DNA from: a virus | DNA: 30,384 nt | Strand: one strand, 5' to 3' | Virus record (IMG/VR): IMGVR_UViG_3300034071_002646 | Location: 1-30,384 of that record | In this document: positions 1-30,384 of the stretch, piece by piece | How positions within the stretch are numbered: the stretch's first letter is position 1 | Layout of the letters: each line of letters opens with the position of its first letter | The notes under the pieces: generated by a model | What the model saw: only the letters and a program-made list of their open reading frames with translations | Databases searched by the model: none | Told to the model about the DNA's origin: nothing | Made by a program: the position numbers and the translations under genes

Positions 1-786
1 GATCTTCTCGGCCAGAAGATCGTGCCGCTCGAAGAAAAGGAAAACGCCTGGCAGACCTTCTGGCGCCAGACCGCCGCCGCCGGACCCGTGGGCAACCTCG
101 CCGTGTCCTGGATCACCAATCGCGACACCTTCTCCGGCCGCCACCTCACCGAGGCCGACATGGGCACCCGCGAACTCCTCGGAGCCTACACCCAGCACGC
201 CGCCGGCGTCGCTCTCCCACCGCTTGTGCCAGACCTCGCCGCCGCCGTCGGCATTGGCGATGGCGGAGCGCTCTCCCGCGCCGGCACCCGACAGGTGAAC
301 AAGACCCTCGCCACCTACGACCCCGTCCAGACCATCATCCGCTCGGTGTTCGGCATGAACGTCAAATCCGCCGCCCCGAACCTCTACCGCCAGGCCGACG
401 ACTTCCGCGCCGCCAACGGCTACGACGCCCAACCCGGCTTCGACTACGGCACCACCGTCACCAGCCGAGCCAAACGCCTCCTCGTCGCCCAGCTCGCCCA
501 GGACGAGCCAAACCCGACCGCTATCAAGAACCTCGTGCGCAAGCTCAAGGAACTCGGCGTCCCCATGGAAACCGAAGGCGACATCAACAAGACCCTGAGC
601 ATCATCGACCCCGCCGCCCTCATCGGTGGCAGCAAAAAAGCAGGCATCACCGCCGAAACCGCCCGCCAGCGCTTCCGCCAGTCCCTCCCGCCCGAAAGCC
701 GTGCCCTCTACGAAACCGCCCTCCAGGAATACCAGCGCATCAAACAACGCGCCCCCCTCCTCGTGAGACAGGCTGCCAGCCTGTAA
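1..786 (+). CDS. C-terminal part of a large, probably virion-associated protein (5' end outside window)
   Basis: The frame is open from base 1, so the gene begins upstream; the GTG at 22 is only the first start-like codon inside the window. About 261 residues are visible. The text contains GNLAVSWITNRDTFSGRHLT, which resembles the 'NRDxFTGRPI' type of segment I recall near the ends of very large phage polyvalent or internal virion proteins. The rest is alanine-rich, mostly helical-looking, with no catalytic motif, signal peptide or membrane segment. It ends in a short palindromic repeat that supplies the last codons and stop, followed by tandem GTCAA repeats and a strong terminator, so it is the last gene of its transcript. 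The virion role is inferred from length, composition and position. A tape-measure, ejection or LPD-type protein are all possible. Confidence 0.5.
   Translation, partial: DLLGQKIVPLEEKENAWQTFWRQTAAAGPVGNLAVSWITNRDTFSGRHLTEADMGTRELLGAYTQHAAGVALPPLVPDLAAAVGIGDGGALSRAGTRQVNKTLATYDPVQTIIRSVFGMNVKSAAPNLYRQADDFRAANGYDAQPGFDYGTTVTSRAKRLLVAQLAQDEPNPTAIKNLVRKLKELGVPMETEGDINKTLSIIDPAALIGGSKKAGITAETARQRFRQSLPPESRALYETALQEYQRIKQRAPLLVRQAASL
768..784. repeat. Palindrome forming the end of the first gene
   Basis: ACAGGCTGCCAGCCTGT is a perfect inverted repeat with 8-base arms around one C. It overlaps the last codons and the stop of the first gene. Similar ACAGGCTG-CAGCCTGT elements are, from memory, dispersed repeats in planctomycete and verrucomicrobial genomes. 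No T-run follows, so it is not itself an intrinsic terminator. Confidence 0.6.
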
Positions 787-790
787 ATCC

Positions 791-822
791 GTCAATCCGG
801 TCACCCCGGTCAATCCAGTCAG
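791..822 (+). repeat. Tandem 9-bp GTCAATCCG-type repeat, copy 1
   Basis: GTCAATCCG, GTCACCCCG and GTCAATCCA follow one another at exact 9-base spacing, then a final GTCAG. The array is intergenic, between the first gene and its terminator. The same unit recurs at 2217, 3471 (inside a minus-strand gene), 5726, 8824, 9949, 11198, 13117 and, inverted, 29857. Confidence 0.8.
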
Positions 823-827
823 CCTCA

Positions 828-863
828 GAGCGCAACTAGCCCCCCCTAGTTGCGCTCTTTTTT
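828..863 (+). terminator. Strong intrinsic terminator
   Basis: A perfect 12-bp stem (GAGCGCAACTAG pairing with CTAGTTGCGCTC) with a 6-base C loop is followed directly by six Ts (858-863). This is a textbook rho-independent terminator for the plus strand. It closes the transcript of the first gene and isolates it from the small-gene run beginning at 925. Confidence 0.9.
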
Positions 864-887
864 CTTCCCTCCATCTTGCTTTTCTTG

Positions 888-915
888 TTGAATAAAACCA
901 AGATTGCACGATACT
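888..915 (+). promoter_or_regulatory. Possible promoter for the 925-3147 gene run
   Basis: TTGAAT (888-893) and GATACT (910-915) are spaced by 16 bases, each matching the sigma-70 consensus at 4 of 6 positions. It sits where a new promoter is expected, between the terminator and the first gene of the run. The predicted start of transcription would be only a few bases before the ATG at 925. Weak match; context is the main support. Confidence 0.3.
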
Positions 916-924
916 AGGGGTGCC

Positions 925-1182
925 ATGAAACTCGCCCTCACCAACCTCGAACACTTCGACGCCCTCTCGCAGGAAACCCCAGCCTTCACCGCCGACCTGA
1001 TCGTCGATGGCACCCCACGCGGCAAGGTCCGCAACCACGGTTCCGGTGGTGCCAACTTTTACACGGACCCCAAAGTCGAGCGCGAGATCGACGCCTACGC
1101 CAAAACCCTCCCCATGGTCGAGTTCGATGGCATGAAGTTCCACGAAACCGCCGAGACTCTTATCTTCCAACTCATCCCATGA
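925..1182 (+). CDS. Small conserved-looking phage protein, unknown function
   Basis: This is an 85-residue protein starting MKLALTNLEHF. I chose the ATG at 925 over the upstream TTG at 904 because it is preceded by AGGGGT at a suitable distance, one of the few Shine-Dalgarno-like sites on this strand, and because the extra N-terminal residues look non-coding. It is soluble, mixed alpha/beta in appearance, with a central segment rich in Gly, Ser and Asn (RNHGSGGANFY). No family recognised. Its stop overlaps the next start (ATGA), so it is probably translated together with the methylase-like gene behind it. Confidence 0.7.
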   Translation: MKLALTNLEHFDALSQETPAFTADLIVDGTPRGKVRNHGSGGANFYTDPKVEREIDAYAKTLPMVEFDGMKFHETAETLIFQLIP

Positions 1183-1838
1183 AAATCCTCATCGCCTGCG
1201 AATCCTCCGGCACCGTGCGCGATGCCTTCATCAAACTCGGCCACGAGGCCATGTCCTGCGACCTGCTCCCCACCAGCAAACCCGGCCCGCACTACCAAGG
1301 CGATATTCGCGACATCCTCGGCAACGGCTGGGACATGCTCATCGCGCACCCACCCTGCACCTACTTGACGAACTCCGCCGTCTGGGCACTGGGAGACGTA
1401 CCCTACCACCAGAAGGTGAAGCCCACGACACTGGTCGGCGCGGCACGCCGCCAAGCCCAGCAGGAAGCGCTCACCTTCTTCCGGCTGCTTTGGGAGGCTC
1501 CCATTCCCAAAGTCTGCGTCGAGAACCCCGTCGGCATCGCCAACACGGTCATCTGCAAACCCACGCAGATCATCCAGCCTCACCAGTTTGGTGAGGACGC
1601 CAGCAAAGGCACCTGCCTCTGGCTGCGCGGACTGCCCCCCCTGCGTCACACCAAGCACATCGCGCCTCGCATGGTCAACGGCAAGCCCCGCTGGGCCAAC
1701 CAGACCGACGGAGGCCAGAACAAACTCAGCCCCACCGACCTCCGCTGGCAGGTCAGAAGCCAGACCTACCAAAACATCGCCGACGCCATGGCCCAGCAAT
1801 GGACCACCACCGATAAAACAGCCCTAGAACTTTTCTAA
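1179..1838 (+). CDS. Phage DNA methylase-like protein (cytosine-5 methylase fold, short form)
   Basis: The protein has 219 residues. Residues 2-29 (MKILIACESSGTVRDAF then a conserved GHEAMSCDL) match the SAM-binding start of a compact phage family usually annotated as C-5 cytosine methylase. HPPCTYLTN (57-65) carries the Pro-Cys pair with Cys60 as the candidate nucleophile, and VENPVG (114-119) corresponds to the ENV motif. CLWLRGLPPL and a C-terminal R/Q-rich segment ending near AMAQQW also fit the family as I remember it. It lacks the large target-recognition domain and GNAIVPQ motif seen in the gene at 13178, so activity is uncertain. It overlaps the preceding gene by ATGA. Probable role: modification of phage DNA against host restriction. 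Confidence 0.75.
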   Translation: MKILIACESSGTVRDAFIKLGHEAMSCDLLPTSKPGPHYQGDIRDILGNGWDMLIAHPPCTYLTNSAVWALGDVPYHQKVKPTTLVGAARRQAQQEALTFFRLLWEAPIPKVCVENPVGIANTVICKPTQIIQPHQFGEDASKGTCLWLRGLPPLRHTKHIAPRMVNGKPRWANQTDGGQNKLSPTDLRWQVRSQTYQNIADAMAQQWTTTDKTALELF

Positions 1839-1850
1839 CCCACCGCCCCC

Positions 1851-2057
1851 ATGCCCCGCACCCTCACTCCACAACGCCGCGTCTCCTCACAAGACACCCG
1901 CCCACGCCTCCCCAGCGCCCCCGGCCCCAAGCCCGCCGTCATCTCCCGCGCCGACACCATCATCGAGCTGCGAACCATCTACCGCCTGATCGACCAAGAA
2001 CTCTACGCCGCCGCCAAGTCCAAACTCATCCTCCTCGGCCGCAACCTCCAACACTGA
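1851..2057 (+). CDS. Hypothetical small protein
   Basis: This is a 68-residue protein. The N-terminal half is basic, proline-rich and probably disordered; the C-terminal half (about 34-68) is a helix-rich segment, IIELRTIYRLIDQELYAAAK followed by a short Leu-rich end. No Shine-Dalgarno is visible; the ATG follows a C-rich leader, as for most genes in this run. It lies 12 bases after the methylase-like gene and 12 bases before the next one, so it belongs to the same transcript. No family recognised. Confidence 0.6.
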   Translation: MPRTLTPQRRVSSQDTRPRLPSAPGPKPAVISRADTIIELRTIYRLIDQELYAAAKSKLILLGRNLQH

Positions 2058-2069
2058 ACACCCACACCC

Positions 2070-2258
2070 ATGATCCGCACCGCCTCCATCCGCCGTCTCA
2101 AACGCTCCCCAGAACCCGGCATGAACTACCGCTACGCCGTCCGCATCCCCGGCTTCGAGCGCCGCATCCTCGTCACCACCAAAGACGACGCCCTCCGCGC
2201 CTTCCGCCACTCACCCGTCAATCCGGTCAACCCTGTCAACAAAGTCCCCACCCCATGA
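2070..2258 (+). CDS. Hypothetical small protein ending in a GTCAA repeat
   Basis: A 62-residue protein. The first 48 residues look folded (MNYRYAVRIPGFERRILVTT, then KDDALRAF), suggesting a small beta-rich domain with one helix. The last residues, SPVNPVNPVNKVPTP, are encoded by the tandem 9-bp repeat, so the C-terminus is a repeat-derived tail. The stop codon overlaps the ATG of the next gene (ATGA at 2255). Function unknown; the tail may be dispensable. Confidence 0.6.
   Translation: MIRTASIRRLKRSPEPGMNYRYAVRIPGFERRILVTTKDDALRAFRHSPVNPVNPVNKVPTP
2217..2246 (+). repeat. Tandem 9-bp GTCAATCCG-type repeat, copy 2 (coding)
   Basis: GTCAATCCG, GTCAACCCT and GTCAACAAA follow at exact 9-base spacing. 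They are in frame with the small gene and give the peptide VNPVNPVNK. The array lies just before the stop codon. Confidence 0.8.
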
Positions 2259-2470
2259 CCCTCGAACTCACCCCCGAACAACGCACCGACCTCGCCGCCG
2301 CCGTCGGTCATCGCCTCGACTTCATCGACCGACTCTCCGACGATCCCCGCATGACCGGCCCCGCCATGTCAGCGCCCCGCCGCGATTTTGCCGCCGAAAA
2401 ACAGCGTCTCGAATCCCTCCACGATCTCCTCAACGTCCCCCACACCACCGTCACCCTCCACCAGCCATGA
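2255..2470 (+). CDS. Hypothetical small helical protein
   Basis: A 71-residue protein, predicted mostly helical: LTPEQRTDLAAAVGHRLDFI, then a second helix with FAAEKQRLESLHDLL at about residues 44-58. No catalytic motif, membrane segment or recognised family. The start overlaps the previous stop by ATGA and the end overlaps the next start by ATGA (2467), so four consecutive small genes are translationally coupled. It may serve as a small accessory or regulatory factor. Confidence 0.6.
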   Translation: MTLELTPEQRTDLAAAVGHRLDFIDRLSDDPRMTGPAMSAPRRDFAAEKQRLESLHDLLNVPHTTVTLHQP

Positions 2471-2721
2471 CTGACCCCGAAACCACTGCAAACAACCACC
2501 AACCACCGCCAACCACCGCAAACGCGGCTCCCCAGCACGGCGGCCCCCGCCAACCCGGCCCCGGCAAAAAACTCGGACGCCCCAAAAAGCCCAAAAAAGA
2601 CAAAGCCGCCTGCCTGCAAATCACCCTCAGCAGCCCCAAGGCACGCACCGCTCTAAAACGCAAAGCCAAACGCGCCAAACTCACCCCCGGCGCTCTCATC
2701 GAGCGCGAGCTGCGTCTCTGA
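2467..2721 (+). CDS. Small basic protein with AT-hook-like motif and ribbon-helix-helix-like tail
   Basis: An 84-residue, very basic protein. Residues 1-30 are Pro/Asn/Thr-rich and partly encoded by an ACCACCGCAAAC-type repeat. LGRPKKPKK (about 37-45) looks like an AT-hook (GRP core with flanking lysines). The last 35 residues, ITLSSPKARTALKRKAKRAK followed by LTPGALIERELRL, resemble the strand-helix-helix of a CopG/Arc-type DNA-binding domain. I infer a small DNA-binding regulator; a structural nucleoprotein role is possible. It is the last member of the ATGA-coupled series. Confidence 0.55.
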   Translation: MTDPETTANNHQPPPTTANAAPQHGGPRQPGPGKKLGRPKKPKKDKAACLQITLSSPKARTALKRKAKRAKLTPGALIERELRL

Positions 2722-2748
2722 CCCCTTTCCGGCCCTCACCGGCCCCTC

Positions 2749-2809
2749 ATTTTCAGTCAGCACCCTCACCGCCGGCACTTCCGCCGGCGGCCAGTCGTGC
2801 CCTGAAAAT
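2749..2809 (+). promoter_or_regulatory. Three-part collinear hairpin in the leader of the 2812 gene
   Basis: Three inverted repeats nest in order: ATTTTCAG (2749-2756) with CTGAAAAT (2802-2809); GCAC (2760-2763) with GTGC (2797-2800); CCGCCGG (2769-2775) with CCGGCGG (2784-2790) around an 8-base loop. The outer stem ends two bases before the ATG at 2812. It could be an RNA element controlling translation of the next gene, a processing site, or a DNA-level palindrome. There is no T-run, so it is not an ordinary terminator. Confidence 0.5.
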
Positions 2810-2811
2810 CC

Positions 2812-3207
<396 letters not shown>

Positions 3208-3237
3208 TCAGAAACTCTTCCAGTTGTTCAGCGGTTA

Positions 3238-3272
3238 TCATTCCTCATTCCTCATTCGGGTTTCGTCATTCC
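3238..3272. repeat. CATTC-type tandem repeat
   Basis: Repeats of TCATTCC/TCATTCG with a GGGTTTCGTCATTCC ending overlap the 3' end of the resolvase gene. A near copy (TCATTCGCCATTC with GGTTTCGTCATTCC) lies at 4046-4078 inside the minus-strand HTH gene, where it encodes RNDETRMANDEGR. This repeat and its peptide are familiar to me from verrucomicrobial genomes (memory, not verified). Confidence 0.65.
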
Positions 3273-3836
3273 TGCGCCGAGTCTCAGCTCCACCCAAGTG
3301 CCTTCCTCACACCGCCGGTTGCACTTTACCTGCACATGCCGTATCTCCACAAACTCCGGCGCATCATCCGGCAGCCAGGCCGGAAACGCCAACCGCAGGC
3401 AGTCCGTCAGCGCCTTCGTGCTCCCGCAGAAGTTTTCCACGTCCAGCGGCTGGCACGTCGCCCGCGTGAACGTCAACACCGTCACTCCGGTCAATGCCGT
3501 CACCTGCGCCGCTTTCCTCGACCTCTCCGCCTCCTGCTTCGCCGCCAGCCGGATCAATTCCCCGCGCTTCCCCAGCTTCCCACCTTGCGCAATCGCATCC
3601 ACCACCAGCAGCGTCTTGGCAGCGATGTCGGTCCGTGGCTTGAGCACATCCAGCAGCGCCCGCGCCGCCGCCTGCTTAAGCCCATGATACTGCTTCCAGT
3701 GCCCGCCCTTCGTCACATTCAAAGACGGCGTATGATAGCCCGGCAGCCATAGGCGCAAGGAAGGGAGCGCGGGCACTCCTGCCCGCTCCGGTGTCTCCCC
3801 GTCTCCCAGTCTCCCAGTCACCAAGTCTGCATTCAT
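3252..3836 (-). CDS. rusA: RusA-like Holliday junction resolvase
   Basis: The protein has 194 residues. From residue 37 it resembles RusA-family endonucleases: PSLNVTKGGHW (37-47) as the N-terminal substrate-facing segment, then LDVENFCGSTKALTD (131-145) carrying the acidic and Asn residues and the Lys of the family's D-x-DN-xx-K pattern, then LPDDAPEFVE (155-164). It would resolve branched intermediates in phage recombination or before packaging. Residues 1-28 are poorly conserved-looking and encoded by a CTCCCAGT repeat, so the functional start may be internal. Its ATG overlaps the stop of the upstream HTH gene (ATGA at 3836). A 9-bp GTCAA array in antisense encodes about residues 111-122. 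Family call fairly sure, activity not. Confidence 0.75.
   Translation of the reverse strand: MNADLVTGRLGDGETPERAGVPALPSLRLWLPGYHTPSLNVTKGGHWKQYHGLKQAAARALLDVLKPRTDIAAKTLLVVDAIAQGGKLGKRGELIRLAAKQEAERSRKAAQVTALTGVTVLTFTRATCQPLDVENFCGSTKALTDCLRLAFPAWLPDDAPEFVEIRHVQVKCNRRCEEGTWVELRLGAGMTKPE
3471..3503. repeat. Tandem 9-bp GTCAATCCG-type repeat, copy 3 (antisense coding)
   Basis: GTCAACACC, GTCACTCCG, GTCAATGCC and GTCACC at 9-base spacing lie inside the resolvase gene. Read from the minus strand they encode part of VTALTGVTVLTF, showing that the repeat is tolerated in coding sequence in either orientation. Confidence 0.7.
3791..3822. repeat. TCTCCCAGT-type tandem repeat
   Basis: GTCTCCCCGTCTCCCAGTCT and a further CCCAGTCACC form a short tandem series over the start of the resolvase gene. 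Related runs occur before the initiator gene (8140-8170) and before the winged-helix gene (11813-11860), so this is another repeat family placed near gene starts. Confidence 0.55.
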
Positions 3837-4279
3837 GCCTTCCCCCTCGGCTTGTACATCACCGCCCGCTCCATGAGCATCTCGCGCAACTCCGCGCCCT
3901 CAAGCGTCGCTGGTATATGCCAGTGCAACGGCGGCCACTCGCCCCGCTTGAACAGCGCAAACGTGCTGCGCCGCTCCCACCCCGTCCGCCCAGGCATATC
4001 CTCCAGCCGCAGCCCGCGATGCTCCATCACGCTCCCCGTCCGGCCTTCATCATTCGCCATTCTGGTTTCGTCATTCCGCCGGGAGGCGGCAGGTTCTATC
4101 TTTGCAGTTTTTCCCTGCGGCGGACGGGGTTCCATGACCTTCCTGACGCCCTCCTTGGAACACACGCTCTTCACCGTCCCCACCGGCACCCCGAACGACT
4201 TCGAGATCGTCGCAAACGTCGCATTCTCCCGCCGCATCCGCAGCAGGCCATTTCGCAGGGCAGGGGGGAGACGTTTCAT
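3833..4279 (-). CDS. Small helix-turn-helix DNA-binding protein
   Basis: This is a 148-residue protein from the ATG at 4279 (MKRLPPALRNGLLRMRREN). Residues 10-40 read as a helix-turn-helix of sigma-region-4 or Cro type (ATFATISKSFGVPVGTVKSV). Mid-protein, RNDETRMANDEGR is encoded by the CATTC-type repeat; the end is basic. An alternative GTG at 4342 would overlap the repressor stop by GTGA, but the extra 21 codons consist of two repeat elements, so I prefer 4279. It lies between the repressor and resolvase genes on one transcript and may be a second regulator. Confidence 0.6.
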   Translation of the reverse strand: MKRLPPALRNGLLRMRRENATFATISKSFGVPVGTVKSVCSKEGVRKVMEPRPPQGKTAKIEPAASRRNDETRMANDEGRTGSVMEHRGLRLEDMPGRTGWERRSTFALFKRGEWPPLHWHIPATLEGAELREMLMERAVMYKPRGKA

Positions 4280-4281
4280 GC

Positions 4282-4297
4282 GGGTTTTGTTGCGACA
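4282..4297 (-). repeat. TGTCGCAACAAAACCC element, copy 1
   Basis: An exact 16-base unit on the minus strand, ending two bases before the ATG of the HTH gene. Identical copies are at 9324-9339 (plus) and 26304-26319 (minus), each also in sense orientation shortly before a gene start. The adjacent 4298-4342 contains a further repeat-like ACCACCGAAGGCACGGAAC string. Confidence 0.75.
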
Positions 4298-4338
4298 GCC
4301 ATAAGCAAAGATTCCGTGTGTTCCGTGCCTTCGGTGGT

Positions 4339-4971
4339 TCACTTCTTCCGGCGTTTCGGCACCTCATGCCCCACCGCCTGCCGCTCGTCGCTCACTGGCG
4401 TCTGGACATCGATCTCGGCCGCCTTTGCGGCCGCCTTTGCGGCGGCCTTTCCGGCCCCGGACCAGTGTGCTGTCGGTAGCGGGACAATAGGAGCACCCGA
4501 GGTTGGGAGTAATTGCGCTTTGGGGTCGGTTTCGGAGGAAATGACAGTCGCGACATTTAAGTAGGGAGTCTGGCATACAGGATTATTATTTCCATAATAA
4601 TGGGACTGTCCAGCAAAACCTTCCGAAGCCAAATGCTCCTGGATGAGTGACAGCAGGTAATCCCGCACCGTCGCGAATCCCGCCGCCGCCGCCAGGGACT
4701 CCAGCTTGTGCCAGTCGGCCAGCGTGAGTTTGAGCTGCCAGAAATGCTTTTCCTCCTCGGCGCTTGTGTCCTCCGCCGGCTTGGCGAACGGCAGCTCGCC
4801 ATGGATGAGCATACGTAGAAGGAGTTGCACCGGCCCAGGAATGTCCTGCCCGTCCTCCCACGACTTCACCGTGCTCGGACTACTGACACCCAGCATCTGC
4901 GCCACATCGCGCAGGCTGAGGTCGCGCTCTTCACGATACTGGCGGAGGGCGTCGCCATAGATTGCGTTCAT
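4339..4971 (-). CDS. XRE-family repressor-like protein with second DNA-binding-like segment
   Basis: A 210-residue protein. Residues 8-45 are a Cro/cI-type helix-turn-helix (LRQYREERDLSLRDVAQMLG then SSPSTVKSWEDG). Residues about 80-115 (WQLKLTLADWHKLESLAAAA and YLLSLIQEHLA) resemble a ribbon-helix-helix arrangement. The C-terminal third is low-complexity, with AKAAAKAAAKAA encoded by a repeated GCCTTTGCGGCC unit. It is the first regulator of a minus-strand group with divergent early genes on its other side, and a perfect palindrome overlaps its start codon. Role inferred: lysogeny repressor, probably autoregulated. An antitoxin-like regulator is an alternative, but no toxin partner is recognisable next to it. 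Confidence 0.7.
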   Translation of the reverse strand: MNAIYGDALRQYREERDLSLRDVAQMLGVSSPSTVKSWEDGQDIPGPVQLLLRMLIHGELPFAKPAEDTSAEEEKHFWQLKLTLADWHKLESLAAAAGFATVRDYLLSLIQEHLASEGFAGQSHYYGNNNPVCQTPYLNVATVISSETDPKAQLLPTSGAPIVPLPTAHWSGAGKAAAKAAAKAAEIDVQTPVSDERQAVGHEVPKRRKK

Positions 4972-4987
4972 GTCCGAACATCGGACA
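4971..4987. promoter_or_regulatory. Operator-like palindrome over the repressor start codon
   Basis: TGTCCGAACATCGGACA is a perfect inverted repeat with 7-base arms and a 3-base centre. Its first base is part of the repressor ATG. A site in this place fits autoregulation by the XRE protein. No second full copy was found nearby. Confidence 0.6.
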
Positions 4988-5013
4988 GAAATACGAAAGT
5001 AGCAAATTTTATT

Positions 5014-5041
5014 TTGACAGCCACCATTGGACGTTCATAAT
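5014..5041 (+). promoter_or_regulatory. Strong sigma-70-like promoter pointing right
   Basis: A perfect TTGACA (5014-5019) and CATAAT (5036-5041, 5 of 6) are separated by 16 bases in a locally A+T-rich stretch. Transcription would begin near 5048 and cross the minus-strand lipoprotein gene in antisense before reaching the plus-strand early genes from 5414. It lies about 27 bases from the palindrome, so the repressor could control it. No equally good minus-strand promoter was seen. Confidence 0.65.
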
Positions 5042-5067
5042 ACGCAAAATGATTCGGATTCTGGACG

Positions 5068-5373
5068 CTAACGCCTCAAACGCCGCGCAAGCCGGTCCAC
5101 CACCGCGCCCGCATGATCCGGAACTTCCGGCACCGGGCGCTCCAGATCACGCGCATCCGCTGCTTCCGCACGGCGATACTCCGCCAGCACCGTTTTCCAC
5201 TCCCGCGCACTCAGCGCGTCCGGTTTCACCTCCAGCAGATGCTCCAGCAGCACCATCCGGCACAGATACTCCACCTGCTGACGGTCCTTTTTATCCAGCG
5301 TCTCCACCTCGGAACAGCTTGGCACTCCCAAGCCCAGGAACAGCGCCAGCAGCACAGCCGTGAATCGTTTCAT
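5068..5373 (-). CDS. Small lipoprotein
   Basis: A 101-residue protein. The N-terminus MKRFTAVLLALFLGLGVPSC is a lipoprotein signal: basic start, hydrophobic core, and a VPSC box with Cys20 as the lipidation site (Pro at -2 is not ideal). The mature part is charged and helical. It lies upstream of the repressor on the minus strand, so it may be expressed from the prophage, for example as a superinfection-exclusion or envelope protein; an Rz1-like spanin is an alternative but the position is unusual. The strong promoter at 5014 reads through it in antisense. Confidence 0.65.
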   Translation of the reverse strand: MKRFTAVLLALFLGLGVPSCSEVETLDKKDRQQVEYLCRMVLLEHLLEVKPDALSAREWKTVLAEYRRAEAADARDLERPVPEVPDHAGAVVDRLARRLRR

Positions 5374-5413
5374 AGACCCCCAGTTTCACCCCAAAACCCC
5401 ACCCGTCAACCTC

Positions 5414-5611
5414 ATGCCCGACGACCCACTCCCCCACGACACTGACACCGGCGAAGTCCTCCTCAAGCTCAACCTCAGCCAGCTCCCGCCCGAGCTGCGC
5501 CGCGACCTGGAGGCCAACGCGCACCTCCAGCGCACCACCCCCACCGGCCTCATCGCCCGCCTCATCAACCGCAAGCTCGAACCCGCCGGAATCAAACTCG
5601 AAGCCGCCTGA
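5414..5611 (+). CDS. Ribbon-helix-helix (CopG/Arc-like) regulator
   Basis: A 65-residue protein. The middle (about 15-50) has the pattern of a ribbon-helix-helix domain: a short strand (VLLKLNLS), helix A (LPPELRRDLEANAHLQ), a turn (TTPT) and helix B (GLIARLINRKLE). I prefer the ATG at 5414 over the GTG at 5360, because the upstream extension runs over the lipoprotein start and has repeat-like sequence. It is the first gene downstream of the 5014 promoter, fitting an early regulator. The end joins a short open frame in the -1 phase (next entry). Confidence 0.6.
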   Translation: MPDDPLPHDTDTGEVLLKLNLSQLPPELRRDLEANAHLQRTTPTGLIARLINRKLEPAGIKLEAA

Positions 5612-5718
5612 ACGATGGACCCAAGCGCGAAGTCCACCTCCGCACCGCCGACATCACCGCCGACATCGTCCAGCGCACCCTCGGCCCCAAATTCGCCCCC
5701 CAAGTCGCCGCCGCCTGA
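5608..5718 (+). other. Short protein-like frame reached by -1 shift or CTG start
   Basis: From 5608 the -1 frame gives about 36 protein-like residues (LNDGPKREVHLRTADITADI and then QRTLGPKFAPQVAAA) ending at TGA 5716-5718. It has no ATG, GTG or TTG; only CTG 5608-5610, overlapping the preceding stop as CTGA, could begin it. The overlapping ATG frame at 5615 gives only low-complexity Ser/Pro. Either it extends the ribbon-helix-helix gene by a -1 frameshift (natural or a sequencing error), or it is a tiny CTG-started gene, or a remnant. Confidence 0.35.
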
Positions 5719-5725
5719 TCCCCCC

Positions 5726-5757
5726 GTCAATCCGGTCAACCAAGTCAACCTCGTCAC
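5726..5757 (+). repeat. Tandem 9-bp GTCAATCCG-type repeat, copy 4
   Basis: GTCAATCCG, GTCAACCAA and GTCAACCTC follow at 9-base spacing, then GTCACC. The array is intergenic, ending nine bases before the ATG at 5766. Confidence 0.8.
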
Positions 5758-5765
5758 CCGCCCCC

Positions 5766-6008
5766 ATGCCACTCGACGCCAACCAACTCACCTTCGCCAA
5801 AGACCTCCTGCGCACCCTCCGCAGCCACCACGGCTCCACCAGCCGCGACGAGGCCAGCGTCGCCCTCACCCTCATCCACATCATCGAATCCCGCGCCCCC
5901 GAGTCCGAACTCTGGACCTCCAGCCCCGACGCCAGCGAAGTTACCCCCGACTCCCGCCTCGGCGACCACCTCTACATCACCCGCAAACACTTCGGCCTGA
6001 CCGTCTAA
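5766..6008 (+). CDS. Hypothetical small protein upstream of the antirepressor
   Basis: This 80-residue protein has an N-terminal helix (NQLTFAKDLLRTLRSHHG), a second helix (EASVALTLIHIIES) and a C-terminal segment LGDHLYITRKHFGL. The reading has the codon character of its neighbours (C-rich third positions), unlike the Pro/Arg/His-rich overlapping frame. It begins just after the GTCAA array and ends 29 bases before the antirepressor. No family recognised; small early-region proteins of this kind are often regulators. Confidence 0.6.
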   Translation: MPLDANQLTFAKDLLRTLRSHHGSTSRDEASVALTLIHIIESRAPESELWTSSPDASEVTPDSRLGDHLYITRKHFGLTV

Positions 6009-6037
6009 CCCTCCCCACCCTCTGGCCTCTCCCACCC

Positions 6038-6799
6038 ATGAGCACTCCCGCCCTCCAGACCTTCACCTTCGGCACCCAGCGCGTCCGCACCGTCCTCGAA
6101 GAGGATGGCATCAAATTCGTGGCGGTGGATGTATGTAACGCTCTTGGCCTCACCAACAACCGTGAGGCCGTCGCCGGACTCGACGACGATGAAAAGGGTG
6201 TCGGGATTGCTGACACCCTTGGAGGCAAGCAGACGATGGTGGTCATCACTGAGTCCGGCCTCTACTCGCTCGTCCTGCGATCCCGCCGCCCCGAGGCCAA
6301 GACTTTCAAAAAGTGGATCACCGCCGAAGTCCTCCCCACCCTCCGCCGCACCGGCACCTACAGCACACCGCAGGCTGTCCCACAGTTCGACCTACCCAAG
6401 AACTACCTCGAAGCCCTCAAGGCCCTCGTCACCAGCACCGAGGAAACCATGGCCCTCAAACTCACCGTCGCGGCCCAGCAGCCAGCGGTCGAGTTCGTGG
6501 ACCGCTACGTCCACGCCGAAGGCCTGTTCGGGATTCGCGAAACCGCCAAGCTCCTCGGCATCACCCAGCACGAGTTCACGAGCCTCTGCCAGCGCCACCA
6601 CATCCTCTTCCGCGAGAACGGCCACCTCCAGCCCTACGCCGAGCACCTCAAGGCGGGCTACTTCCAGGTCAAAGCCGGTGAGGCCAACGACCACGCCTAC
6701 GCCCAGACCCGCTTCACGCCCAAGGGCATCGAATGGGTGAGACGGAAATTCCCAACCCTCCAGCCCACCCTCCAGCCCACCCTCCAACTCACCGCATGA
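6038..6799 (+). CDS. Phage antirepressor with Bro-N and KilAC domains
   Basis: This 253-residue protein starts at MSTPALQTF. Residues about 5-108 are a Bro-N domain (FVAVDVCNALGL, then VVITESGLYSLVLRSRRPEA and FKKWITAEVLPTLRRTG). After a linker, about 145-240 match a KilAC/antirepressor C-terminal domain (FVDRYVHAEGLFGIRETAKL followed by LGITQHEF, then TPKGIEWVRRKF). Such proteins bind DNA or the repressor and favour lytic growth. A much longer frame extends upstream but is Pro/Arg/His-rich and out of register with the real gene at 5766, so I start at 6038. The 3' end carries three copies of a 12-base CCCTCCAGCCCA unit (LQPTLQPTLQLT). ATGA overlap with the next gene. Confidence 0.85.
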   Translation: MSTPALQTFTFGTQRVRTVLEEDGIKFVAVDVCNALGLTNNREAVAGLDDDEKGVGIADTLGGKQTMVVITESGLYSLVLRSRRPEAKTFKKWITAEVLPTLRRTGTYSTPQAVPQFDLPKNYLEALKALVTSTEETMALKLTVAAQQPAVEFVDRYVHAEGLFGIRETAKLLGITQHEFTSLCQRHHILFRENGHLQPYAEHLKAGYFQVKAGEANDHAYAQTRFTPKGIEWVRRKFPTLQPTLQPTLQLTA

Positions 6800-7056
6800 C
6801 CCACCGCCCCCACAAACCCCACAAATTCGAAGGCACCCCAAACCCGGACCTCGACCCCATCAAAGAACACGTCCGCCAAAACGTCGGCTGGAGCCACAGC
6901 GCCTGGAAGGTCATCAAGCCGCGCAAGGCCAAGGCCATCGCCGAGCAGCCACGCCTGAAACTTCACCTCCTCACCCACGAAGGCCGCCGCTTCATCGTCC
7001 GCGCCTTCGACGCCGTCCAGGCCAGCAACCGTCTCACCACCCTTTTGCAACCATGA
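6796..7056 (+). CDS. Hypothetical small basic protein
   Basis: An 86-residue protein from the ATG at 6796, which overlaps the antirepressor stop (ATGA). A longer frame begins at 6733 but its extra residues are read from the 12-base repeat (PPAHPPAHPPTH) and are rejected. The protein is basic, with WSHSAWKVIKPRKAKAIAEQ and a strand-like RLKLHLLTHEGRRFIVRAF near the end. Its stop overlaps the next start (ATGA at 7053). No family recognised. Confidence 0.6.
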   Translation: MTHRPHKPHKFEGTPNPDLDPIKEHVRQNVGWSHSAWKVIKPRKAKAIAEQPRLKLHLLTHEGRRFIVRAFDAVQASNRLTTLLQP

Positions 7057-7289
7057 AACTACCCCCCGACACCTGCCCCATCGTCACCCACCTCCGAGGC
7101 ATCGACCTGAACCGGCACCTCGACCTCCCCTACGGCAGCCTCACCCCCGGCTGCAACCCTGAACCCCGCTGGCGGATCGAAGCACGCCAGGACGCCGAAG
7201 ACACCGCCCGCGTCGTCCGCTACGCCGGCATCGCCTTCTTCTCCTTCACCCTCCTCACCTACACCGCCCACCTCCTCGGCTGGCTCTGA
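7053..7289 (+). CDS. Small protein with C-terminal membrane segment
   Basis: A 78-residue protein. Residues 1-52 are hydrophilic, and about 56-78 (YAGIAFFSFTLLTYTAHLLG) form one transmembrane helix at the very C-terminus, giving a tail-anchored layout. Translation is coupled to the previous gene by ATGA. Small early membrane proteins in phages include superinfection-exclusion and lysis-control proteins, but nothing here identifies which. Confidence 0.6.
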   Translation: MKLPPDTCPIVTHLRGIDLNRHLDLPYGSLTPGCNPEPRWRIEARQDAEDTARVVRYAGIAFFSFTLLTYTAHLLGWL

Positions 7290-7293
7290 TCCC

Positions 7294-7512
7294 ATGAACG
7301 ACCTTCACAGCCACCCGCCTTTTGCCGCCACCAGCACAGCCCACCTCGTGGGCGGCCCGCTCTGCGGAGACTCCATGGTCATCCCCATCCACTGCGGGCA
7401 AATCGACCTCGAAGACGGCACCTCTTACCACTTCTCCAGCTTCGCCAGCGCCAGCTTCGAACGCGACACCTTCATCCATAGCACCCTCGACCCCCTCCTC
7501 TACGCCCCCTAA
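7294..7512 (+). CDS. Hypothetical small protein
   Basis: A 72-residue protein with a central segment AHLVGGPLCGDSMVIPIHCG and a Phe/Ser/Tyr-rich second half (YHFSSFASASFERDTF), probably a small beta-rich fold. It follows the membrane protein gene after four bases and ends just before a repeat-rich spacer. No family recognised. The codon pattern agrees with its neighbours. Confidence 0.55.
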   Translation: MNDLHSHPPFAATSTAHLVGGPLCGDSMVIPIHCGQIDLEDGTSYHFSSFASASFERDTFIHSTLDPLLYAP

Positions 7513-7515
7513 TCC

Positions 7516-7559
7516 TCCAACCATCGCAAACAACGCCAACCATGGCAAACCATCGCAAA
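7516..7559 (+). repeat. CAACCATCGCAAA-type repeat
   Basis: CAACCATCGCAAAC, CAACCATGGCAAAC and a further CATCGCAAACCC follow one another just before the lipoprotein start. A related series (CAACCACCAACCACCGCC and CAACCACCGCAAAC) is at 2493-2522 within the AT-hook gene. Another repeat family associated with gene starts. Confidence 0.55.
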
Positions 7560-7562
7560 CCC

Positions 7563-7796
7563 ATGAAAACCAACACCACCAGCATGCTCCGCATCCTTCT
7601 CATCGGCATCCTCGCCGCCCTCACAAGCTGCCAAAACCCCGCCAACACCCAGAAAGCCGTCGCCATCGGCGAACTCGGCCTCAACCTCCTCGTCGCCAAG
7701 AAGGTGCTCAAACCCGAGGACGCCGAACTCGCCCGCCAAACCGGCCAACTCCTCATCACCCCCGCCGCTCCCGTCGAAGTGACCTCCGGCAAGTAA
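7563..7796 (+). CDS. Small lipoprotein
   Basis: From the ATG at 7563 the protein has 77 residues, beginning MKTNTTSMLRILLIGILAAL and then TSC: a short basic start, hydrophobic core and LTSC lipobox with Cys23. The mature part is about 54 residues, with one amphipathic helix (AIGELGLNLLVAKKVL). The ATG at 7542 is also in frame, but its extra residues (ANHRKP) come from the repeat, so 7563 is preferred. Two small lipoproteins and a tail-anchored protein in the early region suggest envelope-directed accessory functions; a lysis role is possible but unproven. Confidence 0.65.
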   Translation: MKTNTTSMLRILLIGILAALTSCQNPANTQKAVAIGELGLNLLVAKKVLKPEDAELARQTGQLLITPAAPVEVTSGK

Positions 7797-7906
7797 CCCA
7801 TCGCCTCAATCGGCCCGGTGTCTGGCCCCGAACACAATGCAAGCCCGGCAGCTAGAGCCAGGCATCGGGGCACCCCATCCAGCATCCAGCATCCAGCATC
7901 CAGCCC
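7797..7906 (+). other. Spacer with inverted repeat and CATCCAG array
   Basis: This 110-base gap holds an inverted repeat, GCCCCGA (7825-7831) with TCGGGGC (7865-7871), and then four copies of the 7-base unit CATCCAG (7876-7903) ending just before the ATG at 7907. No promoter or Shine-Dalgarno is visible. The inverted repeat may form a stem with a 33-base loop. Confidence 0.4.
7876..7904 (+). repeat. CATCCAG tandem repeat, copy 1
   Basis: Four head-to-tail CATCCAG units lie directly upstream of a start codon. In-frame, slightly decayed versions lie at 8661-8697 in the initiator gene and 12776-12803 in the DUF3820-like gene, encoding peptides of the type HPASSIQ. Confidence 0.8.
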
Positions 7907-8137
7907 ATGACCGCCGACGCCCTCCTCGCCAAAGCCCGCACCTGGACCAAGCCCACCACCCCGGCTCGCTCCAAGCACGGCTACGCCAGCGTCGATCCCA
8001 CCATCGACTACCTCGCCGCCCAGGACTGGCCCGCCGTCCGCATCCGCGACGCCATCGCCCACGAAAAAAAGCTCTCCGAGGCCGACTCCAAACGCCTTTA
8101 CTGGCATATCACCAAACGCCTATCCCGACGCCAGTAA
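7907..8137 (+). CDS. Hypothetical small protein before the replication initiator
   Basis: A 76-residue basic protein with segments LLAKARTWTK, IDYLAAQDWPAVRIRDAIAH and KRLYWHITKRLSRRQ. It looks helical and could be a small DNA-binding or replication accessory factor, but no family is recognised. The CATCCAG array ends two bases before its ATG and no Shine-Dalgarno is present. The gene lies 35 bases before the initiator gene. Confidence 0.6.
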   Translation: MTADALLAKARTWTKPTTPARSKHGYASVDPTIDYLAAQDWPAVRIRDAIAHEKKLSEADSKRLYWHITKRLSRRQ

Positions 8138-8172
8138 TCCTCCCCGTCTCCTAGTCTCCCCATCACGCCCCC

Positions 8173-9351
8173 ATGCCCTCCTGGATCAAAATACGCGCTG
8201 ACCTCGAAAGCGACCCACGCGTCCATCGCATGGCCGCGTCCATCGCCAAATCCGCCCCCGGCTACATCCTCACCAGCCAAGCCAAGGACCTCTTCGGCAG
8301 CGTCACGGACACCGTGACGCGTAACGCCCTGCGTGACGTGACGGTGATGGGCCTGTCACGCGTCTGGTTCGCCGCCAACGACCACACAACCGACGGCGTC
8401 TTCCATCACGCGGATCTCAGCTACCTCGACGACCTCGCCCACATCCCCGGATTCGGAGCCGCCATGGAGTCCGTTGGCTACGCCATCCACGACCCCGAGG
8501 CCCACACCGTCACCCTTCCGCGCTTTGTGGAACACAACGCGCCCGATAAAAACGGCGAGCGCGCCAAGACCGCCGCCGCGAGGCGTGCTCAACGCTCTCG
8601 CGACAAGAAAAAAGCCGCTAAGGCCGCCGTGGAACAACTTACCGACGCCGAAAATCAGGAGCATCCAGCATCTAGCATCCAGGATCAAGCATCCAACCCC
8701 GTCACGTCACGCGTCACGTCACGCGTCACGCAACGTCACGAAGAGAATAACGTAACGCCCTCTTTATCTTCTTCTTTATCTATCTCTGAATCTAAGATCT
8801 CTGACTCTGATTCAGAACACCCCGTCAATCCGGTCACCGAAGTCCCTCCCCCTCCCGACCCCGACCCCCTCGGCACCCTCAAGCGCCGCATCAACGCCCT
8901 CCGCCCGAGCTGGACCAGGGCACCTCACTGGAGCGCCGAGGAAGAGTCCGCGCTCTACGAAGCCCGCCACAACCTCGCCGCCCTCGACGACCAGGACTGG
9001 CACCTCCTCGCTTGGTTTTTCAAGTGGGCCAACAGCGCCCAGAACACCGGCCAGAAAGACCCCGTCAAAGTCTCCGCCCGCCGCGCCCATCTCTGCCACG
9101 ACCTCGCCGCCCTGCTCGACCGCGCCACCACCGCCTGGAAGCAGGCCGGTGCCCCGCGCCTCGGCGACACCGTCACGCCCCGCGTCACGTCACGCGTCAC
9201 GCCACCTCCCACCCCTGAACTCCCGCCCGCCGAAAACGCCGCAGCCTTCGCCGGCCTCCTCGCCGCCAACGGTATCCACCGCCACCCCTCGCCCTCCGTA
9301 GCTCGCCCGAGCGAAGGAGGGACTGTCGCAACAAAACCCCACGCCGCATGA
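8173..9351 (+). CDS. Phage replication initiator (replisome organiser type)
   Basis: A 392-residue protein. The start MPSWIKIRADLESDPRVHRM and following DGVFHHADLSYLDDLAHIPG and TLPRFVEHNAPDKNGERAK match the N-terminal winged-helix part of phage replication-initiation proteins related to DnaD or lambda O type organisers. It probably binds the origin and recruits helicase. The middle is low-complexity: RVTSRVT peptides from a 12-base GTCACGTCACGC repeat, a Ser-rich stretch and a GTCAA array. About residues 235-320 form a second helical domain with a W-rich core. The C-terminus (PSVARPSEGGTVATKP) is encoded by two host-type repeats. ATGA overlap with the next gene. SSB follows 1 kb later. Confidence 0.75.
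   Translation: MPSWIKIRADLESDPRVHRMAASIAKSAPGYILTSQAKDLFGSVTDTVTRNALRDVTVMGLSRVWFAANDHTTDGVFHHADLSYLDDLAHIPGFGAAMESVGYAIHDPEAHTVTLPRFVEHNAPDKNGERAKTAAARRAQRSRDKKKAAKAAVEQLTDAENQEHPASSIQDQASNPVTSRVTSRVTQRHEENNVTPSLSSSLSISESKISDSDSEHPVNPVTEVPPPPDPDPLGTLKRRINALRPSWTRAPHWSAEEESALYEARHNLAALDDQDWHLLAWFFKWANSAQNTGQKDPVKVSARRAHLCHDLAALLDRATTAWKQAGAPRLGDTVTPRVTSRVTPPPTPELPPAENAAAFAGLLAANGIHRHPSPSVARPSEGGTVATKPHAA
8661..8697 (+). repeat. CATCCAG-type repeat, copy 2 (coding)
   Basis: Imperfect units (CATCCAG, CATCTAG, CATCCAG, GATCAAG, CATCCAA) inside the initiator gene encode HPASSIQDQASNP. The array is immediately followed by the GTCAC iteron-like series. Confidence 0.65.
8701..8818. other. Candidate replication origin inside the initiator gene
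   Basis: Two head-to-tail copies of GTCACGTCACGC (8701-8712, 8713-8724) and a partial third with a further GTCACG (8725-8740) are followed directly by an unusually A+T-rich stretch (8741-8818, CTTTATCTTCTTCTTTATC and following). Iterons next to an easily melted region inside the initiator gene is the lambda O/ori plan. A palindrome CGTCACGG-ACA-CCGTGACG lies at 8301-8319 and more GTCAC units at 9172-9200. The repeats are in frame (RVTSRVT) and the A+T-rich part encodes Ser-rich linker, so a purely protein-level explanation is possible. Confidence 0.5.
8824..8845 (+). repeat. Tandem 9-bp GTCAATCCG-type repeat, copy 5 (coding)
   Basis: GTCAATCCG and GTCACCGAA at 9-base spacing followed by GTCCC, in frame in the initiator linker (VNPVTEVP). 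Confidence 0.65.
9292..9339 (+). repeat. Hairpin repeat plus TGTCGCAACAAAACCC element, copy 2
   Basis: CCCTCC-GTA-GCTCG-CC-CGAGC-GAA-GGAGGG (9292-9321) is an inverted repeat with two paired blocks. It is followed at 9324-9339 by the exact 16-base unit found also at 4282 and 26304. Both are in frame as the C-terminal codons of the initiator gene, and the next ATG is eight bases further. The CTCCGTAGCTCG hairpin resembles host-type dispersed repeats I recall from Verrucomicrobiota. Confidence 0.65.
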
Positions 9352-9635
9352 ACTGCCCCAACGACATCCACCAAACCGGCACCTGCCACCTCTGCACCAA
9401 CCTCTCCACCGGCTGCTTCTTGCGCGACATCGCCCCCTGCATCCCCTCCGATCTCGCGCCCCGTGACGACGACGGCACCCTCATGCCAGAAACCGGACTT
9501 TGGGAGCTACCCCGCAGCCTACTCTCCGCCAACCGCGGACTCCACCACCACCGGCGGCCCTCCAGCCATCCCCAGGCCAGCACCCACTGCGCCGAACTCG
9601 GCATCCCCTTCGCCGACCTCCCCATGTGCCAATGA
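9348..9635 (+). CDS. Small Cys-rich, probably zinc-binding protein
   Basis: This 95-residue protein has Cys3, Cys13, Cys16 and Cys23 in MNCPNDIHQTGTCHLCTNLS and following, with a C-x2-C pair, suggesting a small zinc-binding knuckle at the N-terminus. The second half is polar with a His/Arg-rich run (LHHHRRPSSHP) and two further Cys near the end. Its ATG overlaps the initiator stop (ATGA), so it may be a partner of the replication protein. No family recognised. Confidence 0.6.
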   Translation: MNCPNDIHQTGTCHLCTNLSTGCFLRDIAPCIPSDLAPRDDDGTLMPETGLWELPRSLLSANRGLHHHRRPSSHPQASTHCAELGIPFADLPMCQ

Positions 9636-9697
9636 CCGCCTCAGTCATTCCTAATTCATCCTACTGCCTCTTGTAACTTCTCACCTCTTCCCCTCCT

Positions 9698-10381
9698 ATG
9701 CAACCCACCCCCCTCACCACCGCCCTCCCCAGACTCGCCGCTCAAATTGACGCCGAGCGCCCCCTGATCTCCGCCGCCCTGCTCGACATCCTCGTCACCG
9801 AAATCGGCGACGACGTCATCATCGCAGAAGTCACCACCCAGCACAGCTACGACATCCTCACCAGCCCAGCCCAGCACGAATACCTCCACCGCGCTCTCTC
9901 CACCCACTGGGACAAACCCGCCTCCTTTTCCCTCACCCTCAACATCCCGTCAACCGAGTCAACACCGTCAATCCCGTCATCTCCGACACCCAAGCGCACC
10001 GCCAACACCCTCACCTTCACCGAACGCGCCGCCCTCCAAACCTGGATGAGCCAACCCGCCAACACCGCTGGCGTCGCCAATGAAGCTGATACCCAGGCAG
10101 CCGCCAATGCCCAGCTCGACCTCGGCTTCGACATCACCGCCGGCAACATCGCCAGCATGCGCAAGCTCCTCGGCATCGAAAAAATCAAACCCACCAAACC
10201 CACACCCGCCGTCCCACCCCACGACATCGACCTCGTCGCCCTCCACGCCAAGGTCGAAGCCCACGACCTCCAACTCGCACCCCTCAAAGCCAACAACCTC
10301 GCCGCCATCCTCTCAGGCCTGCGCAACAGCCTCGAAGACCTCGAAAACCGCATCAAATCCCTCGAAGCCTCCAACGACTGA
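9698..10381 (+). CDS. Hypothetical early protein with C-terminal coiled coil
   Basis: A 227-residue protein. Residues 1-80 look like a folded helical domain (AAQIDAERPLISAALLDILV). A linker of about 15 residues (SIPSTESTPSIPSS) is encoded by the GTCAA repeat. Residues about 105-170 may be a DNA-binding helical unit (LTFTERAALQTWMSQPANTA and ITAGNIASMRKLLGIEK), and the last 50 form a coiled coil (LRNSLEDLENRIKSLEAS). It lies between the initiator block and SSB, so a replication or regulatory role is likely. No family assigned. A pyrimidine-rich leader precedes the ATG and no Shine-Dalgarno is seen. Confidence 0.6.
   Translation: MQPTPLTTALPRLAAQIDAERPLISAALLDILVTEIGDDVIIAEVTTQHSYDILTSPAQHEYLHRALSTHWDKPASFSLTLNIPSTESTPSIPSSPTPKRTANTLTFTERAALQTWMSQPANTAGVANEADTQAAANAQLDLGFDITAGNIASMRKLLGIEKIKPTKPTPAVPPHDIDLVALHAKVEAHDLQLAPLKANNLAAILSGLRNSLEDLENRIKSLEASND
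9949..9980 (+). repeat. Tandem 9-bp GTCAATCCG-type repeat, copy 6 (coding)
   Basis: GTCAACCGA, GTCAACACC, GTCAATCCC and GTCATC at 9-base spacing encode the linker of the coiled-coil protein. The frame differs from copy 2, so the peptide is Ser/Thr/Pro rather than VNP. Confidence 0.7.
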
Positions 10382-10382
10382 C

Positions 10383-10420
10383 CCCTTCATCCTTCAACCT
10401 TCATCCTTCATCTTTTCTCC
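10383..10420 (+). repeat. TTCATCC tandem repeat
   Basis: CTTCATCCTTCAACCTTCAT and a further CCTTCATC form a pyrimidine-rich series ending a few bases before the SSB start. A decayed copy (TTCATCCTTCATAATTC) is at 10768-10784 before the DHH gene, and a shorter one is at 9644-9660. These runs occupy the place of a ribosome binding site without resembling one. Confidence 0.65.
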
Positions 10421-10424
10421 ACCC

Positions 10425-10757
10425 GTGCGCGACCACAACGACACCCTCCTCAGCGGCCACCTCACCGCCGCCCCCCGGCCCTTCACCACCGAAACCGGCG
10501 ACGGTTGCGAATTCTCCCTTGCCGTCACCGACCAGTGGCGAGACAAAAACCAGCAGATCCAGGAGCGCACCGACTTCATCGGCATCGTCTGCTACGGCCC
10601 CGTGCGCGACCGTGCCATGCGCCTCACCAAAGGCGACCGCATCATCGTCACCGGCAAGCTCCGCAACGAAACCGTCCCGAAGGACGACGGCAAAACCGAA
10701 ACCAAAACCAAAATCCGCGCCGCCACCCTCGAAACCCTCCGCCACATCGTCCTCTGA
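10425..10757 (+). CDS. ssb: Single-stranded DNA-binding protein (OB fold)
   Basis: A 110-residue protein beginning at GTG 10425. DTLLSGHLTAAPRPF (6-20), CEFSLAVTDQWRDK, DFIGIVCYGPVRDRA and GDRIIVTGKLRNE reproduce the strand order of a bacterial-type SSB OB fold. It lacks the acidic C-terminal tip (typically DDDIPF) used by host SSB to recruit partners, as many short phage SSBs do. It would coat single-stranded DNA during replication and recombination and fits beside the initiator. A longer frame opening at 10080 is a shadow of the preceding gene, and the TTCATCC repeat precedes the GTG. Confidence 0.8.
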   Translation: MRDHNDTLLSGHLTAAPRPFTTETGDGCEFSLAVTDQWRDKNQQIQERTDFIGIVCYGPVRDRAMRLTKGDRIIVTGKLRNETVPKDDGKTETKTKIRAATLETLRHIVL

Positions 10758-10803
10758 CACTCCCCGCTTCATCCTTCATAATTCACCCTTCATTTCTTTT
10801 CCT

Positions 10804-11796
10804 ATGCACCACCTCCTCCACCACGCCAACTGCGCCGACGGCTTCGCTGCCGCCTGCATCGCCCGCCACGCCCTGCTCACCCAAGGCATCCCCGAAACCG
10901 ACCTCACCATCCAAGCTGTCAACTACGGCTGGCCGCAGCAAATCCCCGCATCCTTCGCTCTTGGCGATAACGTCACCTACCTCGACTACACACCCAGCCA
11001 AGAAGACATCGAGCAACTGCTCTTCCTCAACGCCGCCCTCACCATCATCGACCACCACTCGACCGCTGCCGAGCGCCACTGCCGCTGCAAAGACACCGGA
11101 CTCCCCATCGCAGACCTTCCCTCCCCACGCTTCACCTCCTGGTTCAACCTCAAACTCAGCGGAGCCTCACTCGTCTGGACCGCCTTCCCCCATCAAAGTC
11201 AATCCGGTCAACCAGGTCAATCCAGTCCCATACCCCGCGCCATCGGACTCATCGAATGGCGCGACCTCGGCCACGCCTTCGACCCCGCCAACGCTGAAGA
11301 TCCCCGCACCAACGACGCCCTCAACCTCCACGCCTACCTCTTCCGCTGCCTCCCCCGCACCTTCGAAGCCTGGACCCCGCTACTACTCTCTGGTTCTGCC
11401 AACTTGAAACCTGAAACTTCAAACTTGGAACCTTCCCTGTCCGCCGCCCTCCAAACTGGCTCCCGCATCCGCGCCATCGACCGCTCCATCATCCTCTCCG
11501 CCGTCGCCAATCCTCACTGGCTCAACTTCCACGGCGACGAAATCCCCGCCGTCAACGGCCTCGACGCTGGCCTCATCTCCGACGCCTGCACCGAGCTGCT
11601 CAAAGCCTACCCCACCGCGCCCTTTGCCGCCTCCTGGTTCATCGACCCCAAGTCCGGCAAGGCCACCTACTCCCTGCGCAGCCGCCGCAGCTCCACCGTC
11701 AACGTCGCCGAAATCGCCGCCGCCATGGCCCCCGGTGGCGGAGGCCACCCCAACGCCGCCGGCTTCTCCACCCTCCACCCCATTCCCTTTGTTTAA
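10804..11796 (+). CDS. DHH-family phosphoesterase
   Basis: A 330-residue protein with the signature motifs of DHH/DHHA1 phosphoesterases: HHANCADGFAAA (6-17, metal-binding Asp12), YLDYTP (59-64, Asp61), IIDHHST (81-87, the DHH triad) and GGGGHPNAAGF (311-321), the DHHA1 substrate loop. Relatives degrade short oligonucleotides or cyclic dinucleotides, so nucleotide recycling or signal removal are possible roles. A central linker holds a GTCAA array (QSGQPGQSS) and another encodes NLKPETSNLEPS from an AACTTGAAACCTGAAAC-type repeat. The upstream extension (10519) is the wrong-frame reading of SSB. The start follows a TTCATCC-type leader. Confidence 0.85.
   Translation: MHHLLHHANCADGFAAACIARHALLTQGIPETDLTIQAVNYGWPQQIPASFALGDNVTYLDYTPSQEDIEQLLFLNAALTIIDHHSTAAERHCRCKDTGLPIADLPSPRFTSWFNLKLSGASLVWTAFPHQSQSGQPGQSSPIPRAIGLIEWRDLGHAFDPANAEDPRTNDALNLHAYLFRCLPRTFEAWTPLLLSGSANLKPETSNLEPSLSAALQTGSRIRAIDRSIILSAVANPHWLNFHGDEIPAVNGLDAGLISDACTELLKAYPTAPFAASWFIDPKSGKATYSLRSRRSSTVNVAEIAAAMAPGGGGHPNAAGFSTLHPIPFV
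11198..11228 (+). repeat. Tandem 9-bp GTCAATCCG-type repeat, copy 7 (coding)
   Basis: GTCAATCCG, GTCAACCAG, GTCAATCCA and GTCCC at 9-base spacing lie in the linker of the DHH protein. Confidence 0.8.
11401..11433 (+). repeat. AACTTGAAACCTGAAAC-type repeat
   Basis: AACTTGAAACCTGAAACTTC and then AAACTTGGAACC form a short internally repetitive run that is in frame in the DHH gene (NLKPETSNLEP). I recall such NLKPETSNLEP-coding strings as dispersed repeats in planctomycete/verrucomicrobial genomes; not checked. Confidence 0.5.
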
Positions 11797-11869
11797 CCGA
11801 GGTATTCCTGCCCCGTCTGCCATCTCCCAGTCTCCTCCACTCCTCATCTCCAATTCTTTTCCACCGCCC

Positions 11870-12190
11870 ATGCCCGCCGCTCAAGAAATCCTCAACTGCT
11901 GGGACGCCGTCAAGGAGGTGTTCGGCAGCACCTCCGGCACCCCGCGCACCACGGAATGGATCGACCTCCTCCGCGTCGTCGCCGCTGGCGATAAAGGTTT
12001 GCCACTGGAAACCCTGCGCAACCAACGCAACTCCGGCCACGTCCGCCGCCGCGTCAACCGCTGGATTCGCGCAGGCCTCGTGGATGAATGGCACGACCTC
12101 AAAGGCCCCCGCAACCCCGTCAGCAAGCAATTCCCCCTCGTCATACGCGCCACCCCCAAAGCCCCCCAACTCCTCCGCCTCAAGCCATGA
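11870..12190 (+). CDS. Winged-helix-like DNA-binding protein
   Basis: The 106-residue protein is taken from the ATG at 11870, because the upstream frame from 11624 reads a wrong phase of the DHH gene. The pattern is a winged-helix: helix (WIDLLRVVAAGD), second helix-turn (LPLETLRNQR), recognition helix (GHVRRRVNRWIRAGLVDEW) and a short wing (NPVSKQFPLVIRATPKA). It is ATGA-coupled to another wing-like protein, suggesting a pair of regulators. A leader of CTCCCAGT/CTCCTC repeats precedes it. Confidence 0.6.
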   Translation: MPAAQEILNCWDAVKEVFGSTSGTPRTTEWIDLLRVVAAGDKGLPLETLRNQRNSGHVRRRVNRWIRAGLVDEWHDLKGPRNPVSKQFPLVIRATPKAPQLLRLKP

Positions 12191-12441
12191 TCTGCGACCT
12201 CTCTATTGAAGCCTTGTTCCGTTTCTCGCGCCTGTCCAAGCGTAAATCGCTCGCTGCCATCAACATTGTCGGACTCCGCTCCGAACACCTCGAACCCTTT
12301 GTCGCCAAAGGTTGGCTCACCAAAAGCGTCAACCCAGCCTATGCCGACAATCGGGAACACGCACCGCTCTACGAAATCACCGACGCCGGACTCGCCGGCG
12401 TCACCCAAATCACCTCGCTCGTGCAACAGCTCCTCGCGTAA
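12187..12441 (+). CDS. Second small winged-helix-like protein
   Basis: An 84-residue protein starting at the ATG that overlaps the previous stop. IEALFRFSRLSKRKSLAAIN, then GLRSEHLEPFVAKGWLTKS and the wing-like YEITDAGLAGVTQI resemble a MarR/PadR-type winged helix. The ITDAGLAGV segment is the typical wing-to-helix step of that fold. Its coupling to the preceding gene suggests the two act together. No specific family name can be assigned. Confidence 0.55.
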   Translation: MICDLSIEALFRFSRLSKRKSLAAINIVGLRSEHLEPFVAKGWLTKSVNPAYADNREHAPLYEITDAGLAGVTQITSLVQQLLA

Positions 12442-12474
12442 TCCAGGAAAGCAGCCTCAACGTCCCACGCCCCC

Positions 12475-13113
12475 ATGCCCGCCATCTTCAACCACGACGA
12501 CCAACGCCGTCACCGCCTTTTCAACGGCCGCCAGATCGATCCCACCCGCCGCGCCGCCAAGGCCGGCATCCCCCACTACGCCCGCCGCAACAGCAGCCGC
12601 GTCCTCATGCCGGACGACTTCATCCCCATCGGCCCCCACGCCGGCAAGCACCTCCACAGAGTCCCTCCCGATTACCTTCTCTGGGTCAACGCCCAGCCCT
12701 GGAGCAAGTGCTGGGTCCAATGGCAACCCATCGCCGACTACATCTCCCGCTTCCTCATCGACGCTTCTGACTCCGATCCAGCATCCAGCATCCAGCATCC
12801 AGCAACGAGCCTCATCTACACCGACCGCCTGCAAATCTGGCCCACCGAGCGCAAATGCTTTAAAGACGGCTCCAGCCACCTCCACTGCCTCCCCGGCTGG
12901 GAAGACTACCTCCACACCTTCGCCCTCGGTGCTCTCGCGCTCGATCCCCGATGGTATCAAAACAAACTCCTGCCCCACTACGACCTCACCGTCCGCAAGC
13001 ACAAGCTCGCCCTCGAATGCGGAGCCATCGAGATCCCCGACACCAAACTTCGCGACCACACCCACCTCTGGAAAAAGTTCCGCCAAACCCCGCCCCCCAA
13101 GCTCCCACTCTAA
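12475..13113 (+). CDS. DUF3820-like protein
   Basis: A 212-residue protein. Residues about 43-72 (MPDDFIPIGPHAGKHLHRVP and DYLLWVNAQPW) match the compact 'fGkxxGkplxxvPxdYLxWl' motif of DUF3820, found in phage proteins and next to some exonuclease domains. The remainder is unassigned: a YTDRLQIWPTERKCFKDG segment and a basic C-terminus. A CATCCAG array interrupts it (DPASSIQHPATS, 12776-12803). Function unknown; a nucleic-acid role is suggested by the family's neighbours, not by anything here. Confidence 0.6.
   Translation: MPAIFNHDDQRRHRLFNGRQIDPTRRAAKAGIPHYARRNSSRVLMPDDFIPIGPHAGKHLHRVPPDYLLWVNAQPWSKCWVQWQPIADYISRFLIDASDSDPASSIQHPATSLIYTDRLQIWPTERKCFKDGSSHLHCLPGWEDYLHTFALGALALDPRWYQNKLLPHYDLTVRKHKLALECGAIEIPDTKLRDHTHLWKKFRQTPPPKLPL
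12776..12803 (+). repeat. CATCCAG tandem repeat, copy 3 (coding)
   Basis: Nearly perfect 7-base units (ATCCAG, CATCCAG, CATCCAG, CATCCAG) lie in frame within the DUF3820-like gene. Confidence 0.8.
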
Positions 13114-13116
13114 CCC

Positions 13117-13147
13117 GTCACTCCGGTCAATACCGTCAATCCTGTCC
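13117..13147 (+). repeat. Tandem 9-bp GTCAATCCG-type repeat, copy 8
   Basis: GTCACTCCG, GTCAATACC, GTCAATCCT and GTCC at 9-base spacing, intergenic, between the DUF3820-like gene and the methyltransferase. Four bases after the previous stop. Confidence 0.75.
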
Positions 13148-13177
13148 ATACACCCGCCCCCCATGATCCGCTAAGTC

Positions 13178-14377
13178 ATGAACTACTACAATGAGCACGA
13201 CCCCAAAGCCGCCGCGTGGCTCCGCGAACTCATCGCGCAAAACCTTATCCCTGCTGGAGAGGTTGACGAACGCTCCATCATCGCCGTCTCACCCGGAGAC
13301 TTGCAACACTACACCCAGTGCCACTTCTTCGCCGGCATCGGCGGCTGGAGCCTCGCTCTGCAACTCGCAGGCTGGCCAGCAACTCGACCTGTGGGCACCG
13401 GCTCCTGCCCCTGCCAGCCATTCAGCGCCGCCGGCAAAGGCCTCGGAGAAGACGACGAGCGCCACCTCTGGCCCGTCTTCTTCCACCTCATCCGCGATTG
13501 TAGGAACCTCGGCCAGCCATGGGCTTTCACAGTCTTTGGCGAGCAAGTTGCAAACGCGATTGGCAAAGGCTGGCTCGATGGAGTATCGGCAGACCTGGAG
13601 TCCGAAGGCTACGCCTGCGGGGCGGTCGTATTGGGCGCACACAGCGTCGGCGCTCCCCATATCAGACAGCGGCTCTACTGGCTGGCCGACTCCCAACGCC
13701 CACGACGGGAGGCGTCCGGGCTGCGACCTGAAATCGACACAGGGCGGCAACTTGAGCAGGGACGCCCATCTAGCGGGCTGGCCGACGCCACAGGCGCACG
13801 ATGTGACGGGACGCTCCGAGACGCAGAAGGAAAAACACGGGACGAAACACGGCTGCTCCTGCCTGGTGCTGGCGGCGAAACTGGCGGGCTGGCCGACACC
13901 GGTAGCGAACGACGACAACAAATCCCCCGAAGCACATCTAGCGATGAAAACTCGAATGGGACATCGGGATGGATCGAATGCGAACAGAACGGCAATCACC
14001 AGCCTCCAAGTGATGGTGAAAACAATCACCGGATAGGTGAGCCCAACAGCCACGGACGGCGAAAGGGGATCATTGCCACCCAGGCCGCAGGACACGGGGA
14101 TACCCTTGAGCCAGCAATTTTCTGGGCTGACTCCCGCCTCATCCTCTGCCGAGACGGCAAACACCGCCGCATTCCAACTGAACCCGCGATTTTCCCTCTG
14201 GCTGATGGGCTTCCCTACAAGCTGGCACGACGCCGGAGTATCCGCCCTGCGCTCCTTCGAGGCGCAGGCAACGCCATCGTCCCGCAAGACGCTGCCGTCT
14301 TCATCCAAGCCTACCTCGACGCCCAGGAAACTACTCACCTAGATCCCGCAGCATCGTCAGCAGATCCCGGCGTGTGA
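13178..14377 (+). CDS. DNA cytosine-5 methyltransferase
   Basis: A 399-residue protein with the ordered C5-methyltransferase motifs: CHFFAGIGGWSLALQLAGW (48-66, SAM site), GSCPCQPFSAAGKG (75-88, nucleophile Cys79), FGEQV (120-124, in place of ENV), HIRQRLYWLAD (161-171) and near the end GAGNAIVPQ (362-370). Residues about 172-310 form the variable target region with repeated GLAD steps. It would methylate cytosines in phage DNA, probably against restriction. The DNA of the target region also encodes a recognisable protein in the next frame (separate entry). The 3' end overlaps the convergent gene at 14331 by 47 bases. No Shine-Dalgarno; a GTCAA array precedes the gene. Confidence 0.85.
   Translation: MNYYNEHDPKAAAWLRELIAQNLIPAGEVDERSIIAVSPGDLQHYTQCHFFAGIGGWSLALQLAGWPATRPVGTGSCPCQPFSAAGKGLGEDDERHLWPVFFHLIRDCRNLGQPWAFTVFGEQVANAIGKGWLDGVSADLESEGYACGAVVLGAHSVGAPHIRQRLYWLADSQRPRREASGLRPEIDTGRQLEQGRPSSGLADATGARCDGTLRDAEGKTRDETRLLLPGAGGETGGLADTGSERRQQIPRSTSSDENSNGTSGWIECEQNGNHQPPSDGENNHRIGEPNSHGRRKGIIATQAAGHGDTLEPAIFWADSRLILCRDGKHRRIPTEPAIFPLADGLPYKLARRRSIRPALLRGAGNAIVPQDAAVFIQAYLDAQETTHLDPAASSADPGV
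13191..14342 (+). other. Second protein-like frame inside the methyltransferase gene, with one amber codon
   Basis: In the +1 frame relative to the methyltransferase, 13191-14033 and 14037-14339 are open, separated only by TAG 14034-14036. From about 13535 the translation reads LASKLQTRLAKAGSMEYRQT, then TPAGRSYWAHTASALPISDS, three GWPTP steps (GWPTPNAHDG, GWPTPQAHDV, GWPTPVANDD), NRTAITSLQVMVK and, after the TAG, QLNPRFSLWLMGFPTSWHD and EAQATPSSRK. These are hallmarks of a phage/bacterial family I know as methylase-associated proteins or C-terminal parts. The GWPTP steps use the same CTGGCCGAC repeats that give LAD in the methyltransferase. Either dual coding or a decayed overlap. Confidence 0.5.
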
Positions 14378-14984
14378 TCCCGCTCTCCACCTTGTCCTCC
14401 TTGACCCACACTTTCCCGCCTTCCACGCGCCAGCCCACGCGTTCCACTTTCTTCATGCCGTCCTGGCGCTCCTGCTCCACCAGCATCTGCGCCGCTCGGT
14501 TCGAGAAATAAGACTTCTGCGCTTCTTCATCGCGCACCGCCACCGCGCCCGAGTCTGCCACCTTGAACACCTGCCGCCGCTGGTCCTCGGTCATCTCTGC
14601 CACGTCCACGAGCCGCACATCGAAGCCCCGGCCCCGGCGCACCACCACCGGCAGCCGTTCCCGCAGATACCGCTCCTGATCCTCCAGCGGCAGCTTCCCC
14701 AGGCACATCGCCGCCCGGCCTCCGACCATCACGAGCTGCGGATGCAGCAGGCCCTCGCCCACTTTCGTCAACCGGCCCCAAAACTCCCGCAGCGAGGGAT
14801 TGCTCTGCGCTGCGATCTTCTCGCGAGTCTCCGCCGACAGCGAAACCCACTTCGCCGCCGCCTTCGCCAACCGCTCAGCCGACAGCCTGGCGTCGTTCAA
14901 AATGTCGGCCAGCATCTCCCGCTCTGCCTTCGTGATGCCCTCAATCTCCACCTCCAGTGTCGTGATTTGTGTGCTCATAGTCAT
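14331..14984 (-). CDS. Hypothetical protein, ATGA-coupled to a small basic protein
   Basis: A 217-residue, mostly helical and highly charged protein. The ATG at 14984 has AAGGTGA eight bases upstream, one of the clearest Shine-Dalgarno sites in the window; a second ATG lies two codons later. No catalytic motif is evident. KLPLEDQERYLRERLPVVVR (mid-protein) and GITRRDLLTMLRDLGE at the C-terminus suggest protein or DNA contacts. It converges on the methyltransferase and lies close to integrase, so a role in integration control or lysogeny is possible, but this is guesswork. Confidence 0.6.
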   Translation of the reverse strand: MTMSTQITTLEVEIEGITKAEREMLADILNDARLSAERLAKAAAKWVSLSAETREKIAAQSNPSLREFWGRLTKVGEGLLHPQLVMVGGRAAMCLGKLPLEDQERYLRERLPVVVRRGRGFDVRLVDVAEMTEDQRRQVFKVADSGAVAVRDEEAQKSYFSNRAAQMLVEQERQDGMKKVERVGWRVEGGKVWVKEDKVESGITRRDLLTMLRDLGE

Positions 14985-15238
14985 GAAAAGTTCACCTTAC
15001 CTAGCGCCCCAGCCACCGCCGCCTGCCGTGCCGCCCGGCGCTGTTCCCGACGCGCCGCCGCTCGCCGCTCTCGATTCTCCGCCGCCCAGGCCCGCAAGTA
15101 AGCCTCCCGCTCCGCCCGCCGCTCATCCATCCGCGCATCGACCACCGCCGGCGCTTCCGTCCGCCGCAGGCCCAGCCGATACTCAGCATGGTACTCGCGC
15201 ATGTAATCTCGTCGGGCATCTGGGTCAGCAATTGGCAC
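14981..15238 (-). CDS. Small highly charged protein
   Basis: This 85-residue protein is very rich in Arg, Glu and Ala. It opens with MPIADPDARRDYMREYHAEY, a Tyr-Arg pattern seen in small phage DNA-binding proteins, and continues as one long charged helix (ERRAEREAYLRAWAAENRER). Its stop overlaps the next ATG (ATGA). It is the first gene to the left of the attachment region on the minus strand, the place where an excisionase or directionality factor is often found; the sequence itself does not show an Xis-type fold. Confidence 0.55.
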   Translation of the reverse strand: MPIADPDARRDYMREYHAEYRLGLRRTEAPAVVDARMDERRAEREAYLRAWAAENRERRAAARREQRRAARQAAVAGALGKVNFS

Positions 15239-15312
15239 GGGAGCAAATTAGCCATTTGAGCGAAACGCGCAACATGAGCTTAAACTGTTGAACTTTGCGT
15301 TGAATACCCCCC

Positions 15313-15337
15313 ACAAAAAAAGCAGCAAAAGCGCTGC
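15313..15337 (-). terminator. Intrinsic terminator on the minus strand
   Basis: Read on the minus strand, GCAGC-GCTTTT-GCTGC forms a 5-bp stem and is followed by seven Ts. It stands behind the tRNA remnant terminator, so it may insulate the two small minus-strand genes from transcription entering the att region, or stop a host transcript. Confidence 0.55.
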
Positions 15338-15349
15338 ATCCAAGGAAAA

Positions 15350-15368
15350 TCAAGGCTTCCAGCCTTGA
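15350..15368 (-). terminator. Terminator carried with the tRNA 3' end
   Basis: TCAAGGCT-GGA-AGCCTTGA (minus strand) is a perfect 8-bp stem followed by four Ts, starting right after the acceptor end of the tRNA-like piece. It looks like the natural terminator of the host tRNA gene, which the phage would restore after integration. Confidence 0.65.
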
Positions 15369-15395
15369 GGTGGCCCGGGACGGGATCGAACCGCC
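15369..15395 (-). tRNA. 3' end of a tRNA gene (T arm and acceptor strand only)
   Basis: On the minus strand GGCGGTTCGATCCCGTC forms a T arm with 5 paired positions (one G-U) and a TTCGATC loop; CCGGGCC and A73 follow as the 3' acceptor strand, then CC. No D arm or proper anticodon stem precedes it, so this is a fragment and not a functional tRNA. It is best explained as the att core copied from the host tRNA. The tRNA species cannot be named; a TTTAAA before it could be an anticodon loop remnant. Confidence 0.65.
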
Positions 15396-15573
15396 GACAC
15401 GATAGAACCCCTTTAAAGACCATCTCCAACACCTCCAAAAAACACTCTCTACGCAGGGAAAGTGCCCGTTTTGCTTTTTGAGTTGCGCGATTCGCTTGTT
15501 TGCTTTCTGTTGAAGAAACAGCGGAACCACCGTTGAAGTTTGCGTTGAACATCGTCCAACCCGCCCCCGCCCG

Positions 15574-16773
15574 ATGAGCTACACCGCCTCAATTCGCCAC
15601 CACCCCAACAGCCAGTTCTGGCAGGCTCAATTCTGGGTTTACGATGCCAGCCAAGGCCGCTGGCGCAGGGTCATGAAATCGACCAAATGCAGCGAGGCGA
15701 AAACGGCGCAGAAGGTCGCCGACGAATTCCAAGCGGCCGCGTTTCGAGTGGCACCCGACCGCAGCACCGTGCGACTCACGCGGGAAGACGTGCTCGAAGT
15801 CGTGAATGACATCCTCAAAATCGCCGGACACCGGCCCGTGCTGGAAACCCGTCAATGGGACGAATACTCGCAGGAGTGGCTGGCGCTGCAAAAGTCCCGC
15901 ATCGCCGCCCGATCTCTGGAATCCTACGCCGGCCATGTCCGGTTGCTAACTCGTTGGCTTGGTCCCGACAAAACTCGGCCGCTGAACCTCATGGACGGCG
16001 ACACGCTCCAGGAATGGTACTTTGACATGATCGACGAAGGCCGGAAGCCCGCGACGGCCAACAACGCCGTGAAGACGCTCCAAGCCATCTTCGACCGAGC
16101 CCGGGCGGAGGGATTCTGCCCACGCAATCCGGCGGAGCTGGTGCTACGCCAGTATGGCACGGCCGACATCCGGGAGCCGTTCAACGCCGACGATCTCGCC
16201 AAGATCCTCGCGCACCTGCGGAAAACGCAGCAGACCGACTGGCTGACTGTGTGCCTCCTCGGCATCTGCACCGGCCAGCGCTTCAAGGACTGCGCCGATG
16301 CCAAGCCGGAGGATTTCACCCCACCGACCAAAAAAGAACCCCGCGTGTGGCACAACACGCAGGGCAAAACCGGGAAACTCGTCCACGTCCCCATCGTGGA
16401 GCCGTTGGAAAGCCACCTGCGCACACTTTCCTTGCGACCAGGCGTGCCACTGGCTCCCAGCCTGGCCGGAACACCCACCGGTGGCAATGGTGGCCTCAGC
16501 GAGCAATTCAGCACCATTCTCAACGACGCCGGCGTCGCACGGGAGCGCCGGGAAAAAGACCCCGCCTCCAAAGGCCGAGGATTCACGAATAAAACCTTCC
16601 ACAGTTTCCGCCACACGACCAACACCCTGCTCGACGAAGCCGACGTGCCTTACGAGGTGCGCAAAGACATCACCGGGCACTCCAGCGCCCGGCAGAACGA
16701 GCGTTACACGCACCGCAGCGCCTCCAAGCTGGCATCCGTGCTAAAACGCGCCATCTCGGACACCGTCGCCTAA
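15574..16773 (+). CDS. int: Tyrosine site-specific integrase
   Basis: The protein has 399 residues. The C-terminal catalytic domain shows Arg236 in CTGQRFKD, Lys265/268 in GKTGK, His343 and Arg346 in HSFRHTTN, His369 in TGHSS and the nucleophile Tyr378 in NERYTH. Residues about 95-180 are the core-binding (SAM-like) domain (WLALQKSRIAARSLESYAGH), and the N-terminus (1-60) may bind arm sites. It would insert the phage at a tRNA gene. The start codon follows a C-rich leader without a Shine-Dalgarno. Its stop overlaps the stop of the convergent tail gene at 16770, leaving no room for a terminator. All catalytic residues are present. Confidence 0.92.
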   Translation: MSYTASIRHHPNSQFWQAQFWVYDASQGRWRRVMKSTKCSEAKTAQKVADEFQAAAFRVAPDRSTVRLTREDVLEVVNDILKIAGHRPVLETRQWDEYSQEWLALQKSRIAARSLESYAGHVRLLTRWLGPDKTRPLNLMDGDTLQEWYFDMIDEGRKPATANNAVKTLQAIFDRARAEGFCPRNPAELVLRQYGTADIREPFNADDLAKILAHLRKTQQTDWLTVCLLGICTGQRFKDCADAKPEDFTPPTKKEPRVWHNTQGKTGKLVHVPIVEPLESHLRTLSLRPGVPLAPSLAGTPTGGNGGLSEQFSTILNDAGVARERREKDPASKGRGFTNKTFHSFRHTTNTLLDEADVPYEVRKDITGHSSARQNERYTHRSASKLASVLKRAISDTVA

Positions 16774-17747
16774 GCTGTCGTCCTCCAGCGGCCAAGTTGG
16801 ACTCTTGTTAAATACAAAGTAGTACCAGTTTCAGGAGATGGAAGAGGCGCTACAATCCAATCAGACTGCGACTTTTGGCCTACCTCTAAGGTTCCATCTG
16901 TAGCATAGGGGGGCGTGGCAGTAGATAACGGGTAAGCATATTTTATTTTAATCGGGCATTGCCCTGTGTTGGTTATACGCCATCTGCCACTAAGCACATC
17001 CCAACCAGGATTGTAAAAACTGGACTGGCTCCAGTACCCAGTAATATAAAGATTTGAATTTTGAGAACTTATTTGTTCCCATTGTTCTTCTGGATAAGAA
17101 TATCCATAATTATAAATTGTTTCTCCATAATTTAGGTTGGAAATAGCAGTAGCCCTGGCAGAAGACCACGAGGCAGTTACATCACTAATAGTTTCAGAGA
17201 TAAAATCTCCGTATTCAGTATCATCATCAATAGTGTTACTTTCTTCGATTTCACAACTATAACCTTCCCCAGGTGGATAACTTGTGATATACCCACTTGC
17301 CTGTTGGATGATCGAATATGATCCATTTTCGAATTCATTTAAAAACGTCCGTTTTGTGACATAACCGTTTTCAATTGGATCCATAACAGCTACTAAACAA
17401 ACTGTAGAGCCACCTCTTGATGGTTGATGTTCTACCACAAAACTAGCAACTCTTGGTTTTGTTTCTTCTGGTGTAGGTGGCAATGGCAATCTCTCCAGCG
17501 TGTGAATGCCGCCGTAGCCATGCAGGCGGCAACCAGAACCGGCTCGTAGTTCCACTGGGTTTTCACCCGTGCCCTGGTCCGGCATAGGCGCGGATGAGTC
17601 TGAACGCCCCAACGTGAACGCATCTGGTGCTCCGCTGGACTGCACGCCAGTGATTGTCTTCTTGTCAGCGTAGCCTCGTATTTTGGTTCCTACCCCAGCC
17701 CACAAGCGGCGAGGCTCATTGAATAAGGCTGTAAGTTCCGGCATCAT
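16770..17747 (-). CDS. Probable tail or receptor-binding protein with A+T-rich C-terminal part
   Basis: The protein has 325 residues from ATGATG at 17747/17744, overlapping the previous stop. Residues 1-95 are encoded by G+C-rich DNA like the neighbours; from about residue 96 the DNA becomes strikingly A+T-rich (16 G+C of 60 at 17041-17100) and the protein rich in Tyr, Ser, Asn and Thr (NLNYGETIYNYGYSYPEEQW). It is the last gene of the late minus-strand region, after a protein with a fibronectin-like domain. Together this suggests a fibre, adhesin or other host-contact protein whose distal domain was acquired. No family recognised. The upstream extension to 17813 is rejected as a shadow. Confidence 0.6.
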   Translation of the reverse strand: MMPELTALFNEPRRLWAGVGTKIRGYADKKTITGVQSSGAPDAFTLGRSDSSAPMPDQGTGENPVELRAGSGCRLHGYGGIHTLERLPLPPTPEETKPRVASFVVEHQPSRGGSTVCLVAVMDPIENGYVTKRTFLNEFENGSYSIIQQASGYITSYPPGEGYSCEIEESNTIDDDTEYGDFISETISDVTASWSSARATAISNLNYGETIYNYGYSYPEEQWEQISSQNSNLYITGYWSQSSFYNPGWDVLSGRWRITNTGQCPIKIKYAYPLSTATPPYATDGTLEVGQKSQSDWIVAPLPSPETGTTLYLTRVQLGRWRTTA

Positions 17748-18844
17748 GATGCAGCAGTGGTAAAGGTTCCCACCGGGCCATAAACCCTCACGCCTTGGCT
17801 GGTCAGCGCCCAAGGCTTGAAGCTGTAGGTGACTCCTGCGATCAACGATCCCGTGACGGCCAGTGTAAAGGTGCCCGTGGTGCCGGTGGTGCTTGCGGAG
17901 AAGGCGTTAGAATTGCCAACCTCGGGATTGGCATCAAGACTTGTTCGAGCATAGACCACGCCCCGGCTCGTCACCACGGCGTTATCCTGAATCGCCACCG
18001 TGCCGCCCATCGTGGCCCCCGTGCCTGGAGTGCCGTAATCGGTGCTTGTTGGCGCTGTCACGCGGACGATCATCGGGCGGAGCGCGGTCACGCGGCGGCG
18101 CATCCATCCGCCCAGCACTTCACGCTGGCGGTCGTCAATCACCAAGGTGTCCGGCCAGTCGATGTAATTGGTCGCAGTGTCTGTCAGCGATGCTGTGGAG
18201 TAATTACTAACGCCAATCGTTAATGGCGGGTCGAGTGGCACGGTAATGCTGATCGCGTCATGCAGGCACGGCTCAAGGTTGAACGTGCCAACTGACAGCC
18301 AGTAAACCGTGCCATCTCCTGGAGGAATCGGATAGGAAAAACTCAGGCCGACCTCTTCATTAAGTCCACGCTCTTGCATGGGTTCATAGAGCGGAATTTC
18401 AAACGGAGTGGGTGAATAAAACTCCTCGATGAGAACCCGCGTCGGCCCCTGATACGCTTCTTTGTAACGGGGCCGAATGATGTAGGTGTCATTTTCAACG
18501 CGCTTGTATCTCTGCCACGAAAGCAGCACCTTCGGCCAGAACATGCTTGGCTCCGTCTCGTAGTAGGAACGGAACGGCGTCTGTGCAGACTCGCGGGTCA
18601 GCGGCGGCGCAAAAATAAACCGCCGCTGCAATTCCCCGGCTTTTTCGGCGTGAATGAGCAAATAAGCGTCCAGCGGACTGATGACGCCGCAGCCATGGGT
18701 GATCCAGGACGGGCATTGGGCAAACGTCGTGGGCGTCGCGAGGAAGTCCGGGATGTCCACGTCCCGGTCGGATTCTTTCGCCACAATCGCGAACCCGCGC
18801 TTCGTCGGGTTTGGCAGATCCACCCAATCGAAGTTTTTGCTCAT
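17744..18844 (-). CDS. Phage structural (tail/fibre) protein with fibronectin-III-like C-terminus
   Basis: The protein has 366 residues. The last ~95 residues (GGTVAIQDNAVVTSRGVVYA ... YSFKPWALTSQGVRVYGPVG) have the strand pattern of the FN3/Ig-like domain common in phage tails, with the typical 'VTSRGVVYA' and 'G.YGPVGTFTT' ends. The N-terminal 270 residues (WVDLPNPTKRGFAIVAKESD and later SYPIPPGDGTVYWLSVGTF) look like a beta-rich virion protein but match no family I recognise. It is coupled by ATGA to the DUF1353-like gene before it and to the tail gene after it. A surface-binding or decoration role is likely. Confidence 0.65.
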   Translation of the reverse strand: MSKNFDWVDLPNPTKRGFAIVAKESDRDVDIPDFLATPTTFAQCPSWITHGCGVISPLDAYLLIHAEKAGELQRRFIFAPPLTRESAQTPFRSYYETEPSMFWPKVLLSWQRYKRVENDTYIIRPRYKEAYQGPTRVLIEEFYSPTPFEIPLYEPMQERGLNEEVGLSFSYPIPPGDGTVYWLSVGTFNLEPCLHDAISITVPLDPPLTIGVSNYSTASLTDTATNYIDWPDTLVIDDRQREVLGGWMRRRVTALRPMIVRVTAPTSTDYGTPGTGATMGGTVAIQDNAVVTSRGVVYARTSLDANPEVGNSNAFSASTTGTTGTFTLAVTGSLIAGVTYSFKPWALTSQGVRVYGPVGTFTTAAS

Positions 18845-19329
18845 TGCAGCGTGTTCCAGCGCGGCCCGAAAGTCCGAACTGCGGCGTGGAAAAGTTTGTT
18901 CTTGCGCGGGCGACTGCCTTCCGTGGCATCCAGGAGGTCGCGGAACATCTGGTGGACCTCGGCAGACTCCATCTGCCCGGCGAAGGTGGTCTGGGTGATG
19001 CGGACGCGGGTATCTCCCAGTAACACCGCCGGATATTCCGGCCGTCCGATGGTCTCCCCTGCGATGAGCATGCCTTCTCGCTCGCAGCCGATGTCATGGG
19101 CCAGCGCCGCCGCCCGGTGGAGACCGTCCGGCGTGTAGCCCATGAGGCCCCAGCAGAGCCGGGGCACGCTGGCAGCGTCGAAGCCGTAGTTCTGCCGCGC
19201 CAGGATTAAAATGCCGTTGTATTCCAGCTCCCACTCGGTCTGCACCCGATACCACGGCTTGCCCCACAGGAAGCCCGCGTCCTTGATGGGACGGGCGTCC
19301 GGCTGGTGATCAGGCGTGATCGTGCGCAT
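18841..19329 (-). CDS. DUF1353-family phage protein
   Basis: A 162-residue protein from MRTITPDHQ. LILARQNYGFDAASVPRLCW (41-60) and LHRAAALAHDIGCE (70-83) are the hallmarks of DUF1353, a family of phage proteins usually encoded near tail or lysis genes, with a conserved GF.TD.ASVPR step and an AA..HD pair. The biochemical role of the family is not established. The frame opens earlier (19542), but that extension is an Arg/Pro/Trp-rich shadow of the neighbouring gene, so I start at 19329. Its stop overlaps the next ATG. Confidence 0.75.
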   Translation of the reverse strand: MRTITPDHQPDARPIKDAGFLWGKPWYRVQTEWELEYNGILILARQNYGFDAASVPRLCWGLMGYTPDGLHRAAALAHDIGCEREGMLIAGETIGRPEYPAVLLGDTRVRITQTTFAGQMESAEVHQMFRDLLDATEGSRPRKNKLFHAAVRTFGPRWNTLQ

Positions 19330-19348
19330 AGAGAGGGAGGGGCAACGA

Positions 19349-20140
19349 TTAGCTGGCTTGGGTGAAAGTGATGCCGGCGGCCACACGGGAATGCGCCACC
19401 GCAAACCAGGAGGTGCCGTCCGACCAGACCGTGACCATATCTCCCGCCACCGCCTGCCCATCGGCAAACGTAATGGTGTCATCCGCTGTGCCGGTGTCGC
19501 CGGCGGCATCCGCCGCGCACACCTGCATACCCTTAATGACATTAGCCGAACTGGTCGTCACCACCGTGTAAGATGCCCCGGAAGGAGCCGCCGCGACAAT
19601 GAAAGTGTAGCGCAGCCCCGCCGCCGGAGCCGGGAGCGTGCTCACAAATTCGGTGGCTGAATTGAGCAGGAAGGTTTTTCCGCTCTCGGCCGCCGTGATG
19701 GCATTGGTGGCCGTGGTGTTCTCCGTGAGTTCCACCACCGGCATCGTGGCGATCACCCGCCACTCGGTGCCGTCCGCCTGCAGGACGACTCCAGCATATT
19801 GCACCGACAGCGTCACCGTTGTCTGCCCATCAATCGTCTGGCTGCCGTAGGCATCAACCGTAACGGCATTGACGGTGCTATCGCTCTTCTTGATGACAAG
19901 GTAGGGATAGGCCTTCGTGCTCACCGGCGGCAGAGACACCGTGAAAGCGGCACTGGCTGCGTTCGCCAGAATCGTGTGATCTTCACGCGTGGCCGTGTAA
20001 GCCATTGTGACCGTCTTGGCGGCCGCGTTGTAGGCGAGGCCCTGGCGCGTCTGGGTGATGTTGGAGACGCTCTGCCCAGAGGCAGGCACATGGGAGGCCC
20101 ACAGCAGAGCCGTGGCGAGGAGGAGGGAGGTCAGTTTCAT
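19349..20140 (-). CDS. Virion-associated beta-rich protein with signal peptide
   Basis: A 263-residue protein. It opens MKLTSLLLATALLWASHVPA, a convincing Sec signal peptide with a likely cleavage after ASG. The mature part contains two segments of the pattern common in phage tail-fibre and decoration proteins: YLVIKKSDSTVNAVTVDAYG with QYAGVVLQADGTEWRVIA, and YTFIVAAAPSGASYTVVTTS with MVTVWSDGTSWFAVA. A signal peptide on such a protein is unusual: the protein may be exported by the infected cell, or the leader may be a domain borrowed from the host. I begin at 20140, since the frame to 20194 adds only repeat-like text. Confidence 0.6.
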   Translation of the reverse strand: MKLTSLLLATALLWASHVPASGQSVSNITQTRQGLAYNAAAKTVTMAYTATREDHTILANAASAAFTVSLPPVSTKAYPYLVIKKSDSTVNAVTVDAYGSQTIDGQTTVTLSVQYAGVVLQADGTEWRVIATMPVVELTENTTATNAITAAESGKTFLLNSATEFVSTLPAPAAGLRYTFIVAAAPSGASYTVVTTSSANVIKGMQVCAADAAGDTGTADDTITFADGQAVAGDMVTVWSDGTSWFAVAHSRVAAGITFTQAS

Positions 20141-20203
20141 AGTGGTGGTGTTGGGTGCTTTGAAAAAAAGGGTGGGAGGCAATGCATGTGTCAACCGCTC
20201 ACG

Positions 20204-20518
20204 TCATGGATGGCGTTTGATGGAGTCTTTGATCTCGGTCACGGCCTCACGGATGTATTGCAGGTCGCGGCTTTGCACGGCGGAGTCTTTCTGCACTGAG
20301 TTGATGATAGAAGAGTGCGCCCGCAGCTCGCCGCGCAGTTCGGAGCGGTCGGTCATGGAAACACGATCTGCCTCGGCCAGGTTGGAGATGCGCCCTTCCT
20401 GAGTCGCCACCCAGCCACCGACAGCGGCAGCGCCCGCGAGCAGGCTTACAACACCGCCAATCAACCAGCGGATGGTTTGCCGGAGCGCTTCGATGGCGCT
20501 GGATTCGTCGTGGCTCAT
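20204..20518 (-). CDS. Small membrane protein with coiled coil (XhlA-like layout)
   Basis: A 104-residue protein. One membrane segment (about 16-40, LIGGVVSLLAGAAAVGGWV) is followed by a heptad-like helix (ISNLAEADRVSMTDRSELRG and on to EAVTEIKDSIKR). This layout resembles haemolysin XhlA, holin-associated or spanin-type phage proteins. No endolysin lies beside it, so a lysis role is only suggested. It stands between two fibre-like genes in the late region. Confidence 0.6.
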   Translation of the reverse strand: MSHDESSAIEALRQTIRWLIGGVVSLLAGAAAVGGWVATQEGRISNLAEADRVSMTDRSELRGELRAHSSIINSVQKDSAVQSRDLQYIREAVTEIKDSIKRHP

Positions 20519-20641
20519 AGTAAAGACTCGGGAAGTTGGGCAAGGAGGATCATGTTTTGGTTTGCTTAGTCAGTTGAGGCTTAGGGAAATTAGAATGACG
20601 AATGTGGCGCGGCTTAGGGCGGCGGTTGCTGGGTGGTCCAA

Positions 20642-21538
20642 TCAAGAAGCCGTGAAGACACCGGCCACGATTGCGGCGATCACATTCAATGTGCCGTCGC
20701 TGGGGGTTTGAACGTCAGGGCCGTTGCGCAGGTTGATTGTGCCCGCCGCCCCGGACATGCCGGGGCCGAAGCCGCCGTCGGAGCCGCCCGCGCCACCCGC
20801 CGAATAGAGCGTGCCGGTGATTTTGATGTGCCCCTCAATGTTGATGATGCCACCATTGCCTCCTGAGCCACCCGCAGCCTCCGATTCCCCGGCTCCGCCA
20901 GCTTGAGACTGAGCCCACAGATCCGCGATTTGAGCATGCCCGCGAACAGTGAACTCTACGGTTGTTCCGCCCGGTTGAGCGCTCGGCGGGAGGTCGGTGA
21001 TTGCAGACCAAAGTTGCGTTACTTCGCAATGATAGAGTTCAATCGTGGCTCCATAGCCATTCAACTCCAGCGCGGTGACGATTGTTCCGCTGCCCTTGCC
21101 TCGCAGCACCAACAAGCTTTCACCTTGGGTTATCTCACCACCCGCGAATGTTCCGACTCCGAGGTCAAAGTTTTTGAAACCCTCATCATAAGCCTTCTGC
21201 CATGTGAGAAATGGAGCGGAAGGCGAGCCGTCTCCTGTCGTGTCGTTCCCATCCGTTCGGATGTAGGCAACCGAGGGATCACTGAGGCTGCCTCCCCCGG
21301 CAGGCGCGGCCCAAGTGCCATCGGCGCGGAGAAAATTTGTTGTGCCGCCGCCGAGCTTCGGGCACAAGCCGTGAGATGAGATGGTTGCGTTTAAATCTGT
21401 GTTGTCATCAGGGGTGCCAAAGTCGTCGAGCTTGCGGTTCGTCGCGGCTTTGGCAGCCAGCGCCGTAGTCAGCGCCGCGTTGTCGCCGGGAACGCCGCCG
21501 AGGGTGCCAAAGGTAGAAGGAGTTGTTCCGGCAGGCAT
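20642..21538 (-). CDS. Tail fibre-like protein with glycine-rich domain
   Basis: A 298-residue protein from MPAGTTPSTFGTLGG. Residues 55-80 (LGGGTTNFLRADGTWAAPAG) are the very common fibre step 'NFLRADGTWAAP'. Residues about 90-115 (RTDGNDTTGDGSPSAPFLTW) read like the entrance to a beta-helix (GNDTxxGxxxxPFxTxxxA) of tailspike type. The next ~120 are Gly-rich, AGGSGGNGGIINIEGHIKIT and AGGAGGSDGGFGPG, giving short parallel-strand repeats. Likely the host-contact or tail-spike protein. Frames to 21592 add only a shadow. The 123-base gap before the next gene shows no element I recognise. Confidence 0.7.
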   Translation of the reverse strand: MPAGTTPSTFGTLGGVPGDNAALTTALAAKAATNRKLDDFGTPDDNTDLNATISSHGLCPKLGGGTTNFLRADGTWAAPAGGGSLSDPSVAYIRTDGNDTTGDGSPSAPFLTWQKAYDEGFKNFDLGVGTFAGGEITQGESLLVLRGKGSGTIVTALELNGYGATIELYHCEVTQLWSAITDLPPSAQPGGTTVEFTVRGHAQIADLWAQSQAGGAGESEAAGGSGGNGGIINIEGHIKITGTLYSAGGAGGSDGGFGPGMSGAAGTINLRNGPDVQTPSDGTLNVIAAIVAGVFTAS

Positions 21539-21542
21539 GGCG

Positions 21543-21839
21543 TTAGAAAGTTTTGCAGGTGAAGGTTTTTCCGGTGGTGGCGCACAGCACACTCATCCTC
21601 CCATGGGGCACCACGCCACCAGGCCCGGGCATGTAATAGCTGCCGCCCGCCGGCACTGGCACACCATTGCCAGCAGTCGCATTGGTGTCCCAGTCCAGAT
21701 ACATCACCGTGTCGGACGTGTTGAAAAACTCGAACCCATACCTGGGCTGCTGATCGGCGGTGTAAACATCCTGCGCAGTGCCACCGGCGGTGATGCTGCC
21801 ACTGCGGTTCTTGGCGGGGACGTGGGAGATGGTCAGCAT
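21543..21839 (-). CDS. Small beta-rich virion protein
   Basis: A 98-residue protein starting MLTISHVPAKNRSGSITAGG. It has a pattern frequent in small phage virion proteins: SGSITAGGTAQDV, FEFFNTSDTVMYLDWDTNAT, then a Gly/Pro-rich step (PVPAGGSYYMPGPGGVVPHG) and RMSVLCATTGKTFTC. This suggests an Ig-like or jelly-roll decoration/fibre-attachment fold. The frame to 21944 adds a shadow of the upstream gene. It follows that gene after one base and precedes the fibre gene by four. Confidence 0.65.
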   Translation of the reverse strand: MLTISHVPAKNRSGSITAGGTAQDVYTADQQPRYGFEFFNTSDTVMYLDWDTNATAGNGVPVPAGGSYYMPGPGGVVPHGRMSVLCATTGKTFTCKTF

Positions 21840-21840
21840 G

Positions 21841-22743
21841 TCAGTATCCTCGTTTGGTGTAAATTTTCGCCCGCTGGCTGTGGCCTCGGTTGGTGCTGCG
21901 GGCCGCCAGTTGGCCGACACCGTGCTGGTAATTCTGAAGCGCAATCGTCTGGTCAGCCGAGCCGATCCACAGCGCCGTGCCGATCATCCCGCGCTCGCAC
22001 ATCGCCACCAGCGCCTGCTCCTCACGGGGCAGGACGGGCAGTTCGGTGGTGCTGGCAAGCAGGGCCGTCGTCAGCGCAGAAGGCCACAGACGCCGCGTGT
22101 AGAGCAGGGAATACACCGCGTCCGGCTGCGGCCACAGGCGCAGCAGATAGAGCGGCGTGGCCCCGCCGGTGATGCCGTTGAGAGGCTCGATCCACCAGCG
22201 CTCCGGCTCACCGACTTCCAGGGACAGCACCTCCTCGGGACGCTGGTGGTCAGGACGGCCATGCAGCAATTCCTTGGCCCCCGTCTCCCACACCAGCGAC
22301 ACCTCGCCATCCACGGCATCCTCCAGGCTGCCCAGCAGGATGGCATCCGCACGCACTTCCAGCGTCGTGCTGCCCGTGGTGCCCTCGTGGGCAAACAGCA
22401 GCGTGTTCAATGCATGCAGCCGGTTGTAGCGGCTGCTGTCATTTCCCACCACGACCGTGCGGCCGAGGAAGTTCGCCTGCTCACTCCACGCCGGGTCAAA
22501 AGCAATGGTCTTGCTCGCCGCAGTGGCCGTGATCGTCTTGGACTCCGCCGCGCCCAGCCGCTCCGTCTTGGGCTCGGTTTTGCGCAGGTCCGGCAGCAGA
22601 TCCACAAACTCCGCCAGACCGGCGTTCGCCGCACGCACCAGCGCCGCCTGCTGCAACGCGTTCATGTCCGCCGGAACCTTCGAGAGGTTCTGCGACATTT
22701 GCGTGAACAGTTGGGCGATGGTCATGAGGAGCAGCAGGAGCAT
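21841..22743 (-). CDS. Head-tail connector/adaptor-like protein (tentative)
   Basis: A 300-residue protein from MLLLLLMTIAQLF at 22743; a shorter start at 22725 (MTIAQLFTQMSQNLSK) is equally possible and gives a more normal N-terminus. Segments LQQAALVRAANAGLAEFVDL, WWIEPLNGITGGATPLYLLR and LYTRRLWPSALTTALLA resemble phage neck/adaptor proteins that assemble between head and tail, including the WxIEP and LLRLWPxPD steps. Position a short distance after the major capsid and before the fibre genes agrees. The family name cannot be stated with certainty. Confidence 0.5.
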   Translation of the reverse strand: MLLLLLMTIAQLFTQMSQNLSKVPADMNALQQAALVRAANAGLAEFVDLLPDLRKTEPKTERLGAAESKTITATAASKTIAFDPAWSEQANFLGRTVVVGNDSSRYNRLHALNTLLFAHEGTTGSTTLEVRADAILLGSLEDAVDGEVSLVWETGAKELLHGRPDHQRPEEVLSLEVGEPERWWIEPLNGITGGATPLYLLRLWPQPDAVYSLLYTRRLWPSALTTALLASTTELPVLPREEQALVAMCERGMIGTALWIGSADQTIALQNYQHGVGQLAARSTNRGHSQRAKIYTKRGY

Positions 22744-22750
22744 GGCAGGG

Positions 22751-23461
22751 TTACTTGGCCGCAGGGGGCGGCGTGACTTTTTTGGGAGCCGGGGCATTCC
22801 GCGCCGCTTTGGCCGCACGTTTAGCGGCCTGGGCCTTCATCACTGTGTTGCGGATGTTCGCCGGATCGACGGCAGGCGGGGAGGGTTGCGCCACCGGCTC
22901 TTGTGGAGCCGGGGCGCTTTCCTCAACCAACATCGGACTCGCCCCCGAGTCCTCAGCCAGAGATTCGTCTGGCTCGTCGATAGCCGGAGCTTTGTCAACG
23001 AGCACCCCGGGACAGGCCGCTCGGGCTTCGTCCTCAGAGGCAAAAGGAATGACCAGAGAGACATCAGACTCCCAGGCTTGCGACGCGCCCATATAACAGG
23101 CCTCGTCGCCTTCGTAGTTCACCAGCACAAAGCCGTCGCCAGACGGTTCCAGGGTGACTTTGGGCAGGTCAATGACCGGCGCAGGTTTGGCGGCACGCAA
23201 AGGTTTTGCCGCCGGTGCCTCGACAGGCGCAGACTCCGCCACCTCGACCTCGACGAGCTTGGCGATGGGCTGCACTCCATACAGACCTTTGCCTTCCCCG
23301 AGCAGTTTCGGAGCCACACGGTTGAATTCATCGACGGACAAAGCCCGGCCTTCATATGCCAGCACGTTGTCATGCTCCGGGCAGCGCCGGAAGTCCCGCA
23401 CACGCGCCACACTGCGCGATAATGACGGGGGAAAGTGAATGAGGCCAAGGACTTGCTTCAT
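22751..23461 (-). CDS. Hypothetical protein with Ala/Pro-rich C-terminal half
   Basis: A 236-residue protein from MKQVLGLIHFPPSLSRSVAR. Residues 1-70 look folded (RRCPEHDNVLAYEGRALSVD). The middle is acidic with a folded-looking island (FVLVNYEGDEACYMGASQAW), and the last 60 residues are Pro/Ala/Lys-rich (AQAAKRAAKAARNAPAPKK). It is the first gene after the terminator that follows the major capsid gene, so it may need read-through or its own promoter. No family recognised; head or tail completion roles are possible from position. The upstream frame to 23560 reads the terminator hairpin and is rejected. Confidence 0.55.
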   Translation of the reverse strand: MKQVLGLIHFPPSLSRSVARVRDFRRCPEHDNVLAYEGRALSVDEFNRVAPKLLGEGKGLYGVQPIAKLVEVEVAESAPVEAPAAKPLRAAKPAPVIDLPKVTLEPSGDGFVLVNYEGDEACYMGASQAWESDVSLVIPFASEDEARAACPGVLVDKAPAIDEPDESLAEDSGASPMLVEESAPAPQEPVAQPSPPAVDPANIRNTVMKAQAAKRAAKAARNAPAPKKVTPPPAAK

Positions 23462-23498
23462 AAAAAAGGGGCAGGGAAAAGAGGGAGGAGGAAGAGAG

Positions 23499-23543
23499 AA
23501 AAAAGGGGGCAAAGTGGGGAACCCGAAGGCTCCCCACCTTGCC
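23499..23543 (-). terminator. Very long intrinsic terminator after the major capsid gene
   Basis: On the minus strand a 16-bp stem without mismatches (two G-U pairs included) closes a TTCG tetraloop: GGCAAGGTGGGGAGCC with GGTTCCCCACTTTGCC (23508-23543). It is followed by CCC and six Ts. This is one of the strongest hairpins in the window and lies seven bases after the capsid stop. It would reduce expression of the following genes relative to capsid and stabilise the capsid mRNA end. Confidence 0.85.
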
Positions 23544-23549
23544 GAGGGA

Positions 23550-25052
23550 TTAGGCATCAATGATGCCCGGATAGAAGATCGCGTGTTTGATCACCGCGAT
23601 GGCCGGCTTGTTCCCGCGAGTGTCCTCGCGGAGGCACTGCCCGAAGACGCTCTCGATGTAGCGCTCCTGGACGAAGTTTCCGTTCTTGCTGTCTTCCTGG
23701 CGCTGGTTGCGCACCGAGCCGTAGCCGCGATACGCCGCTTGGCGGTAGAGGAAGAGTGTGGCACCGAGGGAGACACCCGCTGCGTTGCACAGCGTCACCA
23801 GCGAGCCTTCACCGTGCGTCACGGTGTGCTTGTTGGCATCCCACGTCACCTGGCCCACCGTCTGGTAGCGCTGACCGGAGTCGGTGGCACCCAGACGAGC
23901 GGAGGTCGTCATGATGTTGCCATCGTTGGTCGTGATTTCGTAGATGCACCACTTGCCAGGGTCCGTGGCCGCGTTGGGCGGATTGGTGATGCGGACGTAG
24001 AACACGTTCGCCGTTGCCGCGTCCTCACCCAGGGCCGTGAGGTCCCAGCAGATTTCGGACGTGGCAGACAGGGTGTCTGCCGTGCGGGTGCCCTGACCTG
24101 GACGCCAGCGGAAGGCAAATTTGGGGAAGTATTTGAAATACTTCTTCTTGGTCTTGGCTGCCGAGGTGGCGTTGCCGCCCCCTTTGATTTGCAGGGCGGT
24201 GGTGCCACCAGCGACGGCGACTCCGAGCAGCGCCTGCGGATTTAGGGGAGAACCCACCGCGCCTTCGATGTCGCCACGCAGCGGCACGTATTCCTTGATG
24301 AGGTGACCGTCCACATTGGCGACGCCGCCCTTCCACAGCAGGTTGTCCCGGCCTTGCACAAAACCCGTCTGGAGGTTCTGGCGATAGATTGGATCGAGCT
24401 TGAGGCCATAGGTGGCGTTGTCCGTTGCGAGAACGACAGCACCCCAGATGGAATTTTTACCTTCACGACCGATCACCGCCGGCTGGCCGCCGAGGGGTTT
24501 CAGAATCGCACCACCCTTGACGATTTCGTCGTAGGTCAGGCCGTCGCCGGCGCTGATGCTGTCCTGGCTGGAAGCCGTGTAGAAGTGGTTGGCCGCGTTG
24601 GTTTTGTGCAGCATCGTCATAAGCATGCTGTGGCACTTGTACTTGCCCAGCCAGCGCCCGAGCTTGATCGGGATCTTGCGCTTGAGCTCGCCGAGCAGGC
24701 CCATGATCTCGCCGGAACGCTTCGTGAAGCGCGTCGCATGACGCACCCAGTCCACGGTCAGCTCGAAGTCGTTGAAGATTTCCTCTTCGAAGTCGTCTTC
24801 GTCCTCGAAAATTTCATCTCCCTGCTTGCCCTCGTCACCGTAGTCGGAGGTGACTTGGAACTTGATGGTGGTGCCAGCGCCGGCGCTGGTTTCGGTTTTG
24901 GTGGTGATGATGGCGTCTGCGCCACCTTCCATTTGCATGAGCGGATCTTCTTCCGCTTCTGCGAGGTCAATGCCCGCTGCCCAAAGGACCTTCGGGTCCA
25001 TCTGAGCAGAAAGTGAGTCGCCCGTGTTCGGGCCGGATTCTGAGTAAGCCAT
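23550..25052 (-). CDS. Major capsid protein, N4-gp56/DUF4043-like
   Basis: A 500-residue protein. The N-terminal part TTKTETSAGAGTTIKFQVTS, GKQGDEIFEDEDDFEEEIF (an unusually acidic loop), NDFELTVDWVRHATRFTKRS and KRKIPIKLGRWLGKYKC follow the order of N4-gp56-type (DUF4043) capsid proteins. KLDPIYRQNLQTGFVQGRDN with LLWKGGVANVDGHLIKEY is the conserved mid-domain. The gene follows the scaffold-like gene and is followed by a strong terminator, as expected for the most abundant protein. No cleavage site or maturation protease was recognised. The start ATG (25052) follows no Shine-Dalgarno. Confidence 0.8.
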   Translation of the reverse strand: MAYSESGPNTGDSLSAQMDPKVLWAAGIDLAEAEEDPLMQMEGGADAIITTKTETSAGAGTTIKFQVTSDYGDEGKQGDEIFEDEDDFEEEIFNDFELTVDWVRHATRFTKRSGEIMGLLGELKRKIPIKLGRWLGKYKCHSMLMTMLHKTNAANHFYTASSQDSISAGDGLTYDEIVKGGAILKPLGGQPAVIGREGKNSIWGAVVLATDNATYGLKLDPIYRQNLQTGFVQGRDNLLWKGGVANVDGHLIKEYVPLRGDIEGAVGSPLNPQALLGVAVAGGTTALQIKGGGNATSAAKTKKKYFKYFPKFAFRWRPGQGTRTADTLSATSEICWDLTALGEDAATANVFYVRITNPPNAATDPGKWCIYEITTNDGNIMTTSARLGATDSGQRYQTVGQVTWDANKHTVTHGEGSLVTLCNAAGVSLGATLFLYRQAAYRGYGSVRNQRQEDSKNGNFVQERYIESVFGQCLREDTRGNKPAIAVIKHAIFYPGIIDA

Positions 25053-25094
25053 ATGATTGTTGTGGGATATGGCACCCCTTCAAAGTGAGGTCCG

Positions 25095-26264
25095 CTACGC
25101 TGCTGCCATGCGTTCCACGAGCTGTTCGAGTTCGTGGAGCGATTGCGGCTGGTAATTCGTCCTGCCCTGAAAGGCTGCCGGGTTGCCACCTTGTTGGGTG
25201 GCGAGGAGGGCAGCTCCTACGGGGACGTGTCGTGAAACGGGGGGAGGCGTGGACTTGGTCGAAGATGGAGAAACCGGCGTGGCAGGAGCCACGGACGACG
25301 GTTGGATGGCGAGTTCGCCGGCTGCCTGCGTGAAATACAGCAGCACCGAGTTCGGGCTGTGGTAGATTGCTTGCATGGCCGGGTCCTGGCTGTCGCGGTA
25401 GCTGGCCTGGATCTCGGCGGCGCGTTGGTGCAGTGCGCTGGCCGGATCAGCGGCATTCGCATGAGCAAACATCCCATGCACCTGCGCTTCCGTGGCCTGC
25501 CACTGCTGCATGAACGTCTCTTGCGCGGCGGCCTGCTGCGTCACCGCCTCGGCCTCCTCGCGTTGGGACTCCGCCATCGCCTGGCTAATCTCCCGGTTCA
25601 GCCGGTTCACCTCGCGCAGCGCCGCTGCCTGGCCTTTGGCATCAAAACCTTCAGCCGCCTGCTCAAAATTGGCCGTGGCCGCTTCGAGTTGCTGCGTCAG
25701 CTCCGCCAGACGCCCGGTGGGTTCAAACACCACAGGCTCAGGCTGCACATCCGCTGCAACATAACCTGACGCAGCCGGAGCCGCGTCAGTAAGGCCAAGC
25801 ATCTGTTTTGCCAGAGTCTCAGCCTCACCAAAGGTCATCTTCCCGCCACTCTGCCGCGATTCTTTGAAAAACCGGGCCGTGTGGAAGGAAAGCTCGTCAT
25901 CGGTGGGCACCTTGAGCCGGTTGGGCAGCTTACCTGGAGCCAGAATCCCCTCCTCATGCTCCTCGCCGGGCTTGACCTCGGGCGGAGCAGCCGCAGACCC
26001 CAGGTCTTCGGACTCGATCACCTCGCCGTCATCCGGCAGGCTCTCGATGTAGCGCTCATACGCATTTGCATCCATCTTCGTGAAGTCCACGCCCCCTCCC
26101 GCTCCAGCCTGCGTCTCCAAAGTCGCTGCCGGTTGATTTGCGTTGGGGTTGGGGGTGGCGTTGTCACCCGTCGGAGGGACGGGCGCGGACGTGGGTGCTC
26201 CTGCGACAGGCTGGACCGTGTCGGCGTGGGGCGGGGGGGCTGCATGGGTTAATACCTCAGACAT
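25095..26264 (-). CDS. Scaffold-like protein
   Basis: A 389-residue protein from MSEVLTHAAPP. The N-terminal 60 residues are Pro/Ala-rich and disordered. Residues about 60-110 are acidic (YERYIESLPDDGEVIESEDL). A central long coiled coil (LAELTQQLEAATANFEQAAE then AALREVNRLNREISQAMAES) is followed by a Gln/Ala-rich helix and a folded end (RTNYQPQSLHELEQLVERMA). The composition and the position directly between large terminase and major capsid fit a scaffolding protein that shapes procapsids. The longer frame to 26294 is rejected because its leader lies in the intergenic repeat area. Confidence 0.65.
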   Translation of the reverse strand: MSEVLTHAAPPPHADTVQPVAGAPTSAPVPPTGDNATPNPNANQPAATLETQAGAGGGVDFTKMDANAYERYIESLPDDGEVIESEDLGSAAAPPEVKPGEEHEEGILAPGKLPNRLKVPTDDELSFHTARFFKESRQSGGKMTFGEAETLAKQMLGLTDAAPAASGYVAADVQPEPVVFEPTGRLAELTQQLEAATANFEQAAEGFDAKGQAAALREVNRLNREISQAMAESQREEAEAVTQQAAAQETFMQQWQATEAQVHGMFAHANAADPASALHQRAAEIQASYRDSQDPAMQAIYHSPNSVLLYFTQAAGELAIQPSSVAPATPVSPSSTKSTPPPVSRHVPVGAALLATQQGGNPAAFQGRTNYQPQSLHELEQLVERMAAA

Positions 26265-26303
26265 GCCGCTGATGGGAGGCAGCAGACACCCCAACTGTCA
26301 ACC

Positions 26304-26319
26304 GGGTTTTGTTGCGACA
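26304..26319 (-). repeat. TGTCGCAACAAAACCC element, copy 3
   Basis: An exact copy, in the sense direction, located just after the terminase stop and 39 bases before the scaffold start. Same orientation to its following gene as the copies at 4282 and 9324. Confidence 0.75.
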
Positions 26320-26320
26320 A

Positions 26321-28270
26321 TCACCGCATGCCCCGCTGCCCACGCTTCGCCGCCAGCTCCCGCTGCCGCTGCTTCTCACGATACACCGGCTCCGCGTTCC
26401 GTGTGACCTCCGCCCGGAAAAGCGTCGCACCGTCAATCGTTGCCAGCGCGATGCACAGCGCCAGCACCCAGTCATCATGCTTGCCTGGTGCCGCCTCCTC
26501 GCGCCCGGATTCCGTGCGGATAAAGTTCTCCAGTTCGGCCAGAATGAATTCCGCCGGGCAGTCGATGCCGCTGCCTTGCACATCCCACTCGCGAATCGCC
26601 GCCGCCAGCCGCTCAATGCACCAGCCACGCATGCCTTCGCCATCGGTGCCGCGTGTGAGGAATCCAAACTTCTTGGTCGGCTTCTGGTCCTCTTTGTCTG
26701 TTGCTGCACGCTCACGCTCGTAAAGGTGCGCTCCGCGATCCCGCAGCGCCCGGATGAAGCCCTTGTCGTAGTTCACCTCCGGCACAATCAGGCACCCGCC
26801 ATAGTAGCGGGCCAGTCGCCACGCCATGTCTGCCAGTACGAGCTGGTCCACGCGGCAGTTCGGTTTGATCGTCGCCACCACCTTGGGCGGCATCCAGCAG
26901 CCCCGCTGCGCACTCATGAATCCCTGACGGATCACCAGCACCGTCTGGCAGTCCCGGTCCCCGCCCTCGGTGACTTCCTCACCGGCCGCCAGATCGGCCG
27001 CCAGTAGGTAGCGATACCCCACCTTCGGCGGCTCCCAGACGTAGTAGCTCGCCTCACTGTCCTCGCGCACGATGCGTGGGACGTAGTGTTTCCGGTCGCC
27101 GCTCGGATTCTCCAGGATGATCCGCCGCAGGGCGTCCCGCTGCTGCTCCGCCGCCTCGCGCAGCTTCCGCAGCCCAATCCGGTTAAATCGACCCGGCAAC
27201 GTGCTCTTGAAGCCCGCCTCGGGGGTGGTTGGAAACTCCCGGTCCCGGTTGTCGGGATCGCGCTGGCATTCGTTGATCAGAATATCCCGCCAATACTTAA
27301 TTTGCTCGGCTTGGAGGTTGTAACGCTTGATCATCTGCTGCTCAGCCGATGCTTCTTCCTCCGAAATAGCACCAATCCCAGCCATGATGTCAGCCCGCTC
27401 CTGCTCGGAATCACAGGCAATCCATGAGTCGGCGAAAACAAACCAAGGAGCGAAAACCTTGATCCATCCGTTCCCGCGCTTGCCCCGCTTGAAGTCCTCA
27501 AAGCTCACCGCACCGGGCACATTCTTGTCTTTGTCGCCTACCCATTTGTTGTAAAATTCACCAAAGCCGCCTTTGACGGTCGTCTCCATGATCACCAGCG
27601 TTCCGGGTGCTTTCGGCACACAGTTCTGCACGCCGTTGAGCACCTTGGGTGCATTCGCAACCCCTTGTTCTGCCCAGCGTGCCACTTCCGTCAATAAGGC
27701 CACCTGGAACGTGCCGGACCGTCCCGCGTTCGGGTCCTGGGCCGTCTCCCATTGCCAGGCTGAGCCATTACCGAATTCAGCCGACTCAGCATTCACCGTT
27801 CCGCCATGCCCCCAGTCAAAGGTGTCACGAGCGTGGTAATGATCGAAAATCCCCCACAAATTAGCAACCTGCTTGTATTTGCCGCCCATCAGCAGGCAGT
27901 TCGACCGTTGCCGCCGGCTCCACCAGTAGGCCAGCGCAAGAGTCCCCGTCGAGCATCCCTTCTGCCGAGGCTTGTAAACGAGCAGCCTGCATGGCTGTTT
28001 GTTTTCCAGGCACCATTGCGCGATCTGAAATATCCGCTTCTGAAGCCAGTTCGCCTCCAAATTTTTCCCCTCAAAACTCTTGGGGCCATGCTCGACGCCC
28101 TCTTTGTCGATGATGTGCCCCTCCGTCTCAAACCACGCCCCCGGTCGGGAGCGCACCACGAGCTGGTCCAGATCCTCATGCGTCTCCTCCCGCATGCCCC
28201 GCATCTCCGCCGCATGCACGGACTTCACGGTGGCCGTGCTGGTCAGGTTGTCGTGTGCGTAGTAGGCCAT
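26321..28270 (-). CDS. terL: Terminase large subunit (packaging ATPase and nuclease)
   Basis: The protein has 649 residues. The ATPase half has a Walker A-type loop, YKPRQKGCSTG (99-109, Lys104), and Walker B VALLTEV (190-196, Glu195). The nuclease half has Asp426 in LLAADLAAGEE, Glu498 in IVPEVNYDKG and Asp599/600 in KHDDWVLALCIALA, the three acidic positions of the RNase H-like terminase nuclease. It cuts concatemeric DNA and drives it into the procapsid. GGGAGG lies eight bases before the ATG, one of few clear Shine-Dalgarno sites; it overlaps the end of the preceding gene. The length is in the upper normal range. No portal gene follows directly, which is unusual. Confidence 0.92.
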   Translation of the reverse strand: MAYYAHDNLTSTATVKSVHAAEMRGMREETHEDLDQLVVRSRPGAWFETEGHIIDKEGVEHGPKSFEGKNLEANWLQKRIFQIAQWCLENKQPCRLLVYKPRQKGCSTGTLALAYWWSRRQRSNCLLMGGKYKQVANLWGIFDHYHARDTFDWGHGGTVNAESAEFGNGSAWQWETAQDPNAGRSGTFQVALLTEVARWAEQGVANAPKVLNGVQNCVPKAPGTLVIMETTVKGGFGEFYNKWVGDKDKNVPGAVSFEDFKRGKRGNGWIKVFAPWFVFADSWIACDSEQERADIMAGIGAISEEEASAEQQMIKRYNLQAEQIKYWRDILINECQRDPDNRDREFPTTPEAGFKSTLPGRFNRIGLRKLREAAEQQRDALRRIILENPSGDRKHYVPRIVREDSEASYYVWEPPKVGYRYLLAADLAAGEEVTEGGDRDCQTVLVIRQGFMSAQRGCWMPPKVVATIKPNCRVDQLVLADMAWRLARYYGGCLIVPEVNYDKGFIRALRDRGAHLYERERAATDKEDQKPTKKFGFLTRGTDGEGMRGWCIERLAAAIREWDVQGSGIDCPAEFILAELENFIRTESGREEAAPGKHDDWVLALCIALATIDGATLFRAEVTRNAEPVYREKQRQRELAAKRGQRGMR

Positions 28271-28274
28271 GGGT

Positions 28275-29063
28275 TCAGCCTCCCGCCGGTGGTTTGGGGC
28301 CGCCGCCTGCCATCGCCGCCGCCTGCGCCTCGCAGTCGCGGATCATCTCCAGCATCGCCTGCCGGTATTCCGGGGAGATGAGCAGCTTCTGCCGCAGCTC
28401 CTGGATGCCCATCACCGGCCGCGCCTCCTTTTTCTTTTCCCTCTCCCGTGGCCTCCCTTGATGCCACTCGGTCAGCGCCTTGAGCGTCTGGAATTGCGTC
28501 GTGAACGCCGGCTTGGAGCCGGTGCAGTTCCCCTCCTTGTCGTAAATCTCCTCCTCCGCCATGAGGAGGCGCTCAAAATGCTGCGTCAGCCTCGCCACCG
28601 GAAACACATGCGCCATCGCCTGGTCAAAGTCCGCGCCCTCCGGCACCGTTGTGTAGGCCCTCCGGTTCGAGGGCGGTTTCTCGCCGTCTGCCGTCTTCCC
28701 CGTCTCCGAGTCTGGCTCCTTCACACACACACGCACCCGCGCACGCGACTCTTTGGCGGGTTTCACAGGCAAAATACCCGCCACATCCTGCCCGCGCCCC
28801 AGCTTCTTCATTACTGCCAGTGCCTCCCCGCGATCCCCCTTCACCGGCGCACAACGGCGGGACGGGAAATGCACCAGCCAAAACGCCCAGGCTGCCAGTT
28901 CCGCCTCGGGAGGCGGCACAGCCACCTCCGGCAGGCTGCTTTTTCTCAAATCGTAAAGCCTCACTTCCCCCTTACCGAGAGACGACGGCACCGCCACTGT
29001 GCTCATAGGCACAGGCTCGGTGCGGGGTTTGGCTGGGGGCTTCTGGCTCGTTTTCTTCGCCAC
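28275..29063 (-). CDS. Candidate small terminase subunit or packaging accessory protein
   Basis: The 262-residue protein begins at GTG 29063 (MAKKTSQKPPAKPRTEPVPM). It is basic and Pro/Lys-rich at the N-terminus, with a folded central segment (EAELAAWAFWLVHFPSRRCA) and a helical C-terminus (LRQKLLISPEYRQAMLEMIR). The call as small terminase rests on its place five bases before the large terminase gene. I see no clear helix-turn-helix, so this is position-based inference. An ATG at 29005 is an alternative start and would remove the disordered leader. Confidence 0.45.
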   Translation of the reverse strand: MAKKTSQKPPAKPRTEPVPMSTVAVPSSLGKGEVRLYDLRKSSLPEVAVPPPEAELAAWAFWLVHFPSRRCAPVKGDRGEALAVMKKLGRGQDVAGILPVKPAKESRARVRVCVKEPDSETGKTADGEKPPSNRRAYTTVPEGADFDQAMAHVFPVARLTQHFERLLMAEEEIYDKEGNCTGSKPAFTTQFQTLKALTEWHQGRPREREKKKEARPVMGIQELRQKLLISPEYRQAMLEMIRDCEAQAAAMAGGGPKPPAGG

Positions 29064-29136
29064 AATCCCTGCGCATAGGCATCACTCCGCCCTGTTGTCC
29101 ACCTCTCAGGTCGGCGGGTCTGTTTGATCGTGTTAC

Positions 29137-29814
29137 TCATGGCTTTTCTTCGCCTCCCTCGGTCGGCACAGTTGGAGCGTTCTCGGGAAAAAGATGCTGC
29201 GGAGCGTAAGCCCTCAGCCACTTCTCGGCCTCGTCCTGGTGGTTCACCTCGTCGCGCATGATTTCCGCCACCAGTTGCGCGGCATCAGCGAGGGCGGCGG
29301 CAGCTTTGCGGGCATGCGCCAACTCCCGGTCATGGTTCCGTTCCCACTTTTTGCGCGCCGCTTCCACTTCGGCGGGGATCATCTCCATGAACTCGATAGA
29401 CGCATCTTGCGAACACGCAGCACCATTTCCTAGAGCAAGAAGGACGTTGCATAGCGTTCGGCGCAACCGAGAACAAGCCATCTCACCCAACCCATCTTCA
29501 CAGGGTTCTTCAACGCTTGGTGGCTTCGATTCGGGGTGGATGGAATCGTCGTTCTGGCCCTTCTGTTTTCGGGGCCGCTTTGGACTGCGGAGCGCTGCAA
29601 GCGCTGCCGCCTGCTTGTAGGCTGGCAGCGTTTCACCGCGTCCAGCCTCCCAGTTTTGCAGCGTCCGAACGCTGCCGAGGATGCCCGCCGAAATAAGCGG
29701 CAAAGCCGCCTGACTCTGGGAGAGTCCGGCGGCGGCCCGTGCAGCTTGGAGTTGATCGGCGAAGGTCATGCAGGCAACGGCTCGTATGGAGTTGGTCGTG
29801 TTCATGGTAGTCAT
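29137..29814 (-). CDS. XRE-type helix-turn-helix protein
   Basis: This 225-residue protein carries a Cro/cI-like helix-turn-helix at residues about 16-75: MTFADQLQAARAAAGLSQSQ, then RTLQNWEAGRGETLPAYKQA. The remainder is basic then acidic and helical (EAARKKWERNHDRELAHARK). I keep the ATG at 29814; the ATG at 29769 begins exactly at MTFADQL and is a good alternative. Located upstream of the terminase genes, it could control late transcription or act in DNA recognition for packaging. Confidence 0.65.
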   Translation of the reverse strand: MTTMNTTNSIRAVACMTFADQLQAARAAAGLSQSQAALPLISAGILGSVRTLQNWEAGRGETLPAYKQAAALAALRSPKRPRKQKGQNDDSIHPESKPPSVEEPCEDGLGEMACSRLRRTLCNVLLALGNGAACSQDASIEFMEMIPAEVEAARKKWERNHDRELAHARKAAAALADAAQLVAEIMRDEVNHQDEAEKWLRAYAPQHLFPENAPTVPTEGGEEKP

Positions 29815-29856
29815 TCGCTCGCCGTGGCATGGGTGTCAAAGCCCGCCGGAGGACCG

Positions 29857-29883
29857 TGGTGACTGGATTGACCGGAGTGAACA
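29857..29883 (-). repeat. Tandem 9-bp GTCAATCCG-type repeat, copy 9 (inverted)
   Basis: On the minus strand GTTCACTCCG, GTCAATCCA and GTCACC follow at 9-base spacing, before the XRE gene and after the PAPS-reductase-like gene. This is the only intergenic copy on the right arm and it is in the sense direction of the late genes. Confidence 0.65.
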
Positions 29884-29911
29884 GACTCGCTGAGGCTCGC
29901 TAGTTGCCGAG

Positions 29912-30384
29912 CTAGGTGTTGGCCCAATCATCGGACGCGCTGCCGTCATAGCAGCCGCACGGCACCGGATCGGGAAGTTCATCGAACAGCTTCATTTGCT
30001 GCTCATCGGCTTTCACAAGGTCGGACCAGCGCCAGTTGCGCCCGAGTCCGATAGCTGTTGTTGCCGTCGTCGCGTTGCTCTCCATCGCTACGGCGCGAGC
30101 GAATAGTTCAGGGTGAGTTTTGGCGAGACTCAGCACCTCGCCGCGCTTGGACGCTGGACAGAACCAGCAGGCAGACTTTGCTGGACGGAAGCCAGCGGCA
30201 TTCACCACGGCGACACATTCGCGCCTGCGCCATCCCCATTCGACTAGCGGATAGGCCACCATGAAGCGTTTGCTGTCATGGTCTTTTACTCGGTGCGATT
30301 CTCCCGCATCGTAGCCGATGAGCTTCACCACTTTCCCGCCTGCCGCCCATGCGTCTAGCGCGGGTTGCCATTGCTTGAGGTATC
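29912..30384 (-). CDS. PAPS-reductase-like (adenine nucleotide alpha-hydrolase) protein, N-terminus outside window
   Basis: The frame is open to the right edge, so the start lies beyond 30384; about 157 residues are visible. YLKQWQPALDAWAAGGKVVK then LIGYDAGESHRV, YPLVEWGWRRRECVAVVNAA and SACWFCPASKRGEVLSLAKT match the C-terminal half of phage proteins annotated as phosphoadenosine phosphosulfate reductase-like. The C-x2-C pair (SACWFCPAS) and EWGWRRREC are conserved there. Related enzymes handle sulfur or modify nucleotides (DndC is a distant relative), so DNA or tRNA modification is possible. The ATP-binding loop would be in the missing part. Confidence 0.75.
   Translation of the reverse strand, partial: YLKQWQPALDAWAAGGKVVKLIGYDAGESHRVKDHDSKRFMVAYPLVEWGWRRRECVAVVNAAGFRPAKSACWFCPASKRGEVLSLAKTHPELFARAVAMESNATTATTAIGLGRNWRWSDLVKADEQQMKLFDELPDPVPCGCYDGSASDDWANT

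Follow-up and report, generated by a model that had tools for sequence, protein, structure and literature searches.

A conserved gene nested in the +1 frame of phage C5 cytosine methyltransferases and its probable role in target recognition

The locus and its two reading frames

The question raised by this locus is whether one stretch of phage DNA encodes a DNA methyltransferase in one frame and a second conserved protein in the next and, if so, what the second protein contributes. The window, that is, the whole stretch analysed, is a virus record of 30,384 bases, and the anti-repressor, replication initiation, integrase, terminase and head genes present in it identify a temperate phage. A gene of the DHH phosphoesterase family is found upstream in this phage (10519-11796, + strand; phrog_4771 6.3e-39). 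The ORF immediately upstream of the locus (12206-13174) and a minus-strand ORF of 349 aa opposite to it (13289-14338) gave no family match.

Frame 0 consists of a single ORF of 399 aa ending in GAGNAIVPQ. The preliminary description took it for a complete C5 cytosine methyltransferase. Profile comparison supports the assignment to this family, with a PF00145 score of 45.3 bits above the curated cut-off of 22; as judged from its sequence, the protein is a methyltransferase of phage type. Motifs I, IV (PC), VIII and X are all located on this one chain:

13178-14377, + strand: frame-0 ORF, C5 cytosine methyltransferase (MTase), catalytic chain with motifs I-VIII and X (PF00145 1e-11, phrog_363 6.4e-68)
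13328-13345, + strand: motif I, FAGIGG, frame 0 (sequence)
13409-13426, + strand: motif IV, PCQPFS, frame 0, with the catalytic Cys (sequence)
13658-13675, + strand: motif VIII, HIRQRL, frame 0, used as anchor of the rate analysis (sequence)
14267-14287, + strand: motif X, GNAIVPQ, frame 0, downstream of which conservation is in frame 0 only (sequence, mismatch rates)

The structure predicted for the frame-0 chain of a homologue shows the MTase fold and matches M.HhaI with E=2.2e-8. The model is confident over most of residues 1-170; at about residues 171-235, before the motif X helix, pLDDT is about 43-55. These residues lie opposite the stretch where only the +1 frame is conserved. A target recognition domain (TRD) and a motif IX between motifs VIII and X, as in the monomeric type of enzyme, are not found in frame 0, which is unconserved there.

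The +1 frame over the same DNA contains the peptides SLASKLQTRLAKAGSMEYRQTW, TPAGRSYWAHTASALP, three GWPTPx(A/V)(H/N)D units, NRTAITSLQVMVK and QLNPRFSLWLMGFPTSW with ATPSSRK, all translated exactly as first reported, as well as the single TAG that had been noticed at 14034-14036. The suggestion that they belong to a separate recognisable family also holds. Both parts of the frame match phrog_1008, a described but uncharacterised family; when the TAG is read through, the gene matches as one stretch with 4.4e-30, and the same profile is matched by 93/93 homologous +1 proteins. PHROGs alone recognise the +1 protein, as comparison with Pfam, NCBIfam, PADLOC and PDB gave no match, and an HNH motif was looked for in the +1 frame of the window and not found. 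The +1 features are the following:

13191-14036, + strand: +1-frame ORF of 281 aa, the nested gene, closed by the TAG (phrog_1008 3.1e-24)
14037-14342, + strand: remainder of the +1 gene past the TAG, including the motif-IX-like segment (phrog_1008 1.4e-5)
13533-13640, + strand: helix and beta-hairpin segment SLASKLQTRL...MEYRQTW...TPAGRSYWAH, DNA conserved in both frames (homologue model, dual rates)
13680-13706, + strand: unit 1, GWPTPNAHD, read LADSQ.. in frame 0 (sequence)
13776-13802, + strand: unit 2, GWPTPQAHD (sequence)
13887-13913, + strand: unit 3, GWPTPVAND (sequence)
14031-14057, + strand: fourth unit, G*VSPTATD, missed by the preliminary description, with the TAG at the Trp position (homologue L063, GWCSPTATD)
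13694-14068, + strand, approximate: region with only the +1 frame conserved (motif VIII plus 6 codons to motif X minus 66), frame 0 being a stop-free passenger (mismatch rates, stop counts)
14178-14225, + strand: motif-IX-like segment LNPRFSLWLMGFPTSW (profile match to motif IX of actinophage MTases, where it is read in frame)

The predicted structure of a homologous +1 protein reaches confidence only towards the N-terminus, in a helix (31-52) and a hairpin (strands 58-66 and 72-80) with pLDDT about 75-95, the remainder being of low confidence.

Selection and initiation in the second frame

The comparison covered about 270 distinct homologues, drawn from several clades of phages with GC contents of 0.41-0.71. 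They comprise 121 loci found via the frame-0 protein, relatives close to the epsilon15 gene, loci found via the +1 protein alone, a Firmicute-type clade and an actinophage/freshwater clade. The loci were gathered by similarity from few queries, and the shuffles and pair counts given below leave some shared ancestry. In the window itself the +1 run of 284 codons, against 223 expected from codon-shuffled versions of the gene (P=0.20), is not exceptional; the case for dual coding is carried by the homologues and not by the window copy alone. Across the family the +1 frame is open over nearly its whole length. For 100 distinct genes, the mean of the longest +1 run was 309 codons against 156 expected when synonymous codons were shuffled within each gene, while 119 neighbouring ORFs, taken as control, gave 87 against 87. 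The excess persists at low GC, as in one gene of GC 0.41 (L332) with a +1 ORF of 423 codons. The +1 ORFs end mostly around motif X.

Openness is not restricted to the +1 frame. When +1-synonymous codons were shuffled in 137 genes, 263 frame-0 stops were expected in the middle region and none was seen; the third frame had 597 stops against 569.5 expected. Since these 137 genes had been preselected for reaching motif X, every locus with motif VIII was counted too, and frame 0 was open to motif X in 202 of 210 distinct loci, or 207 if GNG/SNA variants are allowed.

The frame under selection was identified by counting the mismatches between homologues at each frame-0 codon position. Where frame 0 is coding, its third position evolves fastest; where the +1 frame is coding, the fastest position is the first of frame 0, which is the third of the +1 codon. 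From the start to just past PCQPFS the rates at positions 1, 2 and 3 were 0.126, 0.106 and 0.377, hence frame 0 is constrained. In the middle, from motif VIII to the CRDGK segment, the pattern is inverted (0.273, 0.106 and 0.120), and downstream of motif X frame 0 is constrained again (0.065, 0.056 and 0.328). Sliding windows along the gene pass from frame 0 to dual, to +1, to dual and back to frame 0. In a set of 71 pairs in which each sequence was used once, to limit shared ancestry, the middle accumulated 875 changes at position 1 versus 143 at position 3, with position 1 exceeding position 3 in 53/53 informative pairs, and in the tail position 3 exceeded position 1 in 45/47. The middle pattern was repeated within the actinophage clade (19/21) and the Firmicute-type clade (6/6). 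Comparison of the window with its relatives gave 0.459, 0.110 and 0.106 in the middle, so that here, as in the homologues, the constraint lies on the +1 frame.

Selection therefore acts on both frames, on +1 alone in the middle and on frame 0 alone towards either end. Conservation of motifs I-IV and X is confined to frame 0, and the stretches between them and the +1-only region are dual. Since changes in the middle are concentrated at the first position of frame-0 codons, it is solely the +1 protein that is preserved there, and the proposal that the target region itself codes in both frames has to be amended: dual coding stands, with the dual parts on either side of that region. Likewise, the repeats said to give LAD in one frame and GWPTP in the other do have both readings, GWPTP being a unit of the +1 protein and LAD its shadow. 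With excess constraint in the +1 frame (53/53 pairs), the homologues are not the stop-ridden, unconstrained shadows that would have spoken against the idea, and the MTase/+1 gene family almost certainly represents genuine dual coding. The notion that the +1 frame is an in-silico shadow, in which GC-rich codon use produces open runs and look-alikes such as GWPTP from GLADA, has practically no chance of being correct. GGC CTG GCC GAC GCC does read GWPTP in +1 and the window alone would be compatible with it, but the position-specific rates and the shuffles refute it, the runs stay well above shuffles even at the lowest GC, neighbouring genes show no such effect, and internal starts with Shine-Dalgarno (SD) sequences are conserved.

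These starts differ by clade. Among the homologues, +1 stops are common over the initial 30-40 codons of the MTase and absent further on; they cease at internal start codons preceded by SD sequences. In the enterobacterial-type genes the start is an ATG inside 'DERSIEDV' with AAAGGAG or CGGAG upstream; a start codon with an SD at -42 from PCQP was found in 84/162 genes, compared with 5.7% in shuffles. Genes of the actinophage clade encode the Asp of DERHLWP by GAT, which supplies a +1 ATG, in 73/73 cases (background 0.44), all of them with an SD-like core. Strong SDs immediately follow the last +1 stop in two further genes, L315, where SD and ATG come directly past that stop, and L126 of Paenibacillus phage Shelly, annotated as 'g55 internal gene', where GGAGG precedes the ATG. 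The subclade of the window is arranged differently, its +1 frame being open from codon 1. Here 26/32 genes encode the Asn of YYNE by AAT, which creates a +1 ATG (background 0.42), as opposed to AAC in 119/128 genes whose +1 frame is closed upstream. From this pattern the +1 gene of the window probably starts at the ATG at 13191, which has no clear SD, rather than at 13535, where the feature had first been placed.

The conserved internal starts and SDs point to independent initiation and not to frameshifting. A single polypeptide, made by ribosomes that pass from frame 0 to +1 before the recognition region and return before motif X, would restore the canonical order VIII-TRD-IX-X from constrained parts. 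Nevertheless, this is very improbable, because the flanks are constrained in both frames and thus need ribosomes in both, the SD-equipped starts would be superfluous, and frame 0 is kept free of stops across the middle. Programmed frameshifting would further imply a second frame devoid of its own start, and homologues do have SD-equipped ones. The amber or frameshift product first envisaged is accordingly not required: with conserved internal starts frameshifting is unneeded, and the TAG, which homologues lack, lies outside the system.

A probable recognition chain

In C5 MTases the large domain comprises motifs I-VIII and X, and the small domain the variable region and motif IX (PMC3404938). 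The +1-only stretch is placed where the TRD belongs, and LNPxxxxWLMGFPxxW comes next to it. The actinophage counterpart of this segment, LNPKFVEYMMGLPVGWVTD, is read in frame 0 and lies immediately before motif X. Motif IX is thus in frame 0 in loci L340-L419 of the actinophage/freshwater clade (e.g. L402, L369), and its counterpart is in +1 in the proteobacterial and Firmicute-type clades. The actinophage in-frame segment aligns colinearly with residues 273-310 of M.HhaI, an alignment that is weak on its own, and a profile comparison of this in-frame motif IX with the +1 segment gave Prob 95.5 and E=1.5e-8 (one comparison). Motif IX appears, as far as the motifs tell, to have changed frame during evolution. 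Since the actinophage +1 ORF ends upstream of motif IX, the division of labour between the chains would not be uniform.

The middle region is, moreover, exchanged between close relatives. Among gene pairs whose sequences before motif VIII share 93% identity or more, it was unalignable in 469/1439, and two genes that are 99.2% identical there (L008 and L065) have middles that cannot be aligned. Such swapping of the +1-only stretch is what one expects of a specificity determinant. As Pfam, NCBIfam and PDB offer no match for the +1 protein and most of its model is of low confidence, the argument for recognition is built on where the stretch lies, on its resemblance to motif IX and on the exchange of domains, and on these grounds the +1 protein is probably the small domain, or DNA recognition subunit, of the MTase.

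A real +1 protein with some function apart from methylation, such as anti-restriction or regulation, housed in the MTase gene by chance, is unlikely. It would agree with the protein having no recognised domain. However, its +1-only conserved part sits where frame 0 misses the TRD and motif IX, a motif IX match is present and the stretch is swapped in cassette fashion; in addition, no free-standing relatives were found, all 79 loci retrieved with the +1 protein alone overlapping an MTase in the same register (79/79).

The arrangement is likely to be that of a two-polypeptide MTase in the manner of M.EcoHK31I, with a catalytic large domain in frame 0 and a recognition small domain in +1. Frame 0 would yield the large catalytic domain with motifs I-VIII and X, and the nested gene, from its own internal start, the small DNA-recognition domain, made in the clade of the window of GWPTPxxxD-type target recognition units plus motif IX. 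The two chains would assemble into one enzyme methylating the phage DNA, and this methylation would protect it. Frame 0 opposite the recognition units would be an unstructured passenger, kept stop-free so that ribosomes get to motif X. With somewhat less assurance, we favour the wider reading that these genes form a large, ancient and widespread class of phage MTases whose catalytic and target-recognition domains are written in two frames. The recognition frame would then be swapped as a cassette to change specificity, the catalytic frame would merely remain open across it, and the annotated frame-0 'variable region' would be a non-functional shadow.

Few long nested genes are on record from prokaryotes and phages; such cases are disputed and tend to be young. 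The family described here is deep and present in many copies, with selection in both frames and conserved starts, and would therefore serve as a benchmark for overlap detection. The results also suggest that the search for the recognition region in MTases of this class has so far been directed at the wrong frame; the sequence specificity of these phage MTases would become predictable once the right protein is used.

The amber codon of this copy and related systems

The TAG splits the +1 frame of the window into 13191-14036 and 14037-14342. At this site the homologue L063 has TGG (Trp), so that its GWCSPTATD corresponds to G*VSPTATD, and a GTG lies directly 3' of the TAG. Among YYNE-type copies that have no HNH insert, a +1 stop in the middle occurs only in the window and in L136, where it is a TGA. 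The TAG looks, from this comparison, like a rare nonsense change from TGG that lies outside the system; the change may be recent, the site may serve re-initiation, or the codon may reflect an error of sequencing. The +1 gene may still work, through re-initiation at the adjacent GTG or suppression of the TAG, or it may be lost. That the +1 gene of the window is a fossil killed by the TAG, its MTase being inactive or working without the +1 product, is a serious prospect whose chances we put a little short of even. The confinement of the stop to two such copies and the TGG of the homologue favour it, but the rest of the frame is still conserved in comparison with relatives, the GTG adjoins the TAG, and an error is possible in a single virus record.

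The gene of the small chain of M.EcoHK31I lies inside that of the large chain, in another frame. M.EcoHK31I (YGGCCR) is a natural two-polypeptide C5 MTase (PMC3404938, PMC3439449) with motifs I-VIII and X on the larger chain, motif IX on the smaller and a predicted TRD assigned to the larger (PMC3404938). The claim that no such system had been described is therefore partly wrong, as two-polypeptide C5 MTases with motif IX on the smaller chain were known; a literature search found no description of the nested MTase/+1 arrangement as a family. By its motifs the present system resembles M.EcoHK31I, having I-VIII and X in frame 0 and the motif-IX-like LNPxxxxWLMGFPxxW in +1. It differs in that the recognition region is conserved in +1 only and, set against the description of M.EcoHK31I, in that the genes are phage orphan MTases of many clades. 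Three plasmid copies, inspected for a neighbouring restriction enzyme that would link them to M.EcoHK31I, all lay in phage-like contexts, and none had such an enzyme annotated nearby. M.AquI (CYCGRG) is also made of two polypeptides, with motifs IX and X both on the small chain (PMC3404938); catalytic and recognition chains are separate in both systems, whereas here motif X belongs to frame 0, the catalytic chain. The monomeric M.HhaI and M.HaeIII share the fold and motifs of the frame-0 chain, but here the small domain (TRD plus IX) is not in the same frame.

In annotation databases either frame goes under the name 'DNA methyltransferase', and as a rule just one of the two is retained. The +1 proteins are members of phrog_1008 and phrog_31772, whose label 'DNA methyltransferase' is presumably inherited from the overlapping gene and is silent on their other-frame status. 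Most public records annotate one frame only; both are annotated as DNA methyltransferase in Xanthomonas phage PhiXhv-28 (L128) and in phage Shelly (gp55/gp56).

Another protein is known from the second frame of phage methylase genes, the ShiLan domain, an out-of-frame HNH endonuclease (PMC11855218). As with ShiLan, a second protein occupies the other frame of a phage C5 MTase gene and the MTase frame is kept open; ShiLan, however, is a mobile element of sporadic occurrence, whereas the +1 gene accompanies the MTase in all homologues and does not encode an HNH protein. HNH endonuclease ORFs resembling the published ShiLan domain were observed in other phages and at other positions, in the same +1 register and with the MTase frame open. 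In L040, L072, L087, L127 and L293 they are inserted ahead of motif X, following the WLMGxP segment or the late part of the +1 gene, and in L037 before motif VIII. Across these inserts (L040, L072, L087, L127, L293 and L037) the MTase frame has 0, 0, 0, 1, 0 and 0 stops against 12.2, 3.6, 4.8, 6.0, 7.1 and 6.3 expected, respectively. In L040 the WLMGLPxEW segment before motif X is duplicated and flanks the HNH ORF, as if the insert had brought its own flank.
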